From an uncultured Clostridia bacterium (lineage in GTDB: Bacteria > Bacillota > Clostridia > UBA1381), in contig CALXWJ010000077.1 in assembly GCA_944392335.1 (NCBI GenBank), positions 1 to 64,000 of the forward strand: a DNA stretch of 64,000 nt, read 5' to 3'. Positions 1 to 64,000 of the stretch are shown piece after piece. Under the pieces are notes generated by a model, which was given only the letters and a program-made list of their open reading frames with translations, searched no databases and was not told the DNA's origin. A program made the position numbers and the translations under genes. Position 1 is the first letter of the stretch. Every line of letters starts with the position of its first letter.

Positions 1-128
1 CAGCTATATCGAGTGGTATAATACGAAACGAATCAAGCAATCGTTGGGGTATATGAGCCCTGTAGAGTACAGGCATAGTCTTGGATTAATAGCATAAAAC
101 AGTCCAAGAATATGTCCGCACCCCCAAC
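1..128 (+). mobile_element. Right end of an IS3-family insertion sequence
   Basis: The transposase stop at 97 is followed by about 30 bases (GTCCAAGAATATGTCCGCAC and a C-rich run) that would be the element's terminal inverted repeat. The exact end cannot be fixed because the left end and target duplication lie outside the window. The element abuts the terminator of the neighbouring minus-strand operon. Confidence 0.55.
2..97 (+). pseudogene. IS3-family transposase, C-terminal fragment (cut by window edge)
   Basis: Reading from base 2, the plus strand encodes 31 residues ending in TAA at 95-97, including YIEWYNTKRIKQSLGYMSP followed by VEYR. This is the characteristic end of the DDE integrase domain of IS3-family (OrfB/IS150-type) transposases, which normally finish with a Y-N-x-x-R-I/H-x-x-L-G-x-x-S-P-x-x-Y motif. 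Only the C-terminus is inside the window, so it is not possible to say whether the full element is intact. It is convergent with the ftsY operon. The identification rests on motif memory, not on a search. Confidence 0.8.
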
Positions 129-130
129 CC

Positions 131-180
131 CAAAAACTCCCGAAGCACAGCTTAATTTCAGCTGTTTTGGGGAGTTTTTG
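131..180. terminator. Compound hairpin terminator ending the smc-ftsY-Dabb operon
   Basis: Bases 131-141 (CAAAAACTCCC) pair perfectly with 170-180, and an inner stem pairs 147-152 (ACAGCT) with 160-165. Both strands end in a run of five T residues. It lies 39 bases beyond the stop of the Dabb gene on the minus strand, and it would also stop transcripts coming from the IS. Confidence 0.7.
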
Positions 181-218
181 TGTGAAATATTTTTCAAAAC
201 TTTCTTTCACAGACTCCA

Positions 219-503
219 TTATACAGTATAGTCTATTGCAACTCTGGAAATAACGCAGTTTTTTATAAAATCCTTTACTTTACAATGATCTTCGTTAATG
301 TCGTAGCTTTTTAGATCATCATAATCATTAAATGACGTTATTAATATAATGTCATATTCCCCTCCGTTTTCATTTATTCCTACTTCAAGTTCTTTAATGT
401 AATTAATCTTTGACTTAAGCTCTTTCAACAATTCTTTGATTTTCACGGCATTTTCACTTTTATTTTCATTTTTTAATTTCCATGTAACTATGTGTTTTAC
501 CAT
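219..503 (-). CDS. Dabb-family (stress-responsive A/B barrel) small protein
   Basis: The 94-residue protein starts MVKHIVTWKLK, the typical opening of Dabb dimeric alpha/beta-barrel proteins, and has the usual length of about 95-100 residues. Such proteins form ferredoxin-like dimers; most are of unknown function and some are enzymes. Its ATG shares one base with the ftsY stop codon (TAATG) and the AAGGAG ribosome site lies inside the end of ftsY, so the two genes are probably translationally coupled. It is the last gene of the smc-ftsY operon. No catalytic residues are assigned; the function is unknown. Confidence 0.8.
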   Translation of the reverse strand: MVKHIVTWKLKNENKSENAVKIKELLKELKSKINYIKELEVGINENGGEYDIILITSFNDYDDLKSYDINEDHCKVKDFIKNCVISRVAIDYTV

Positions 504-1456
504 TATTCATCAGACTCCTTTTGATTATCAGCATTGTCTTCATTCTCTGTTTCAAACAATGCTCTTGCAAAATCCTGCGGATTGAACTCCTGAATATCAT
601 CGATTTTTTCGCCCACGCCTACAAATTTTACAGGAATATGCTGTTCCTTTGAAATGGCAACAACTATTCCTCCCTTTGCGGTTCCGTCAAGCTTTGTTAA
701 AATTATTCCGGAAATTTCTGCTGCTTCTCCGAATAACTTTGCCTGCGACAACGCGTTTTGACCGGTCGATGCATCAAGTACAAGCAATATTTCCTTTGAT
801 ATCCCGGGTAATTCTCTGTCAATAACTCTTGATATTTTATTAAGTTCCGCCATAAGATTTTTCTTGTTATGGAGTCTTCCGGCTGTATCACAAATCAAAA
901 TATCGGCATTTCTCGCCTTTGCGGCATTGCATCCGTCAAATACTACCGCAGCCGGATCACTGTTTTCGGCATGCTTGATAATTTCACAGCCGCACCTATC
1001 GGCCCACACACAAAGCTGATCAATTGCAGCGGCTCTGAACGTATCGGCGGCTGCAAGCAAAACCTTTTTCCCCCGGGCTTTATAGTATGCCGCCAATTTT
1101 CCAATGGATGTGGTTTTTCCGACCCCGTTAACTCCTATTACAAGTATAACGGAAGGTTTTGAATCGATGTTCATGGAATTATCCTGCTTTGTTAATATTT
1201 CCACTATTATGTTTTTTAATTCTTCTTTAACATCATTTCCGTCAGTCAATCTTTTTGACCTTGTCCTGTCCCGCAATTCTTTAATAATATATTCTGTTGT
1301 TTCCACCCCCAGATCGGATAATATCAATGCATCTTCAAGCTCCTCAAAAAACTCTTCATCTACTTTTACGAAAACCTTAAATACATTGTCGACCTGCTGC
1401 GAAAGAGTATTTCTTGTTTTTGCAAGACTTTGTTTTAATTTGTCAAAAAATCCCAT
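503..1456 (-). CDS. ftsY: Signal recognition particle receptor FtsY
   Basis: FtsY is the membrane-associated SRP receptor GTPase that docks ribosome–nascent chain complexes at the Sec translocon. The 317-residue protein has an N-terminal helical region and an NG domain with the P-loop GVNGVGKT (108-115), DTFRAAA (138-144), DTAGR (190-194) and TKLD (254-257), followed by GTAKGG. There is no long acidic A domain, as is usual for Gram-positive FtsY. A GAAAGGAAG ribosome site precedes the ATG. It lies 38 bases downstream of smc, a common Clostridia arrangement. Confidence 0.97.
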   Translation of the reverse strand: MGFFDKLKQSLAKTRNTLSQQVDNVFKVFVKVDEEFFEELEDALILSDLGVETTEYIIKELRDRTRSKRLTDGNDVKEELKNIIVEILTKQDNSMNIDSKPSVILVIGVNGVGKTTSIGKLAAYYKARGKKVLLAAADTFRAAAIDQLCVWADRCGCEIIKHAENSDPAAVVFDGCNAAKARNADILICDTAGRLHNKKNLMAELNKISRVIDRELPGISKEILLVLDASTGQNALSQAKLFGEAAEISGIILTKLDGTAKGGIVVAISKEQHIPVKFVGVGEKIDDIQEFNPQDFARALFETENEDNADNQKESDE

Positions 1457-1494
1457 AAAGTACTTCCTTTCAATAAAATATGATTGACCAATAT

Positions 1495-4400
1495 CTATTT
1501 CAGCATTTCATCATCAACATCGTCAATCTTAAGCGATAACAATTTAGATACACCCTTTTCCTGCATTGTAACTCCATACATAACATTTGCCGCTTCCATT
1601 GTACCTCTTCTGTGAGTAATAACAATAAATTGAGTGGAATTCATATAATTCTTTAAATATGTCGCAAAACGCGAAACATTAACATCATCAAGGGCTGCGT
1701 CAATTTCATCCAGAAAACAAAACGGCGTAGGTTTAACCTCCAGGATCGCGAAAAGCAACGCAATCGCAATAAATGATTTTTCCCCTCCGGAATAAAGGTT
1801 TATATTCTGCAAGCCTTTGCCCGGTAATTGCACTTCAATTTCAATACCGCTTTCCATAATATCATTTGGATTTGATAAATACAGTCTGCTTCGCCCTCCT
1901 CCGAATAATTCACAAAAAACTCTTGAGAATGCCTTGTTTATTTCTTCAAATTGCTGTTTAAAGTGTTCCTCCATAAGCTCTTGCATGGAAGATATTATCT
2001 TATTAAGATTCTCCTGCGATTTTTCAAGATCTGATTTCTGATCACTCAAAAAATCAAATCTTTGCTTTGTATTTACATATTCTTCAATCGAATCTACATT
2101 TACACTCCCCAACGCTTTTATTTTTCCCTTTAATTCAAGTACCCTTTGACGTGATTGTACCGGATCTTCAATGGGCTGCTTGATTTCTTCGGCAGTTGTA
2201 ACCGTCAATTCATATTCATCCCATAACCTGTTGATTATGCTTTCGGAGTCGGATTCATATTTTGCTTGTTTACTCTCAGCTTTTGATAATTCCTGCTGCA
2301 ATATTAAAAGCCTGTCTGTTAAATCCTTGTTTGAATTTGTTATTCCCTTCAGTCCGTCAACAATCGCAGCTTTTTCCTTATCTATTTTTTCGATCTCCGA
2401 CTTAATCTTTTGAGAAAAATCCTTAATTTCTTCTATTTCTTTATTTTTATTCCCGATTTTCTCTTTTAATATTATATTTGTCTCCTTTAATCTTTCTTTT
2501 TCTTTATCTTTATCGTCCTTTATCTTTTCATTTTCTTCGATTAAATTATTAAGCTCTTCAATAGAATTTTTTTTCAATTCGATATCTTTTTCTATTGTTC
2601 TTAATTTTAATGTTTCATCCATTAAAAGTTGGTTTTGCGCGTCTTTTTTATCGGTTATCTGCTGCTGCTCCGTTTCCTTTTCATTGATCTTGTTATTTAG
2701 CTCCTCAACCGTTTTTTCGAGTACTCTCTTATCATTTATCTGTTTTGCAATATCATCGGCAGATAAAGAAAGCTGTGTTTCGATCTGTTTTAACTCCTGT
2801 TCAAGAATATTCTGTGAGCTGCCGCTGTTTTCAAGTACACCCTGCAAATGCTCCAAAGTATTTTTTGCAACAAGTATATCATTTTCATATTCTCTCAATA
2901 ACGGGACATAGCTTGAAAGCTGCACACGGGCATTTTCAATATCGGCGTCCAGCTCTGTATTTTTACGAGTTATTTTTCTTATTTCCTCTGTCAGTATCGT
3001 TATTTCTTCCGCAAGACCTTTTATTTGCGTTGAGCGCGATAAAAAACCGCTTGTTTTATTCACGCTTCCGCCTGATATTGAACCTCCGGGATTTAATAAT
3101 TCTCCGTCAATTGTCACTATCTTGAAGCGATAATTGAATTTTCTTGCAATTGCGACCGCATGATCGATATTGTCTGTCACCACGACACGTCCCAACAGAT
3201 TTTTTATGATATTAAGATATTTTTTATCATATTCTACTAATTCGGATGCAACTCCTATATACCCGTCGCATTTTGAAATTTCTTTTATATTGTCAAGTTC
3301 TCTGCCTGTTACTGCTGATAACGGCAAAAATGTGGCTCTGCCCGCTTTTGCATTTTTCAGAAAATCAATTGCTTCTTTTGCATCTTCTTCACTTTCAACA
3401 ACAATATTTTGCATTGCACCGCCCAAAGCAATTTCCAATGCGGTAACATATTCCTTTTTGACGTCAATCAGTCCCGAAACCGTTCCGTAAATTGCTGATT
3501 TTTTCAACTGCGGTGCTGTCATAACCGTTTTTACCGCACGTGAAAAGCCTTCATAATCGTTTTCCATACTTTCCAATAATTTCTTTTGCGAAATTTTTGA
3601 ATTTAAGTCCACCTGTACGGTCGACAATTTGTGCTTGTTTTCTTCCAGCTCGGAGCTTGTCCTATTTACCCGCTCATTGAGCGCATCAACCCTTAAACGC
3701 ATAGATTCGGCTTTTTCGCTTTTGTTTTCAATAGTGTTTTTTGCATCCTCTATCTCTTTTTTTGTATTTTCCATACCGGAATCATAAGAGCTTATCTCTT
3801 TTTCAACGGCTTCGCGTCTTTGCAAAAAGCTTGAACGAAGATTCTCCGTACCGCTGATTTTAGCCTTTACGGAAGCAATTTCATTCATTTTTTCAATTAT
3901 ATCCGACCTTAATTTTTCGATCTCTTCTTTACATCTATTAAGCGAATCAAAGATTTCCGAATTATTTTTTTGAATATGGTTAAAATCATTCATTAATAAT
4001 TCTTTTTCGTTCTCATCATTTTGTATTGATCCGGCCAATTCATCAATTTGTTTTTTTGCTTCAGAACTTTTTTTCAATATATCTTCTATTTCACGCTCAA
4101 TTCTTGCCTCAAAAGCCTCATTATTCTTTATATCGTTTTGTGCCATCGAAATATCGTTTGCACATACCATGCTTTTTGCTTCATTATCAATGAGTTCATT
4201 GTTTTTTGCGGTTTGTTCCTCTTCAAGTCTGCTGTTTTTCAGATACAATTCATTTCTTTGAGCTTCAATTTCTGTTTCTTTTGATTTTAGATCCTCTATT
4301 TCCCCGGAAATACTTTCATACAGATCATGAGCTTCCTTTAAAAGCTCTGAATTTTTATTCAAATTAACAAGACTCATACTTACGTCAAGGCCTTTATACT

Positions 4401-5061
4401 CATCATAAAGTTCTACATATTTTCTTGCTTTTTTGGATTGATTTTCCAAAGGGCCGAGCTGTCTTTCAAGCTCAGTCACTATATCGTTTATTCTTACTAA
4501 GTTCTCATTTACCGATACAAGTTTCCGCAATGCCTCATCTTTACGATGCTTATATTTTGAAACCCCTGCCGCTTCTTCAAAAAAAGACCTTCTGTCATCT
4601 GCTTTCGTTGACAGTATCTGAGAAACATTGCCTTGACCTATCATGGAATAACCGTCACGTCCGAGCCCGGTATCCATAAATAATTCATGAATATCCTTCA
4701 AACGGCAGTCGGTATGATTTATTTGATAAACGGTTTCGCCGGAACGAAATACTTTACGGGTTACAACAATGTTCTCATAATCAATGGGGAACATTTTATC
4801 GGAATTATCAAGAACAAGGCTTACTTCAGCATAATTTACCCGTTTTCTTGTTTGCGTACCGGCAAATATAACATCCTGCATATTTGAACCCCTGAGAGTT
4901 TTTGCACTCATTTCTCCCATAACCCAGCGAATTGCATCCGATATATTGCTTTTTCCGCTTCCGTTCGGTCCTACAACCGCTGTGACTCCTTGTCCGAATT
5001 CAAGGACTGTCTTATCGGCAAAGGATTTAAATCCTACAATTTCCAATCTCTTTAAATACAA
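1495..5061 (-). CDS. smc: Chromosome segregation ATPase SMC
   Basis: SMC forms the condensin core that organises and segregates the chromosome with ScpA and ScpB. The 1188-residue protein has the Walker A GPNGSGKS near residues 31-38, long coiled coils, a hinge near 515-640 (IYGTVSGLI through VVTD), and a C-terminal head with the signature LYSGGEKS and Walker B FCFLDEIDAALDD. Length and architecture are those of the full family. It overlaps the upstream radical SAM gene by 10 bases, so the two are cotranscribed. The scpA and scpB genes are not in the window. Confidence 0.98.
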   Translation of the reverse strand: MYLKRLEIVGFKSFADKTVLEFGQGVTAVVGPNGSGKSNISDAIRWVMGEMSAKTLRGSNMQDVIFAGTQTRKRVNYAEVSLVLDNSDKMFPIDYENIVVTRKVFRSGETVYQINHTDCRLKDIHELFMDTGLGRDGYSMIGQGNVSQILSTKADDRRSFFEEAAGVSKYKHRKDEALRKLVSVNENLVRINDIVTELERQLGPLENQSKKARKYVELYDEYKGLDVSMSLVNLNKNSELLKEAHDLYESISGEIEDLKSKETEIEAQRNELYLKNSRLEEEQTAKNNELIDNEAKSMVCANDISMAQNDIKNNEAFEARIEREIEDILKKSSEAKKQIDELAGSIQNDENEKELLMNDFNHIQKNNSEIFDSLNRCKEEIEKLRSDIIEKMNEIASVKAKISGTENLRSSFLQRREAVEKEISSYDSGMENTKKEIEDAKNTIENKSEKAESMRLRVDALNERVNRTSSELEENKHKLSTVQVDLNSKISQKKLLESMENDYEGFSRAVKTVMTAPQLKKSAIYGTVSGLIDVKKEYVTALEIALGGAMQNIVVESEEDAKEAIDFLKNAKAGRATFLPLSAVTGRELDNIKEISKCDGYIGVASELVEYDKKYLNIIKNLLGRVVVTDNIDHAVAIARKFNYRFKIVTIDGELLNPGGSISGGSVNKTSGFLSRSTQIKGLAEEITILTEEIRKITRKNTELDADIENARVQLSSYVPLLREYENDILVAKNTLEHLQGVLENSGSSQNILEQELKQIETQLSLSADDIAKQINDKRVLEKTVEELNNKINEKETEQQQITDKKDAQNQLLMDETLKLRTIEKDIELKKNSIEELNNLIEENEKIKDDKDKEKERLKETNIILKEKIGNKNKEIEEIKDFSQKIKSEIEKIDKEKAAIVDGLKGITNSNKDLTDRLLILQQELSKAESKQAKYESDSESIINRLWDEYELTVTTAEEIKQPIEDPVQSRQRVLELKGKIKALGSVNVDSIEEYVNTKQRFDFLSDQKSDLEKSQENLNKIISSMQELMEEHFKQQFEEINKAFSRVFCELFGGGRSRLYLSNPNDIMESGIEIEVQLPGKGLQNINLYSGGEKSFIAIALLFAILEVKPTPFCFLDEIDAALDDVNVSRFATYLKNYMNSTQFIVITHRRGTMEAANVMYGVTMQEKGVSKLLSLKIDDVDDEMLK

Positions 5062-6086
5062 TCAGCTTCCTCGCTTTCCACACCATACGACAAATAAAAT
5101 TCACCTTTTTTTATTTTGTCCGTTCCCCTTATTTTTACCTTTATTTTATATTTATCATATATATCCTTTATATTTTGTTTTTTACTGCCTGTTGCCTTTG
5201 AAATTTCCTTTGTATTAACATAAATGACGGCATCTTTTCCTTTAAAACTGCCGAGGGCAACAGAAAACTTATCAAGATAGATCCGTGATTCTACCAGCTC
5301 TCTGAATTGCGCATCGTATGGACCGGCAACAATTGAACCCCCGGGTGAAATTTCATCGGTTGTCTGCAATGAGACCCTTATAACATCAATATCGGCCTCT
5401 TTAAATTTTAATAATAATTTTTTACACAAATCAACTGCCTCATCCAGCCTTTGAGGCTTGTATTTACCGTTTAAATACATTTTTTCAAGATATGTATCCT
5501 TCACCACCAAAGTAGGGTATATCCTTACAAAATCGGGCTTCATCATAATGATCTTATCCGCGGTTTGCAAAGCCTTTTCATCATTGTCACCCGGAAGCCC
5601 GGTCATCATTTGCAAGCCCAAATTAAAACCGTATTTTTTTATCAATTCTACTGAAATATACACAACATCTGCCTTATGACCTCTTGTGCTTCTTTCAAGA
5701 ACATCGTCATCGAGGCTCTGAACTCCGAGTTCTATTGTTGTCACACCGTATTTTTTTAATTGATCCAATATCGTATCATTAATGTAATCGGGACGTGTTG
5801 AAAGCCTTATGCCGTCAATCTTGCCGTTTTTTACATATTCATAAGCAGTACTTAAAAACTTTCTCTGCATATCAAAATCAATACCTGTAAAACTGCCGCC
5901 GAAAAATGCCGCTTCAATAATACAGTTTTGCTTCGGCAGCGTTTTTAAATACTCCTCAATAATATTTATTATTTTTTCTTCATTGATATCATCATTGCTT
6001 CCCGTAATATGCTTTTGATTACAAAACACACAATCAAAAGGGCATCCCTTATGCGGTACAAAAATAGGGATATTATAATGTTTCAT
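5052..6086 (-). CDS. Radical SAM protein, Elp3/YhcC-like
   Basis: This 344-residue protein carries the radical SAM cluster motif CxxxCxxC at Cys15, Cys19 and Cys22 (GCPFDCVFC), then GGSFTG and a GLQMMTGLPGD stretch typical of Elp3/B12-independent clostridial radical SAM proteins. The family is usually found between rnc and smc in Clostridia; its substrate is not established, though a tRNA or protein modification is often supposed. The ATG at 6086, rather than a longer upstream start, puts the protein directly at MKHYNIPIFVPHKGCPFDC, where the family begins. It overlaps the rnc end by 14 bases. No acetyltransferase domain like that of true Elp3 is visible. Confidence 0.85.
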   Translation of the reverse strand: MKHYNIPIFVPHKGCPFDCVFCNQKHITGSNDDINEEKIINIIEEYLKTLPKQNCIIEAAFFGGSFTGIDFDMQRKFLSTAYEYVKNGKIDGIRLSTRPDYINDTILDQLKKYGVTTIELGVQSLDDDVLERSTRGHKADVVYISVELIKKYGFNLGLQMMTGLPGDNDEKALQTADKIIMMKPDFVRIYPTLVVKDTYLEKMYLNGKYKPQRLDEAVDLCKKLLLKFKEADIDVIRVSLQTTDEISPGGSIVAGPYDAQFRELVESRIYLDKFSVALGSFKGKDAVIYVNTKEISKATGSKKQNIKDIYDKYKIKVKIRGTDKIKKGEFYLSYGVESEEADCI

Positions 6087-6759
6087 ATTTTTTTTCCGAC
6101 AAAGCAATCTTTGCCGCCTCCTGTTCAGCTTCCTTTTTTGTTTTACCCATTCCTGATGCGACAACAACGCCGTTTATTAATAGATCGATATAAAATTGCT
6201 TGCAGTGTTCGGGTCCTGTTTCTTTAACAGTTATATATGTTATTTTTGTTTTTCCATGGAATCTATGCTGAACATTTTCCTGTAATGTACTTTTATAATC
6301 CTTGACCGTTTTATTATGGACTGCATCCTCAAATTTATCTTTCATAATATGCAATAAAAATTTTCTTGCATTTTCAATATTGCTGTCAAGATAAATTGCG
6401 GCAAGCAATGCTTCAAATACATCAGCTAAAATTGACGCTCTTTCTCTGCTTCCTGCTTTTTCTTCACCGTTGCCGAGCAAAATAAATTTTCCGATATCGA
6501 TTTTTTGCGCAAGCTCTGCCAAAGATTCTTCACATACCAATGCCGCTCTTGTTCTTGATAGATCCCCTTCATTTACGGTTTTCATATTCTCAAACAAATA
6601 ATCACTTACAATTATGCTTAAAACCGAATCACCCAAAAATTCTTGTCTTTCATAGCTCTTGCATCTATGCTCGTTTGCATATGAGCTATGGGTTAAAGCT
6701 GTTTTCAGATATTTTTTGTTTTTAAAAATGTATCCTATTTTATTTTCTAATTCTTCCAT
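6073..6759 (-). CDS. rnc: Ribonuclease III
   Basis: RNase III cleaves double-stranded RNA during rRNA maturation and mRNA turnover. The 228-residue protein has the RNase III signature ERQEFLGDSV (37-46), the downstream acidic ADVFEALLAAIYLD motif, and a C-terminal double-stranded RNA-binding domain (about 152-225) ending in GKTKKEAEQEAAKIAL. The start at 6759 is chosen because GGAG lies 9 bases upstream and the protein then begins at the family's usual position. It heads the rnc-radical SAM-smc-ftsY operon. Confidence 0.97.
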   Translation of the reverse strand: MEELENKIGYIFKNKKYLKTALTHSSYANEHRCKSYERQEFLGDSVLSIIVSDYLFENMKTVNEGDLSRTRAALVCEESLAELAQKIDIGKFILLGNGEEKAGSRERASILADVFEALLAAIYLDSNIENARKFLLHIMKDKFEDAVHNKTVKDYKSTLQENVQHRFHGKTKITYITVKETGPEHCKQFYIDLLINGVVVASGMGKTKKEAEQEAAKIALSEKKYETL

Positions 6760-6835
6760 AAATTTTCTCCAAATCGATAAACTCAATCATATCTTATACG
6801 GTTTACATTAGGAATAATAAAACCGCGTCCTTCAA

Positions 6836-6871
6836 TATTTTCAGCGGAAGTTTTATCTTCCGCTGAAAATA
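6836..6871. terminator. Hairpin between acpP and rnc
   Basis: ATTTTCAGCGGAAG and CTTCCGCTGAAAAT form a nearly perfect stem around TTTTAT. It lies about 255 bases downstream of the acpP stop on the minus strand, beyond the repeat copy. There is no long U tract on either side, so its strength is uncertain. Confidence 0.5.
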
Positions 6872-6884
6872 AATACATTTAAAT

Positions 6885-7067
6885 CGGAGCAACACTCCAT
6901 CAAGCTTGTTTGAAATGGAGCATGAAAACGTTGCAGCCGGCAATAAGAGCGTTAGCCCTCAGCGTTTTGGTGGGAGATTATACTCTAACTGATTACTGAT
7001 ATGGAATCCGCCGGCAATCGGCGGGGAACATCTTTGCTTAGGTTATACTGACAATGGATAATTTAAT
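6885..7067 (+). repeat. Dispersed structured intergenic repeat, copy 1 (divergent)
   Basis: The core from 6969 reads GGTGGGAGATTATACTCT, then CTGATTACTGATATGGAA, then the hairpin CCGCCGGCAATCGGCGG and a conserved tail around ACATCTTTGCTTAGGTTATA. It matches copies at 10287, 30539 (reverse) and 40438. The 5' half is more diverged and holds its own pairing, AAAACG (6925 region) with CGTTTT (6963 region). It sits in the 341-base gap between acpP and rnc, antisense to both. No ORF is evident. Confidence 0.7.
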
Positions 7068-7126
7068 ATCCCGCAATATATTAATAAATAATTCTTTTTT
7101 CATAAATATATTTTATATCCTAACCA

Positions 7127-7357
7127 TTAACCTCTTGCATTTTTAATGTATTCAACAGCATCTCCCACCGTAACGATTCCCTCTGCATCCTCATCGGGTA
7201 TTTCCATATCAAATTCCTGTTCCAAACCCATAATCAAATCCACAACATCAAGTGAATCTGCTCCCAAATCATCGGCAAATGAAGCATCTGGCGTTATCTT
7301 TGACTCGTCAACACCCAGTTGCTCTGCAATAACAGTTTTAATTTTTTCAAACTCCAT
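7127..7357 (-). CDS. acpP: Acyl carrier protein
   Basis: ACP carries growing fatty acyl chains on a phosphopantetheine arm. The 76-residue acidic protein has the attachment Ser35 in [10 protein letters not shown], and the usual length. The ATG at 7357 is preferred over an upstream in-frame GTG because the AAAGGGGG ribosome site is eight bases upstream of it and touches the GTG. The gene is monocistronic, with its own sigma-A-type promoter. No fab genes are adjacent, which is unusual but occurs in Clostridia. Confidence 0.96.
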
Positions 7358-7459
7358 CCCGTTCACCCCCTTTCAATTTTATTAAAATTGATCTTTATTT
7401 TTTTATCAATAAATACATACACTTGATATATATTTTATTCACATATCCTTTATTCGTTA

Positions 7460-7488
7460 ATTTTATCATAAAAATATTATTACGTCAA
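7460..7488 (-). promoter_or_regulatory. Sigma-A-type promoter of acpP
   Basis: On the minus strand TTGACG (7483-7488) and TAAAAT (7460-7465) are separated by 17 bases. The leader to acpP is about 95 bases, AT-rich, with an imperfect ATTGAT/ATCAAT inverted repeat of unknown role. Confidence 0.65.
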
Positions 7489-7592
7489 CATAGGTTTCGG
7501 GAAAATTTTTTAGTAATTCAACTATTTTTAAAAGGATTTTTTTATTTAATGCTATTATAAGTCAAAATTTTAAAAGACCCTTTAATACAAGC

Positions 7593-7637
7593 TTTTTAAA
7601 ATCCGTATGGCATTTCTTTACATACGGATTTTAAAAA
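7593..7637 (-). terminator. Terminator of the GH26-like gene
   Basis: A perfect 17-base stem pairs 7593-7609 with 7621-7637 around an 11-base loop. It starts right at the stop codon of the GH26-like gene and ends in an AT-rich tail. Confidence 0.75.
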
Positions 7638-9389
7638 TTATTTTCCTTCGGCTTCTTTTACTTTTTTCAGACCTTGTGCAAAGGCTTTTGTTGTTTCCGG
7701 GGTCTCATCCAAGATATACGGTCTTGCTACAATCGATTCATATCCTTCTCTTGTATCCATATCCACGCTGTTAAACCAAAATGCCATTTTTATATTTGGA
7801 TAATTATGCATTTGTTCAAACATATCGGTTATCCACTGGACTTTGTCTCCGCCTATTGAGCTTGATGCAAATTCTGTTATTATCCATGGGAATTTGTCAT
7901 AAACATGATGATGCTTTTCCATAATATTGTCATAAATTTCCTTAAATGATTTCCATTTTTCGCCGTTTAATTCATCATAATAAGTTCCGGTATTATAGCC
8001 TGTAACTCCGAAAACCTGAACATATTCATCACCCGGATAAAACGCCATTGATGAATTGTATCCTGCCGGAGGAAAGCTTTCATCATTGGGATTAAACACC
8101 CAAATTGCATTATCCACTCCCACTTCTTTAAATATATTATAAATTTTTCTCCAAAGCATTACATAAAGCTCCGGATCATCAAGGCAGGCACTTGAACCGT
8201 AGCTTGTCCAGTCGGAATTCATTTCGTTATTCAATCTAAACAATATGGGATGTCCTACTTCCTTTAACTGGTGCGCCATGATCTCAAATCTGTAGTCGTA
8301 TCTGCCGTCGAGTATATCAAAAACAGGATTATATCCGTCCAGATCTCCATTCATGACTGTTGATGTTTGTAATGTCAATTCAACAACTTTTCCATTTTCA
8401 CATGCTGTTTTCATACCTTCAACAGGCAGATCTTCAAAATAATATCTGTATTCAAGAATACCGTCAAATTTATAGTCTAATTCCTCTTCCAATCTCTCAA
8501 CTTCCGAAAAATCATTGTTTACGATTGCATGCGGCGTATATATTCCCCATTTACATTCTTTGCCGTTTACAAGATTATCATAAAATTCTTTTGTTTCTTC
8601 AGACCAAAAATCAGGCAGCTCCGGTTTGAAATCTGTAAAAGTATCGGACTTGCCTACAATCGGCACATCTGTGCTGAAAGAATACAAGGTTCTGTATACT
8701 TCTTCCAAAACCTCATCATTATATTCAGGGACTTTAAACATTATACGATAAAACATGGTGCTGTCAGTATATATATAGCAATAAATATAACTATTCAATT
8801 TTATCGGGCTGTCCGGCGCGGGCGTTCTTGATATTGCAACCATTTGTACCCAAAAGTCCCCTATTTTTTCGACTGCATCTTTATGGAGTGTTATTTTATT
8901 TTGTTCCATGTATCTTTCGTCAAGAAGATACTTATGCAAATAATCTTTAATATATGCCCTGGTTTGCGAAGCCGTTTCATAGGTCGAATATTCCTTTGAA
9001 ACAACTGCGGTCATATCCTTACAGCGTACAGTGATATACTCCTGAGCCGTTGAAAAATCAAACTCCGCATCTCTTGGAAATCCCAGCGCAAAGCCTCTTG
9101 AATGATTAACAAGATATTTTTTGTTATTACCTACCTGTACTTCTCTGACGTCAGCATTTACAAAATCAACATCATTTACATCATAGTATGGGACATTGTT
9201 TTCATAATATATACAATAATTGAATTTATCGGGAAATATCCGATTTAGCATGTCTTTTGCCTTAATCCTAAAATAACTGTTTGTCAGAGCGACACTGCCC
9301 GAAACCAGCAATGCGGCTGCTATTATATATACGATAAATATTCCCGATTTGAACTTTTCTTTCAATGAATCAATTATTTTTTTATTCAA
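7638..9389 (-). CDS. Membrane-anchored GH26-like glycoside hydrolase
   Basis: The 583-residue protein has one N-terminal transmembrane segment (about 17-37) that would anchor it outside the cell, an unassigned domain to about residue 250, and a C-terminal TIM-barrel-like region resembling GH26 endo-mannanases. Glu389 in RLNNEMN fits the acid/base position and Glu506 in WIITEFASS fits the nucleophile. GH26 enzymes cut beta-mannans or related beta-1,3/1,4-glycans. The family call comes from these two motifs and the fold pattern, so substrate is open. It stands alone between acpP and an AraC regulator that may control it. Confidence 0.75.
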   Translation of the reverse strand: MNKKIIDSLKEKFKSGIFIVYIIAAALLVSGSVALTNSYFRIKAKDMLNRIFPDKFNYCIYYENNVPYYDVNDVDFVNADVREVQVGNNKKYLVNHSRGFALGFPRDAEFDFSTAQEYITVRCKDMTAVVSKEYSTYETASQTRAYIKDYLHKYLLDERYMEQNKITLHKDAVEKIGDFWVQMVAISRTPAPDSPIKLNSYIYCYIYTDSTMFYRIMFKVPEYNDEVLEEVYRTLYSFSTDVPIVGKSDTFTDFKPELPDFWSEETKEFYDNLVNGKECKWGIYTPHAIVNNDFSEVERLEEELDYKFDGILEYRYYFEDLPVEGMKTACENGKVVELTLQTSTVMNGDLDGYNPVFDILDGRYDYRFEIMAHQLKEVGHPILFRLNNEMNSDWTSYGSSACLDDPELYVMLWRKIYNIFKEVGVDNAIWVFNPNDESFPPAGYNSSMAFYPGDEYVQVFGVTGYNTGTYYDELNGEKWKSFKEIYDNIMEKHHHVYDKFPWIITEFASSSIGGDKVQWITDMFEQMHNYPNIKMAFWFNSVDMDTREGYESIVARPYILDETPETTKAFAQGLKKVKEAEGK

Positions 9390-9490
9390 AACATCACCCC
9401 ATATTTTTCCTTTTGTACAAATATTGTTATAATTTTACCATGAAATTATAAAGATGTCAATAAATATATACTGTTAAATATATTAAATGC

Positions 9491-10273
9491 TTAACCGGTA
9501 TTAATATTTTTTTTGTATTCTTTGGGAGTTGATTTAACCATCCTTAAAAATACCGAATTAAAACATCTTATTGTCTGAAAACCGCTTTCAAATGCTATTT
9601 CACTTATATTTTTATCAGTTGTCTTAATTAGCATTTTCGCATAATTAATACGATATGTATTGATTACTTCTCGTATATTTGTTTTTATAAAATTATGAAA
9701 AACCGTTGAGATATAATGTTTATCATATCCTAAACTCCTTGCCAGAATTTTATTATTTATATTTTCCTTAAAATGTTCATTAATATACTCAAAAATTTTA
9801 AAAATAATCATATTTTCCTTAATACTTTCAAAAGACATTTCATATGCTGATTCACAGAACATATCAAATACGTTATATGCAAATGATAAAAATTTATAAT
9901 CCGAACAATATATACCGTTTTCTAACTTGCTAATTATTTCTTTTGTAAAACTATCGGCTTTTAACTTCCGGCATATGTGATTTTTATATCTTGTATAATT
10001 GATTTCGGACAAAACGTCATCCGAAAATACACATATAAAAATCTTTGAATTATCTATCGTATGATAGGCATGTATCTGATGCGGTAAAATAAGAAGCATC
10101 TCATCTTTTTTAAGTTCTTTTTTTTCCATATTGATAAAAACATCAATTACTCCGTCAATCACATAAATAATTTCATAATAAATGTGTATATGTGCCGTAC
10201 ATTCAAAGTTTTCATAAACTCTTGGCCGAAAATCATAATCTTTAATTTTTTCTATATGCTGATAATAAAACAT
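9491..10273 (-). CDS. AraC-family transcription regulator
   Basis: The 260-residue protein has an N-terminal cupin-like ligand domain (about 10-100, with HIHIYYEIIYVIDG and LILPHQIHAYH) and a C-terminal double helix-turn-helix (about 160-258) with ISEIAFESGFQTIRCFNSVF and the STPKEYK ending. AraC/XylS proteins of this form usually sense sugars and activate nearby catabolic genes. It is located between the GH26-like gene and the divergent 653-aa gene, so either could be its target. The ligand is unknown. Confidence 0.9.
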   Translation of the reverse strand: MFYYQHIEKIKDYDFRPRVYENFECTAHIHIYYEIIYVIDGVIDVFINMEKKELKKDEMLLILPHQIHAYHTIDNSKIFICVFSDDVLSEINYTRYKNHICRKLKADSFTKEIISKLENGIYCSDYKFLSFAYNVFDMFCESAYEMSFESIKENMIIFKIFEYINEHFKENINNKILARSLGYDKHYISTVFHNFIKTNIREVINTYRINYAKMLIKTTDKNISEIAFESGFQTIRCFNSVFLRMVKSTPKEYKKNINTG

Positions 10274-10286
10274 AAATATTTACTCC

Positions 10287-10436
10287 GATTCAATAAGGGC
10301 TTGCCACGTCATAAAACGGGGACAAGAGCGCGGGCTGTGCTTTGCTGTAACCAGTGGGAGACTGAACTCTTGCCGATTACAAATATGGAACCCGCCGCCG
10401 GTTACGGCGGGTGACAGCATGTGCGCAGTTATATTA
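10287..10436 (+). repeat. Dispersed structured intergenic repeat, copy 2
   Basis: It begins ATTCAATAAGGGCTTG, passes through ACGGGGACAAGAG, CAGTGGGAGACTGAACTCTT and GATTACAAATATGGAACC, forms the hairpin CCGCCGCCGGTTACGGCGG and ends near GCAGTTATATTA. It fills most of the gap between the divergent AraC and 653-aa genes and is in the same orientation as the latter. This is the best copy together with copy 3. Confidence 0.8.
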
Positions 10437-10523
10437 CTTTTTTTCCATTATTATATGTTTTTTTACTTTACATGTCAATAATTAAAGAATAAAATATTAA
10501 TAAAAAAATTGCGAGGGATATAC

Positions 10524-12485
10524 ATGAATACCATAAAATTTAAAGATCAAACCATTGCATACATAAATCCAATTGTCATATTTGAAAATGGTAAAGAAAT
10601 AACAAATTATCACTCTGATTTTCTCTGTGATATATTTTTAATCAGTGAAAATAAAGGTCTTTATACTATGAAATTAAATGTAAAAAATATTTCTTCAAAA
10701 AAGCATACAATTAAAGTAATCGTTGAATTAAAAACGCACTTTAAACCAACCAAATACCTGATTCCGTGTGTAAATTATAACGGTAACGCAAATATAAATG
10801 ACGAAATACCCACAGGGACACAAAGAGACGGTCAAAACTGGATATTTGCTTATGACAGAAGCTCGATTCCATCCTGTACCCTTACAGAAAATAAATATTT
10901 ATTTTGCGCCCTGTTTGCTTCAGATAAAACCGAAGACAGCCTTCGTTCTTCAAGTTCAATCATAGAAACAGCTGACAATGAATTTATCCAAAGAATTTAC
11001 TATCCGGTAACAGAAGCACCTTATACTTATTCAAATAAACGGAAATTCACCGAAAGATTGGACTGTTACCTTACACTAAATGTAAATGAAGAATTTAATG
11101 CACAATTCTATATATTGGTAGGCAAACCTAAATACATAAACTATGCCTTTGCTAATCTTTCGGAAAGAATCAATGAAATTTTCCCTGATGATAAAAAATG
11201 CATACTATCTTATAATACTCTCTATTCTACACAAATCATTTTTCTAAAAAGCCTTATGGATCGTTTTGAAAAAAGACTTGCGATAGCCGGAAGCTATGAT
11301 ACTCCTCTTGCAAACAGACAGTCAGGACGCGGAAAACCGATTACTCCCGAAGAAATGATTGAATTTGCAAAAGACAAAAAAAATCTTAAATTTTTTAAAG
11401 CAAAGGGTTCAGGCGCCGGCTTTTCAAGCCAAGGAATTTTAAGTGCAAGAATGTTATTAAATGACGCCCTCAAAAAGAATGATTGTAAAATGATCAATTT
11501 ATCTTTGAAAATGCTTGATGAATGGCTTAAGAATCAGACAGACAGCGGATTATTTTATGATACAATTCCAAAAAAACATCCATATGCAAACGTTTGCGTT
11601 CAGGGACAGGGTATTTATGAAATGACCGCGGCATATCTAACCTTAGAACAATATGGCATAAACGGAGAAAAATATTTAAAATTTGCTGAAAAAATTGCTG
11701 ACTTCTTTATAAAAAATTATAATAATAAATATGCTTTTGGTGTGGTATGGGAAATCAGTTCAAAAAAATGTTGCCATGAATTCGGTTCTACCGGCGGTTT
11801 TATCATTGTCGGATTGACAGAATTATATAAAGCCACAAAAAAATCTGTTTACCTTGAGTATGCAATTAAATCAATAGATTACTATTTTAAAAACTATCTT
11901 AATAAATTTTTATGTTCGGGAGGCGCCATAGACTGCACAAGCGTAGACAGAGAAAGCTCATATCCTTTTATACGCTCTGCTCTTGATTTATATGAAATCA
12001 CAGACAAAAATAAATATCTGATATATGCAAAAAAAGCATCATATTATTTTTCCTCGTGGATTTACTGTTATGATACTCTTTTTGATAAAAAATGTGATTT
12101 TGCATTATATGGCTATACAACAAAAGGCGCGACATTTATAGGAACTGAACATCATGCTATAGATCCTTACGGCGTCATTGCAGTTCCTGAATTTTACAGA
12201 CTGTATAAATACACCAATAATATCAACTGGAAAATCAAGGCAGACATGATGTGGAAAAACGGTTTATTAGGTATTACAACAGATAAAAACCAAATAATAC
12301 ACGGTATACGAAGACCGATCGGCAGTCAAAGTGAAGCGGCTTTTCCATGCCGTTGGACAAAATACAGACCCACGTGTGAAGAAATAGGACACTTTGTTGA
12401 TTTTCTTCCCTCCTGGCCGGCTGCATTCAGGCTTTATTCCATGACACATCCTGCTTTTATTTTTAATAAAAATAATAATTTTTAA
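10524..12485 (+). CDS. Predicted (alpha/alpha)6-toroid carbohydrate enzyme, family unknown
   Basis: The 653-residue protein has no signal peptide. Residues 1 to about 210 look like an all-beta domain. The remainder, about 240-640, alternates helices with aromatic/glycine turns (GQGIYEMTAAYLTLEQYG, GSTGGFIIVGLTELYKAT, EHHAIDPYGVIAVPEFYRLY), the pattern of six-hairpin glycosidases or glycan lyases such as GH105, GH127 or heparinase-like proteins. I cannot assign a family or catalytic pair. The ATG at 10524 has GAGGG six bases upstream. It is the only long plus-strand gene in the window and is divergent from an AraC regulator, which suggests sugar-controlled expression. Confidence 0.75.
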   Translation: MNTIKFKDQTIAYINPIVIFENGKEITNYHSDFLCDIFLISENKGLYTMKLNVKNISSKKHTIKVIVELKTHFKPTKYLIPCVNYNGNANINDEIPTGTQRDGQNWIFAYDRSSIPSCTLTENKYLFCALFASDKTEDSLRSSSSIIETADNEFIQRIYYPVTEAPYTYSNKRKFTERLDCYLTLNVNEEFNAQFYILVGKPKYINYAFANLSERINEIFPDDKKCILSYNTLYSTQIIFLKSLMDRFEKRLAIAGSYDTPLANRQSGRGKPITPEEMIEFAKDKKNLKFFKAKGSGAGFSSQGILSARMLLNDALKKNDCKMINLSLKMLDEWLKNQTDSGLFYDTIPKKHPYANVCVQGQGIYEMTAAYLTLEQYGINGEKYLKFAEKIADFFIKNYNNKYAFGVVWEISSKKCCHEFGSTGGFIIVGLTELYKATKKSVYLEYAIKSIDYYFKNYLNKFLCSGGAIDCTSVDRESSYPFIRSALDLYEITDKNKYLIYAKKASYYFSSWIYCYDTLFDKKCDFALYGYTTKGATFIGTEHHAIDPYGVIAVPEFYRLYKYTNNINWKIKADMMWKNGLLGITTDKNQIIHGIRRPIGSQSEAAFPCRWTKYRPTCEEIGHFVDFLPSWPAAFRLYSMTHPAFIFNKNNNF

Positions 12486-12576
12486 ATTTATATTGTCAGT
12501 ATAATACTCAAAAAGTTTGTATTTTTACAAATCAAAAATACTCTTATATTACATAGCAACAACGTTTTTAATTTAT

Positions 12577-12845
12577 TCAGCCCTGACATTGATATAAAAA
12601 AGGGCTGTAAAAAAACTCGACGTATAAAATGAGTAGCGTATGGAGTGTCCAAAAAAATCGTTCAGAACGGGCAAAAATCAGTTTACAGCGGTAATCGCAG
12701 CCGACGCTGTAAACCCCCTTGCCCGACGGCGTATTGGCATACTCCGAGGGTGATTTTCGTTTGTAGTTTGAGGGCATAAATGCAGAAAATCCGCCAAAAA
12801 GGCGGATTTTCTGCATTTAAGTAGTATTTTAAATTTTTTTGACAC
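12577..12845. other. Palindrome-rich noncoding element
   Basis: This stretch holds two nested hairpins and one perfect 15-base hairpin but no convincing gene. Bases 12668-12674 (CGGGCAA) pair with 12719-12725, and 12681-12690 (GTTTACAGCG) with 12705-12714. Bases 12781-12795 (TGCAGAAAATCCGCC) pair perfectly with 12801-12815. Its GC content is higher than its surroundings. It may be a mobile-element remnant or a noncoding RNA between the 653-aa gene and wecB. A 79-codon minus-strand frame here is explained by the inverted repeats. Confidence 0.5.
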
Positions 12846-12873
12846 GTTAAAAGCAAGTAAAATCAAGCTTTTT

Positions 12874-12900
12874 GCCCGTGAACGCTCCGGGCGTTTTTTT
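12874..12900 (+). terminator. Plus-strand intrinsic terminator
   Basis: GCCCG (12874-12878) pairs with CGGGC (12888-12892) and is followed by a run of eight T residues on the plus strand. It could end transcription from the 653-aa gene or from the palindromic element and protect the convergent wecB gene. Confidence 0.6.
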
Positions 12901-12920
12901 TACACCCCTTTAAAATCATA

Positions 12921-14072
12921 TTATGCTTTATAGTCCCGCGGTCTTTTATCAAGTACTCCAAAGTCATATAAAATTGCATCAACAATCCTTTTAGATGCAT
13001 TTCCGTCACCATATGGATTTGCAGCATGTGCCATTTTATCGTAACTTTTTTCATTTTCAAGCAAATCACACGCAAGATCAAAAATTTGCGGCCCATCAGT
13101 GCCTGCAATTTTAACCGTTCCGGCATCAACAGCCTCAGGACGTTCGGTTTCTTTTCTCAGTACAAGTACCGGTTTTGCCAATGATGGCGCTTCCTCCTGT
13201 ATCCCGCCCGAATCTGTCATAACCATGTAACTCCTTGCCATCAAATTATGAAGTTCATCTACATTAATGGGGTCTATAAGATGTATTCTGTCGTTATTCC
13301 CTAAAATTGCAAATACAGTTTCTCTCACCGCAGGATTTAAATGAACCGGATATACAACCTCTGTATCATTATATTTATTAACCAATTTCAATACGGCATT
13401 ACAAATATTTTCAAGCGGTTTTCCGAGATTTTCACGTCTGTGCGCCGTCATTGTTATAATTTTTTTATTTTTATAATCTATATTGTTTAACAGCGGTGTT
13501 GCAAAAACAAAATCATCTTTAACTGTGGTTTTCATTGCATCAATAACGGTATTTCCCGTAATGAAGATTGTTTTTTCATGTACATTTTCACGGAGTAAAT
13601 TTTCTTTATTTTTTACGGTAGGACAAAAATTCATTTGTGCAATTCTTCCTGTCAGGCATCTGTTCATTTCCTCAGGAAAAGGAGAATATATGTCGTATGT
13701 CCTGAGACCTGCCTCAACATGTCCGACCATAATTTGATTATAAAAAGCGGCAAGCGCACCTACAAAACTCGTTGTGGTATCACCGTGAACAAGTACTAAA
13801 TCAGGTTTGACTTCTTTTAATACCTTATCCAATCCTTCTAAAACCCTTGCAGTGATCCCCACAAGGGTTTGTCTTTCCTTCATAATATCCAAATCAAAAT
13901 CAGGTTTAATGTCAAATATTTCCAAGACCTGATCTAACATTTGTCTGTGCTGGGCAGTAACACATACTGTAGCTTCAATATTCGGATTTTTCTTTAATTC
14001 TATAGCTAAAGGCGCCATTTTTATTGCCTCCGGACGTGTTCCGAAAACAGTCATAACCTTAATCTTTTTCAT
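12921..14072 (-). CDS. wecB: UDP-N-acetylglucosamine 2-epimerase
   Basis: WecB interconverts UDP-GlcNAc and UDP-ManNAc for wall polymers such as teichoic-acid linkage units. The 383-residue protein begins KIKVMTVFGTRPEAIKMAPL and contains HGDTTTSF, GHVEAGLRT, TAHRREN and MTDSGGIQEEAP, all hallmark motifs of the non-hydrolysing epimerase. The ATG at 14072 has GGAGG seven bases upstream and is preferred over an adjacent GTG. It overlaps wecA by 14 bases, so both belong to one operon for lipid-linked sugar assembly. Confidence 0.95.
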   Translation of the reverse strand: MKKIKVMTVFGTRPEAIKMAPLAIELKKNPNIEATVCVTAQHRQMLDQVLEIFDIKPDFDLDIMKERQTLVGITARVLEGLDKVLKEVKPDLVLVHGDTTTSFVGALAAFYNQIMVGHVEAGLRTYDIYSPFPEEMNRCLTGRIAQMNFCPTVKNKENLLRENVHEKTIFITGNTVIDAMKTTVKDDFVFATPLLNNIDYKNKKIITMTAHRRENLGKPLENICNAVLKLVNKYNDTEVVYPVHLNPAVRETVFAILGNNDRIHLIDPINVDELHNLMARSYMVMTDSGGIQEEAPSLAKPVLVLRKETERPEAVDAGTVKIAGTDGPQIFDLACDLLENEKSYDKMAHAANPYGDGNASKRIVDAILYDFGVLDKRPRDYKA

Positions 14073-15126
14073 CACTATCCTCCGTTTTATTATTGTTTCT
14101 GTTTAAAATACTGCCGACAAGTAAAAATACCAAAACGCATACTAAAAGCAATATAGCCCTCAATGTTCCGCTCTCTGCCAAAATTATAGCGCTTATTCCC
14201 AATATCCCGCTTATCATATACAATATAAATACCGATTGTTTTTGAGAAAACCCCATATCTATAAGCCTGTGATGTAAATGCCCCCGGTCTGCTTTCATTG
14301 GGCTTTGCCCTTTTGCGATTCTTCTTACCATTGCAAATATCGCGTCAAATAACGGAAGCCCTAAGATCAGAAGAGGTACGGCAAAGGAAATTATAGCATA
14401 ACTTTTAAACATACCTTGTATTGATAAAGAAGCCAACACAAATCCTAAAAACGTAGAACCTGTATCTCCCATAAAAATCTTTGCCGGATTAAAATTATAC
14501 GGCAGAAAACCAAAGCATGCACCCATTAATGCAACTCCTACAACCGCAACCGAATACTCTCCCAGTTTTGTAGCGATAAATACAAGACTTACAGACATGA
14601 TCGCAGAAACTCCTGCCGCCAAGCCATCCAGCCCGTCTATGAAATTTACCGCATTTGTAATAAATACAATCCATACGATAGACAGTATTATGGAGACCCC
14701 ATCCGGTAATATCAAATAAGCGGAATCAGACCATAAACTCGGATTAGTGAATACCTCTATCTTTAAGTCTCCCCCAATTACAACAATTAATGCAGCAACT
14801 ATCTGTATAACAAATTTAGGTTTTGCATCAAGCGCCTTAATATCGTCAACTATACCCATAACCGCAATAACGGCAGCACCCGCAAGTATTGCCATAACTT
14901 GCCGTGTCATAATTCCAAAACACATAAGCGACACTGTAAAACCAAATATTATTGCCAATCCGCCCATTCTCGGTATGGGATGGTTATGCATTCTTCTTCC
15001 GTCCTTCGGAATATCTATCGCTTTCCATTTATATGCCAGTCTTTTAACAAGAGGCGTGCTTGCAAAAGAAAATACAAAAGCTGTTATGCAAGCTCCCAAA
15101 AGCATCAAAAATTCCCTATTATTCAT
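14059..15126 (-). CDS. Undecaprenyl-phosphate GlcNAc-1-phosphate transferase (WecA/TagO type)
   Basis: This integral membrane enzyme would start a wall glycopolymer by moving GlcNAc-1-phosphate to undecaprenyl phosphate. The 355-residue protein has about 10-11 transmembrane segments and the family motifs GIVDDIKALDAKPK, NFIDGLDGLAAG and MGDTGSTFLGF, plus the cytoplasmic HLHHRLIDMGFS loop. The ATG at 15126 follows AAAGGGA. The wecB overlap supports a role in teichoic-acid-like or polysaccharide synthesis. The specific sugar cannot be proved from sequence. Confidence 0.92.
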   Translation of the reverse strand: MNNREFLMLLGACITAFVFSFASTPLVKRLAYKWKAIDIPKDGRRMHNHPIPRMGGLAIIFGFTVSLMCFGIMTRQVMAILAGAAVIAVMGIVDDIKALDAKPKFVIQIVAALIVVIGGDLKIEVFTNPSLWSDSAYLILPDGVSIILSIVWIVFITNAVNFIDGLDGLAAGVSAIMSVSLVFIATKLGEYSVAVVGVALMGACFGFLPYNFNPAKIFMGDTGSTFLGFVLASLSIQGMFKSYAIISFAVPLLILGLPLFDAIFAMVRRIAKGQSPMKADRGHLHHRLIDMGFSQKQSVFILYMISGILGISAIILAESGTLRAILLLVCVLVFLLVGSILNRNNNKTEDSDEKD

Positions 15127-15145
15127 AGTATAGATCCCTTTCCGA

Positions 15146-16147
15146 TCAGACAATAAATCCAACCTTTTTATATACCTTTTTCAATGTCTTGTCCGCAATA
15201 TGATTTGCCCTTTCAGCTCCTCTTGTATAAATATCAACAAGATACGCTTTATCCTGCGACAATTCGTCATATTTTTGTCTTATCGGTCTTATATGTTCTA
15301 CAACCGCTTCTGCAACGTCTGCCTTAAAGTCCCCGTAACCTTTTCCCTGATAGTCCGAAGCTATATCCTCTATCCTTCTTCCCGTTACCGCCGACATTAT
15401 TGTAAGCAAATTATTTATACCTGCCTTTGTTTCATCATTTTCTCTGTATTCAATAACACCTTCACTGTCAGTTATCGCACTCTTTATTTTTTTTGCGATA
15501 ATGTTGAAATCATCAAGAATTGAAATATACGCTTTTGGATTTTCGTCGGATTTTGACATCTTTTTTAACGGTTCTGTCAGGCTCATTATTTTTGCTCCCG
15601 CCTTCGGCATAAATCCTTCCGGGATCTTGAATACGTCACCGTAAATCGAATTAAAACGCAGTGCAATATCTCTTGTTATTTCAATATGCTGCATCTGATC
15701 CTTTCCAACTGGCACAAGGTCAGCCCCGTAAAGAAGTATATCCGCAGCCATTAACACAGGATAGGTAAACAGTCCCGCATTTATGTTATCCGCATGCTTT
15801 TGTGATTTATCCTTAAATTGTGTCATTCTCGACAATTCGCCCATATATGTATAACAATTCAATATCCATGCAAGCTGAGCATGTGCAGGAACATGCGACT
15901 GTATAAACAAAATATTTTCCACCGGGTCTATTCCGCAGGCAATATATATTTTTAACAAGTCCAATGTCCTTTTTCTCAATAATACCGGATCCTGCCGTAT
16001 CGTCAAAGAATGTTCGTCAACTATGGAATAACAGCAGTGATAATCAGCCTGCAGATCTACCCAATTCTTTATTGCACCCAGATAATTTCCCAATGTTATA
16101 TTTCCTGATGGCTGTACCGCCGAAAAAATTATCTTTTTATCTTCCAT
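15146..16147 (-). CDS. trpS: Tryptophanyl-tRNA synthetase
   Basis: TrpRS charges tRNA-Trp. The 333-residue class I enzyme has the HIGH-equivalent PSGNITLGNYLGA near the N-terminus and the KMSKS motif in LKKMSKSDENP. The length is typical. The ATG at 16147 is the only credible start, although its AAAGGAG site lies about 14 bases upstream, which is longer than usual. It is followed at close range by wecA. No T-box leader is seen. Confidence 0.96.
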   Translation of the reverse strand: MEDKKIIFSAVQPSGNITLGNYLGAIKNWVDLQADYHCCYSIVDEHSLTIRQDPVLLRKRTLDLLKIYIACGIDPVENILFIQSHVPAHAQLAWILNCYTYMGELSRMTQFKDKSQKHADNINAGLFTYPVLMAADILLYGADLVPVGKDQMQHIEITRDIALRFNSIYGDVFKIPEGFMPKAGAKIMSLTEPLKKMSKSDENPKAYISILDDFNIIAKKIKSAITDSEGVIEYRENDETKAGINNLLTIMSAVTGRRIEDIASDYQGKGYGDFKADVAEAVVEHIRPIRQKYDELSQDKAYLVDIYTRGAERANHIADKTLKKVYKKVGFIV

Positions 16148-16187
16148 ATTATAATCATTAGCTCCTTTCACAAAACCTATATCTCAT

Positions 16188-17384
16188 TTATTGCAATACT
16201 TCACTCAAAGCTTCTCCCAAACGTCTTATTCCCTCTTCAAGCTTTTCAGGTGTTGCGGAAGAATAATTCAATCTGAACATGTTGGATGGTGCTTTCATGT
16301 CAATAGCAAAGTTTGAACCCGGAACTATTGCTACTTTCTTTTCCAAAGCTTTATCAACTACAGGTGTAATATCCTCGATATCGGGGCACTCGCACCACAT
16401 AAAGATTCCACCGTCGGGAACTGTCCATTTTACTCTGTTTTCCAGGAAATATTTTTCAATGCTCTCAAGCATTACCGCGCATTTCCTGCCATAGAGTTCT
16501 CTGTTTCTTTCGATATACTCATCAATATTATATTTTTTCATAAACTCTACACACATCATCTGCGTCAAAACAGGAGTATGCACATCGTTTACCTGCTTTA
16601 AAATTTCAACCTTTCCCAAAATTTCAGGCGAGCCCACTAAATATCCCAAACGCATACCCGGTGATAATATCTTTGAAAAAGAACCTGCATATATCACCCT
16701 GCCGTCTGTATCAAGGGATTTTATTGTAGCTACATCTTCTCCTTTAAATCTTAGATCCCCGTATGGATTATCTTCCAATATGATAACATCATATCTGTTT
16801 GCAAGCTCTATCATTTTTTTCCTTTTCTCCAAAGACATCGTCACACCTGTAGGATTTTGGAAAGTCGGGATCGTGTATATCATTTTAACGTTATCATTAT
16901 TTTTTAACGCGTTCTCCAGCTCATCCATATCCATTCCGTCATCTTCTACCTTGACGCCCACGAGTTCACATTCATATGTTCTGAATGCATTAAGGCTTCC
17001 GATAAAACTCGGGCTCTCAACTATAATTTTATCTCCCTTATTGATCAGCGCTTTGGCTGTAAGGTCTATTCCTTGGTTTGCACCTGTCATGATCAGCACT
17101 TGATCACTGTCCTTTATGGCATTTACTTTTTTAGCTCTTGATGCCGCACATTCACGCATGGCAGGCAATCCATCCGTTGTTCCGTATTGAAGCGCTCCCA
17201 CCGGATTTTCAATAAGTATATTTCTTGCGATCTCGGCAAGCTCCTTTCCCGGAAAGAGCTCTGACGCCGGATTTCCTCCTGCTAATGATATAATCGCCGG
17301 ATCAGCCATACGCTTGAACATTTCACGGATCGCCGATCCTTTCATAGGCTTAACTCTGTCTGCATAAAACTTTTCATAATTCAT
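16188..17384 (-). CDS. PLP-dependent aminotransferase, class I/II (2-aminoadipate aminotransferase-like)
   Basis: The 398-residue protein belongs to the fold-type I aminotransferases related to LysN and MocR C-terminal domains. It has SLAGGNPASELFP near the N-terminus, GANQGID, IPTFQNPTG, EDNPYGDLRF and the Schiff-base lysine in GSFSKILSPGMRLGY. Members have broad aromatic/aminoadipate substrate range, so substrate is open. No helix-turn-helix domain is present, so it is an enzyme, not a MocR regulator. GGAG precedes the chosen ATG at 17384. It lies between glnS and trpS. Confidence 0.88.
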   Translation of the reverse strand: MNYEKFYADRVKPMKGSAIREMFKRMADPAIISLAGGNPASELFPGKELAEIARNILIENPVGALQYGTTDGLPAMRECAASRAKKVNAIKDSDQVLIMTGANQGIDLTAKALINKGDKIIVESPSFIGSLNAFRTYECELVGVKVEDDGMDMDELENALKNNDNVKMIYTIPTFQNPTGVTMSLEKRKKMIELANRYDVIILEDNPYGDLRFKGEDVATIKSLDTDGRVIYAGSFSKILSPGMRLGYLVGSPEILGKVEILKQVNDVHTPVLTQMMCVEFMKKYNIDEYIERNRELYGRKCAVMLESIEKYFLENRVKWTVPDGGIFMWCECPDIEDITPVVDKALEKKVAIVPGSNFAIDMKAPSNMFRLNYSSATPEKLEEGIRRLGEALSEVLQ

Positions 17385-17432
17385 AATAAAATCTCCATTC
17401 AAAAAATTGTATATATTTTCACAACGGCTTTA

Positions 17433-19106
17433 TCATTTTATCTTTGCCCATGAATCCTTAAGGGCAACTGTTCTGTTTATAATGATATTATCACTTGTGC
17501 TGTCTGTATCAACACAAAAATATCCCATTCTCAAAAACTGGAAGGTATCACCCGGCTTTACGTCTTTTAAGTTACTTTCCAACTTACAATTATTCAGTAT
17601 CTCAATTGAATTTGGATTTAAATTTTCTATAAAACTTCCCACTTTAGACTCATCTGACGGATTTTCAACGTTAAACAGCCTGTCGTATAGTCTTACCTGT
17701 GCATCTACTGCATGTTTGGCGCTTACCCAATGGATCGTTCCCTTTACCTTTCTTCCGTCAGGCGACTGCCCTCCTCTTGTTTCAGGGTCATACGTACAAT
17801 GCACTTCAATGACTTTTCCGTTTTCGTCTTTAACGCATGAGTTAGCCGTTACATAATATGCACTCTTTAAACGGACCTCCCTGCCCGGTGTAAGTCTGAA
17901 ATATTTCTTTGGCGCATCCTCCATAAAATCATCTTCTTCAATGTAAAGCACCTTTGAAAACTCGACTGTTCTTGTACCTGCCTGCGGATCTTCAGGATTT
18001 ATTTCCACTTCGATTTTTTCGATCTGATCATCAGGATAGTTATCGATTATCAGCTTGATGGGACGAAGAACAGCCATAGCTCTCGGAGCCTTTTTGTTAA
18101 GGTCTTCTCTTACGCAATACTCCAGAAGGCTAAACTCAATAACACTGTTTGCTTTTGCAACGCCTATTCTTTCACAAAAATCCCTAATGGCATCCGGCGT
18201 ATATCCTCTTCTTCTCATACCGCATAAGGTTCCCATTCTCGGATCATCCCATCCCGAAACTATTTTGTCATTTACAAGCTTTAGGCATTTTCTCTTGCTT
18301 GTTAAGGTATAATTTAAATTCATCCGCGCAAACTCTATCTGCCGTGACGGTTCTTTGAATTCAAGCTCCTTTAAAACCCAGTCGTATAAAGGTCTGTGAT
18401 CTTCAAATTCAAGAGAACATAAGGAATGTGTAACTCCCTCGATCGTATCGGATATGGGATGTGCAAAATCATACATTGGATATACACACCATTTATCTCC
18501 CGTTCTGTGATGAGACGCATGCAAGATCCTGTATATAACAGGATCCCTCATGTTAAGGTTCGGAGAAGCCATGTCTATTTTTGCTCTCAATACCTTTTCC
18601 CCGTTTTCAAACTCACCCTTTGTCATTCTTTCGAACAAATCAAGATTTTCCTCAATACTTCTGTTCTTATAAGGGCTCTCTTTTCCCGGTTCTTTAAGTG
18701 TTCCCCGGTATTGACGGATTTCATCGGCTGACAGATCATCAACATACGCCTTACCTTTTTTTATAAGCTTTATTGCACATTCATATATATCATCAAAATA
18801 ATCGGATGCATATAAAACCTTGTCCCATTGAAATCCAAGCCATTTTATATCTTCTTTGATCGCATCGACATACTCAACGTCTTCCTTTGTTGGGTTTGTG
18901 TCATCCAATCTTAAATTACAAATTCCGTGATATTTTAACGCGGTACCGAAATCAATGCAGATAGCCTTCGCGTGACCTATATGCAGATAGCCGTTCGGCT
19001 CGGGAGGAAATCTTGTCTGTACTCTGTTATACACTCCTTCTTGCAAATCCTTGTTAATTGCCTCATGTATAAAATTTGTGCTTACAAATTCCGTGTTTTC
19101 AGCCAT
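17433..19106 (-). CDS. glnS: Glutaminyl-tRNA synthetase
   Basis: GlnRS charges tRNA-Gln directly. The 557-residue class I enzyme has HIGH at 42-45 within [14 protein letters not shown], the RLDDTNP motif, and a KMSKS-loop variant TLTSKRK; the C-terminal half is the beta-barrel anticodon-binding region with [10 protein letters not shown]. Many Clostridia and most Bacillota lack GlnRS and use GatCAB, so a full-length glnS is notable and may reflect transfer. It starts three bases after the gltX stop, so the two form an operon. Confidence 0.95.
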
Positions 19107-19109
19107 TAA

Positions 19110-20768
19110 TTAATCCTCCTTTAATTTATTTATCGCCAAATCAAATCTTGTCATTGTTTCCTCTTTCCCAAGAACCTGCAATATCTGATAAAGATCCGGT
19201 GTATTTCTTCTTCCCGTTGCCGCAACTCTTATTACCGAGCTTACATCACCGACATGCCCTTTATACTGTTCGGGATTTTTCTTATAAAACTTCGGCGCTT
19301 TTGCATAACCCAAAGCCTCCGACATATCTCGGACTTTCGGGAACCAATCATCAGCTGTATCATTATGATCATATACCTTTTTATATTCTTCAAGAATGTT
19401 TATCATATCGTCATTTGAAAGGTTTTCCGGAAATTCATACTCAGTCGGTCTTTTGAAAAAGTATTTTGTATACTGCGGAGTGTCCTCCCACTTTGCGATA
19501 TCTTTTCTCGGCTTTTCATTGCCTCTCTCAATTGCAAATATACTCTTTGAATAATCGGTATCCTTCATAAGTGTTGTATAATAGTCATTATCATATTCCC
19601 TTGCCCATGCCAAAACCTGCTCCAGCACCTCTTCGGCGTTCAGCTTTGAAATATATGTTTTGCTTATATCGGTTAACTTTACAAGATCAAACAAAGCTCC
19701 CGCTTTACTCATATGCGCAAAATCAAATTTAAACTCTTCCATCGGCGCATCGGGATTTTCCAATCTCCATTGCTCATAATTTGAATTTGCGATTGTAAAA
19801 AGATATTCAAGCACCGCCTTATTCGGATAACCCACTTCATGATAAAAGCTGACGGCAGCTTCCGGGTCTTTTCTTTTTGACAGTTTTCTCTTTCCGCCCG
19901 TTTCTTCATCTTCCTTCATAATTGGAGAAATATGCGCGTATTTCGGAGGTTTAAATCCCAAAACCTCAAATAATTGCAGATGTATAGGAATTGATGAAAT
20001 CCATTCATCACCTCTTATAACATATGTTGTACCCATCAAATGATCATCTACAGCGTGTGCAAAATGATAAGTCGGTATACCGTCCGTTTTTAACAATACA
20101 ACATCAAGTATGTTTTCAGGCATCTCGATCCTGCCTTTTATACCGTCATCAAAAGCAATTCGTTTATTTTCATCTCCGGGAGATTTTAATCTCATTACAT
20201 ACGGCACGCCGTTTTTTATTTTTTCTTCTATTTGCTCAAAAGACAGATCCCGGCATTTTGCGTATTTACCGTAATAACCCGGATTTTCTTTGTTCTTTTC
20301 CTGTTCTTCTCGTACCGACTGTAATTCCTCTGCTGTACAAAAGCACGGATAAGCAAGTCCCATTTCTGTCAATGCCTTACAATATGTTCTGTAAATTTGC
20401 GCTCTCTTACTTTGAATATACGGAGCATAGTCTCCGATCGATTCTGTTTCTGAAATCATACCCTCATCTATTTTTATACCAAAATCACGAATACCCTTTA
20501 CTATACCCAAAATACCATTTTCGACCTCGCGTTTTTTATCCGTATCTTCTATTCTCAGATAAAATACGCCGCCCGTTGTATGAGCCGCTCTTTCCGATAC
20601 AAAAGCCGCAAACAGCCCTCCTATATGTAGAAAACCTGTAGGACTGGGTGCAAATCTTGTTACCTGTGCTCCATCCGGCAATGCACGTTTTTTATATTTT
20701 TCCTCATAATCTTTACATGTGGTTTTTACATCCGGGAACAATAGCTCGGCCAATTTCTTGTTATCCAT
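19110..20768 (-). CDS. gltX: Glutamyl-tRNA synthetase
   Basis: GluRS charges tRNA-Glu. The 552-residue class I enzyme has the HIGH variant HIGG at 48-51 in PSPTGFLHIGGL, the RIEDTD motif, and KLSKRKDPEA in place of KMSKS. The protein is longer than the usual 480-residue bacterial enzyme, which is common for one clostridial branch. It is transcribed with glnS from a promoter 90 bases upstream. The ribosome site AAGGAG lies about 15 bases before the ATG, next to a strong hairpin. Confidence 0.95.
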   Translation of the reverse strand: MDNKKLAELLFPDVKTTCKDYEEKYKKRALPDGAQVTRFAPSPTGFLHIGGLFAAFVSERAAHTTGGVFYLRIEDTDKKREVENGILGIVKGIRDFGIKIDEGMISETESIGDYAPYIQSKRAQIYRTYCKALTEMGLAYPCFCTAEELQSVREEQEKNKENPGYYGKYAKCRDLSFEQIEEKIKNGVPYVMRLKSPGDENKRIAFDDGIKGRIEMPENILDVVLLKTDGIPTYHFAHAVDDHLMGTTYVIRGDEWISSIPIHLQLFEVLGFKPPKYAHISPIMKEDEETGGKRKLSKRKDPEAAVSFYHEVGYPNKAVLEYLFTIANSNYEQWRLENPDAPMEEFKFDFAHMSKAGALFDLVKLTDISKTYISKLNAEEVLEQVLAWAREYDNDYYTTLMKDTDYSKSIFAIERGNEKPRKDIAKWEDTPQYTKYFFKRPTEYEFPENLSNDDMINILEEYKKVYDHNDTADDWFPKVRDMSEALGYAKAPKFYKKNPEQYKGHVGDVSSVIRVAATGRRNTPDLYQILQVLGKEETMTRFDLAINKLKED

Positions 20769-20791
20769 ATTTATATAAATTAACTCCTTTC

Positions 20792-20840
20792 ATTTTTATA
20801 TGAATAAATTTTTCATTCAGAAGTTTATTCATATAAAAAT
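20792..20840 (-). promoter_or_regulatory. Long perfect hairpin in the gltX-glnS leader
   Basis: Seventeen bases at 20792-20808 are exactly complementary to 20824-20840 across a 15-base loop. It lies between the promoter and the ribosome site of gltX and its 3' arm ends directly before AAAGGAG, so it could control ribosome access. No T-box signature (such as the conserved UGGNACCGCG type sequence) is visible. Confidence 0.55.
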
Positions 20841-20858
20841 ACACCATTATAATACTAT

Positions 20859-20887
20859 ATTATACCTTTTATGGCTGATAATATCAA
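20859..20887 (-). promoter_or_regulatory. Sigma-A-type promoter of gltX-glnS
   Basis: On the minus strand TTGATA (20882-20887) and TATAAT (20859-20864) are separated by exactly 17 bases. Transcription would begin just before the leader hairpin. Confidence 0.75.
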
Positions 20888-21145
20888 CTGTTTTTTCAAA
20901 AAAAGTCCTAAATATGCAAGTTTTTTTAATATTTTTATCTTTTTACGTGGTTTTTCATGTATAATGTTTTATAAAAATCCTATAATTTGTTTATCATACT
21001 AAATCGAGAGAGGCTTGATTTTTTGAGCTTCTTGCCTCCTTTGTTCTTTATCACGACGGATAGCTTGTACACCGCTAAAGCTTTATCGATATGTATCGTC
21101 TTAACAAACCTTTTCCGCCAAATAAAGACTGTTCCCGGAGTGCAA
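20888..21145. other. Intergenic sequence with a possible degraded gene end
   Basis: The 428-base gap between gltX and the mannosidase contains AT-rich sequence to about 20995, then a GC-richer segment. On the minus strand 21000-21080 encodes GVQAIRRDKEQRRQEAQK and KIKPLS before a stop, but stops interrupt the frame just upstream. It may be a decayed gene fragment; I cannot identify it. A weak GAGGC/GCCTC pairing is also present. Confidence 0.25.
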
Positions 21146-21147
21146 AA

Positions 21148-21178
21148 AAAGAACGGCATGTGAACACCGTTCTTCTAA
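21148..21178 (-). terminator. Terminator of the GH38 gene
   Basis: AAGAACGG pairs with CCGTTCTT around TGTTCACATG on the minus strand, followed by seven T residues. It lies about 20 bases beyond the mannosidase stop. Confidence 0.85.
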
Positions 21179-21195
21179 TGTAACATCAAATAATA

Positions 21196-23556
21196 TTATT
21201 CTTCCAGCATATTTGTATTTACAAAATTGTTTTCATCTATCTTAAGCGTTTTTATTTCATATGGATTTAAACAGGTATGATCCGTTGTTTCAAATAATTT
21301 TACATCTGTTTCCGATTTTTCACCTCTTGGATTATACAAACGAATTACATATCGTTCGTCGTCCTCTGATTTCTTCAATGTGGTAAGCAATAGATCAGAG
21401 CCTGACTCAAAAAAGCTGTCGGAAGCTTTAAATTCACCGTCATGATTAGCCTCACACAAAATCAAGGGCGGATTGTTAAGAAGAATGCCCTGCATATCCG
21501 CATTGCCTTCAAAAACGATTCTTATTGTTCCCTCACTGACGCCCTGTCCCATATAGCCGTATTCCTTTGTGGTATCAAGGGGCTCTGTTCTGAGATCTCC
21601 GAATATGCAGTTTCTGAGTACTGTCAATCCTATCGACTCACCGTCAAAATTATATGCAAAAATGCTGTCTGCCAAAGCAATTATTGTTTCTTCGTCATTA
21701 TACATTTTTATCCATTCGCCCATCGGCTTTTCGTATTCGCTCTTTTCCCTCTCGACACATCCGTACGGTGCGCTTACAAGACAATTCATCTTCTTTTTAT
21801 TTGACAAATTAAACTTTAATGCACAACCCTTTTCATTCCATAATACTCTGTATTTGCAGTCAATATGATCATCATAAAGGCTTATATGCTGCGTTACGGT
21901 CGACTTGTTATATTCCCATTCAAGCATAAGAGTTGTTCTGATAATACCGCTTTCGGTTATTTTGATTCTCTTTAGTTTCATAAATTGCTTTTGAGGTTCG
22001 TATACCGTTTTATTGAATCCCCAGGTATCACACTCGTCAAATAATGCATACGGTTTAAATAAATCCTCTATTACCGTCTTATTTTTCCTTTTATCAAATA
22101 CAGACAACATTCCGTCATTTGTATATTCAATTTTAAATCTTTCATTTTCAACGTTTTTAGTATCGGGTAAACTCATCCCTTTGCCCTTTTGTTTTACAAT
22201 ATAGGATTTATATCCCATTGGAGGAATTTTTGCTTTAAAAACAAAACATGACCGAAACTTTGGTATTACCGACAGCTCGGTTATTATCTGGCACTCGATC
22301 TCATTACCCTCTTCATCTTCCAGGACAATGCCGCCGTTATACCATTCAAATTCCCATGCCCATTGCACTTCCGCTTCAATTTGTGTGTCAGCTTCAAATC
22401 CGTTTAAATTCCACACAACCAGATTCCATGCATTATCAGGGTTTTTACCGGGCATTTTTATCTTATTTGTAATACTTTGCAGTCCGAAATAAACCAATTC
22501 ATTTGTGGTCTGTAATGCTCGTCCGTGGAGATTTCTTGCATCAAAATATGCGTCTTCTATACAGCATCCGCCTAAAATATCATGAAATTGATTGAACATT
22601 ATATCTTCCCAACATCTTTTTATAGTTTCTTTCGGATATTCTTTTCCAATCAGTTTTTCTGCAATTACCGAAACCTTTTCTGCATTCATAACACTGTATT
22701 CACATTGTCTGTTATTCTTTTTAATAGGTGTAAAATTGGAATACGGTCCTATAAATTTTACCTGCAGTTCATCTTTTACTTTAGGAAGGTCTGACATATC
22801 GGCATTTTTGAAAAACTCATCCACACGTCCGAATCTGATATCGCAGCTGTTTGATGCTTCGCTTTGTTTTTTTATTATCTTTTCTATCATACTTTTTGTA
22901 GGCGCTCCTCCATGATCTGTTACTCCGTATACTACAAGTAGATCATGAGGTATATGCTCTATATTTTCCATAAGCGGATCCAATGTATCCGTGGTAATGT
23001 CAGCTGTAAAAATTTCCCCGCCTTCGCCGCCTATTCTGTATGTTTTAACAGATGTATTATTTTCACCTATCCACGTAAAAAGCGGCGTTTTTAATGATTT
23101 ATGTTCTTCATTCGGACGCCAGAAAACATAGTTTTCTATTCCGCATCCCGATAAAATCTGCACAAGTGTTGCAGGGTGTCCAAAGCTGTCTATATTAAAA
23201 ACAGTCTTGCTTTTTTTATTGAAATTTTTCATAAAATACCTTTGCGCATACAAGCCCTGTCGTACATAGCTTTCTCCCAAGGCGCTGTTACAGTCCGCCT
23301 GAAGCCACCAGCCTTCACAAAGCTCCCATCTTCCCTCATCTATACGTTGTTTTATTTCATTAAACAGATCCATATCAGTCTTTTTTATCCATTCAAATAC
23401 TGCCGGAGCTGAAAATGAATATGTAAAATCGTCATACTCCTTCATCCTCTCCAAAGCAGAACGAAATGTTGCGGTAATCGAAGACATTGCCTCATTCCAT
23501 CTCCACAGCCATACAGGATCAAAATGAGTGTTTCCTATCATATATATTTTTTTCAT
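21196..23556 (-). CDS. Alpha-mannosidase, GH38 family
   Basis: GH38 enzymes remove alpha-linked mannose using a zinc-bound retaining mechanism. The 786-residue protein starts with GNTHFDPVWLWRW, supplying zinc ligands His11 and Asp13; Asp123 in VFNIDSFGHP is the nucleophile and a third-region His in VTDHGGAPT completes the site. C-terminal beta domains follow. There is no signal peptide, so it should act in the cytoplasm on imported oligosaccharides. The gene is alone between two transcription signals: a strong promoter and its own terminator. Confidence 0.93.
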   Translation of the reverse strand: MKKIYMIGNTHFDPVWLWRWNEAMSSITATFRSALERMKEYDDFTYSFSAPAVFEWIKKTDMDLFNEIKQRIDEGRWELCEGWWLQADCNSALGESYVRQGLYAQRYFMKNFNKKSKTVFNIDSFGHPATLVQILSGCGIENYVFWRPNEEHKSLKTPLFTWIGENNTSVKTYRIGGEGGEIFTADITTDTLDPLMENIEHIPHDLLVVYGVTDHGGAPTKSMIEKIIKKQSEASNSCDIRFGRVDEFFKNADMSDLPKVKDELQVKFIGPYSNFTPIKKNNRQCEYSVMNAEKVSVIAEKLIGKEYPKETIKRCWEDIMFNQFHDILGGCCIEDAYFDARNLHGRALQTTNELVYFGLQSITNKIKMPGKNPDNAWNLVVWNLNGFEADTQIEAEVQWAWEFEWYNGGIVLEDEEGNEIECQIITELSVIPKFRSCFVFKAKIPPMGYKSYIVKQKGKGMSLPDTKNVENERFKIEYTNDGMLSVFDKRKNKTVIEDLFKPYALFDECDTWGFNKTVYEPQKQFMKLKRIKITESGIIRTTLMLEWEYNKSTVTQHISLYDDHIDCKYRVLWNEKGCALKFNLSNKKKMNCLVSAPYGCVEREKSEYEKPMGEWIKMYNDEETIIALADSIFAYNFDGESIGLTVLRNCIFGDLRTEPLDTTKEYGYMGQGVSEGTIRIVFEGNADMQGILLNNPPLILCEANHDGEFKASDSFFESGSDLLLTTLKKSEDDERYVIRLYNPRGEKSETDVKLFETTDHTCLNPYEIKTLKIDENNFVNTNMLEE

Positions 23557-23596
23557 ATCGTAAAATCCTTTCAGTTATAAAAATATTGACACGCCT

Positions 23597-23625
23597 ATTA
23601 TATCATCAGTAAATATCCATGTCAA
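23597..23625 (-). promoter_or_regulatory. Consensus sigma-A promoter of the GH38 gene
   Basis: On the minus strand TTGACA (23620-23625) and TATAAT (23597-23602) are separated by 17 bases, a perfect match to consensus. AAAGGA precedes the mannosidase ATG. Confidence 0.85.
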
Positions 23626-23692
23626 CCGCAATTTTAGTCAGTACAAAAAATAAATGCAGGTTTTAGGAGATATAGATTACAGAATATAAATT

Positions 23693-23757
23693 CAGAGGCT
23701 GACACCTACCTGCCTCACACAAAAAGCGCTTCAGATATAAAAATGTGTCAACCTCTG
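23693..23757. repeat. Inverted repeat in the 316-base gap upstream of the GH38 promoter
   Basis: CAGAGGCTGACAC (23693-23705) pairs with GTGTCAACCTCTG (23745-23757) with one G·U. There is no U tract, so it is not a clear terminator; it could be an operator or a mobile-element remnant. The rest of the 23556-23872 gap is AT-rich with no convincing gene. Confidence 0.5.
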
Positions 23758-23871
23758 ATATAACAATATCACAATCCAATCAAAATGTCAATGACGCTGA
23801 TAAAAATAATTCTAAAATAAAAATTTGTAAAAAATATGATATTCTTTATACTGATAAAGGAAACGGAAAAA

Positions 23872-25002
23872 TTATTCCACTATCAATTCTATTTCCAATG
23901 TTTCTCCGCTACGGTAAACAAGAAATATCATCTTATCTCCTGCCGATAATTCTTTTTTTATTTTATTTATTTCAGATAGCGACGATACCGTTGTACCGTT
24001 TATTTTCATTATCAGGTCACCGTATTTTAACCCTGCCTTTTCGGCAGCGGAGCCTTTTACAACATTATCCACCGTGACACCGTATTGGGCATCACTTCCG
24101 CTTATTCCTATATTAAAGCTTTTCGGGATATCGGTATCCTCAATTATACTTTTAATAATATCCTTAGTATCATCAATTGGGGTAAAAAATCCTATATCAT
24201 TGTTTGAGACAGTAAATTTTGCAGTCGAGATCCCTATCAGCTGACCGTATTTATTATATATCAATCCTCCGATACTGTTGACTATATTCGAAGCATCTGT
24301 TTGGAAAACGTTAATGCTTGAACCGTCTTTTAATGTAACGTCGGCGTCGTACCCGCAGATTATCCCGCTTGTTATGGGATTTGAAAAATTACTCGAAACC
24401 TTATTGCACACAGCATAAATTTTCTCCCCGATCTCTATGTCAGACGAATTGCCGATACTTGCCGGCTCGCAATCATCTCTCTCCACCTTTAAAACGGCTA
24501 TATATTTTTCCGAATCCGAACCCGCAACCTCTGCCTGATATCTTTGTCCATCGTTAAACTCAACGAATATATCTCCGTCAACCTCTCTTATATATTCGGT
24601 TGTAAGAATATATCCGTTTGCAGTTAAAACAACTCCGTTTCCCGTACATACCGTAACAGCCCTGTTTATAAATCCTCCCGTTGCTTCCACCGATACTTCA
24701 ACCACCGACTTCATTATTGTTTCGGTTTGCGGTCTCATTTGCACGTCATTTTCATCATACGTCTCTTGTTGATCTGAAAAATCCGGTAAATTTGGATTTT
24801 CAGCTTTTGTTTTTATACTGTTTTTTCCGGTAAAAATTATTGAATACAATATTATTCCCGTAATGATACTGCAAATAACCGAAATAATAATTGCTATTAA
24901 AACAACATTTGATGAAGTATTTTCAGTATTTGACGTTTTTTGCATATTTTTCTTATGGCATTTATGCATAAAATCATCATTATACCATCTATATTCATTC
25001 AT
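23872..25002 (-). CDS. HtrA-like membrane protein with a PDZ domain, catalytic triad lost (pseudoprotease)
   Basis: The 376-residue protein has a cytoplasmic N-terminus, one transmembrane segment (about 33-57), a trypsin-like domain (about 90-290) and a PDZ domain (about 300-375, GSAAEKAGLKYGDLIMKING). It aligns without gaps to HtrA/DegP, but the catalytic His position is Tyr137 (YILTTEYI), the Asp position is Tyr167 (SEKYIAVLK) and the Ser position is Ile244 (VNSIGG). All three triad residues are therefore missing, while the fold motifs remain. It is probably a non-proteolytic envelope scaffold or sensor. It lies directly downstream of prmC. Confidence 0.85.
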   Translation of the reverse strand: MNEYRWYNDDFMHKCHKKNMQKTSNTENTSSNVVLIAIIISVICSIITGIILYSIIFTGKNSIKTKAENPNLPDFSDQQETYDENDVQMRPQTETIMKSVVEVSVEATGGFINRAVTVCTGNGVVLTANGYILTTEYIREVDGDIFVEFNDGQRYQAEVAGSDSEKYIAVLKVERDDCEPASIGNSSDIEIGEKIYAVCNKVSSNFSNPITSGIICGYDADVTLKDGSSINVFQTDASNIVNSIGGLIYNKYGQLIGISTAKFTVSNNDIGFFTPIDDTKDIIKSIIEDTDIPKSFNIGISGSDAQYGVTVDNVVKGSAAEKAGLKYGDLIMKINGTTVSSLSEINKIKKELSAGDKMIFLVYRSGETLEIELIVE

Positions 25003-25025
25003 AATTGTTCTTTCCTTTCTTATTT

Positions 25026-25877
25026 TTACCTGTTTTTACTGCTTAGCGTTGCGACAACAACTCTGTCAATTCCGCATAGATCCTTAATAATTTCAATGTT
25101 GTCAAAATCTTTTTTCATCAGGCTTGCAACTGTTTTTGCTTGATTATACCCAACCTCAAATACCAGCATGCCATTTTTTAAAAGCATTGCAGGTGCAATA
25201 TTTACTATGCGTCTGTAATAATCCAGACCATCCGCGCCGCCGTCCAAGGCTTTAATCGGTTCATAATGTTTGACATCCGGATCAAGCTTTTTTATCTCAT
25301 CCGTTTCTATGTATGGGGGATTGGAAACTATTAAATCATATTGCCCGTACAGATTGCTTTTGAATATATCTCCGATACAAAATGCAGCCCTGTCTTCAAC
25401 ATTATTTTTTTTAGCATTAAGCCTTGCCGTTTCTATGGCTTTTTGAGAAATATCAATTCCTCTTACATATGCTTTTTTATTAAAATGAGCAAGAGAAACA
25501 GCAATACATCCCGACCCTGTTCCTATATCCAACGCTGTGAATCCTTTATTTATGTATTTATTGATAACATATTCCGTCAGTGTTTCGGTATCCGCCCTCG
25601 GGACAAGCACAGCTTTATTTACAATAAACTCCAGCCCCATAAACTCTTGTACACCGAGAATATATTGTAAAGGCTCATGTTTTATACGTCTGCTCAATGC
25701 TTCAAAAATATCATCGATTTCTTTTTTTTTAATTTCTTTATCCTTTAAAAGAATTAAGTCAATCGGTTCAAGTTTCAGAAAATGCCGCACTATCATATGG
25801 GCTTCAAAAACAGCATTTTCGTTTCCATGCTCTTTAAGACAGGCAATAACACGTTCCAAAACCTCTTTGATCACCAT
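25026..25877 (-). CDS. prmC: Release factor glutamine N5-methyltransferase
   Basis: PrmC methylates the GGQ glutamine of RF1 and RF2. The 283-residue protein has an N-terminal helical domain, the SAM-binding motif DIGTGSGC (117-124) and the catalytic NPPY (186-189). It overlaps the DUF1385 gene by seven bases. prfA usually sits nearby but is not in this window. Confidence 0.94.
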   Translation of the reverse strand: MVIKEVLERVIACLKEHGNENAVFEAHMIVRHFLKLEPIDLILLKDKEIKKKEIDDIFEALSRRIKHEPLQYILGVQEFMGLEFIVNKAVLVPRADTETLTEYVINKYINKGFTALDIGTGSGCIAVSLAHFNKKAYVRGIDISQKAIETARLNAKKNNVEDRAAFCIGDIFKSNLYGQYDLIVSNPPYIETDEIKKLDPDVKHYEPIKALDGGADGLDYYRRIVNIAPAMLLKNGMLVFEVGYNQAKTVASLMKKDFDNIEIIKDLCGIDRVVVATLSSKNR

Positions 25878-26860
25878 TTATCTTCCTCCCTGTTTTCGGG
25901 GATCACAGCTTTCATTGACGCTATTGCCACTTCTATCTGACTTTCATCCGGTTCTCTGGTAGTAAGCTTTTGCAGCCACAAACCCGGTTTTGTCAAAGTT
26001 TTTATACATTTATTTTTACTTCTTCCCGCCAGTTTAATCACCTCATATGAGAGTCCGGCAACTACCGGCAGCAATGCAAGTCTTGTAACCATCCTCAACA
26101 ATATCTGCACTATCCTGACATATCCGTCAAATCTCGGCAGCAGCATAAATATAAGTATACTTATGATCATTACAAACAGCAAAAAGCTTGTTCCGCATCT
26201 CGGATGAAAACGCGTATATTTTTTTACATTATCAACAGTAAGCTCTTCGCCTCCTTCATAACAGGCTATAGTCTTGTGTTCCGCACCGTGATATTCAAAA
26301 ACTCTTTTAATATCATTCATTCTCGACACTAACGCAAGATATGCAATAAATATTATCATTCTTATAATTCCTTCCGAAAGCCCGGTAAAAACTTTTGTTC
26401 CGGCAATTCCTGAAAGCGGCTCAAGCATTGAAAACAGCCATTCAATTCCCCCGGTAATAATTGATGGGATGAATATGAAGAGCCCTATACTTAAAAACAA
26501 GGACAAAACAATTGACGCATATATAACAACATCTTTTATTTTATCTCCCAATTTTTCCTCAAGCCACTTATCAAATTTGCTCTCACTCTGCTCCTCTTCC
26601 TCCAGATCCATAAATTCTGCCGAAAACATCAGTGCTTTCATACCGATGACAAGGCTGTCAACAAAACTTACACAGCCTCTTATAATTGGCAGTTTACAAA
26701 TCTTCGGCCGAGATTTTGTACCATTTTCATTTACTTCACAAATAATCTCTCCGTCCGGCTTTCTCACCGCATTAGCGGTTTTGTAAGGGCCTCTCATCAT
26801 GACGCCCTCGATTATCGCCTGTCCTCCTATAGATGTGATATGCTGTTCTTTTTCATTCAT
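25871..26860 (-). CDS. DUF1385 (YqhQ-like) membrane protein
   Basis: The 329-residue protein begins with the family hallmark GGQAIIEGVMMRGP and contains the conserved YHGAEHKTIACYE and FHPRCGTSFLLF stretches with about four to five transmembrane segments. DUF1385 proteins are widespread in Gram-positives, often beside prmC or prfA; their role is unknown. The ATG at 26860 puts the protein start just before the conserved motif, although the nearest GGAG lies about 16 bases upstream. It forms an operon with prmC and the HtrA-like gene. Confidence 0.92.
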   Translation of the reverse strand: MNEKEQHITSIGGQAIIEGVMMRGPYKTANAVRKPDGEIICEVNENGTKSRPKICKLPIIRGCVSFVDSLVIGMKALMFSAEFMDLEEEEQSESKFDKWLEEKLGDKIKDVVIYASIVLSLFLSIGLFIFIPSIITGGIEWLFSMLEPLSGIAGTKVFTGLSEGIIRMIIFIAYLALVSRMNDIKRVFEYHGAEHKTIACYEGGEELTVDNVKKYTRFHPRCGTSFLLFVMIISILIFMLLPRFDGYVRIVQILLRMVTRLALLPVVAGLSYEVIKLAGRSKNKCIKTLTKPGLWLQKLTTREPDESQIEVAIASMKAVIPENREEDKW

Positions 26861-26939
26861 AATTTCTTTTTTTAAACTCCTTTCGAAAAACCACTCAAAA
26901 ATCAATACCGCACATTCTTAAACATATTAAAATCCATAT

Positions 26940-27551
26940 TCAGCATCCGCAGCAGCATCTGCATAAAAACCAAGATGCACACAATGAAGAACATATTCCG
27001 CATGCTGAACCGTTTGTATTAAATACAACATTTTTATAATTCTGACCGTTATTGTTCATATTATTTAACGCAGATTGATATTCAATATTCCCCGGATCCA
27101 TCTGCACCGCTCTTTTAATATATTCCGTCCCCTGATTATACCAGCCTTTATTGATATATACCAGACCCATAAGATAATACCATTGAGCATCGCGGGGCAG
27201 ACTGTCTAACATAATTTCCGCTTCATAGATACGTCTTGCGGATATAAGTCTTCTGACGGTTTCAAAACTGATGGAAGAATAATCATATCCGGCATTTGTT
27301 CCCGGACCGTAATGTCCGTATGGCCCGTAATTTCCGCCATATTCCCCGTTATATCCGTTATTTGTGTTTTTGTTATTCATTATCATATCATACGCTTCAT
27401 TTATCTGTTTCATTTTTTCGCTTGCCATATCCGCCATTGGCGTATTGACGTACTTATCGGGATGATATTTTTTAACCAAATTTCTATACGCCTTTTTTAT
27501 TGTTTCCTCATCATCATCAGGTCTTACTCCCAAAACCTCATATGGGTTCAT
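26940..27551 (-). CDS. J-domain protein with TPR region and Cys-rich tail
   Basis: The 203-residue protein has a J domain (1-60) with the essential HPD in KKYHPDKY, a Gly/Asn/Tyr-rich linker (about 62-90), a TPR-like helical region (about 92-165) and a C-terminal tail with nine cysteines in its last twenty residues (CGICSSLCASWFLCRCCCGC). It should stimulate DnaK. The Cys-rich tail suggests metal binding, membrane association through a hydrophobic Cys stretch or acylation; none is proved. Its start overlaps the end of the DUF5685 gene by 14 bases and follows GGAGG. Confidence 0.9.
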   Translation of the reverse strand: MNPYEVLGVRPDDDEETIKKAYRNLVKKYHPDKYVNTPMADMASEKMKQINEAYDMIMNNKNTNNGYNGEYGGNYGPYGHYGPGTNAGYDYSSISFETVRRLISARRIYEAEIMLDSLPRDAQWYYLMGLVYINKGWYNQGTEYIKRAVQMDPGNIEYQSALNNMNNNGQNYKNVVFNTNGSACGICSSLCASWFLCRCCCGC

Positions 27552-28395
27552 TTTTTTCCTCCATTCCGGTGAATATACTGTTCATTTTTCCGAATAACCC
27601 GTTATACAATATATTTCTTAACAATGTGTCATTACGGTATACCGTAAGCAAATCATACGCGTTTGCTGCATTTGTCAAAGTATAGACCAATGCATCGTAG
27701 GTGGTTTTTTTTAATTCCCGCAAATCGTTGGCTCCCTCATACAAAAATGGGTTATAATTATTGTTTTTTCTGTCTTTTTCCAAATCATCATATGCATCCA
27801 CGATATATATCCATCTTCCCACATTATAACCTATCCACGCCATTATCTTTTTTGTATGGCCGTTTTCAATAAATTCGGGAACAAATACCGCTTCCAAAAT
27901 TTTCGCAAAGCAATCGGCCGTTTCATCAATTGACGGGGATTTTTCCTTTTCAAGCTCCGCCAATCTGCAAAGTTTATCTTTTATATGTTTTCCGAGATCG
28001 TTATAAGTTATTAAAATATCGTCAACACTTTTTTTTAATAAATTCTTCAAGATCGTTTTTGTGATTTTCTTTGAGTCCTCCGCATCATCGCATATTTTAA
28101 GATAAACCAAAAGAATATTCATGTCGGCAACATAATCCAAAATTTTATTGTATGCGATTTCATCATGCTTCTTTATCCGATGCGCAATACAGCTTTGTTT
28201 TATTAAGGTTTCGGGTTCTTCTTCAACAACGGATGATAACAACACCGCCAAAAAAGTCAGGTCATTATTTAAACCCATTCTGAAAACTTGTGATTTTTTC
28301 CCTATTGCTTTACACAATCCGCAGTAGTAGCTTTGATACAACGCCTTATCCTCTTCAGTAATGGTTTCATTAGAAATATTTATGTATCCGAACAT
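27538..28395 (-). CDS. DUF5685 family protein
   Basis: The 285-residue protein starts MFGYINISNETITEEDKALYQSYYCGLCK, a pattern I associate with DUF5685, including the conserved Tyr-rich YYCGLC motif. The rest is helical, with no transmembrane segment. The function is unknown. Genomic linkage with a J-domain protein is repeatedly seen in Clostridia, so the two probably act together. The ATG at 28395 follows GGAGGGA. Confidence 0.82.
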   Translation of the reverse strand: MFGYINISNETITEEDKALYQSYYCGLCKAIGKKSQVFRMGLNNDLTFLAVLLSSVVEEEPETLIKQSCIAHRIKKHDEIAYNKILDYVADMNILLVYLKICDDAEDSKKITKTILKNLLKKSVDDILITYNDLGKHIKDKLCRLAELEKEKSPSIDETADCFAKILEAVFVPEFIENGHTKKIMAWIGYNVGRWIYIVDAYDDLEKDRKNNNYNPFLYEGANDLRELKKTTYDALVYTLTNAANAYDLLTVYRNDTLLRNILYNGLFGKMNSIFTGMEEKNEPI

Positions 28396-28473
28396 ATTGA
28401 TCCCTCCGTCCTGTGACGGCACATGCTATAATGAAAAAACTTATTTATTAAACAAATACATTGCATTTATATT

Positions 28474-28502
28474 AGTATACCTCTATTTTAATCAGATATC
28501 AA
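28474..28502 (-). promoter_or_regulatory. Sigma-A-type promoter of DUF5685-J protein-DUF1385 operon
   Basis: TTGATA (28497-28502) and TATACT (28474-28479) on the minus strand are separated by 17 bases. It is in the divergent gap with spoVAC. Confidence 0.6.
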
Positions 28503-28666
28503 GTGGAATTGACAAGATTTATTTAAAATTTATTTTTTATTCATAATTTAAATACTTTTGTAAATAATAACATTAGTTTATTACTAATCTCTCAGTTAAA
28601 ATATTTTTTAACAAAACAAGTTTCTATTATCAAAACTCTAATTATTATACGGAGGAATACAAAGTT

Positions 28667-29110
28667 ATGGATAAAAATATGAGTCAAAAAGAATATCAAA
28701 ATCTGGCAAAGGAAAAATCGCCTCCTTCAAAAACCTTTTTAAACTGTGTTAAAGCTTTTTTTATTGGCGGGATAATATGTGTTATTGGTCAATGTTTTCT
28801 TTCATTTTATAAATCACTTAATCTTTCTGATGACCTTGCCGGCAGCGCAACCTCTATTTCTATGATTTTTATCGGGGTGCTGCTGACCGGACTTGACATC
28901 TACCATAAAATTGCCAAACACGGCGGCGCCGGGACTCTCGTTCCGATAACAGGATTTGCAAACGCCGTGGCATCACCGGCCATCGAAGCAAAAACAGAAG
29001 GTTATATTTTGGGGGTCGGAGCAAAAATCTTTACAATAGCCGGACCCGTAATACTGTATGGAACGGCTGCATCTTTCGTTGCAGGAATAATTTTTCTGTT
29101 TATGAAATAA
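28667..29110 (+). CDS. spoVAC: Stage V sporulation protein AC
   Basis: SpoVAC is an inner-membrane part of the channel that moves dipicolinate into the spore. The 147-residue protein has about four transmembrane segments and the family stretches GGIICVIGQ and GGAGTLVPITGFANAV followed by SPAIE. The ATG follows a GGAGG site. Normally spoVAD and spoVAE(b) follow directly, but here the convergent stalk gene follows, so this copy is an orphan. The gene supports spore formation in this organism, though not by itself. Confidence 0.9.
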   Translation: MDKNMSQKEYQNLAKEKSPPSKTFLNCVKAFFIGGIICVIGQCFLSFYKSLNLSDDLAGSATSISMIFIGVLLTGLDIYHKIAKHGGAGTLVPITGFANAVASPAIEAKTEGYILGVGAKIFTIAGPVILYGTAASFVAGIIFLFMK

Positions 29111-29151
29111 TTTTCGCAAAATAATTTTTTTACTTTATTAACAACAAAAAA

Positions 29152-29199
29152 ATGGTTGCAGATATGAGCGGATATACCCTGCTCATTTTCTGCAACCTC
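29152..29199. terminator. Bidirectional terminator between spoVAC and the PepSY gene
   Basis: GGTTGCAGA (29154-29162) pairs with TCTGCAACC (29189-29197) with an inner ATGAGC/GCTCAT stem. It serves two convergent genes. Confidence 0.7.
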
Positions 29200-29223
29200 A
29201 TTTAATTTATATAATACCGTAAT

Positions 29224-30042
29224 TTATCTTCTGTCTTCTTCCCATGCTACAATAGTACCGTCAGATACAAGTATGTCCGCAGAATACTTACATGTGTCTT
29301 TCATAAATTCAATATCATATACTCTTCTGCCGTCGTCGTAATCAAGTTCAACCTTTATAAACGTAACTTCGGATTCCGTAAGACCTGCTTTTTCCAATGC
29401 TACGGCTTTTGCCTGATCCGCCGTTATTTCACCGGTCTGATTTTGATATATGTTATTATCATCTTCTTCCCATGCTACGATTGAGCCATCGGATACAAGT
29501 ATTTCCGCAGAATACTTATAAGCATCTTTTCTGAATTCCACATCATATACTTTCCGGCCGTCATCATAATCGATTTGTGCCTTTTCAAATACTACATCAG
29601 CTTCTGTTAAGCCTGCCTTATTCAAAGCGATAGTCTTTGCCTGCTCTAAAGTAATCTCACCGTTTTGTGTTTGTATATTGCCTGACGTATTTGTTCCCGA
29701 ACCGGTGTTAGTATCACCTGTTATGATCACATCGGCATCAGTAACCGTGCTTTCAACGGTATTTAATTCTATTCTTTTATCATTTTCATACCAATAAACC
29801 GTTTTTCCCATAAGTTCCCCTATCGCTCTTACAGGAAGATACGTTGTTCCGTCATACAAAATCGGATATACAGTCTCACCGTTTACATTCTTAAAGGTCT
29901 TAACCTCCCCGTCAACGGCTATTGTAAAGTCAGGTCTGATTTGCGCCTCGATTGTATCTATTATGTCTCGTGCAAAAACACCTACAGCAATACTCGATAC
30001 ACTTAATGCGACTGCAGTCAAAACAGTAATTCTTTTTTTCAT
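29224..30042 (-). CDS. Secreted stalk-domain protein with two PepSY-like repeats
   Basis: The 272-residue protein has a signal peptide (about 1-25), a copper-amine-oxidase-N-like stalk domain (about 35-95, TTYLPVRAIGELMGKTVYWYEND), then two tandem PepSY-like repeats of about 70 residues each that begin GEITLEQAKTIALNKAGLT and GEITADQAKAVALEKAGLT. PepSY domains often inhibit proteases or bind ligands in the envelope. The two repeats are very similar, consistent with recent duplication. Start at 30042 follows AGAGGTGG. Confidence 0.85.
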   Translation of the reverse strand: MKKRITVLTAVALSVSSIAVGVFARDIIDTIEAQIRPDFTIAVDGEVKTFKNVNGETVYPILYDGTTYLPVRAIGELMGKTVYWYENDKRIELNTVESTVTDADVIITGDTNTGSGTNTSGNIQTQNGEITLEQAKTIALNKAGLTEADVVFEKAQIDYDDGRKVYDVEFRKDAYKYSAEILVSDGSIVAWEEDDNNIYQNQTGEITADQAKAVALEKAGLTESEVTFIKVELDYDDGRRVYDIEFMKDTCKYSADILVSDGTIVAWEEDRR

Positions 30043-30074
30043 AATGCCACCTCTTTTTCTCATATTTTTATTTA

Positions 30075-30103
30075 ATATTATCATATATATGCGTTTTTGT
30101 CAA
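30075..30103 (-). promoter_or_regulatory. Promoter of the PepSY/stalk gene
   Basis: TTGACA (30098-30103) and TAATAT (30075-30080) on the minus strand are 17 bases apart. Confidence 0.65.
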
Positions 30104-30183
30104 TTTATACATAAAAAATTTACATTTCCTACATACAATCATCATATGAAATCATATTATTACTTAATCATTAGTTTTACGTC

Positions 30184-30217
30184 AAAAAAAAGAAGCCAAG
30201 AAATATCTTGCTTCTTT
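30184..30217 (-). terminator. Terminator of the 5S-tRNA-Glu unit
   Basis: On the minus strand AAAGAAGC-AAGA pairs with TCTTG-GCTTCTTT followed by seven T residues, about five bases after the tRNA. Confidence 0.8.
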
Positions 30218-30221
30218 GTGG

Positions 30222-30293
30222 TGACCCGTGCGGGAATCGAACCCGCGTTACCGCCGTGAAAGGGCGGTGTCTTAACCGCTTGACCAACGGGCC
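30222..30293 (-). tRNA. tRNA-Glu (TTC)
   Basis: The 72-nt cloverleaf has a GGCCCGT/ACGGGTC acceptor with one G·U, D arm, anticodon stem-loop CCCTTTCACGG with anticodon UUC, and a T arm GCGGGTTCGATTCCCGC. It starts six bases after the 5S rRNA. The CCA end is not encoded. Confidence 0.95.
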
Positions 30294-30298
30294 GTAAA

Positions 30299-30415
<117 letters not shown>

Positions 30416-30444
30416 AACTTTGTCATCAATAAAACAACTTGGTC

Positions 30445-30473
30445 ATTATAACATATTATATATTATTTGTCAA
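30445..30473 (-). promoter_or_regulatory. Consensus promoter of 5S-tRNA-Glu
   Basis: TTGACA (30468-30473) and TATAAT (30445-30450) on the minus strand are 17 bases apart, a perfect consensus. The 5S begins about 30 bases downstream. Confidence 0.85.
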
Positions 30474-30538
30474 TAATTATGTGCATTTTTAATTTTTTTA
30501 ATTATCCTTTTTTACAAATAAAATTATAATATCCTATT

Positions 30539-30720
30539 TTATAACTACGGATAAGATATCCCCGCCGTAATCGGCGGCGGGTTCCATATTTGTAATCAGT
30601 TTTGTAATCAGTAAAGGTACAATCTCCCACTGATTACAGCGCACCACCGTAAGGGCGATTCTCGAATCGCCTGTTTCACTCTTGTCCTCGTTAAATGACG
30701 GGACGATCCCTTATCGAATT
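30539..30720 (-). repeat. Dispersed structured intergenic repeat, copy 3 (reverse)
   Basis: On the minus strand it reads from AATTCGATAAGGG through ACGAGGACAAGAGT, a GGCGATTCGAGAATCGCC hairpin, TAATCAGTGGGAGATTGTACC, CTGATTACAAATATGGAACC and the hairpin CCGCCGCCGATTACGGCGG to TCCGTAGTTATA. GTAATCAGT pairs exactly with ACTGATTAC inside it. It occupies the gap between the 5S unit and a membrane-protein gene and carries about 30 extra bases relative to copy 2. Confidence 0.8.
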
Positions 30721-30753
30721 TCTCTTATATCATTCACATATGTACCGACCATA

Positions 30754-31407
30754 TTATTTTATTAATGCATTCGCAATCTTTTTGGCAGTCTCAATATTTC
30801 GTAAAACTTCTTCATCATCGGTATTGTAATCCCTCACCGCTACATACAGATCGTCAGCATTTATACCCGCGTCCTTCAACATCTGACTGTCTGCCAAAGA
30901 AACCGCGTAACCCATATCATTAAAATTATACAGACGGCTTTCATCTATATCACTATCGGACCAGTCTGAGACCGGTTTAAAAGCGCCCTCCAGAGTATCA
31001 TTGTTAAAAAGATATTTTGCCTTGTCAGAGTCAAAAATAAACAACATACATTCATCCGAAACAAACTGAAGCTGTAATTTTGTGATCATAGCAGTAAAGA
31101 ATTCAGCGTCTTCTTCATTTTCGGAAAAAACCATATCTTGAATGTCAATATTCTTTTCACCGTTATTGTCTATATCATCGATTAACGGTTCGAGCACACT
31201 TGACATTTTTTCCTCATCCAAATACATATCTGCAGTATAGGTAATATAATAATCATACTTTGTTCGTGTCATAACCTGGTATACGGTAATAGCGACCGCC
31301 GCTATTATAAGCACTATTACTATCGTATGTATTTTATAATACTCCCAAAAATATTCCCACCATGCCTTTGTGAATTTATCCGGTATTTTCCCGTAATGTT
31401 CAGCCAT
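30754..31407 (-). CDS. Unknown single-pass membrane protein
   Basis: The 217-residue protein has one transmembrane segment (about 28-48), a basic N-terminal part (AEHYGKIPDKFTKAWWEYFWEYY) and a large extracellular acidic domain. I do not recognise a named family. The start at 31407 follows GGAGG by eight bases. It sits downstream of a small Cys-containing ORF and rho. Confidence 0.75.
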   Translation of the reverse strand: MAEHYGKIPDKFTKAWWEYFWEYYKIHTIVIVLIIAAVAITVYQVMTRTKYDYYITYTADMYLDEEKMSSVLEPLIDDIDNNGEKNIDIQDMVFSENEEDAEFFTAMITKLQLQFVSDECMLFIFDSDKAKYLFNNDTLEGAFKPVSDWSDSDIDESRLYNFNDMGYAVSLADSQMLKDAGINADDLYVAVRDYNTDDEEVLRNIETAKKIANALIK

Positions 31408-31423
31408 TTTCAATTCCTCCGTA

Positions 31424-31606
31424 TCATGTGAAATTTATTTCAGCCGCAATGTATTTAAGAACGTTGTCCTTCCGCCAATCCGAATTGCTGCCTATTTTAT
31501 TTATATGCTCAATACATGCAACGGCATAAATTTTGTTTTCATCCTCATAAAAACTCTCCGATTTACATATACTGCATTTTTTCGACAGGTATATTATAAT
31601 GCCCAT
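31424..31606 (-). CDS. Small hypothetical protein with CxxC
   Basis: A 60-residue frame contains KKCSICKSESFYED and ends just 16 bases before the next gene. The CxxC could bind zinc. A good promoter-like pair, TTGACC and TATAAT with a 17-base spacer, overlaps the proposed start, so the coding start is uncertain and the protein may be shorter or not made. Confidence 0.45.
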   Translation of the reverse strand: MGIIIYLSKKCSICKSESFYEDENKIYAVACIEHINKIGSNSDWRKDNVLKYIAAEINFT

Positions 31607-31667
31607 ATTTGTAAAGGTCAACAAGTTATTATCAAAATTCGAATTAAATTAATATATTATTAACATT

Positions 31668-32975
31668 TTATTTTTTCAATACCTTTATAATATTCTGCGC
31701 AAACATTTCGTTATTCTCTGTATTGCGGATATAACGAAGGATAAAGTTCATCGCGTCGGCGGGAGTTTGTCTTGCAAGTTCACGTCTGATAAGCCAAGCC
31801 GCTTCGTATTCTTTCGGATCCAACAGATCTTCTTCTCTTCTCGTCCCGGATTTAAGAATATCCACCGCCGGGAAAATCCTTCTTTCCTGCATGCTTCTGT
31901 CAAGCTTTAATTCCATGTTTCCGGTACCTTTGAATTCTTCAAAAATAACTTCATCCATACGGCTTCCGGTTTCCACAAGCGCTGTAGCAAGTATGGTCAG
32001 ACTGCCGCCTTCTTCTATGTTTCTCGCCGCCCCGAAAAATTTTTTCGGTTTAATCAGAGCATCCGGGTCAAGACCTCCCGACAGCGTCCTTCCGGTGGGA
32101 GTTACAGTCAAGTTATATGCTCTTGCAAGTCTTGTTATCGAATCCAGCAATATTACAACATCTTTTTTCTGCTCTACCAGCCTCTGTGCTCTTTCCAAAA
32201 CAATTTCCGCCACTTTGCAATGATTTTCCGGAGTCTGATCAAAGGTTGAATATATCACGTCGCCGTTAATGGAACGCTTTAAATCGGTTACCTCCTCCGG
32301 ACGTTCATCGATCAGCAATACTATAAGCTTGATTTCGGGATTGTTTTTGGAAATAGATTGGGCAATTTGTTTTATCAAGGTTGTTTTTCCCGCTTTCGGA
32401 GGAGCAACAATCATACCCCTTTGTCCTTTCCCTATCGGCGCTATTATATCAATTATCCTTGATGCGATACTGTCGTCTTTATCCGAACTCAAAATGATCT
32501 TTTCTTTGGGATATATAGGGGTCAAACGTTCAAAATTTGTTCTTTTCAATGCCACATCAATGGCGTCATCATTTATCTTCTTTACAAAAAGCAAGGGGGA
32601 ATATTTATCATCATCCTGTGACGGACGGCAGTCGCCCAATATTTCGTCTCCTGTTTTTAAATTGAATCTTCTTATCTGGGTGGGCGATACATATACATCA
32701 TTTTCACTGGTCTGATAATTATCAAATCTTAAAAACCCGAAGCCGTCGCTCATAACATCAAGAACTCCGCATACCTCGATAACATCGGCCGGACGTTTCC
32801 GTTCCGGTTTTTGGGCGGTTTTGTTTTCTTTTTCCCTTATCTCTTCACGATGTTTTCTTATCAGCTCGATTATTTCATCTTTTTTCAGCGTTGATACCTT
32901 CGGTATCTCCAATCCTTGTGCTATCTGCTTTAATTCCTCTCTGGTCTTTCTTTCCAACGCTATACCATCCTGCAT
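31668..32975 (-). CDS. rho: Transcription termination factor Rho
   Basis: Rho is a hexameric RNA helicase that ends transcription. The 435-residue protein has an N-terminal Rho-N helix domain (about 8-45), a cold-shock-like RNA-binding domain (about 70-145), Walker A within APPKAGKTTL, the Walker B VVILLDSITRLARAYN, and the C-terminal GSRMDEVIFEEFKGTGN. The ATG at 32975 is preferred over an upstream TTG because AAAGGA lies suitably before it. Confidence 0.97.
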   Translation of the reverse strand: MQDGIALERKTREELKQIAQGLEIPKVSTLKKDEIIELIRKHREEIREKENKTAQKPERKRPADVIEVCGVLDVMSDGFGFLRFDNYQTSENDVYVSPTQIRRFNLKTGDEILGDCRPSQDDDKYSPLLFVKKINDDAIDVALKRTNFERLTPIYPKEKIILSSDKDDSIASRIIDIIAPIGKGQRGMIVAPPKAGKTTLIKQIAQSISKNNPEIKLIVLLIDERPEEVTDLKRSINGDVIYSTFDQTPENHCKVAEIVLERAQRLVEQKKDVVILLDSITRLARAYNLTVTPTGRTLSGGLDPDALIKPKKFFGAARNIEEGGSLTILATALVETGSRMDEVIFEEFKGTGNMELKLDRSMQERRIFPAVDILKSGTRREEDLLDPKEYEAAWLIRRELARQTPADAMNFILRYIRNTENNEMFAQNIIKVLKK

Positions 32976-33051
32976 AGATTTAACATATCCTTTCAATTTT
33001 GTTGAATTTTAATCGTAAAATAAATTTTCTTCCATCACATTGCAAAGCTCT

Positions 33052-33732
33052 CTATTTCATAAATATCTTTAATAATAAATTATCGTTGTAAAAATATTTT
33101 GTTATATAAGTCTGATTGATTGATTCGTTAATTTCCCCCGTACTGTCACCGGGTATAAACCATATCAGTGCGGCACATAATATATATACTATAAAAAGGG
33201 CATTGATCATCCCGAGTATTATTCCGCCCAATCTGTTTACGGTTTTTAAAAGCGGCAATTTGAACACCGCATCCGCTATTTTCAAAACCAGGAATAAAAC
33301 AAGTCTGATAATAAAATATAAAACAATTATTGAAACAATATTTATTATTGACGCCGCTATGCTTTGCGCCGTTTCGCTTACAATATTGTTTTTTGTTTCT
33401 TCGATTATTTCTGTTTTGTCAACAATTAAATTATTAAAAAAATCCGGTAATCCCAATTTATTTTCTTCCGTTTCTTCACCGGTATTTTCCTCTTCGCTTT
33501 TTGACAAATTCTGCAAAAGCGCTTGTTCGATTTTTGTTTCAATATTCTTGCCGAACGCCGATTCTTTTACCGCATTTGTGATGCTGTCCTGAAAAACAAG
33601 CATCAAAACCATTGTCAGTATGATCGAAACAATGCCGTATGACGCCCTGATAAATCCTTTTTTTGAAGCACAAACGATACATATTATAAAAACAGCCAAA
33701 ACAATAACATCAAACAATATCCATAAATACAC
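33052..33732 (-). CDS. CvpA-family membrane protein
   Basis: The 226-residue protein has four predicted transmembrane segments (about 5-22, 30-48, 125-150, 178-198) with the GFIRASYGI and NRLGGIILGMINA motifs of CvpA/colicin V production homologues. There is an inserted soluble acidic loop near 70-115. The exact function is unknown. It sits between DUF5711 and rho in an operon-like run. Confidence 0.85.
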   Translation of the reverse strand: MYLWILFDVIVLAVFIICIVCASKKGFIRASYGIVSIILTMVLMLVFQDSITNAVKESAFGKNIETKIEQALLQNLSKSEEENTGEETEENKLGLPDFFNNLIVDKTEIIEETKNNIVSETAQSIAASIINIVSIIVLYFIIRLVLFLVLKIADAVFKLPLLKTVNRLGGIILGMINALFIVYILCAALIWFIPGDSTGEINESINQTYITKYFYNDNLLLKIFMK

Positions 33733-33746
33733 CTTATATCCTCCTT

Positions 33747-35042
33747 TTATTGGTTATTTTTTTTCGTGTGCAGAAATTCCATGCTCGAGTTATATACGAT
33801 CAGGATATTTTCCGAATCGATAAAATATACCATATGAATATCTCTTGAAGGAGTATATTTTGCAAGATACTCCCCGTTCATCCTCGTTAAAAACAAATTC
33901 CTTTCGTTGTTGAAAATAATGTACCCGTCGCAAATATCACAAAAATCCGGAATAATGTCGGTACTGATCTTCTGTTTTTCCTTTCCCGATGAATTCATTA
34001 TTGCAAGCTCTGCATTATTATTGTTATCAAAAAGCAATAATCTGACGTCTCCCGAATCCTTCCTGTATCTCTTTAAGGTCTTTCCCTCAAAATTATTGAC
34101 CCATAATTCCCTGCCGCTGTCATTAAAGGCGATCATTTTATCATCCGCATAAGCATACAGGGTCCTCTGAGAAAAATCAAGATCGTATATAATGGTGTTT
34201 TCATAAGTTTTTTCAACATCCGCTTCTGTTTTTGAAACATCCAGAAAAGAAATCTTTGAAACAGGCTGGTTTGTTACGTTAAGCAATGATACCGCAAGCT
34301 TTCTGGAAGACGAAACTGCCGCCGCAATAACGTATTCACTGCCGAAGCTCCTTGAATATATTTCTTCTCCTGATCTATTATATACGCTTACCGCGCCTTT
34401 ATAGTACTTTTTCTCCGTTACCGCAACACATTCACCGTCTGAAGATATATTGCCCGTCAGGATATTTTCACTTGTCTGTACTTCATATATGATCTTTTCG
34501 TTATTTAATACGCATATCTTGTTCCCGCCTTGCTCCATCAATAATATATAAGGATCTGCGACCTTTAATATCGGGTTCGATATCTGTATCGGAACAGACC
34601 ACTTTTTTTCGCCCTTATTACTAAAAAAATTAATCGAGCTTTCATCAACGCATAAAATACCGTTACGGTATCTGTCATATTTTGCATTTGCGGCTCCCTT
34701 TAAAGCAATGGGATCGCATGTTAATTCAAACACCTGTGGAAGTTCATTTTCATTTATTTGTTCTACGCTGCTTGTTTTCACTTCTTCTTCATTTTGTGCA
34801 TTCCCGCCGTCTGTCTGCACAGACTCCGCTTCCGAATTTTCATCAACAACGGCGTTTTCCTCGTTTTCTGACTTTTTCAGCTCATATTTCAATCTGAGAT
34901 TTAAAATATTATCCTTAAAATTGCTTATGTAGTTATCGATAAATTCATTGTGATATCCCGAATTTACATAAAAAGCCGCTCCGCCTGCGATAAGTCCGAT
35001 AACGGCGGCAATTATAATTAAAGTTATAATTATTTTTTTCAT
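33747..35042 (-). CDS. DUF5711-family beta-propeller-like membrane protein
   Basis: The 431-residue protein has an N-terminal transmembrane anchor (about 3-26), an acidic linker (about 55-95) and a beta-propeller-like extracellular region of repeated short beta motifs. It resembles DUF5711 proteins of Clostridia, which are of unknown role. Its ATG shares one base with the truA stop codon, so it is coupled to truA. The family assignment is from recall. Confidence 0.75.
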   Translation of the reverse strand: MKKIIITLIIIAAVIGLIAGGAAFYVNSGYHNEFIDNYISNFKDNILNLRLKYELKKSENEENAVVDENSEAESVQTDGGNAQNEEEVKTSSVEQINENELPQVFELTCDPIALKGAANAKYDRYRNGILCVDESSINFFSNKGEKKWSVPIQISNPILKVADPYILLMEQGGNKICVLNNEKIIYEVQTSENILTGNISSDGECVAVTEKKYYKGAVSVYNRSGEEIYSRSFGSEYVIAAAVSSSRKLAVSLLNVTNQPVSKISFLDVSKTEADVEKTYENTIIYDLDFSQRTLYAYADDKMIAFNDSGRELWVNNFEGKTLKRYRKDSGDVRLLLFDNNNNAELAIMNSSGKEKQKISTDIIPDFCDICDGYIIFNNERNLFLTRMNGEYLAKYTPSRDIHMVYFIDSENILIVYNSSMEFLHTKKNNQ

Positions 35043-35776
35043 TAATAATACACCTCCGATAAATATAATCCGCAGGCAGGCGCCGTGATCCCCGCACGCT
35101 TTCTGTCCTTTGCTTCTATAATATCCGCAATATCCTCCGCCCTGATCTTTCCGTTACCGACAAAGACAAGAGTCCCTGCAATAATCCTTACCATATTATA
35201 CAAAAATCCGTTTCCGCAGATATCTATTCTTATCAAGTCATTTTCTTTTTCAATTTTAATATAATGTATTGTTCTTACAGTGGTTTTTACCGTAAACCCC
35301 GACGCTGCAAATCCTATAAAATCATGAGTCCCGCAAAAAGCTTCCGCAGCCCTTTTCATTTTTTCAAAATCAAGCTCATATCGGTAATGCCATGCTCTGT
35401 TATTATAAAAAGCATCGGGATACTTTGAATTTAAAATCAAATATGAATAGGTCTTTCCAATTGCATTTTTGTGTGCGTCAAAATCAGGTTTCATATCCTC
35501 TGCATTTTTACATACAACGTCTTTGGGCAAATATCTGTTTAATGCATACGGAAAACGTTCACACGCTATAGTCGTATCGGTTTTAAAGCTGCAAATATAA
35601 TTTTGTGCATGCACACCCGTATCCGTTCTTCCGCAGCCTGACAGCTTCGGTCTGATACCCGTTAATTTTTTTATGGCATTTTCAATAACCTCCTGTACCG
35701 TTACCGCATTTTCCTGTATCTGCCAGCCATGATAATTCGTTCCGTCATATTGAACGGTCAATTTTATGTTTCTCAT
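35042..35776 (-). CDS. truA: tRNA pseudouridine synthase A
   Basis: TruA makes pseudouridine at positions 38-40 of the tRNA anticodon arm. The 244-residue protein has the catalytic Asp in GCGRTDTGVHA and the conserved YDGTNYHGWQIQ opening. The length is typical. It is 13 bases downstream of ecfT, matching the conserved ecfAAT-truA order of Bacillota. Confidence 0.96.
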   Translation of the reverse strand: MRNIKLTVQYDGTNYHGWQIQENAVTVQEVIENAIKKLTGIRPKLSGCGRTDTGVHAQNYICSFKTDTTIACERFPYALNRYLPKDVVCKNAEDMKPDFDAHKNAIGKTYSYLILNSKYPDAFYNNRAWHYRYELDFEKMKRAAEAFCGTHDFIGFAASGFTVKTTVRTIHYIKIEKENDLIRIDICGNGFLYNMVRIIAGTLVFVGNGKIRAEDIADIIEAKDRKRAGITAPACGLYLSEVYY

Positions 35777-35789
35777 ATTATCCTCTTGA

Positions 35790-36605
35790 TCATATTAAAT
35801 ATTGCATCAGCAGCAAAGCCGCGGCAAAAACGATTATTGTGCCCACAGCGATATAATCTCTTGCACACATTTTTGCCTGTTTCATTCTTGTCCTGTTTTT
35901 TCCGCCGTGATAACATCTTGCGTCCATTGCGGTCGCAAGCTCATCAGCACGTCTGAACGCGCTTACAAACAGCGGTACCAGCAAGGGTATCATGGCTTTT
36001 GCGCGCATTATGATATTCCCGCTGTCAAAATCGGCGCCTCTTGCCGTCTGAGCCTTTATGATCTTATCGGTCTCCTCCGCCAATGTGGGAATAAATCTGA
36101 TGGCTATGGACATCATCATTGCAATCTCATGTGCGGGTACTTTTATTATTTCCAAGGGTTTTAGTATATTTTCAATGCCGTCGGTAAGCATGATCGGAGA
36201 CGTTGTCAATGTTAAAAGCGACGTAACTCCTACAAGCAAGGTAAGCCTTAAAAACATAAGAATACCCATTCTTACACCTTCGTATGTGATTTTTATGCTC
36301 CAATCGAAAAATATTTTTTGCTGCCATAGTGTTTCTCCCGGCGTCAAAAAAAGATTGATTATTACCGTAAATACTATGATAAAAACCATCGGCCGCAGAC
36401 CCTTTAGCACATACAGCGGCGGTATTTTACTCAAAAACACCAAAAATACCGCAAAGGCTATAAACACGGCATAAGGGATGGGATCGGATATCATAAAAAG
36501 AAGGATTATTACAGCGAAAGTAAGTATTATCTTTACTCTTGCGTCCATTTTATGCAGAAAGGAATCGCCAGAGATATATTGTCCTATTGTGATATCCTTA
36601 AACAT
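35790..36605 (-). CDS. ecfT: ECF transporter transmembrane subunit EcfT
   Basis: EcfT couples the ATPases to a vitamin-binding S subunit. The 271-residue protein has five to six transmembrane segments and the coupling-helix motifs ARGADFDSG and DARCYHGG. It overlaps the end of ecfA2 by eight bases. The S subunit is not encoded beside it, consistent with a group II ECF system with exchangeable S components such as folT at 40.6 kb. Confidence 0.95.
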   Translation of the reverse strand: MFKDITIGQYISGDSFLHKMDARVKIILTFAVIILLFMISDPIPYAVFIAFAVFLVFLSKIPPLYVLKGLRPMVFIIVFTVIINLFLTPGETLWQQKIFFDWSIKITYEGVRMGILMFLRLTLLVGVTSLLTLTTSPIMLTDGIENILKPLEIIKVPAHEIAMMMSIAIRFIPTLAEETDKIIKAQTARGADFDSGNIIMRAKAMIPLLVPLFVSAFRRADELATAMDARCYHGGKNRTRMKQAKMCARDYIAVGTIIVFAAALLLMQYLI

Positions 36606-37455
36606 GTTCTTTCCCTTTCATTTTCTCGTTTAATATTTTTACCGCATACTTTACGGTATATATATCCTTAGGCAGGTCCGCTCCCATTTTTATCAATTTG
36701 TTAAACAGCTGCGTGACCTGCGGAACGTTCAAGCCTATATTTATAAGCTCGTCTCCTCTTTCAAACACCTCAGATACACTGCCATGCATAAATACTGTTC
36801 CTTTATTCATGACAATAATGTTTTTTGCCACTCTTGCCACATCCTCCATGCTGTGAGAAACAAATATTATCGTCATGTTAAGCCTTTCATGCAGAGACGT
36901 CAGCAGCCGGAGCAAGGAATCTCTTCCCCTCGGGTCAAGCCCCGCCGTAGGCTCATCCAGAATAAGGATCTTCGGATGCATTGAAAGGACTCCCGCAATG
37001 GCGGCGCGCCTTTTTTGCCCTCCCGACAAATCAAAAGGGGATTTTTCCAAAATTGCCTCATCCAGATTGACCAGCCTTGCCGCTTCCATAACTCTATCCT
37101 TTATCTCATCCGCATCAAGCCCCATATTTTTGGGGCCGAAAGCAATATCCCGATAAACAGTCTCTTCAAAAAGCTGATGCTCCGGATATTGAAACACCAA
37201 TCCGACTTTTTTCCTTATTAATTTTAAATCAATACCGGGCCTTGTTATATCTGTTCCGTCTATTATGATCTTACCGTCGGTAGGCTTGATCAATCCGTTT
37301 AAATGCTGTATCAAGGTTGATTTCCCAGAACCGGTATGTCCGATAATCGCAGTAAAATCACCGTCGGGGATCTCTATATTAACATTATAAAGCGCGTGTT
37401 TTTCATAAGGCATACCCGGCTGATATATATAGTTGAGATTTTCTGTTTTTATCAA
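36598..37455 (-). CDS. ecfA2: ECF transporter ATPase EcfA2
   Basis: The 285-residue ABC ATPase has Walker A GHTGSGKST, signature LSGGQKRR, Walker B LILDEPTAGLDP and the switch histidine in FVSHSMEDV. It is one of the two ATPases powering EcfT. It lies 250 bases downstream of ecfA1, a larger than usual gap, which is AT-rich without a recognisable terminator. Confidence 0.95.
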   Translation of the reverse strand: MIKTENLNYIYQPGMPYEKHALYNVNIEIPDGDFTAIIGHTGSGKSTLIQHLNGLIKPTDGKIIIDGTDITRPGIDLKLIRKKVGLVFQYPEHQLFEETVYRDIAFGPKNMGLDADEIKDRVMEAARLVNLDEAILEKSPFDLSGGQKRRAAIAGVLSMHPKILILDEPTAGLDPRGRDSLLRLLTSLHERLNMTIIFVSHSMEDVARVAKNIIVMNKGTVFMHGSVSEVFERGDELINIGLNVPQVTQLFNKLIKMGADLPKDIYTVKYAVKILNEKMKGKEHV

Positions 37456-37705
37456 GTTTTAACACGCCCTTTCTTTTCTGAGAAAATTGAATACGATTAA
37501 AATTTATACTCTCATATGATTATGGATATTATAAATTGTAAAAGACATTATTTTTTCCATGAACCGGAATCAGACAATAATAAAACACGGCTTCAAAAAT
37601 ACGTTTGTGAAACAATAAAAGAATAACCACGGAAATTTATATTTTAAATAATTTTTTAAAACACAAAAACCTGAATGGTTTAAATCATATCACCGAAAAT
37701 CACGT

Positions 37706-38551
37706 TTATTTTAAAAACTTTATAAGTTCATTTGCACATTCATCTATATCAATAATATCATCGGGCAGATTATATCCGTAATCCTTCAGCATATGAGTAA
37801 GCTCGGTAACCTGCGGCACGTCAAGGCCGAGTGCTTTTAATTCGTCTACTCTTGAAAAGACCTTTTTCGGCACGTCATCCATTATTATATCGCCTTTTTG
37901 CATAACGATCACCCTATCCGCCTGAGTTGCCTCGTCCATATAATGAGTGATCAGGATAACTGTTATATGTTTCTTTTCGTTTAGCATCTTGACGGTGGAT
38001 ATGACCTCTTTTCTGCCCTGCGGATCAAGCATTGCCGTAGGCTCATCAAGAATTATACACTCCGGCTCCATTGCAAGGATCGACGCTATCGCAACCCGCT
38101 GTTTTTGTCCTCCGGACAGACCCGCGGTAGACGCTGTCGTATAATCGCTCATACCGACGATTTTTAAAACATCATCCACTCTTCTTCTTATTTCTGACGG
38201 TTCAACGCCTAAATTTTCAGGCGCGAACGCAACCTCGTCTTCTACAATTGCCGCTACAATCTGATTGTCGGGATTTTGGAAAACCATTCCGGCATTTTTT
38301 CTGATATCAAATAAATACTCATACCGGCTTGTGTCCATTCCCGCAACATACACCTTCCCGCCGGTCGGAAGCAATATCGCGTTAAAATGCTTTGCAAGTG
38401 TGGATTTTCCGCATCCGTTATGCCCCAAAACAGCGGTAAAACTACCCTTTTCTATTTTTAGATTAAGATTTTCAAATACATTTTTTATTTTTACTGCCTG
38501 CTCTTCTTCTGATGCCGGATAAGCATATGTCAGATTTTCGCATTTTATCAT
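37706..38551 (-). CDS. ecfA1: ECF transporter ATPase EcfA1
   Basis: The 281-residue ABC ATPase has Walker A GHNGCGKST, Q-loop, signature LSGGQKQR, Walker B IILDEPTAMLDP and the switch His in LITHYMDEA. It precedes ecfA2-ecfT-truA, as in other Clostridia. Confidence 0.95.
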   Translation of the reverse strand: MIKCENLTYAYPASEEEQAVKIKNVFENLNLKIEKGSFTAVLGHNGCGKSTLAKHFNAILLPTGGKVYVAGMDTSRYEYLFDIRKNAGMVFQNPDNQIVAAIVEDEVAFAPENLGVEPSEIRRRVDDVLKIVGMSDYTTASTAGLSGGQKQRVAIASILAMEPECIILDEPTAMLDPQGRKEVISTVKMLNEKKHITVILITHYMDEATQADRVIVMQKGDIIMDDVPKKVFSRVDELKALGLDVPQVTELTHMLKDYGYNLPDDIIDIDECANELIKFLK

Positions 38552-38575
38552 TTATTGTATTTCCTTCCGAATAAT

Positions 38576-39451
38576 TTATTTTTTACTTGCTTCCCATCTT
38601 CCTGATAATCCGCATGGCAATATAATATCAGTCCCCTGCACCGGGATTCCTATTTCATCAGCACTTACCGTTCCGCCGTATTGTTTCTCCACTGTCAACT
38701 TTAATATATTGGATATAATAGTCTGACATAAACCGGTTGTGTATGAATTTATCAAAAAGAACAAGGGGTTGTCCGACATTATTTTCATACAGTCACATAC
38801 AAGTTCGAACAGTTCATCTTCAATTTTCCACAATTCTCCGGACGGCCCTCTTCCATAGGTAGGTGGATCCATTATTATTGCATCATATTCCCTTTTTCGC
38901 CGTGCTTCTCTTGCAACAAATTTTTTTACATCATCAACTATATAACGTACAGGCTTTTCACCCAAGCCTGATGACATAACGTTTTCCTTTGCCCATGTTA
39001 CCATACCCTTTGACGCGTCGACATGAACGACCTGGGCGCCTGCCGCCAATGCCGCAACAGTCGCGCCTCCCGTGTATGCAAACAAATTCAGCACTCTTAT
39101 ACTTCGTCCCGATTTTTTTATCAGTTCCGAAAACCAATCCCAATTTGCCGCCTGTTCGGGAAAAAGTCCTGTGTGCTTAAATCCCATGGGCTTTATATTA
39201 AAGGTCAAGTCCTCATAACTCACAGTCCATTTCTCAGGCAGCTTCTTTGATTTATATTCCCATGAACCGCCGCCCGAGCTGCTTCTGTGATAGTGCGCGT
39301 CAATCCTGTTCCACAAACTATCATTCAGCTTTACATCCCAAACGGCCTGCGGCTCCGGACGCAGTAAAAGGTACTTTCCCCAATACTCAAGCTTTTCCCC
39401 TCCCGAGGCATCCATTAATTTATAATCTTTCCACTTATCTGCAAGCCACAT
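38576..39451 (-). CDS. Class I SAM-dependent methyltransferase (RlmI/RlmK-like)
   Basis: The 291-residue protein has the SAM-binding NLFAYTGGATVAAL motif, a VHVDASKG acidic loop, and the catalytic-type DPPTYGRG. These are found in the RlmI/RlmL-type rRNA cytosine/guanine methyltransferase group; the N-terminal PUA-like domain is not evident. The substrate is therefore not assigned. It is followed by ecfA1 25 bases downstream, so it may begin that operon. Confidence 0.85.
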   Translation of the reverse strand: MWLADKWKDYKLMDASGGEKLEYWGKYLLLRPEPQAVWDVKLNDSLWNRIDAHYHRSSSGGGSWEYKSKKLPEKWTVSYEDLTFNIKPMGFKHTGLFPEQAANWDWFSELIKKSGRSIRVLNLFAYTGGATVAALAAGAQVVHVDASKGMVTWAKENVMSSGLGEKPVRYIVDDVKKFVAREARRKREYDAIIMDPPTYGRGPSGELWKIEDELFELVCDCMKIMSDNPLFFLINSYTTGLCQTIISNILKLTVEKQYGGTVSADEIGIPVQGTDIILPCGLSGRWEASKK

Positions 39452-39567
39452 ATATTTTTGCCTTTCATATATTGATTCTTTACCTTCATTACACGGTCTG
39501 TCTTTATTAATATACCATTAAATAAATCCATTGTCAAGATTGGTTAACTTAATTTTACAGGTAATAC

Positions 39568-39590
39568 AAAAAAAGCGGTAAAAACCGCCG
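39568..39590 (-). terminator. Terminator after the candidate structured RNA
   Basis: On the minus strand GCGGT pairs with ACCGC across TTTT, followed by seven T residues. It comes directly after the 39596-39766 closed-stem region. Confidence 0.75.
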
Positions 39591-39595
39591 CAAAT

Positions 39596-39766
39596 AAGAT
39601 TATTTTTGACTATATGCATACATTCCTCAAAACACCTGCGGTCTTATTTTGCACATAAAACCATACGGCCGACCCAATGATCTTTTTTATTCGCTAATCT
39701 CCGACAGGGGGAATCTGAATTTTTATATATCCAAAAAAAATCGATCCCTCAGCCAAAAATAATCTT
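39596..39766 (-). ncRNA. Candidate structured RNA, 6S-like architecture
   Basis: In the 334-base gap between the methyltransferase and acetyltransferase genes, 39754-39766 and 39596-39608 are perfectly complementary over 13 bases (minus-strand AAGATTATTTTTG and CAAAAATAATCTT), closing a region of about 171 nt. Inside, CCTG(T)CGG pairs with CCGCAGG and GGTTTTAT with ATAAGACC. A terminator follows at once. A long closed rod with a central bubble of this size resembles 6S RNA, but I cannot confirm that. No convincing ORF lies here. Confidence 0.5.
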
Positions 39767-39784
39767 ATCCTGCGATTTATCCCA

Positions 39785-40399
39785 CTATTTCAAAAGCTTT
39801 TTATCTATTCTTTTGTCCTTAAAATAAAATTCCTTATCATGTTCGTTTATTTCACGCAATACCTTACATGGATTTCCCACCGCAACAACATTTGCGGGGA
39901 TATCCTTTGTTACGACGCTGCCTGCTCCTATTACTGTGTTATCCCCGATCGTTATCCCCGGGACAATTACAGCACCCGCTCCGATCCAGCAGTTTCTGCC
40001 TATTTTAACGGAAGCGTTATACTGATATGCCTGCTCACGAAGCTCGGGCAGTATCGGATGCCCTCCGGTTGCAATGATCACATTGGGCCCGAACATTGTA
40101 TAATCACCCACATATATATGGGTATCATCTACCACCGTAAGATTGAAATTCGCGTATACATTTTTCCCGAAATGTACGTGCTTTCCTCCCCAATTTGCAT
40201 GAAAAGGAGGTTCTATGTAACATCCTTCTCCGATCTCGGCAAGCATTTCCTTTAACAATTTTTCTCTTTTACTAAGCTCTGTGGGACGCGTTGAGTTATA
40301 CTCATACTGTTTTTCAAGACACTTTATCTGTTCCTGCATTATGCTGTCATCTAAGGGCAGATATAACTCCCCTGTATGAAGCTGTTCATTCATTTTCAT
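39785..40399 (-). CDS. Maltose/galactoside O-acetyltransferase-like enzyme
   Basis: The 204-residue protein is a left-handed beta-helix acetyltransferase with an N-terminal Mac domain (about 5-60) and hexapeptide repeats ending in IGAGSVVTKDIPANVVAVGNPCKVLREI. The catalytic-type His is in NVIIATGGHPI. It transfers acetyl from acetyl-CoA to sugars; the substrate is not known. The ATG at 40399 has GGAG eight bases upstream. It is antisense to the adjacent repeat copy 4. Confidence 0.9.
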   Translation of the reverse strand: MKMNEQLHTGELYLPLDDSIMQEQIKCLEKQYEYNSTRPTELSKREKLLKEMLAEIGEGCYIEPPFHANWGGKHVHFGKNVYANFNLTVVDDTHIYVGDYTMFGPNVIIATGGHPILPELREQAYQYNASVKIGRNCWIGAGAVIVPGITIGDNTVIGAGSVVTKDIPANVVAVGNPCKVLREINEHDKEFYFKDKRIDKKLLK

Positions 40400-40437
40400 T
40401 TTCTCATCTCCGTTTTCATCTGCCAAACAAGCATTTT

Positions 40438-40559
40438 AGATTCAATAAGGGCTTGTGTCATCATTAAATGCGGGCTCAGTAAAAAATTTTACTCTCACCG
40501 ATTACAAATATGAGCACGCCGCAGATTACGGCGGGGGCATCTTGTCCGCAATTATATTA
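40438..40559 (+). repeat. Dispersed structured intergenic repeat, copy 4 (shortened)
   Basis: It begins GATTCAATAAGGGCTTG, and continues through CTCACCGATTACAAATATGAG, hairpin CGCCGCAGATTACGGCG, ending in TTGTCCGCAATTATATTA. The central hairpin region is missing, making it about 30 bases shorter. Its last bases touch the folT stop codon. Confidence 0.75.
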
Positions 40560-41108
40560 TGTCAGTTTCAATTTCATGGTTTTCATCAGTTTCGGCACGT
40601 ACTTTAATATTAATGTCACACCTACTAAATGAATTACCATGTTTAACAATGTCGCAGGCATTCTATAAATTATGGCAGCCATATAAGTCATACCCATTAA
40701 ATCTTTTAATAAATATGCCATTACAAAAGTACTCAAAACCACGGTATTCAATAAAATACATGCAATAACCTTAAACATTGTTATCTTGTCAAATTTTTTT
40801 ATCCCGTAAAAAAACAACCCATAAGATACACCGTATAAAAATTCAACTACCGATATGGGGAACAGATATGCACCTCCGGCAGGATTAAGAAGATACGCGA
40901 GAAAATCACTCACTCCACCGCATAAACCTCCCCATACAGGGCCAAAAAGCGCCGAACATACTACCATCGGTATAAATTTAAAGGATATCTTTATCCCCGA
41001 TCCGATCCGTAACGAATACATTCCCAGTACAACAGCCGCAGCAACAAGCATTGCAACGGTACAAATTCGAAGTGTGTTTTGTTTGGCATTTAAATAATTC
41101 TTTTCCAT
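40557..41108 (-). CDS. folT: Folate-specific ECF transporter S component
   Basis: FolT binds folate and works with the EcfA1-A2-T module. The 183-residue protein has about six transmembrane segments and the stretch GMYSLRIGSGIKISFKFIP followed by GPVWGGLCGG, characteristic of the FolT group. A THF riboswitch in its leader independently supports folate specificity. The ATG at 41108 follows AAAGGA; longer in-frame starts would run into the leader. Confidence 0.92.
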   Translation of the reverse strand: MEKNYLNAKQNTLRICTVAMLVAAAVVLGMYSLRIGSGIKISFKFIPMVVCSALFGPVWGGLCGGVSDFLAYLLNPAGGAYLFPISVVEFLYGVSYGLFFYGIKKFDKITMFKVIACILLNTVVLSTFVMAYLLKDLMGMTYMAAIIYRMPATLLNMVIHLVGVTLILKYVPKLMKTMKLKLT

Positions 41109-41167
41109 ATAAAAAATCCTTTCTGCAAATATACTGCAAAAAGGCATAATAATATATCGATTTTGCA

Positions 41168-41265
41168 GCAACGGAATGCGAAAATAATACCGCGAACAAA
41201 ATGCTCTTCGTAGTTAAGGCAACTTCCCGTCCTTATCTCACTTAACGCATTATTTTCTACTTTGC
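41168..41265 (-). promoter_or_regulatory. Tetrahydrofolate riboswitch (RF01831 type)
   Basis: The minus-strand leader runs from GCAAAGTAGA and GCGTTAAGTG through GGGAAGTTGCC, ACGAAGAGC and GTTCGCGGTATTATTTTCGC to CCGTTGC. These match the conserved core I remember for the S. mutans/Clostridia folT THF riboswitch (GAGUAGAUGAUUCGCGUUAA and the GAAGCGAGAGCGCGG region). The ends GCAA/TTGC close P1. Downstream, CTGCAAAA can pair with TTTTGCAG near the folT ribosome site, probably as the expression switch. Confidence 0.88.
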
Positions 41266-41273
41266 TGTCATTT

Positions 41274-41302
41274 ATATTACCATATTTCTATTCATTTGTC
41301 AA
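41274..41302 (-). promoter_or_regulatory. Promoter of the THF riboswitch-folT transcript
   Basis: TTGACA (41297-41302) and TAATAT (41274-41279) on the minus strand are 17 bases apart; the expected start site falls within a base or two of the riboswitch's 5' end. Confidence 0.8.
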
Positions 41303-41356
41303 TCATTTTTTTCAAATTACAATAAAAATATAAACTGCCGAACAGCTTCGGACAGT

Positions 41357-41692
41357 TTATGTGTTTTTGATATATACTTTTAATGGGATATTTCTCTTTC
41401 TGCAATTATCTATAACAAATTTTGTACCTCGTGACTGTCCGTCCCAAAACGCTAAAACAGCATCTGCGTACTCGATAATTGTAATGCTTCTTTTTAGCGG
41501 CGCTGACCTGCCGTATTTTTCATATTCCGGCAAAAACTCTGTTAATTTAACTCCCTTTTCCTTAGCGTATTTTCTTGCGGAGGTATCAACGCCCTTTGCA
41601 CCACCTGACACAATTTCATCAGTTTCTTTCGGAAGATATAACTCCAAATTTTCAACACTTAAACCTCTTGACCCAATTACTGCTATTTTCAT
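41357..41692 (-). CDS. SLOG-domain (DUF2493-like) protein
   Basis: The 111-residue protein begins MKIAVIGSRGL and contains GGAKGVDTSA, the nucleotide-binding loop of the SLOG/DprA/LOG superfamily. Such proteins bind nucleotides or nucleotide-sugars and are often in phage, conflict or signalling contexts. The family role is unknown. It is divergent from a small ribbon-helix-helix protein across a palindromic operator. Confidence 0.85.
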   Translation of the reverse strand: MKIAVIGSRGLSVENLELYLPKETDEIVSGGAKGVDTSARKYAKEKGVKLTEFLPEYEKYGRSAPLKRSITIIEYADAVLAFWDGQSRGTKFVIDNCRKRNIPLKVYIKNT

Positions 41693-41740
41693 ATTTTTGA
41701 CTCCTTAAAAAAACTATGCGTCATAACTTCGTCATTTATG

Positions 41741-41768
41741 TATAATGATTATATCACAGTGATATAAT
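41741..41768. promoter_or_regulatory. Palindromic operator overlapping divergent -10 boxes
   Basis: ATTATATCAC (41748-41757) and GTGATATAAT (41759-41768) form a perfect 10-base inverted repeat with a single central A. TATAAT boxes for both divergent genes lie within it. It is the probable autoregulatory site of the ribbon-helix-helix protein. Confidence 0.65.
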
Positions 41769-41799
41769 TTAGTCAATACTCAGTCAGAGGTGAGCCATT

Positions 41800-41973
41800 A
41801 TGAAAGATAATTTACCACGATATACATTGCGTGTTTCTCAGCTTTTGCTCGATAAACTCGCATACATTGCCGAATATGAGGGCAGGACAAAGAATAAAGA
41901 AATTGAGCAGCTTATTAAAAAGAGAATAGCAGAATTTGAAGAAGCACACGGTGAAATAGAATTAAACAGCTAA
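41800..41973 (+). CDS. Small ribbon-helix-helix (Arc/CopG-type) DNA-binding protein
   Basis: The 57-residue protein (MKDNLPRYTLRVSQLLLDKL at its start, then YIAEYEGRTKNKEIEQLIKK) has a short beta strand followed by two helices, the ribbon-helix-helix pattern. AGAGGTGA precedes the ATG by 6-7 bases. It lies opposite a SLOG gene. It is likely a repressor of one or both genes; no toxin partner is evident. It was found by direct reading. Confidence 0.8.
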   Translation: MKDNLPRYTLRVSQLLLDKLAYIAEYEGRTKNKEIEQLIKKRIAEFEEAHGEIELNS

Positions 41974-41983
41974 AATTATTGGG

Positions 41984-42023
41984 GCTGCTGCAAACTCGTT
42001 AAGTTTTGCAGCAGCATCTTTTT
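41984..42023 (+). terminator. Terminator of the ribbon-helix-helix gene
   Basis: GCTGCTGCAAACT pairs with AGTTTTGCAGCAGC with one bulge, then ATCTTTTTG. It begins 10 bases after the stop codon. Confidence 0.8.
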
Positions 42024-42055
42024 GTTTATGAGAACCATGTGTGATTTTAATAAAA

Positions 42056-42087
42056 TAAAAAAAGGTATGCAGTTTTTTGCATACCCG
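42056..42087 (-). terminator. Terminator of the cyclophilin gene
   Basis: GGTATGC pairs with GCATACC around AGTTTTTT, followed on the minus strand by seven T residues. It lies about 80 bases beyond the stop of the 158-aa cyclophilin. Confidence 0.75.
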
Positions 42088-42167
42088 TAACTTTTAATTT
42101 AAAATGATATTTTCAAAACAAATAACCATTATCAATCGCTTTGTTATCCTGATGATTTTGTTATACA

Positions 42168-42644
42168 CTATGCCATTCTGATTGATTCAATTACCTGTGC
42201 TTCAATCGGACAGTCTTGAAAATCAGTAGCGACTCCCGCAATCTTATCAACAACTTCAATTCCTTCGGTAATCTTTCCGAATGCCGCATACTGTCCGTCA
42301 AGATGAGGTGAATCCTTATGCATTATGAAAAACTGACTTGATGCACTGTTCGGAAAAGATGTTCTTGCCATCGAAAGAACTCCTCTTGTATGCTTCAAAT
42401 CGTTTTTTACGCCGTTTCTTTCAAATTCGCCTTTTATCTCTTCGGCTTGTTTATGATTTCCGTTTTCATCATATCCTCCGCCCTGTATCATAAAATCCTT
42501 GATAACACGGTGAAATATAAGCCCGTCAAAAAATTTTTCATTTATAAGCTTAATGAAATTTTCAACCGTTATCGGTGCGATTTCGGGATACAATTCAGCT
42601 TTCATTATATCACCGTTTTTCATTGTAATAATAATATCGCTCAT
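42168..42644 (-). CDS. Cyclophilin-type peptidyl-prolyl isomerase, cytoplasmic
   Basis: The 158-residue enzyme speeds proline isomerisation in protein folding. It contains the conserved IFHRVIKDFMIQGGG, SMARTSFPNSASSQFFI and HLDGQYAAFGKI. It has no signal peptide. It is followed by its terminator and preceded by a lipoprotein paralogue, so the pair likely arose by tandem duplication. Confidence 0.94.
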   Translation of the reverse strand: MSDIIITMKNGDIMKAELYPEIAPITVENFIKLINEKFFDGLIFHRVIKDFMIQGGGYDENGNHKQAEEIKGEFERNGVKNDLKHTRGVLSMARTSFPNSASSQFFIMHKDSPHLDGQYAAFGKITEGIEVVDKIAGVATDFQDCPIEAQVIESIRMA

Positions 42645-42677
42645 GATTGGTTTCCTTTCCAATTTTTAATTGACTTT

Positions 42678-43358
42678 TTATTCGTCTATTGTAATTGTTT
42701 TTATAACGACCGGATCAACGGGGAAATCCGACATACCGTATTTCGGATCGATTGTTGTTTCGGCTTCCGCTATTTCATCTATTACCTCAAGCCCCTCAGT
42801 GATCCTTCCAAAAGCCGCATACTGTCCATCCAATGACGGATAATCCTCATGCATTATAAAGAATTGGCTCGACGCCGAATCAGGCATATTTGTCCTTGCC
42901 ATTGAGATAACGCCTCTTGTATGCTTTAATGGATTATTAAATCCGTTTGCACTAAATTCTCCCACTATCTCATCCGATTCCTTCACATTCATATCAGCAT
43001 CGTACCCACCGCCCTGTATCATGAAATCTTTAATAACACGATGGAATATGAGCCCGTCATAAAAGTCTTCGTCCGCAAGCTTAACAAAATTTTCCACTGT
43101 TTTCGGAGCAAGATTCGGATATAATTCTCCCTTCATAACTCCGCCGTTTTCAAGCTCTATTGTAAAAGGGATCGCGTCTGCATACAAATCGGCATTTTCC
43201 GTATCTTCCGTTTGAGTGTCCGCTGTCTCATCCTGCTGAGCCTCTTGGGTCTGCTGAGTTTCTGGGGTGGTCTGAGCTTCTTCATTTTTATCATCGCAGG
43301 CAGCCAATGTAAATATCATACCCATTGATAAAACAATAGCAAAAATCTTTTTTAACAT
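42678..43358 (-). CDS. Cyclophilin-type peptidyl-prolyl isomerase, lipoprotein
   Basis: The 226-residue paralogue has a hydrophobic N-terminal segment, a likely lipobox ending at Cys (TLAACDDK), a Gln/Thr/Glu-rich linker and a cyclophilin domain from about residue 66. It would help folding of exported proteins on the outer face of the membrane. Start at 43358 follows GGAG by about ten bases and overlaps the end of gyrA. Confidence 0.92.
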   Translation of the reverse strand: MLKKIFAIVLSMGMIFTLAACDDKNEEAQTTPETQQTQEAQQDETADTQTEDTENADLYADAIPFTIELENGGVMKGELYPNLAPKTVENFVKLADEDFYDGLIFHRVIKDFMIQGGGYDADMNVKESDEIVGEFSANGFNNPLKHTRGVISMARTNMPDSASSQFFIMHEDYPSLDGQYAAFGRITEGLEVIDEIAEAETTIDPKYGMSDFPVDPVVIKTITIDE

Positions 43359-43363
43359 AGTAA

Positions 43364-45874
43364 TCATTCTCCTTTATTTTCCGTTTCTTGAATATTATCC
43401 TGCACATCTTCCGTTTCATCATCCTTTTCGGTAACTGCCATACTGACCAGTTTTACTCCGTCCGCAAGCTTCATTATTCTTACTCCCTGCGTCTGCCTGC
43501 CGTATGTGCTTATTTCCGAAACATGTGTTCTTATAATTATCCCGTCGGATGTAATCAGCATAATGTCATTTTCATCGTTTACTGTAGCCAATGCTGCAAC
43601 TTTTCCTGTCTTCTCAGTCAAACGATATGTCAAAATACCTTTTCCGCCCCTGTTTTGCGTCTTATATTCCGAAAGTTCTGTCTTTTTACCGAATCCGTTT
43701 TCAGTTGCAACCAATAAAACTTTATCCTCCTGTGCAAGACATGCACCCACAACAAAATCATCTTTCTTTATAGATATGCCTCTTACACCTCTTGTTGTTC
43801 TTCCCATTGCACGCACATCATTTTCATCAAATCTTATTGCCATACCATTTCTTGTTCCTATTATGACATTCTTTGTACCGTCGGTTAAAAGAACATTTAT
43901 AAGACTGTCACCCTCAACAAGCTCTATTGCCCGTAAACCGCTGTTTCTTATCTTTGAATAATCCATAATCCCTGTTTTCTTTACAGTTCCGTTACGTGTT
44001 ACAAACATAAGATAATTTCCGTCTTCAAAGTCTTTTATTGGAATCATTGCTGTAATTTTTTCATCCGTTTCAAGAGGTAAAAGATTTACAATTGCAGTAC
44101 CCTTTGCCTGTCTTCCTGCTTCAGGTATCTGGTAACCTTTCAAACGATATACTATACCTTTTGTTGTAAAGAACAAAATTGTATTATGAGTTGATGTTGT
44201 AAATATGTGCTCAACAAAATCTTCTTCTCTTGTTGACATTCCCGAAATGCCACGTCCGCCTCTGTGCTGGGACTTATATGTGGTAACAGGAACTCTTTTT
44301 GTATATCCGCTGTGAGTAAGCGTTATTATGACATCTTCTTCTTCTATAAGATCCTCATCGTCAATCTCATTTATATTCATGGCAATTTCGGTTCTTCTCT
44401 CATCACCGTACTTATTCTTTATTTGAGTAAGGTCATTTTTTATAATATCCAGAACAACACTCTCATTTTCAAGTATATTCTTATATTCTGATATTTTTTG
44501 TTCAATTTGCTGATATTCTTCTTCTATCTTTTCTCTTTCAAGACCTGATAAACGTCCTAACTGCATCTGTACAATTGCAGTTGCCTGTGTTTCCGACAAA
44601 CTGAATCTTTCCTGCAATGACTGTTTGGCATCGGGAATTGATTTTGAAGAACGAATAACATTTATTACTTCATCAATATAATCTATTGCAATTTTATAAC
44701 CTTCAAGTATATGGGCACGTTCTTCCGCTTTTTTTAAATCAAATTTTGTTCTTCTTACGATGACATCTTCCTGATGAGCAATATAATAATCAATTATCTC
44801 TCTTAAATTCAGTATTTTCGGTTCCTTGTCCACAAGTGCAATCAAAATTGCCCCGAATGTGTCCTGCATTTGCGTAAGCTTATACAGATTATTAAGAACA
44901 ATATTGGGATTTGCATCTTTTTTCAAATCCACAATAAGACGCATATTTTCATCAGATTCATCACGTGTTGAGGCTATACCGTCAATTTTTCCGTCACGTA
45001 CAAGCTCGTTTATATGTTTTTCCAGTTTTGCTTTATTTACCTGATATGGCAGTTCTGTAATAAGTATACGTGTTCTTCCATTTTCAAATTCTTCTATTTC
45101 GGCTTTTGCACGCATCGTTATCTTGCCTTTTCCTGTCTGATATGCGCTTCGTATCCCGCTTTTTCCCATAATAATACCGCCTGTAGGAAAATCTGGACCT
45201 TTTATATAATTCATTATTTCATCTATGGTTATTTCGGGATCTTCTATTGTTGCGATTATTCCGTCTATGACTTCACATAAATTATGAGGAGGAATATTTG
45301 TTGCCATACCTACGGCAATTCCTGCCGAACCGTTTACCAGCAGATTTGGAAATCTCGAAGGCAATACACTTGGTTCAAGACGTTTATCATCATAATTTGA
45401 AACATAATCTACGGTTTCCTTTTCTATATCAGAAAGCATTTCCGCCGCAAGTTTTGCCATTTTTGCTTCGGTATAACGATATGCCGCCGGGGGATCTCCG
45501 TCCACCGAACCAAAGTTACCCTTTCCCTGTATAAGAGGATATCTCAATGAGAAATCCTGTGCAAGTCTTACCATTGCATCATAAACGGAACTGTCACCAT
45601 GGGGGTGATATTTACCTAGAACATCTCCGACAGTAGCAGCTGATTTACGAAAATCATTTTCGTAAAATAAATTTGATTCATACATATCATATAAAATACG
45701 TCTGTGAACCGGTTTCATTCCGTCTCTGACATCAGGCAGTGCACGGCTCACAATAACACTCATTGCATAATCAATATATGATTTCTTCATTTCACTGTTC
45801 AGCTCAACATTGACTATTTTCTGATTTTCGAGTGCCTGCATATCAAACTCTTTTTCCTTTGTCTTTTTCGCCAT
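43364..45874 (-). CDS. gyrA: DNA gyrase subunit A
   Basis: GyrA cuts and rejoins DNA with GyrB to add negative supercoils. The 836-residue protein has the active-site Tyr134 in [10 protein letters not shown], the quinolone-resistance region [10 protein letters not shown] with the usual Ser95 and Asp99, the GyrA-box-like QHRGGRG and six C-terminal beta-pinwheel blades. gyrB is not adjacent here. It overlaps the lipoprotein cyclophilin start. Confidence 0.97.
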
Positions 45875-45917
45875 AATTCAGTTTACCTCCATAACTGCCG
45901 ATCATTTATAACCGAGA

Positions 45918-45944
45918 AAAGATGAAAGCATTGTTTTCATCTTT
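45918..45944 (-). promoter_or_regulatory. Hairpin in the gyrA leader
   Basis: AAAGATGAAA (45918-45927 complement) and TTTCATCTTT (45935-45944) form a perfect ten-base stem with a seven-base loop between the promoter and gyrA. Its position makes an attenuation or RNA stability role possible. Confidence 0.5.
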
Positions 45945-45973
45945 AAATATACAAATAGGAATCAATTATAATA

Positions 45974-46002
45974 ATTATAACATAAAAATCCAAAAAAATC
46001 AA
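45974..46002 (-). promoter_or_regulatory. Sigma-A-type promoter of gyrA
   Basis: TTGATT (45997-46002) and TATAAT (45974-45979) on the minus strand are 17 bases apart. The leader is about 95 bases. Confidence 0.75.
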
Positions 46003-46063
46003 GTATTTATATTAAGTTTTAATCATCCGTCCGATGGGTTCGCTTCTTAAATCCCATAAAAAC

Positions 46064-46131
46064 AAAATCCGTATTTTACGCGGAAAAAAGTTTTTGTGTC
46101 TCTTTTTCCCCTTCGCAAAAATACGGATTTT
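46064..46131 (-). terminator. Terminator of the first FGE-heparinase gene
   Basis: A 14-base perfect stem (46064-46077 with 46118-46131) encloses a smaller GCGGAAAAA/TTTTTCCCC pairing. TTTTGTTTTT follows on the minus strand. It lies about 60 bases after the gene's stop. The 315-base gap to gyrA holds only this, the promoter and the leader hairpin. Confidence 0.75.
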
Positions 46132-46188
46132 AAATTGTTTTTTACCTATGCCGCACTTATTTTAAATAAAAAGACATATCGTTTTTTT

Positions 46189-49128
46189 TTATTTCTTATC
46201 ATATTCATAAACAGGATAAGCATAGGTATCTTTTTCTTCCCAATGCATTCCCAAAGGCTTTAAAAATTCATGTATTACACCGTCAACGACTTCATGATAA
46301 TCATTTGCGCAGTCGTCGAGCATGATCCATGGCTGATCCCCGTTATAGATTTCAACCTTTCCGGTATCGTTCTTTGTTATTTTTATGTTTTCTTCTCCTA
46401 TCCTAAATTCAAATAAGTTATTGTTCTTTACAATTGTTTCAAGCTTTGGATTTTCATTCTCACTTGCTTCGATAACGGTCACGATCACCGTGTTTTTATC
46501 ACCCTCAAAATCACAGTATATCTCATGTACGGGGAAATACCTGAACTGATCCTGTGTTTCAAACCCCGACCAGCCTCTTACCGGATCTTTTTGCCCGCAC
46601 ACTTTTTTATACTTCATATTATCCATATGCCTGATAAATACATTAACGTTATTTTTTTGTTTTGTATATATTTCATTGTTTGCAAGCACTATATCATCAT
46701 CGGAAAATCCGTCCATTTCCCAAGACACCTTTTTGCCGTTTTTAAGTGTATATGAAAATCCCCCCGCAAGTGAGCTTGACAAATGCCAAAGCTGAGTATA
46801 TGTATGCGGTTTTTGTGATTTGAGCCTGTCCACAATGATCCACAGACCGCTTCTGTTCAAAAATACTATTTCTCTTTTATGTACCGCATCATTGCACGAA
46901 TAATACTCATCCGAATACTCTCCTTCGGTATATACGATATTTTCACTCTCATACCATCTGTACCCTGTCGTATCAGGATATTTTTCCTGATGTATCTGTT
47001 CGTTCAGGCGGAGTCTTGCCTGCCCCTTATTGTCAACAAGGATCGTGTTTCTTGAATATGTGCTTGTCATATATTCATCGGCTTCATCCATCATTTTATA
47101 ATCTTCATCATTCATGTTTTGTCTGAGCCTGTAACTGGTCCTTCCGCCCGTCCTTATCAAAAACCGTCCGAAAGCCTGTATCTGAATGTCGCAAACAGCC
47201 TCTGCCGAATGTCCCGAACCTACTCTCGGTGCAAAAAAGTACATATATCTGTCTTTTCTGTCCCATCCGTCTCTTATAACACTTGTCCCTCCGTACGGAA
47301 AAAAGACCGATTTGAATTTCGGCTTGTCCCCATCGGGATTTACCGAAAGTTCCTTTATTCTGTCAATATCATATGTTGAAATATTCTCTTTGCTGACACA
47401 ACATACATAAGACATATAATCTTCAAATTTATCACTCTTTGGATTCGGTGCAACGACCTGACATCCCGTATATCCGCATATAGGCATATCGTTTATTACA
47501 GGAGAAATTGCCGATAACATTCTGGCGGTATTTAATATCTTGTTTTTTACATCATCAAATTTATGAGCATTCCCGATTCTTTCCACCAATGCAAAATAGG
47601 ATTCTATCGGCGCATGATTATAATGAAGCGCCTGTTCGACTGCCGTTCCGTCCGGATAAAGGACTTTGTCAAGCCCGTCGATCCATCTGTTGTATGCAAA
47701 TTTTTCATACAGCGAAGCATACTTGAACTCGGAAAACATTACACAAACCGAAATGATCCAGCCCGAACAATGCGAGATCTGGTTTGAAACCTTTTCTCTT
47801 CCGTCCTTTAATGAAGGATATAAGCCGTAACTGCTAAGCGATACTGCAAGTTCGGCAAAAAGCTCCGGCGGAAAAAAATCGTATTCTTCTTTTTTAAGTG
47901 TATTTGAAATTATCGCAATGCTTGTCATTATTCTTAAGGAACGCTTACCCGGATTAAATCCGTTTCCCCACGCCCATGTCAGAGGGGTATCGTTGCATTC
48001 TCTCAGTATTTCATCACTCAAGACGTCAAACTCCGCTTTCTGTCTTATAACATATGCTTTTACCAATTTTATATACAATTCAAGATATTTTATGTCCCTT
48101 GTTTTGTTGTACTTATCTGCAATATTTTCAAATTCGGGCAATCCTTCATATACGTCAAATTCGTAGCTGCCTTTATAAAAAACATAATCGAACACATCGT
48201 CAATTTTACTTAAATAATCATAATCCCTAAGTATTGTGGGCGCGTCATTCTTCACTATGTATTTTTGCTTAAATTCCTTAAATTTCTTATTTCTGAATTT
48301 TTTAAAGGCCGTTTGATATTCTCTGTTTAAAATATCAGTTTTTAATTCTTTTGAAAACTCATCCTCTCCCAATAAATTATAAAATCTTTCCGCGATTTTT
48401 GTTTCGCTCATTTCGGGATATATCGGTTCGGGCCACTCTTCTTTTTCGTAAAATTCACTTGTTTTGCTGACTTCTTTTACGCTTTTTGCGACCATATTAT
48501 CCGAAACAACTCTCATTCCGGTGACATAACAAATATAGTCGGGCGGAACATAGCTTTCTTTATCCGCAGTTAAAAAAGCGTCAAGCGCGACCGAGCCTCC
48601 CATGACAGTTCTGAAATGATCGTATTTTTTGTCAAAACACCATTCATCAGCATTTCCTATCATATCATACAAACCGTAAGGATTCGGTTTTTTTATCCCC
48701 ACATCATGGGTTATTTCATCGTTTCTTGATTCCCATACATAAGGGATACAATCAGGATACTCTGTATCACCCCAGAAATATTTTGTGTTTGTTCCGCCTC
48801 GGGCGGCATATTTCCATTCAAGTACCTTTGCAAGCCTGTAACCGTTTGCTGTTTTATCGATACAGCCGTCATCAATATCGATATTCCCGTTTTTATACAC
48901 TTGGGAATTAAAATCAAGATATACAGCCTTAAGACCCGCAAGCTCTGACAAGGCATTGCAAAACTTTACCGCGTCATACCAGCTTATACACCCCACAGGC
49001 TGGTTTCCTTTTCCTCTTCCCACAGACAAATCATTATAACCTCTGTTTTTTGCCCATAATCTTACCGCGTCCCAGTCCTTTTTGGTCACCATATATTCAT
49101 CAATCGCAAAATCATTAAGATAAATCAT
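46189..49128 (-). CDS. FGE-fold/heparinase II/III-like fusion protein A
   Basis: The 979-residue protein has an N-terminal formylglycine-generating-enzyme-like (sulfatase-modifying factor) domain (about 1-212, with GNQPVGCISWYDAVKFCNAL and GLYDMIGNADEWCFD) joined to a helical toroid (about 330-620) and a beta-sandwich (about 620-960) like those of heparinase II/III lyases, including RVGSGHSAEA and YSRNTILVDN. The paired catalytic Cys of true FGE are absent, so this domain probably binds ligand. No signal peptide suggests a cytoplasmic enzyme. GGGGGATGAG precedes its ATG. It is downstream of its close paralogue. Confidence 0.8.
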   Translation of the reverse strand: MIYLNDFAIDEYMVTKKDWDAVRLWAKNRGYNDLSVGRGKGNQPVGCISWYDAVKFCNALSELAGLKAVYLDFNSQVYKNGNIDIDDGCIDKTANGYRLAKVLEWKYAARGGTNTKYFWGDTEYPDCIPYVWESRNDEITHDVGIKKPNPYGLYDMIGNADEWCFDKKYDHFRTVMGGSVALDAFLTADKESYVPPDYICYVTGMRVVSDNMVAKSVKEVSKTSEFYEKEEWPEPIYPEMSETKIAERFYNLLGEDEFSKELKTDILNREYQTAFKKFRNKKFKEFKQKYIVKNDAPTILRDYDYLSKIDDVFDYVFYKGSYEFDVYEGLPEFENIADKYNKTRDIKYLELYIKLVKAYVIRQKAEFDVLSDEILRECNDTPLTWAWGNGFNPGKRSLRIMTSIAIISNTLKKEEYDFFPPELFAELAVSLSSYGLYPSLKDGREKVSNQISHCSGWIISVCVMFSEFKYASLYEKFAYNRWIDGLDKVLYPDGTAVEQALHYNHAPIESYFALVERIGNAHKFDDVKNKILNTARMLSAISPVINDMPICGYTGCQVVAPNPKSDKFEDYMSYVCCVSKENISTYDIDRIKELSVNPDGDKPKFKSVFFPYGGTSVIRDGWDRKDRYMYFFAPRVGSGHSAEAVCDIQIQAFGRFLIRTGGRTSYRLRQNMNDEDYKMMDEADEYMTSTYSRNTILVDNKGQARLRLNEQIHQEKYPDTTGYRWYESENIVYTEGEYSDEYYSCNDAVHKREIVFLNRSGLWIIVDRLKSQKPHTYTQLWHLSSSLAGGFSYTLKNGKKVSWEMDGFSDDDIVLANNEIYTKQKNNVNVFIRHMDNMKYKKVCGQKDPVRGWSGFETQDQFRYFPVHEIYCDFEGDKNTVIVTVIEASENENPKLETIVKNNNLFEFRIGEENIKITKNDTGKVEIYNGDQPWIMLDDCANDYHEVVDGVIHEFLKPLGMHWEEKDTYAYPVYEYDKK

Positions 49129-49322
49129 TTCTCATCCCCCTTTATCCATTCTGTTTAACATTACCATTATCCATTAAGCTGTACCGGTATTGTAAAACGA
49201 TTTAAACATCCGAAATTTTCATATGAAAGTCCGAAATAATAATTTAAAAAATAACAAAAGCTGCATATTTACTTCATTCGAGTTTTTGAATTTTTCAAAA
49301 TGTCAATTATTATGTTCCTCCC

Positions 49323-52232
49323 TCAGTAAATATAACACGGTACAGAATATCCGTTTTCCTCTATCCAAGAAAATCCCAATGGTGCTAAAATTTTGTTTAT
49401 TTTTCCGTTTTCGCGGGCATAGCTTTTTTCACCGTCAATAGCGATCTCATCTTCACCGAATAATGCCTTGAATTGTTCGGTGTCTGAAAACTCAATAACC
49501 GCCTTCTTCCCGTTTTGATATGTCAATTCACATCCGTTCTGCGTTTTTGAGACATTATTTACCGGGCTTTTTTTATCTTTTGAAACGGCAACAACGGTCA
49601 ATACCGTTGATTCGCCGTCGGGCGTCCACTTTACTCTGATATCGGTTTTCGGCACTCTTTTTGACTGTATGCCGGGTGCAAGCCACCCCGACGCGGGAGC
49701 TGTTTGTTTATATTTTCTCTCATATGCCAGCGCTTTTGATGAAAACTGATACATAAATATATTGGGAGCATTTTCGCTTTGTGTGAAGATCACGTTGTTT
49801 TTTGTTTTTATCTCACTGTCTTCATAACCCCACATATCATATTGTTTTTTTAATGCGACCCCGCCCTCATAACGCGCTTTGGGCATAAAATGCCAGCACT
49901 GCACACATTCTTCCTCTTTCGCGTTAACCGTGTCAAAAACAAATAAGATTTCACTTTCTATATCGTAAATTATCTGTCTTTTGTGGGTCTTCGCGTTTGA
50001 ATCCACATATCCGTCGTTGTATATCCCCTCGGTATAAACAAATTTTTCCGATTCATAATATTTATAACCGCACACATGCTCCATATCAACCGAAAGATTA
50101 TTTTCCCCGTCTTCAAGGCGTTTTTGATTTTTCCCGAAAGTCACGGTGTTTCGTCCGTATGATGTGTGCTGATATTCATCTATGTCCTCAATAATCTCAA
50201 GCTGTGAGGGATGGCAGTATTCTTTTATATTGTAGCTGGATCCTCCCGCCGAAACAAGCATCGGCATACCGAAGCCCCAAAGCTGAATTTCATTTATATT
50301 GCTTGCGGCGTGTCCTCTTCCCGGGGGTGCCGCAAAAAAATATATCATCCGGGAGGTATATTGCCAGCCGCTTCTTAAAATCGTTATGCCGCCGTAAGGA
50401 AAGTGCAGGTTTTTATATTTCGGAGTATCATGGGAATCCTTTAAAAGAGCATTAACTATCCGTTCCTTTTCAGGCCACTGCATTTCTTTCCAGAAGGTTT
50501 TATGATACAATTCATAAAGCTCTTGTTTATGTTTTTCCAATGCCTCTTTGTCATTTATGTTAGGAGGATATGTGCTTGCCGACGTTGATAATGCAGGATA
50601 ACCCCCTGTCGGAATAATTGCTCCCGCAAGATATCTTTCAACAAGGTCGTTTCTGTTTTTTAATGTTTCTGCGGTTTTCTTATCACATAAAAGTCCTTTT
50701 ACCGAATTATATGTATTGGGTATTGCACCGTTATACATATATGACTGTTCAAGCGGCGCGCCATCCCTTCTTGTAGAACCGCAGAAAGCATCAAAAAGCC
50801 GTTTTTCGGCAATCGTTCTTACAGTTTCGGCAATTTTAAAATCAGAATAGACCCTTACGATTTTCAAAAGTGCTCTTGATGAGTGGCAGGCTTGATTAAA
50901 TATGTTTATCCTACCGTCCTTTATCATGGTATACAAATTATCGCACATTATGAACACTGCGGTTTGTGCCACAACAACCGGCGGCAAAAGCTCAATATCA
51001 CAGCCATGATTTACCGCATTCCAAAATGCGGACAATATCCCCATACACCTTGATGCGGCTTCAAATCCGTTATTCCATGCCCAGCTCTGTTCGGTCTGAT
51101 GCTTCTGTGTCAGCATTTCATCATCCATACAGTCAAACTCTGCTTTATGCCTTACAAGCATTGAATAATAAAGCTCCATGCATTTTTTCCAATAACGCTC
51201 GTCACCGGTTTTTGAATAAAGCAATCCGAGATATGTGGGCTTATCTATAAGATGATGTATGTCCCTTTGTCCCGATTTCCCGTACCATTTTACATTAAAA
51301 TCATATTTTAAATATTCTTCCTTTTCCTTGTCAAAATCCTGACCGCTGTTATGAATACCCTCATCAATCTCGTTTTCTCCGAGACGTTTTACAAAAAGTT
51401 CACGATATCTTTCAAGAATTTCTTTAGAAGTTTTTGCGTTTTTTACATAAAGCGCATCCACGCCGTCTCCAAGCTCCTGACAAAGTCTTTTTGCAACGGC
51501 GTCCTCCGACATATCGGTATACTGTGGTTTTAGTGTAAGATGTTTTCCGAAAAATGTACTTTTTCTCACTTCACACTCATAATTCGGTGCATCAATATCA
51601 TCGCTTACAACCCTCATACCTGTTTCATAACAATGATATTTAGGTGAAGTATATGTATGAAATCCGCTTTTCGGTATACTGTCAAAGGCAACAGATCCGC
51701 CCATCATTATTCTGAAAAAGTCCTTGTATTTGTCAAAACACCATTCAAACACATTTCCCGCCATATCATAAAGACCGTAAGGATTCGGCTTTAAAAGTCC
51801 TACCTCATGGGTTATACATGGCTGTGTTGCAATACCACACCATGCATATTCATTTTCCGGCAAAGGTATATAATCATCTCCCCAGAAATATTGAGTTTTC
51901 GTTCCGCCTCGGCAGGCATATTCCCACTCTTTTGCAGTAGGCAGTCGATAACCGTTTGTATTTTTAACATTTTCCTCAGAAAGATTTGATTTTCCTGTTT
52001 TATATATCTTTCCATCTGTATAATAGCACGGTTCAAGACTCATAAACTCTGACAATGCATTGCAAAACTTCACCGCATCATACCACGTTATACCTCCCGC
52101 CGGTTTTTTTCCATATCCTGCAGCGTCAGATAAATCATCATATCCATGTTCCATACCCCAAAGTTTTACTGTATCCCAAACCTCTTTTGTTATCTCATAT
52201 TCAGATATTGAAAACCTGTTTAATTTCTTCAT
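49323..52232 (-). CDS. FGE-fold/heparinase II/III-like fusion protein B
   Basis: The 969-residue paralogue has the same layout as protein A: FGE-like domain (about 1-215, GGITWYDAVKFCNALSEF and GLYDMAGNVFEWCFD), a toroid region with WAWNNGFEAASR, and a beta-sandwich with PPGRGHAASN, YGRNTVTF and a LAPLGFSW C-terminus. The FGE active-site Cys pair is missing as in A. It lacks a signal peptide. Start at 52232 follows GGAGG. The pair probably degrades an oligosaccharide, but I cannot name the substrate. Confidence 0.8.
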   Translation of the reverse strand: MKKLNRFSISEYEITKEVWDTVKLWGMEHGYDDLSDAAGYGKKPAGGITWYDAVKFCNALSEFMSLEPCYYTDGKIYKTGKSNLSEENVKNTNGYRLPTAKEWEYACRGGTKTQYFWGDDYIPLPENEYAWCGIATQPCITHEVGLLKPNPYGLYDMAGNVFEWCFDKYKDFFRIMMGGSVAFDSIPKSGFHTYTSPKYHCYETGMRVVSDDIDAPNYECEVRKSTFFGKHLTLKPQYTDMSEDAVAKRLCQELGDGVDALYVKNAKTSKEILERYRELFVKRLGENEIDEGIHNSGQDFDKEKEEYLKYDFNVKWYGKSGQRDIHHLIDKPTYLGLLYSKTGDERYWKKCMELYYSMLVRHKAEFDCMDDEMLTQKHQTEQSWAWNNGFEAASRCMGILSAFWNAVNHGCDIELLPPVVVAQTAVFIMCDNLYTMIKDGRINIFNQACHSSRALLKIVRVYSDFKIAETVRTIAEKRLFDAFCGSTRRDGAPLEQSYMYNGAIPNTYNSVKGLLCDKKTAETLKNRNDLVERYLAGAIIPTGGYPALSTSASTYPPNINDKEALEKHKQELYELYHKTFWKEMQWPEKERIVNALLKDSHDTPKYKNLHFPYGGITILRSGWQYTSRMIYFFAAPPGRGHAASNINEIQLWGFGMPMLVSAGGSSYNIKEYCHPSQLEIIEDIDEYQHTSYGRNTVTFGKNQKRLEDGENNLSVDMEHVCGYKYYESEKFVYTEGIYNDGYVDSNAKTHKRQIIYDIESEILFVFDTVNAKEEECVQCWHFMPKARYEGGVALKKQYDMWGYEDSEIKTKNNVIFTQSENAPNIFMYQFSSKALAYERKYKQTAPASGWLAPGIQSKRVPKTDIRVKWTPDGESTVLTVVAVSKDKKSPVNNVSKTQNGCELTYQNGKKAVIEFSDTEQFKALFGEDEIAIDGEKSYARENGKINKILAPLGFSWIEENGYSVPCYIY

Positions 52233-52252
52233 TTTTTCCTCCCTGCAAAATA

Positions 52253-52279
52253 GAGGGTGTTGCATTAAGCAGCACCCTC
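52253..52279 (-). promoter_or_regulatory. Hairpin before FGE-heparinase B
   Basis: GAGGGTGTTGC pairs with GCAGCACCCTC with one G·U around ATTAA. On the minus strand only a short TATTTT follows, so it is a weak terminator of the upstream gene or part of the leader of protein B. Confidence 0.5.
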
Positions 52280-52394
52280 TTCGGGGCTGATTTATTCGCG
52301 AAACAGATAATTTATAATTCACCCATATAGCCTATATTATCTTTCGGGTTTCTTAGTATACTCTGCACTGAATGAAACAGCCGTATAAAATAAC

Positions 52395-55097
52395 TTATTT
52401 AATAACAATAGCCTCAACGTTGGTATAATAATATACTGCACTTGTAATTAATACATCTCCCGGTAATATTTCGTTCTTACTTTCAATTTTTTCAAATTTA
52501 CCTGTTTTTGTATCATATATATACATTACATCTGCAACAACTCTTGGTTTATTGTTCTTTGCATCTGTTATATCTGCCGATGTATTAATAACAACATTAG
52601 ACCCTGATGGATTCTTTATTACAACACCGTAATCATATGACAGAACAGGAGGATCATCTCCTGAAGTATATGAAAAATATTCTTTATTTGCAAGTTCTGA
52701 TATTCTTACGTCTACCCTGAATCCTGTTATATACCCCAGGTCATCTACATTTGCATTAACCATATCACCGACTTTAAGTTCTGCACCTGTTTTGATATAA
52801 TACATGGGCTCTCCGTTTGCATTTTTGGTAACCGATTCCTGACCCAGTTCTTCTTCTCCGTTTGAAATGTAATATTCCTTTCCATTAAGTGCAGTTATTT
52901 TATATGCAACTTCATCATCTAAAAGAACCTGCTCTATTCCGGAAATTGTAAATTTAGCATCAGCCCTCGTATCAACGCCTGATCCGGCAGCGGTATAACG
53001 AATAACCACTCCGTTTATTGTCATTGATTCACTGACATCATATATATCCATAGGCCCATTAATACCGCCATCAGCTTTTACTGACTCAATTGCATAATAT
53101 TTTTCTTCATCTCTATCTTCAGGAACCCTGAGTAAAATATATGTTCCGCCATGATAAATCCCTCCAAAATATCCTCCGTAATATGTTCTTATTTTTTCTT
53201 CACGATACATATTATGGGCAAATACATCATCATTCAATTCCCCTGTAGCAGTATAATCTACAGCTGTGGTAAGTGATGAGAGCTTTCCATATGCATCTGT
53301 TTCAAATACAACAAGCTGAGGAGAATCCAATAATTCTGAAAGTACCTTCGGAGTAACTCGCTGTTTTGTAACTACTTCATCGCTTTCTTCTTCTACTGTA
53401 CCGCTATAAAAGTTAATCTTCTTTGCACCTTCAAGGGTTACCCATTTAGAATCGGACAAGCGAAAAATTCTGAACGTTGCTGCGTCTTCATCCTCTTCAT
53501 CAGGGAAGCATTTTCTCAGATAACCGTAATTTCTTCCTGTTCCTGTTTTAGTGGCATTTTCTACCATTGCATCATCAATTGCTGCCACTTTCCCCGATGC
53601 TGTGAAATAATATCTGTATTCCTTATTAAATTCAATATCTCCGAAAAAGCTTTTATCCAAAGTATAACGTGTCCCGTCATCTAATATCAACTCATCTTCA
53701 TCGGTATTTTTATATATTCCAAGTGTGCTTTTACTGCTTGCTGCAATTGTATACATTGTATCATCAATAGTTCTTGCTATTGATAATACATTCCATGATG
53801 TAAGATCTGACAGAGTAACTTGCTCGCCATCTAAGGTAATAACGACTTTTTTATCATCGGAAGACAAATCAATTATACCCTTATCATTCATCATCAGAAC
53901 TCTTGTTCCCGAAATTTGATCGATTACATAAACCTCATAATTCCAAACAAAAATAATATCATATTTTCCATCAAAATCTGTATCGGACATTTTCACTTCT
54001 CCGGTGTCCGGAATAAGCAGCTGTTCATCTATACTCTCAGCAGTACCAATGTACTGACCGTTATATATGACATTTGCATCAGGGGAAAACTTAATTGTTT
54101 TACTTTTATTCAGTTCATTGCCTTCCTCATCATACTGTATGTACCTTATCGATTCTTTCGATATTTCTTCAATATCATCATCAGATACGCTGATAAAATT
54201 ATCTTTTCTCTCATAGATATCCGCCTTTATAACGGTGGGGTCACCGTCATTATCCTGTATGTATGCGCTAACATATCTTCCAAGATAATTTTTGATACCG
54301 CTTGTGCCGGCATAGTATTCCACCGTATCGATCTGTACTCTTCCCTCAGCTATCTGATCTATACCGTACATATTTACATCCTCGGTCGCGTTTACCCAGC
54401 CTCTGATCATTTCAACATCCATTTCGGACAAAAGCGTTCTTCCCTCAACGATCTGATAGGTTATTTTATCGCTTATGTTTACCACGACCATATCGGCATT
54501 TAAAGTATTAAACAGCACCTTTGCAAACTGTTCTCTCGTTATGGGCGATGATGGGTCCAGAGATATCTGATCAAGTATTCCGCGGGAATCTGCCGTCATC
54601 ATATAATCTATGGTATCTGTTGTTACCATATAGTCATATCCCAGCAGACGCACCATGTCTTTTATTACCGTTTCGCAGGATACGATATTCTCAACGCCCT
54701 GCAAAACGGAAATATCAACGCCGGAGTAATTCATGAGATTTTGAACAGCCTGTGCATAATCATAATAAGTCAAATTTGCCTGAGGCTGGAAATCAACATC
54801 TTCTCCGAAAAATCCCGAAGGATATTCCGACATGATCCCCAAGCGCACGACCAGATCAATCTCATCCTGATAGGGCGACACATATGCCGATGCAGGCTCT
54901 TTGATCTCGGCAAATTCGCTGCTCCAGCCGTTTTGTATATACTGCTCTATGTTTCCGTGTTCAAGCTCGCCCGAATTTTCAAGTCCCTGCCCGGTCTGAA
55001 TGTTTTCGTTTGCCTCTGTCCAGTAATCCTCTGCAAAGGCTGTCATATTAAATACAATAACACAAGCCGTAACAGCTGCCGCAATTTGTTTCTTCAT
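52395..55097 (-). CDS. Large secreted protein with SLH-like N-terminal region
   Basis: The protein of about 900 residues begins with a signal peptide (about 1-24) and has degenerate SLH-like stretches (about 70-210: YQDEIDLVVRLGIMSEYPSG and ITREQFAKVLFNTLNADM). The rest is beta-rich with no recognised catalytic motif. It overlaps the end of the SLH-anchored protein gene, so the two are cotranscribed. Either of two adjacent ATGs can be the start. It may be a structural surface-layer protein. Confidence 0.7.
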   Translation of the reverse strand: MKKQIAAAVTACVIVFNMTAFAEDYWTEANENIQTGQGLENSGELEHGNIEQYIQNGWSSEFAEIKEPASAYVSPYQDEIDLVVRLGIMSEYPSGFFGEDVDFQPQANLTYYDYAQAVQNLMNYSGVDISVLQGVENIVSCETVIKDMVRLLGYDYMVTTDTIDYMMTADSRGILDQISLDPSSPITREQFAKVLFNTLNADMVVVNISDKITYQIVEGRTLLSEMDVEMIRGWVNATEDVNMYGIDQIAEGRVQIDTVEYYAGTSGIKNYLGRYVSAYIQDNDGDPTVIKADIYERKDNFISVSDDDIEEISKESIRYIQYDEEGNELNKSKTIKFSPDANVIYNGQYIGTAESIDEQLLIPDTGEVKMSDTDFDGKYDIIFVWNYEVYVIDQISGTRVLMMNDKGIIDLSSDDKKVVITLDGEQVTLSDLTSWNVLSIARTIDDTMYTIAASSKSTLGIYKNTDEDELILDDGTRYTLDKSFFGDIEFNKEYRYYFTASGKVAAIDDAMVENATKTGTGRNYGYLRKCFPDEEDEDAATFRIFRLSDSKWVTLEGAKKINFYSGTVEEESDEVVTKQRVTPKVLSELLDSPQLVVFETDAYGKLSSLTTAVDYTATGELNDDVFAHNMYREEKIRTYYGGYFGGIYHGGTYILLRVPEDRDEEKYYAIESVKADGGINGPMDIYDVSESMTINGVVIRYTAAGSGVDTRADAKFTISGIEQVLLDDEVAYKITALNGKEYYISNGEEELGQESVTKNANGEPMYYIKTGAELKVGDMVNANVDDLGYITGFRVDVRISELANKEYFSYTSGDDPPVLSYDYGVVIKNPSGSNVVINTSADITDAKNNKPRVVADVMYIYDTKTGKFEKIESKNEILPGDVLITSAVYYYTNVEAIVIK

Positions 55098-58000
55098 CAT
55101 ACCTCACCAGCCTTCTCAATAAATCTGTATATAAGCACTGCCGCCTCTTCCCTCAAAGCGAAATCAGTCAATGTGAATTCTTTCTCGTCTATTATTCCCA
55201 ATGATACGGCTTTATCTGCATATCCTTTTGCCCAGTCGCTTACATTTTCCATATTGCTTTCTTCGGTTTCTATAGCTTCATGGTCTTTTTCATATGCTTC
55301 GATAAGTATTTTTATTATTTCCTCTGTTGTTATACCGTCGTTAGGTCTGAATAATCCGTCAAATCCGACAACAAGATTATTGTTATATGCCGTTTGAATG
55401 TTATCGGCATACCAGTCACCGGCAAAAACATCTGAAAAAACATTATTATATGATGATACATTCAATTTAAGCAGTCTTACCATCAAAGTTACAAATTCCG
55501 CTCTTGTAAGTAATTTTGCAGGGGCAAATTCAGTTTCACTCATTCCTTTTATTATTCCTCTGTCATACAATTCAACAATTTCTTTCTTGTACGGTGATTC
55601 ATTAATATCAACAAAGTTTGTAATCAACGTAGTAGTGCTTTCTTCTGCTTTATCTACAATATCCTGGATCTGAGAAACTACAGAACCGCCGCCTATGGCA
55701 ATTCCTCCTCCGCCGCCTCCGCCGGAAGATCCTCCTGATGAACCACCGGAAGAACTTGTTTTTTGAATTGTCTGTTCACTGCTTCTTACTGTATCTCCGA
55801 CTTTCGGTTCTTTTTCTGAAACAGGTGTCACCTCAAAATAAATTTTTTTACCGGCATCACTGCTCTTTATTGAATAGAATTTATCCTGCGATACTTCTTT
55901 GCCGTCAACATACCATCTGTACTCTGTATCTGCTTCTTTAGCACCGTTTATCTGATAATATTCATACGATCCTGTAACAGTATATCCTGTCTTGACAGTT
56001 CCGCTTATTTTAACATTTTTTGCTTCCGGTTTTGCCGGAAGTGCATACGCCTCACTTAAGGTCGGCTGACCGGAGGCTGTATCTTTTCTCGGTGTAACTT
56101 CAAATTTAATAAACTTTCCCGTATCTTCTTCATTTATTGTAAATTCTGTTCCTGTCAATCCTTCAACAGGCGTATATGTTCCGTCCTCTTTGTCCGATAT
56201 GAGCCATCTGAAATTTGTTCCGTTTTCATCAGTCTGATTTTTATCTGAATATTCATATTCACCTTTTAAAATATTACCTATAGTTGCCTCTCCGGTAACT
56301 TTCACATTAATTGCTTCCGGTTCATATATTCTGCAAAAATATTTTGTCGTATATACTTCACCGACTGTAGGATATGTATCGGTTTTCGGAAGGATATATG
56401 CTTTTACAAATTTATCTCTTAAGACATCATCAATTACAAGTTCTTCCGATACTGCATTTTCAACAGGCAGATATTCACCGTCTAATTCATCAGCAGCATA
56501 CCATTGTATTTCACTTAAGTTTGGATCACCGTTTTCATCATAAAAATCATAACCTGTAATTTTTACACTGCCGTTTTCAAAGTTATCTTCAAATTCCGCA
56601 TTTGTTATAACAGGTGCAAACATTCCGGCAAAAACATCTGTATAGATAGAATTATTCAGATATCCCTTACTGTCACATGGTATAACCTTTATTTTCAGAT
56701 AACAATCAACGTACTCGTCCTGCACTTCTTTTTCTAAAACATCTCCCGTTAAACGTCCCGAATCAATAAGTGTAAATTCACCGTCAGAAGTAGGTGAAGA
56801 ATACACAAAATACTCACTGTTGTTATCATTTGCACCGCTATAATCATATTCTATTGTCAGAATATTATTTAATACATCGGCTGATAGATTTGTTATCTCA
56901 GGTTTTTGAATATCTAATTTTGTGATAACTCCTCCTGCCGCTTCAAATGCAATTTGATATGCATCGTTTAATATTGCCGAATTAACTGCACATATACCGC
57001 TGTCTAATGTCAGTATATATCTTCCGTCTTCAATATTTGTATCAGGTGTTACCGCAAGAACATTATCAACAATCTCATAGGTACATTTCACATCGCTATT
57101 TTCGCTTTCCAGTCTCAGATAATCTTCTATATAATTTTCATCAGGTCTTTGTGAAAATTCAATAACTATTGTATTATCATAAATATCACCGCTTACAACG
57201 TTTAATTCCGGAAGATTCTGTCCGTAATTAATAACAGAGGTCACCGAAAGATCATCAATATATGAAGGTGCCCACCATGCGGTTGAGTTATAATCATAAA
57301 ACCCCGTTGTTCCGGCGGATTTATATGTCATATCATTAATGTCAAATAATTTATTATCATCAATAAAACATTGAATATTATTACCGATTACCGACATTCT
57401 TATATCTACCAAAGATGATTCCGGCGTATACCTTTCTGTTTTGTAAAGCATTTTATTTCCCACATAGAATTTTAACGGTGCCGATAAGTTGTCTGCTGTT
57501 GCCACATCATCTCTTAAATACAATCCATAACCTGATGCCATATCGAATCCGGCACCGTTGGAAGTTACATTTGAACGCATATAGAGCTTATGTGTGGAAT
57601 CCCCGTAGTTGGTATTGTTATTTGCAGGATACTTATATTTGTACTCTACTGTATAGTCTGCACTTCTCCTGTACTGTGGCAAACCGTTTTCATTAATGGA
57701 AAATGATCCGTCATTTGACATCCATCTCATAACATTATATGCTGCGGGAGGCGTTTTGTTGGTTTCATCTCCTATATGTACTCTATCCCATCTGCTTGCG
57801 GTATAATAATCACTTTTTATGTTATCCCCCTCATAAGAATATGGATATACAGGTTCTCCTTCATCATCAAATTCCACATTGAAATCATCAAAAAACAGAA
57901 TATCAATTCCAAACCATCCGGTATTTTGACTGCCTGAAACGGTTATTCCCGAAGTATCCGATAATCCAGGCATTATAACTGCCCTGTAAAATGCTTCGTC

Positions 58001-58348
58001 TGTAAGACCTTCTGCCGGTTTTATTACTACTGAATTGGTTTTATTGGTTACAACATCACTATTTCCGGCGTCTACTCCTTTTATGCTTTCTTTTTGTACA
58101 AAAAATTCATAATCTGATACTTTGGTAATTGTTCCGTCCTTTAAATGTTTTTCCAATACTATATTGTCCTGTACTGTTGATTCATCAATGCAAGCACCGT
58201 CTGATACACCGTTAAAATCAATTATAACCGCACTTTGTGTCGCATTAAAAGATTTGATGCTTAACTTATCTTCTGCCTCAACATTTAACGGTATTAATGA
58301 TATTGCCATTACTGCCGTTGTTAAATATGATATGTATTTTTTTAACAT
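55097..58348 (-). CDS. SLH-anchored surface protein with a shared N-terminal module
   Basis: The 1083-residue protein has a signal peptide (about 1-25), an N-terminal beta module (about 30-375, with FYDYNSTAWWAPSYIDDLSV), several Ig-like repeats (about 460-860, for example EYRWYVDGKEV), a Gly/Ser-rich linker near 868-890 and three SLH domains (about 910-1080). The SLH domains would hold it in the wall through pyruvylated polymers. The N-terminal module is almost the same as in the 1687-residue protein. AAAGGGGA precedes the ATG. The carbohydrate target is unknown. Confidence 0.85.
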   Translation of the reverse strand: MLKKYISYLTTAVMAISLIPLNVEAEDKLSIKSFNATQSAVIIDFNGVSDGACIDESTVQDNIVLEKHLKDGTITKVSDYEFFVQKESIKGVDAGNSDVVTNKTNSVVIKPAEGLTDEAFYRAVIMPGLSDTSGITVSGSQNTGWFGIDILFFDDFNVEFDDEGEPVYPYSYEGDNIKSDYYTASRWDRVHIGDETNKTPPAAYNVMRWMSNDGSFSINENGLPQYRRSADYTVEYKYKYPANNNTNYGDSTHKLYMRSNVTSNGAGFDMASGYGLYLRDDVATADNLSAPLKFYVGNKMLYKTERYTPESSLVDIRMSVIGNNIQCFIDDNKLFDINDMTYKSAGTTGFYDYNSTAWWAPSYIDDLSVTSVINYGQNLPELNVVSGDIYDNTIVIEFSQRPDENYIEDYLRLESENSDVKCTYEIVDNVLAVTPDTNIEDGRYILTLDSGICAVNSAILNDAYQIAFEAAGGVITKLDIQKPEITNLSADVLNNILTIEYDYSGANDNNSEYFVYSSPTSDGEFTLIDSGRLTGDVLEKEVQDEYVDCYLKIKVIPCDSKGYLNNSIYTDVFAGMFAPVITNAEFEDNFENGSVKITGYDFYDENGDPNLSEIQWYAADELDGEYLPVENAVSEELVIDDVLRDKFVKAYILPKTDTYPTVGEVYTTKYFCRIYEPEAINVKVTGEATIGNILKGEYEYSDKNQTDENGTNFRWLISDKEDGTYTPVEGLTGTEFTINEEDTGKFIKFEVTPRKDTASGQPTLSEAYALPAKPEAKNVKISGTVKTGYTVTGSYEYYQINGAKEADTEYRWYVDGKEVSQDKFYSIKSSDAGKKIYFEVTPVSEKEPKVGDTVRSSEQTIQKTSSSGGSSGGSSGGGGGGGIAIGGGSVVSQIQDIVDKAEESTTTLITNFVDINESPYKKEIVELYDRGIIKGMSETEFAPAKLLTRAEFVTLMVRLLKLNVSSYNNVFSDVFAGDWYADNIQTAYNNNLVVGFDGLFRPNDGITTEEIIKILIEAYEKDHEAIETEESNMENVSDWAKGYADKAVSLGIIDEKEFTLTDFALREEAAVLIYRFIEKAGEV

Positions 58349-58413
58349 GCTGTTCCCCTTTCCTTTCTCTGTTACCTGGGTAATTAAAAAACATATTATT
58401 TTATTCCGTTTTA

Positions 58414-61400
58414 TTACTGTATTCCAAATACATTGTCAAAATAAATAAATCCGATTTCTTCCGCTTTTTGCTTATTTACTGTATAATCACCTCCCGCATA
58501 GTCTGTTAAATCTTCAATACTGCATATATATTCACTGTATTCACATCCGCCGTCAGCAATAAGTTTTTCAAGTGTAACGCTTCTTAGCCATGCAGTAGCA
58601 ATAGTACCCGAATTAATCAGAATATTTCCCGTAAACTTATTATATTTCGGTATTGACGGTTTATCCTCCAATATATTCGCAAGATGTTCATATTTTGTAT
58701 ACGGTTCTTTGTTATATTCTACCGCAGTTAATTTACTTACCAGTTTTTCCGGTGCAGGTGCAGGGTTATCAAAGCTGTATAACAGTTCTCCGTTTTCATC
58801 TCTTGCCCAATTGTATATGTCAGAAATTGCTCCAAGATTACCGCAGTCTATAAATATATTGTTCGTTATTGTATTATCTCGTCCGCCGTTTACATAAACA
58901 GCCTGTCTGGTCACATCTTTAAATATATTATTTTTCACCGTAATACCGCTGACTCCGTTGTCTATGTATACGGCAAACGCACCTAATTCACCTTTTGCAG
59001 GTATATTTTCAAAATAATTATGTTCTATCACTGTACCTCGAAGAGTCCAGTCTCCCTCAACGTAAATTGCACCCATATCAGAGGTTTCGGTACATACGTT
59101 ATAAATTTTGTTGTTCTTTATTTCAAGATCATTTCCGTAAATTGTTATTGCCTGATGGTATGTATTGTAAATTTCCGAATTTACAACATAATTTGCAACA
59201 CCGCTCATTGAAACAAGCGCTGTATAAGATCTGTCAAGTCTTTGACAATCATGTATTGAACATCTGTTTACAAAATTACGACCTTTTTTGAGGGTTTGTC
59301 TGTTTCCTCCCGACAAGCTCACTCCTCCGGTTCCCATATCGTAAATTTCGCAATTCAAAAGACCTGATTTAACCGACTCACTGACTCTTGCAGCATTTTT
59401 TGTTCCATTTCTTAAAATACAATTTTCCAATGTAGTATTTTCTGTATTATAAAGGGAAACCAAAGTTTCACCGCTATTTTCAATTGTCATGTTTTTAATT
59501 TTAACATCAGAGCAATTGCTCAAAGATATTAAATTATTTTTAAAATTATAAATATCATATTTCTGATTTGAAAAATTATCAATATAAATATACAATATTG
59601 CACTGTTTATATCATAAAAATATTCGCCCGAAGTATCAAGTTCCTCAAGCAAATTATATACATAATATTCTTTGTTTTGGGCAAAGGACACATTATCTTG
59701 TGCTGTTATTTCAGAATTTTGTACAGATACTTTATATGAATATGAAAAATAATTCGGCATATAATAAATATACATATTATCTGCTGTCAGCCAGTTATTT
59801 ACTCGACTGTCATTACATAAAAATGAATTTTCCGAAATTGTTCCGGTTTTTAAATACCCATCACCTTTATTTGGATATCTTGCCGTATCCATTACTTTTC
59901 CGTTTTCAACCAATTCAAAAGTTTCATCACTGCTGCTTATATATCCATTTTCAAGCATATTTACAGCATATATTGAATCTGCCGCTCCTTTTGGAACCCT
60001 GTTTAATATATTCTCATCTGTAACCTTATAAATATCTTCATTATTTATCGTTTTTCCTGATTTAATAAAAGTTTGGTCTGTTCCTGAACCATTAATTATT
60101 AGTGTGGATTTAGATGCTTCCAAAATATTGTCATAATCACTTATTGTCAGTGTATCTTCAAGAAAGTATTCCCCTTTGGCAGCATCTATAATAAAATTTT
60201 CGTAATACACTCCCTGATTTGCAATATCCTTTACATATTCTACCGCATCAGATATATTGTTAAAAGGTGCCTCAAGGCTGCCGTCAGCCGGCAAAGAGCC
60301 GGCTGACGGATCAACATAAACCACTGTTTGTGCTATACCTGAAACAGTTGTTTTTTCTCCTATAGGAATCATTGTGTTAAGGCTGTCCCAAAGTAATATT
60401 TCAGCGGAATATACCCCTCCTGCATTTTCTATTGAGAGATTATATTCTTTGTATGAACCTATTACAGCTTCTGTTTCATCGACTGCCTTGACAGCTATAA
60501 GATTTTCATCAATATCATATAAAGCAACAACCATTGTATAATCTGTTCCTTCATATGTGTTGTTGTATACGGTTATATTTGCTGTAACCGTTCCGTCCTC
60601 GGAAGGATTTGAAATTTCTGATTTTGTAACAGATAATGATGGAATAACTTCCTGACTGTCATCAACATCCTCAACATATGTTATAAGAATATTGTCAATT
60701 CCAATCTCTGTATTTGGATTTATGGCAAATCCAAGAGCCCCTTTAAATAATCCGCCATAGTTTTCAACCAGTACAGAATAATCATACGTTGCCTCAAGCT
60801 GATCATTTACATAAAGCATGCCTGTTCCGTTTTTATTTAGAGTTTTTATCCTGTATGTTTTTCCCTTTGTAAGATCAAAATTACTGCTCTTTGGTCCATT
60901 ATAGAAGTTGATCCCATGTCCATTATTTATAGAAATATCTCTTGCAGTTCCAAACGAGTAATTTATTGCGTTATCTGGTATCCAGTTATAGGATGAACCG
61001 TGCTGTCTGTTAGAATAAAACATCATTCCTCCGCATTCATTGTACACATAAAGATCAAATTCAGTTATGTATTCAGCATTTGGACTTGTTATAAAATTAT
61101 CACTGTAAATGGCGTCAATAAATTCATCTGTAGACGATAATTTCATCATACCATTATCCCACGATACACAAGGTCTGTTTCTCCACACCTCCGATGATGC
61201 CGACTCCTCTGTATCAAAGGTTTCATTCCAGATTTCAACCCTCTTAAAGCTTTGTTTAAAATCTTCAACGTTAGTATTAAAACTTGTTTTTATACCATTT
61301 GCTTCAACTGTATATTTTTTACCTATTTCAATTTCTTCCAGAGGATCAATAATAACATATCTGCCCTGTATATATACTGTACTTTCTATTTCCTCTCCAT

Positions 61401-63477
61401 TTGCGTTATATAGTTTCACATCTCCAATACTTGAATCGATTATAGTATTTACAATACCGTCAACACCGATATCAAGATATACCGCATTTGAATCCGCATT
61501 ATATTTTATCTGTGTATTTGCTGGGATTTCCATAGGAGTAACCTTTGTGAGCATAAGGTTATCCATATATGATTCTCCGGTCATTCGTACACCGAATGTT
61601 CCGGCTGTTGTAATTACCTGTGACTCAATATCCATTACAATTTCATTATCAAGATAAACCTTTATTCTGTCACCTTTGTTAACCACTCTTGCATGGTGAT
61701 ATACATCCGGTTCAATACTATAACTTATATTGGCTATTTCTGTTGAATCTGGTGCATATAAGATAATTCCGTAATTCACAAATCTTACTCTGTATTTGCT
61801 TGACTCTGAATAATAACGTCTGTGATCGGAACTTCTTGTATAAATGTTAAACTCACTGTTTGACGTTATTTTAAAATCAGCCTCTGTTACATAGTCTGCA
61901 TATCTTGTTAAATCAGGCATACCGCATCTGTCAACTTCTCCGTTACTTACAAACTGACCGTCGGTTATTGTGAAATTTGCAGGAGATGCTGCCCATTGAT
62001 TCACACTGGTTGCATCATCAAATGTATTGCTGTATATTTCTTCAAGCATAAATCCGCCTGTTGTAACTTGTGAAGGCAACGGTGTACTTATTCCTGTAAT
62101 ATCTTTAATACCAGGTGATACCTTTACTTCATACAGGTATTTAACAGTAAGAGGTTTTTCAAACATTATTTCTATTTCGTTTCCGTATACTTTCCATGAA
62201 TATCCGCTTTCAGGAATCAACTGATTGTTTTCATACACTTCAAAATCCACAGTTTCAGGATCAAGATTATCCATTGTACCTGCAAACTGTATTGATATAC
62301 CTGATGTATCGGCATTGAAACCATTATATGTAACTGTAGGTATCTCTTCTCCTATCTTGTAAACAGATGTTATAGAAAGATCATCCATGTATGACGGTGC
62401 CCACCATGCGGTAGAATTATAATCGTAAAATCCAGTTGTTCCGGCATCCTTATATGTTGAATCAGTTGCTTCTATAAGTTTATTATTGTCAACAAAACAT
62501 TGTATATTGTCTCCTATAACAGACATTCTTATATCTACCAAAGCCGAATCAGGAGTAAAACTATCTGTTTTATACACCATCTGATTGCCAACATAAAATT
62601 TTACAGGTGCTGACAGGTCGCCCGCAGTTGCAACATCGTCTCTCAAATACAAACCATATCCTGTTGCCATATTAAATCTGGCACCTGATGATGAGGTATT
62701 TGAACGCATATATAATTTATGTGTAGAATCTCCGTAAGAAGTATTGTTATTTGCAGGATATTTATATTTGTATTCAACAGTATAATCTGCCTTTCTTTTG
62801 TTGAGAGGCAAGCCTTTCTCATTTATTGAAAAAGAACCGTCATTTGAATTCCAGCGCATAACATTATAATTTGCGGGCGGTATTTTATTTGTATCATCTC
62901 CGATATGAATTCTTGCCCAATTGTTTACATTATAATAATCACTTGTCATGTAATCTCCCTGGTAAGAATAAGGATATACCGGCTGCTGCTGATCATCAAA
63001 TGAAACATTAAAATCATCAAAGAAAAGTTCTTCTACCTTAAACCACCCTGTAGATACATTTTCAGATAATACAGATGCATTTGTATCGGCTACTCCTGCA
63101 TCAATTGTCACCTTATATAAGTAATCAGTATCAATTCCGTCATTGGGAGTTATTATAAGAGTATTTGCATGAGCCGTTACAACCACATCACCGTTTGCGT
63201 CCGTTCCGTTCATTTCTTTTGTAACATCAAATGTAAAGTCCTGAGCAGTCAACGTTGTTATTATTCCGTCAGCTGAACGCTTTTGTATATTAATTTTATT
63301 CTGAATACTTTCAGAATCAAGTTCACCACTGACACCGTCAAAGTCTATCGTTATAACTTTTTTGGTTGCGTTAAACTGTTTAAAGCTCAGGTTTGCTTCC
63401 TCCGCCATTACTGACGCCGGAACAATACTTCCCGCAAGAGCAAGAGAAAGCATGAGTGCCGTAAATTTTTTTGCCAT
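58414..63477 (-). CDS. Giant secreted beta-helix protein
   Basis: The 1687-residue protein has a signal peptide (about 1-25), the shared N-terminal module (about 30-375), two more beta-sandwich modules with laminin-G/DUF1080-like pattern (about 480-650 and 780-960), and a C-terminal right-handed beta-helix (about 1080-1600; VYVDPSAGSLPADGSLEAPF then repeated strand turns such as GVSGITVKNNIFKDV and NTITNNIFIDCG). Such helices are found in pectate-lyase and polysaccharide-lyase folds, although no catalytic triad is proved. No SLH domain is present. AAGGAGG precedes the ATG. Confidence 0.85.
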   Translation of the reverse strand: MAKKFTALMLSLALAGSIVPASVMAEEANLSFKQFNATKKVITIDFDGVSGELDSESIQNKINIQKRSADGIITTLTAQDFTFDVTKEMNGTDANGDVVVTAHANTLIITPNDGIDTDYLYKVTIDAGVADTNASVLSENVSTGWFKVEELFFDDFNVSFDDQQQPVYPYSYQGDYMTSDYYNVNNWARIHIGDDTNKIPPANYNVMRWNSNDGSFSINEKGLPLNKRKADYTVEYKYKYPANNNTSYGDSTHKLYMRSNTSSSGARFNMATGYGLYLRDDVATAGDLSAPVKFYVGNQMVYKTDSFTPDSALVDIRMSVIGDNIQCFVDNNKLIEATDSTYKDAGTTGFYDYNSTAWWAPSYMDDLSITSVYKIGEEIPTVTYNGFNADTSGISIQFAGTMDNLDPETVDFEVYENNQLIPESGYSWKVYGNEIEIMFEKPLTVKYLYEVKVSPGIKDITGISTPLPSQVTTGGFMLEEIYSNTFDDATSVNQWAASPANFTITDGQFVSNGEVDRCGMPDLTRYADYVTEADFKITSNSEFNIYTRSSDHRRYYSESSKYRVRFVNYGIILYAPDSTEIANISYSIEPDVYHHARVVNKGDRIKVYLDNEIVMDIESQVITTAGTFGVRMTGESYMDNLMLTKVTPMEIPANTQIKYNADSNAVYLDIGVDGIVNTIIDSSIGDVKLYNANGEEIESTVYIQGRYVIIDPLEEIEIGKKYTVEANGIKTSFNTNVEDFKQSFKRVEIWNETFDTEESASSEVWRNRPCVSWDNGMMKLSSTDEFIDAIYSDNFITSPNAEYITEFDLYVYNECGGMMFYSNRQHGSSYNWIPDNAINYSFGTARDISINNGHGINFYNGPKSSNFDLTKGKTYRIKTLNKNGTGMLYVNDQLEATYDYSVLVENYGGLFKGALGFAINPNTEIGIDNILITYVEDVDDSQEVIPSLSVTKSEISNPSEDGTVTANITVYNNTYEGTDYTMVVALYDIDENLIAVKAVDETEAVIGSYKEYNLSIENAGGVYSAEILLWDSLNTMIPIGEKTTVSGIAQTVVYVDPSAGSLPADGSLEAPFNNISDAVEYVKDIANQGVYYENFIIDAAKGEYFLEDTLTISDYDNILEASKSTLIINGSGTDQTFIKSGKTINNEDIYKVTDENILNRVPKGAADSIYAVNMLENGYISSSDETFELVENGKVMDTARYPNKGDGYLKTGTISENSFLCNDSRVNNWLTADNMYIYYMPNYFSYSYKVSVQNSEITAQDNVSFAQNKEYYVYNLLEELDTSGEYFYDINSAILYIYIDNFSNQKYDIYNFKNNLISLSNCSDVKIKNMTIENSGETLVSLYNTENTTLENCILRNGTKNAARVSESVKSGLLNCEIYDMGTGGVSLSGGNRQTLKKGRNFVNRCSIHDCQRLDRSYTALVSMSGVANYVVNSEIYNTYHQAITIYGNDLEIKNNKIYNVCTETSDMGAIYVEGDWTLRGTVIEHNYFENIPAKGELGAFAVYIDNGVSGITVKNNIFKDVTRQAVYVNGGRDNTITNNIFIDCGNLGAISDIYNWARDENGELLYSFDNPAPAPEKLVSKLTAVEYNKEPYTKYEHLANILEDKPSIPKYNKFTGNILINSGTIATAWLRSVTLEKLIADGGCEYSEYICSIEDLTDYAGGDYTVNKQKAEEIGFIYFDNVFGIQ

Positions 63478-63536
63478 TTTCTTTTCCTCCTTTAAAATAA
63501 TATATTGTTTTCGGTTCTTGCACCGTTAAAACCAAA

Positions 63537-63998
63537 CTATCTTAAATTAATCTGTCTTAATAAGTCATCAATTAAATAAGCATCCTCTGTACTATCAAAT
63601 ATTTGCTCATTATTACTTATGACAATAAGACCTTTATCATCCCAGAATACCTTTTTATTTAAAGACTCAACCAAAGCTCTCAAAGGAACAAGAGTACGGT
63701 CTTCAACAATTGTAGGAGGTGAATCCAATTCAACAGTCTCGCCGTCAACGGTAAATTGGCTGTCCCCAACCGTCATTTTTATATTTTTTCCGTTATATGA
63801 AATACCGATTTGCTTAGTATCAGCATCCCATGTAACATCAGCACCTAAACTTTCCGAAATAAATCGAACGGGAACCATTGTTCTGTCATTTATAATAATC
63901 GGCATTACTGCATCGTTATCGGGATCTATCTGCGTCATTTCACCATTATTTTTTGCACCTGCCCTATCTATTCCGAGAACAAGTGCATCTTTTACCAT
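63537..63998 (-). CDS. C-terminal part of a stalk-domain protein (continues past the window)
   Basis: The visible 153 residues hold a copper-amine-oxidase-N-like stalk repeat pair (MVPVRFISESLGADVTWD and TLVPLRALVESLNKKVFWDD). The start lies beyond base 64000, so the apparent first Met is internal. These stalk domains are common on clostridial surface proteins. It ends about 60 bases upstream of the 1687-aa gene and may be in the same operon. Confidence 0.8.
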   Translation of the reverse strand: MVKDALVLGIDRAGAKNNGEMTQIDPDNDAVMPIIINDRTMVPVRFISESLGADVTWDADTKQIGISYNGKNIKMTVGDSQFTVDGETVELDSPPTIVEDRTLVPLRALVESLNKKVFWDDKGLIVISNNEQIFDSTEDAYLIDDLLRQINLR

Positions 63999-64000
63999 TT

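Follow-up and report, generated by a model that had tools for sequence, protein, structure and literature searches.

What does a protein do that joins the fold of FGE, a sulfatase-modifying factor, to a heparinase-type toroid? The window that we analysed, a stretch of 64,000 nucleotides from a contig of an uncultured Clostridia bacterium, carries two such genes side by side. p2 (49323-52232, minus strand, 969 aa) and p1 (46189-49128, minus strand, 979 aa) are neighbouring ORFs separated by 194 bases. Both lengths are counted from an ATG with a good purine-rich ribosome site ahead of it; for this ORF pair, an alternative GTG start giving 999 aa is possible. Pfam places FGE-sulfatase (PF03781) at the N-terminus (E 8e-31 in p2 and 3.4e-27 in p1) and Hepar_II_III_C at the C-terminus (E 3e-10 in p1 and 5.1e-9 in p2), in each case far beyond chance. 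In p2, the FGE-fold domain, which is C-type-lectin-like, spans residues 1-212 (51597-52232, minus strand; Pfam match 3-178), and the heparinase-type half covers approximately residues 240-969 (49323-51515, minus strand). The two proteins are 34% identical overall, with 54% identity in the FGE part and 28% in the remainder. AlphaFold2 models built on a 22-row alignment (mean pLDDT 80 for p2 and 72 for p1) agree with Pfam on the fold of both halves in both proteins; the low-confidence parts of the p2 model are residues 118-139 and 180-187 of the FGE domain, and 292-329 and 363-390 at the start of the toroid. A search by hydropathy detected no hydrophobic N-terminal stretch in either protein (best 12-residue values 0.39 and 0.77). 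Thus, the original prediction was right about the span and sizes of the two adjacent ORFs, about their fusion of two folds and about the missing signal peptide. It was also right that the whole architecture belongs to no named family: none is named in Pfam, no NCBIfam model matched p1 or p2 at cut-off, and the papers searched for an FGE-heparinase fusion contained none.

The genomes concerned are drafts (99 and about 440 contigs), as would suit an artefact in which two genes were joined by mis-assembly or a frame error. However, contig 13 of the same genome carries a third copy (C13), and a second species from this genus has orthologues of p2 and C13, making five fusions in total. A scan of genome contigs with one protein returned its orthologue as the sole match. 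The in-frame order is therefore repeated at three loci of one genome and two of another, with no internal stops, and the five fusions form one group with full support in the tree of either domain. An artefact is refuted by this repetition across loci and genomes, and we give it a practically negligible probability. The monophyly of the group in both trees fits a single joining event. The three paralogues are only about 27-34% identical, so the event is old. Values of dN/dS (0.103 for the heparinase half of p2, 0.07 in each half of the contig-13 pair, and 0.07-0.09 for the FGE domain) indicate that both halves are under purifying selection, at 0.07-0.10.

Searches of the other 93 genomes from the order (95 in all) did not find the fusion, and samples of 391 genomes from the class and 398 from the phylum gave no further case. 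We considered a split version in genome G028 and rejected it on present evidence, since the heparinase ORF there (L033) runs into the end of its contig, and the FGE gene, which neighbours a sulfatase, is on a different contig. Relatives on plasmids were likewise rejected: among the matches listed, the FGE part alone is covered, and none covers 80% of the query. Viral contigs yielded no fusion and one single-domain FGE protein (L111:2689-3642, on a contig from a viral collection), which is 35% identical to the first 209 residues of a fusion. Elsewhere in the phylum, an FGE domain precedes GH14/42-like or BNR_2 sialidase-like domains (L077:5094-7880; L103, L105 and L106). A further fusion is widespread in the class: an FGE domain is combined with a flavodoxin domain, in many cases preceded by Cu_amine_oxidN1 (L015:3883-5691, L024:781-2613, L030:778-2685, L028 and L034).

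The N-terminal half has the fold of FGE and has lost the catalytic cysteines of the enzyme. In fold searches with the models, residues 1-214 of p2 matched CarF (5aoh) with Z 21.2 (32% identity) and TvpA (2y3c), a variable protein of Treponema, with Z 17.2; the N-terminus of p1 matched CarF with Z 17.7. Solved FGE enzymes (2q17 and human FGE) carry their Cys pair as GGSYxCxxxxC. This position reads GGSVAFDSIPK in p2, GGSVALDAFLT in p1 and GGSCALDSILE in C13, so that, by alignment, the catalytic Cys pair is absent from all three, as had been predicted for p1 and p2. The domain might still be catalytic by other chemistry and modify the lyase to which it is attached, or some partner protein, given that EgtB and PvdO are FGE-family members named as other enzymes in the weakly matching library, and that the domain is conserved at the dN/dS noted above. 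Against this stand the empty Cys positions and the single sulfatase-family protein found in the genome, which does not contain the sequence C/S-x-P-x-R and hence leaves no evident FGE client; we regard continued catalysis by this domain as highly improbable. From its fold and from the repeated pairing with CAZyme-like domains, we infer that it is a retired enzyme domain that may serve as a ligand-binding or scaffold module. The carbohydrate-binding module of the original prediction would be a plausible form of this.

The C-terminal half is not an unrelated fold. Residues 243-936 of p2 matched HepC of Pedobacter (4mmi) with Z 36.3 over 575 aligned residues, followed by Bacteroides BT4657 with Z 34.4; PL39, PL15, PL21, PL35 and PL17 structures and human DS-epimerase 1 (DS-epi1) scored between about 30 and 22. 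The best match of p1 is also HepC (4mmh, Z 31.4), and PL12 structures are recovered by a profile built from the C-terminal halves (5jmd, E 3.5e-44). The predicted heparinase toroid and β-sandwich are therefore borne out for both proteins. The further suggestion of a new type of lyase or glycosidase is not supported if it is taken to mean a new fold or mechanism: the catalytic half aligns with PL12 over nearly its full length and keeps the triad described below. The fold and the chemistry are known, and the architecture alone seems new.

The profile alignment places Asn446, Tyr500 and His641 of p2 at HepC Asn240, Tyr294 and His424, which act as neutraliser and acid/base (PMC12088678, Table 4). 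None of the five fusions departs from the triad, and nine further heparinase-like proteins keep it as well. The originally predicted pocket in the toroid, with its conserved His and Tyr, is supported; His750 and Arg752 of p2 are invariant too. In the fusions, a Gln follows the triad Asn and an Asn follows the Tyr, a signature that single-domain enzymes of one subclade also carry; the same genome encodes two of these enzymes.

The metal-site residues are not retained. In the PL35 enzyme GAGase II, the metal is bound by His403, Asp405 and Asp421, the counterparts of which in the fusions are Ala or Gly, Asn or Ala, and Ser, Thr or Asn, respectively. Judged by members of the PL35, PL21 and DS-epi1 type, the residues near the catalytic His are missing: the segments read RGHAASN, SGHSAEA and KGHAGEN, the later Asp is Ser, Thr or Asn, and the metal-site residues (His-x-His-x-Asp and the later Asp) are replaced in five of five fusions. 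L033, a relative from another family, likewise has no metal-site residues. Since mutants in the metal ligands abolish the activity of a PL35 enzyme (PMC12088678), this loss could mean that activity is lost as well. The fusions could then be oligosaccharide sensors or binding proteins made of a pseudo-lyase and a retired FGE domain, which would also suit the missing FGE cysteines and the deep divergence of the paralogues. A role in binding only, however, hardly explains why Asn, Tyr, His and the further His and Arg remain invariant at 26-34% overall identity, and we consider such a role unlikely.

The same toroid pocket could instead belong to a uronyl C5-epimerase, as in human DS-epi1, or to another non-lyase enzyme. 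DS-epi1 (6hzn) matches the p1 and p2 models with Z 23.6, small changes in the active site have been proposed to convert a lyase to an epimerase (PMC8006597), and a second tyrosine, Tyr667 of p2, is invariant in the fusions and is a candidate partner for a double-Tyr motif. PL12 lyases are nevertheless the better match (Z 36 versus 24), and DS-epi1 depends on metal ligands (PMC8006597), the corresponding residues of which seem lost in the fusions. We regard a non-lyase activity as distinctly unlikely.

We favour, as a reasonably likely explanation, that p1 and p2 are cytoplasmic β-eliminating lyases with an accessory FGE fold and that their substrates are uronate oligosaccharides taken up by the cell, the original suggestion of imported oligosaccharides being plausible. 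They would belong to the (α/α) toroid and β-sandwich superfamily, with PL12 heparinase III as the nearest relative. ABC transporters would bring in oligosaccharides containing uronic acid, the most likely substrate; Asn446 would neutralise the uronate carboxylate, and Tyr500 and His641, as the acid/base pair, would drive elimination across C4-C5. The unsaturated product would be handed on to GH88-type hydrolases. Catalysis would probably be metal-independent, and, since the metal-site residues are lost, protein contacts, not a metal, probably keep the His641 loop in place.

Large S-layer and beta-helix proteins are encoded upstream of p2 and gyrA downstream of p1, and there are no sugar-transport genes beside either gene, which counts against this reading. 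The contig-13 fusion is accompanied by a two-component pair (a histidine kinase and an AraC-type regulator), a DUF3502 solute-binding protein and a PfkB kinase. L017, a relative in the same genome, adjoins genes for a beta-helix protein and a DUF3502 solute-binding protein; GH88 and GH3 genes lie next to L042, which is a relative of the same subclade from another family; and six matches to the GH88 family occur in the genome. L020, also of the subclade, lies beside phenylalanyl-tRNA synthetase genes and is uninformative on uronates. The surroundings of C13 and of the relatives, with the GH88 matches, support, without proving, a role in taking up and degrading uronate oligosaccharides. The S-layer and beta-helix genes (52455-60084) have a paralogous cluster on contig 23 of the same genome, with 64-70% identity.

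A pattern search identified a palindromic hairpin (AGAGGGTG..CACCCTCT followed by ATTTT) at 52252-52280 on the minus strand, just before the p2 ribosome site. It resembles a terminator or attenuator. Close copies occur elsewhere in the second species, and one of them shows a compensating paired change from A-T to C-G. There was no significant match in Rfam. p2 and its orthologue are approximately 99% identical up to codon 240, except for a patch at residues 61-120, and approximately 77% identical thereafter. Over most of the window sequence compared, identity between the two species is 74-85%, but it reaches 95-99% in the block upstream of p2; within 49323-60191, this tract, the second of high identity besides that at gyrA, runs from about 60 kb and ends at codon 240 of p2. 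Given this pattern, we rejected swapping of modules between species and take the FGE end of p2 to lie at the border of a recently exchanged tract or of a chimeric contig. The second species has an unrelated gene in place of p1. gyrA (43364-45900) is approximately 99% identical between the species, adjacent sequence on the same contig being 70-91% identical, which would reflect either recent interspecies exchange or a chimeric contig.

The combination of FGE and heparinase-type domains seems to be rare and undescribed in the libraries and papers searched, and the fusions apparently represent an undescribed domain architecture for the heparinase superfamily. They suggest that the FGE fold may be a module of intracellular sugar-acid breakdown; annotation pipelines may otherwise label such genes as sulfatase activators. 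Should the enzymes be active without the metal site, they would test how far catalysis in the heparinase fold needs it. Tentatively, we raise a broader possibility: that cytoplasmic carbohydrate-active enzymes of this phylum recurrently use the FGE fold without its Cys pair as an accessory module, one that has gone unrecognised, placed before heparinase-type, BNR_2 or GH14/42-like domains, and that the heparinase form is a metal-free subfamily, marked by NQ, EQ..YN and loss of the metal ligands, with its own oligosaccharide substrate.

Among known systems, PL12 heparinase III (HepC 4mmh and BT4657 5jmd) shares with the fusions the toroid and β-sandwich over 570-580 residues, the Asn/Tyr/His triad and the His before Arg in the sandwich. 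Identity in the structural alignment is merely 13-15%, however, and the fusions have NQ and EQ..YN where PL12 has NH and E...YH, lose the Asp after the catalytic His, and add the N-terminal FGE domain, with no signal peptide seen. PL35, PL15, PL17 and PL39 lyases and DS-epi1 have the same fold and type of triad but score lower structurally than PL12, and PL35 and DS-epi1 have metal ligands that the fusions lack. FGE itself (2q17 and human FGE) resembles the N-terminal half in the overall domain and in the GN..EWC and GGS landmarks, whereas the fusions have no Cys pair and lack roughly the first 30 positions of the domain profile. CarF (5aoh) and TvpA (2y3c) share the FGE-type C-type-lectin fold, at 32-34% identity over approximately 195 residues; TvpA is a variable ligand-binding protein, and both, unlike p1 and p2, are stand-alone proteins with no lyase attached.
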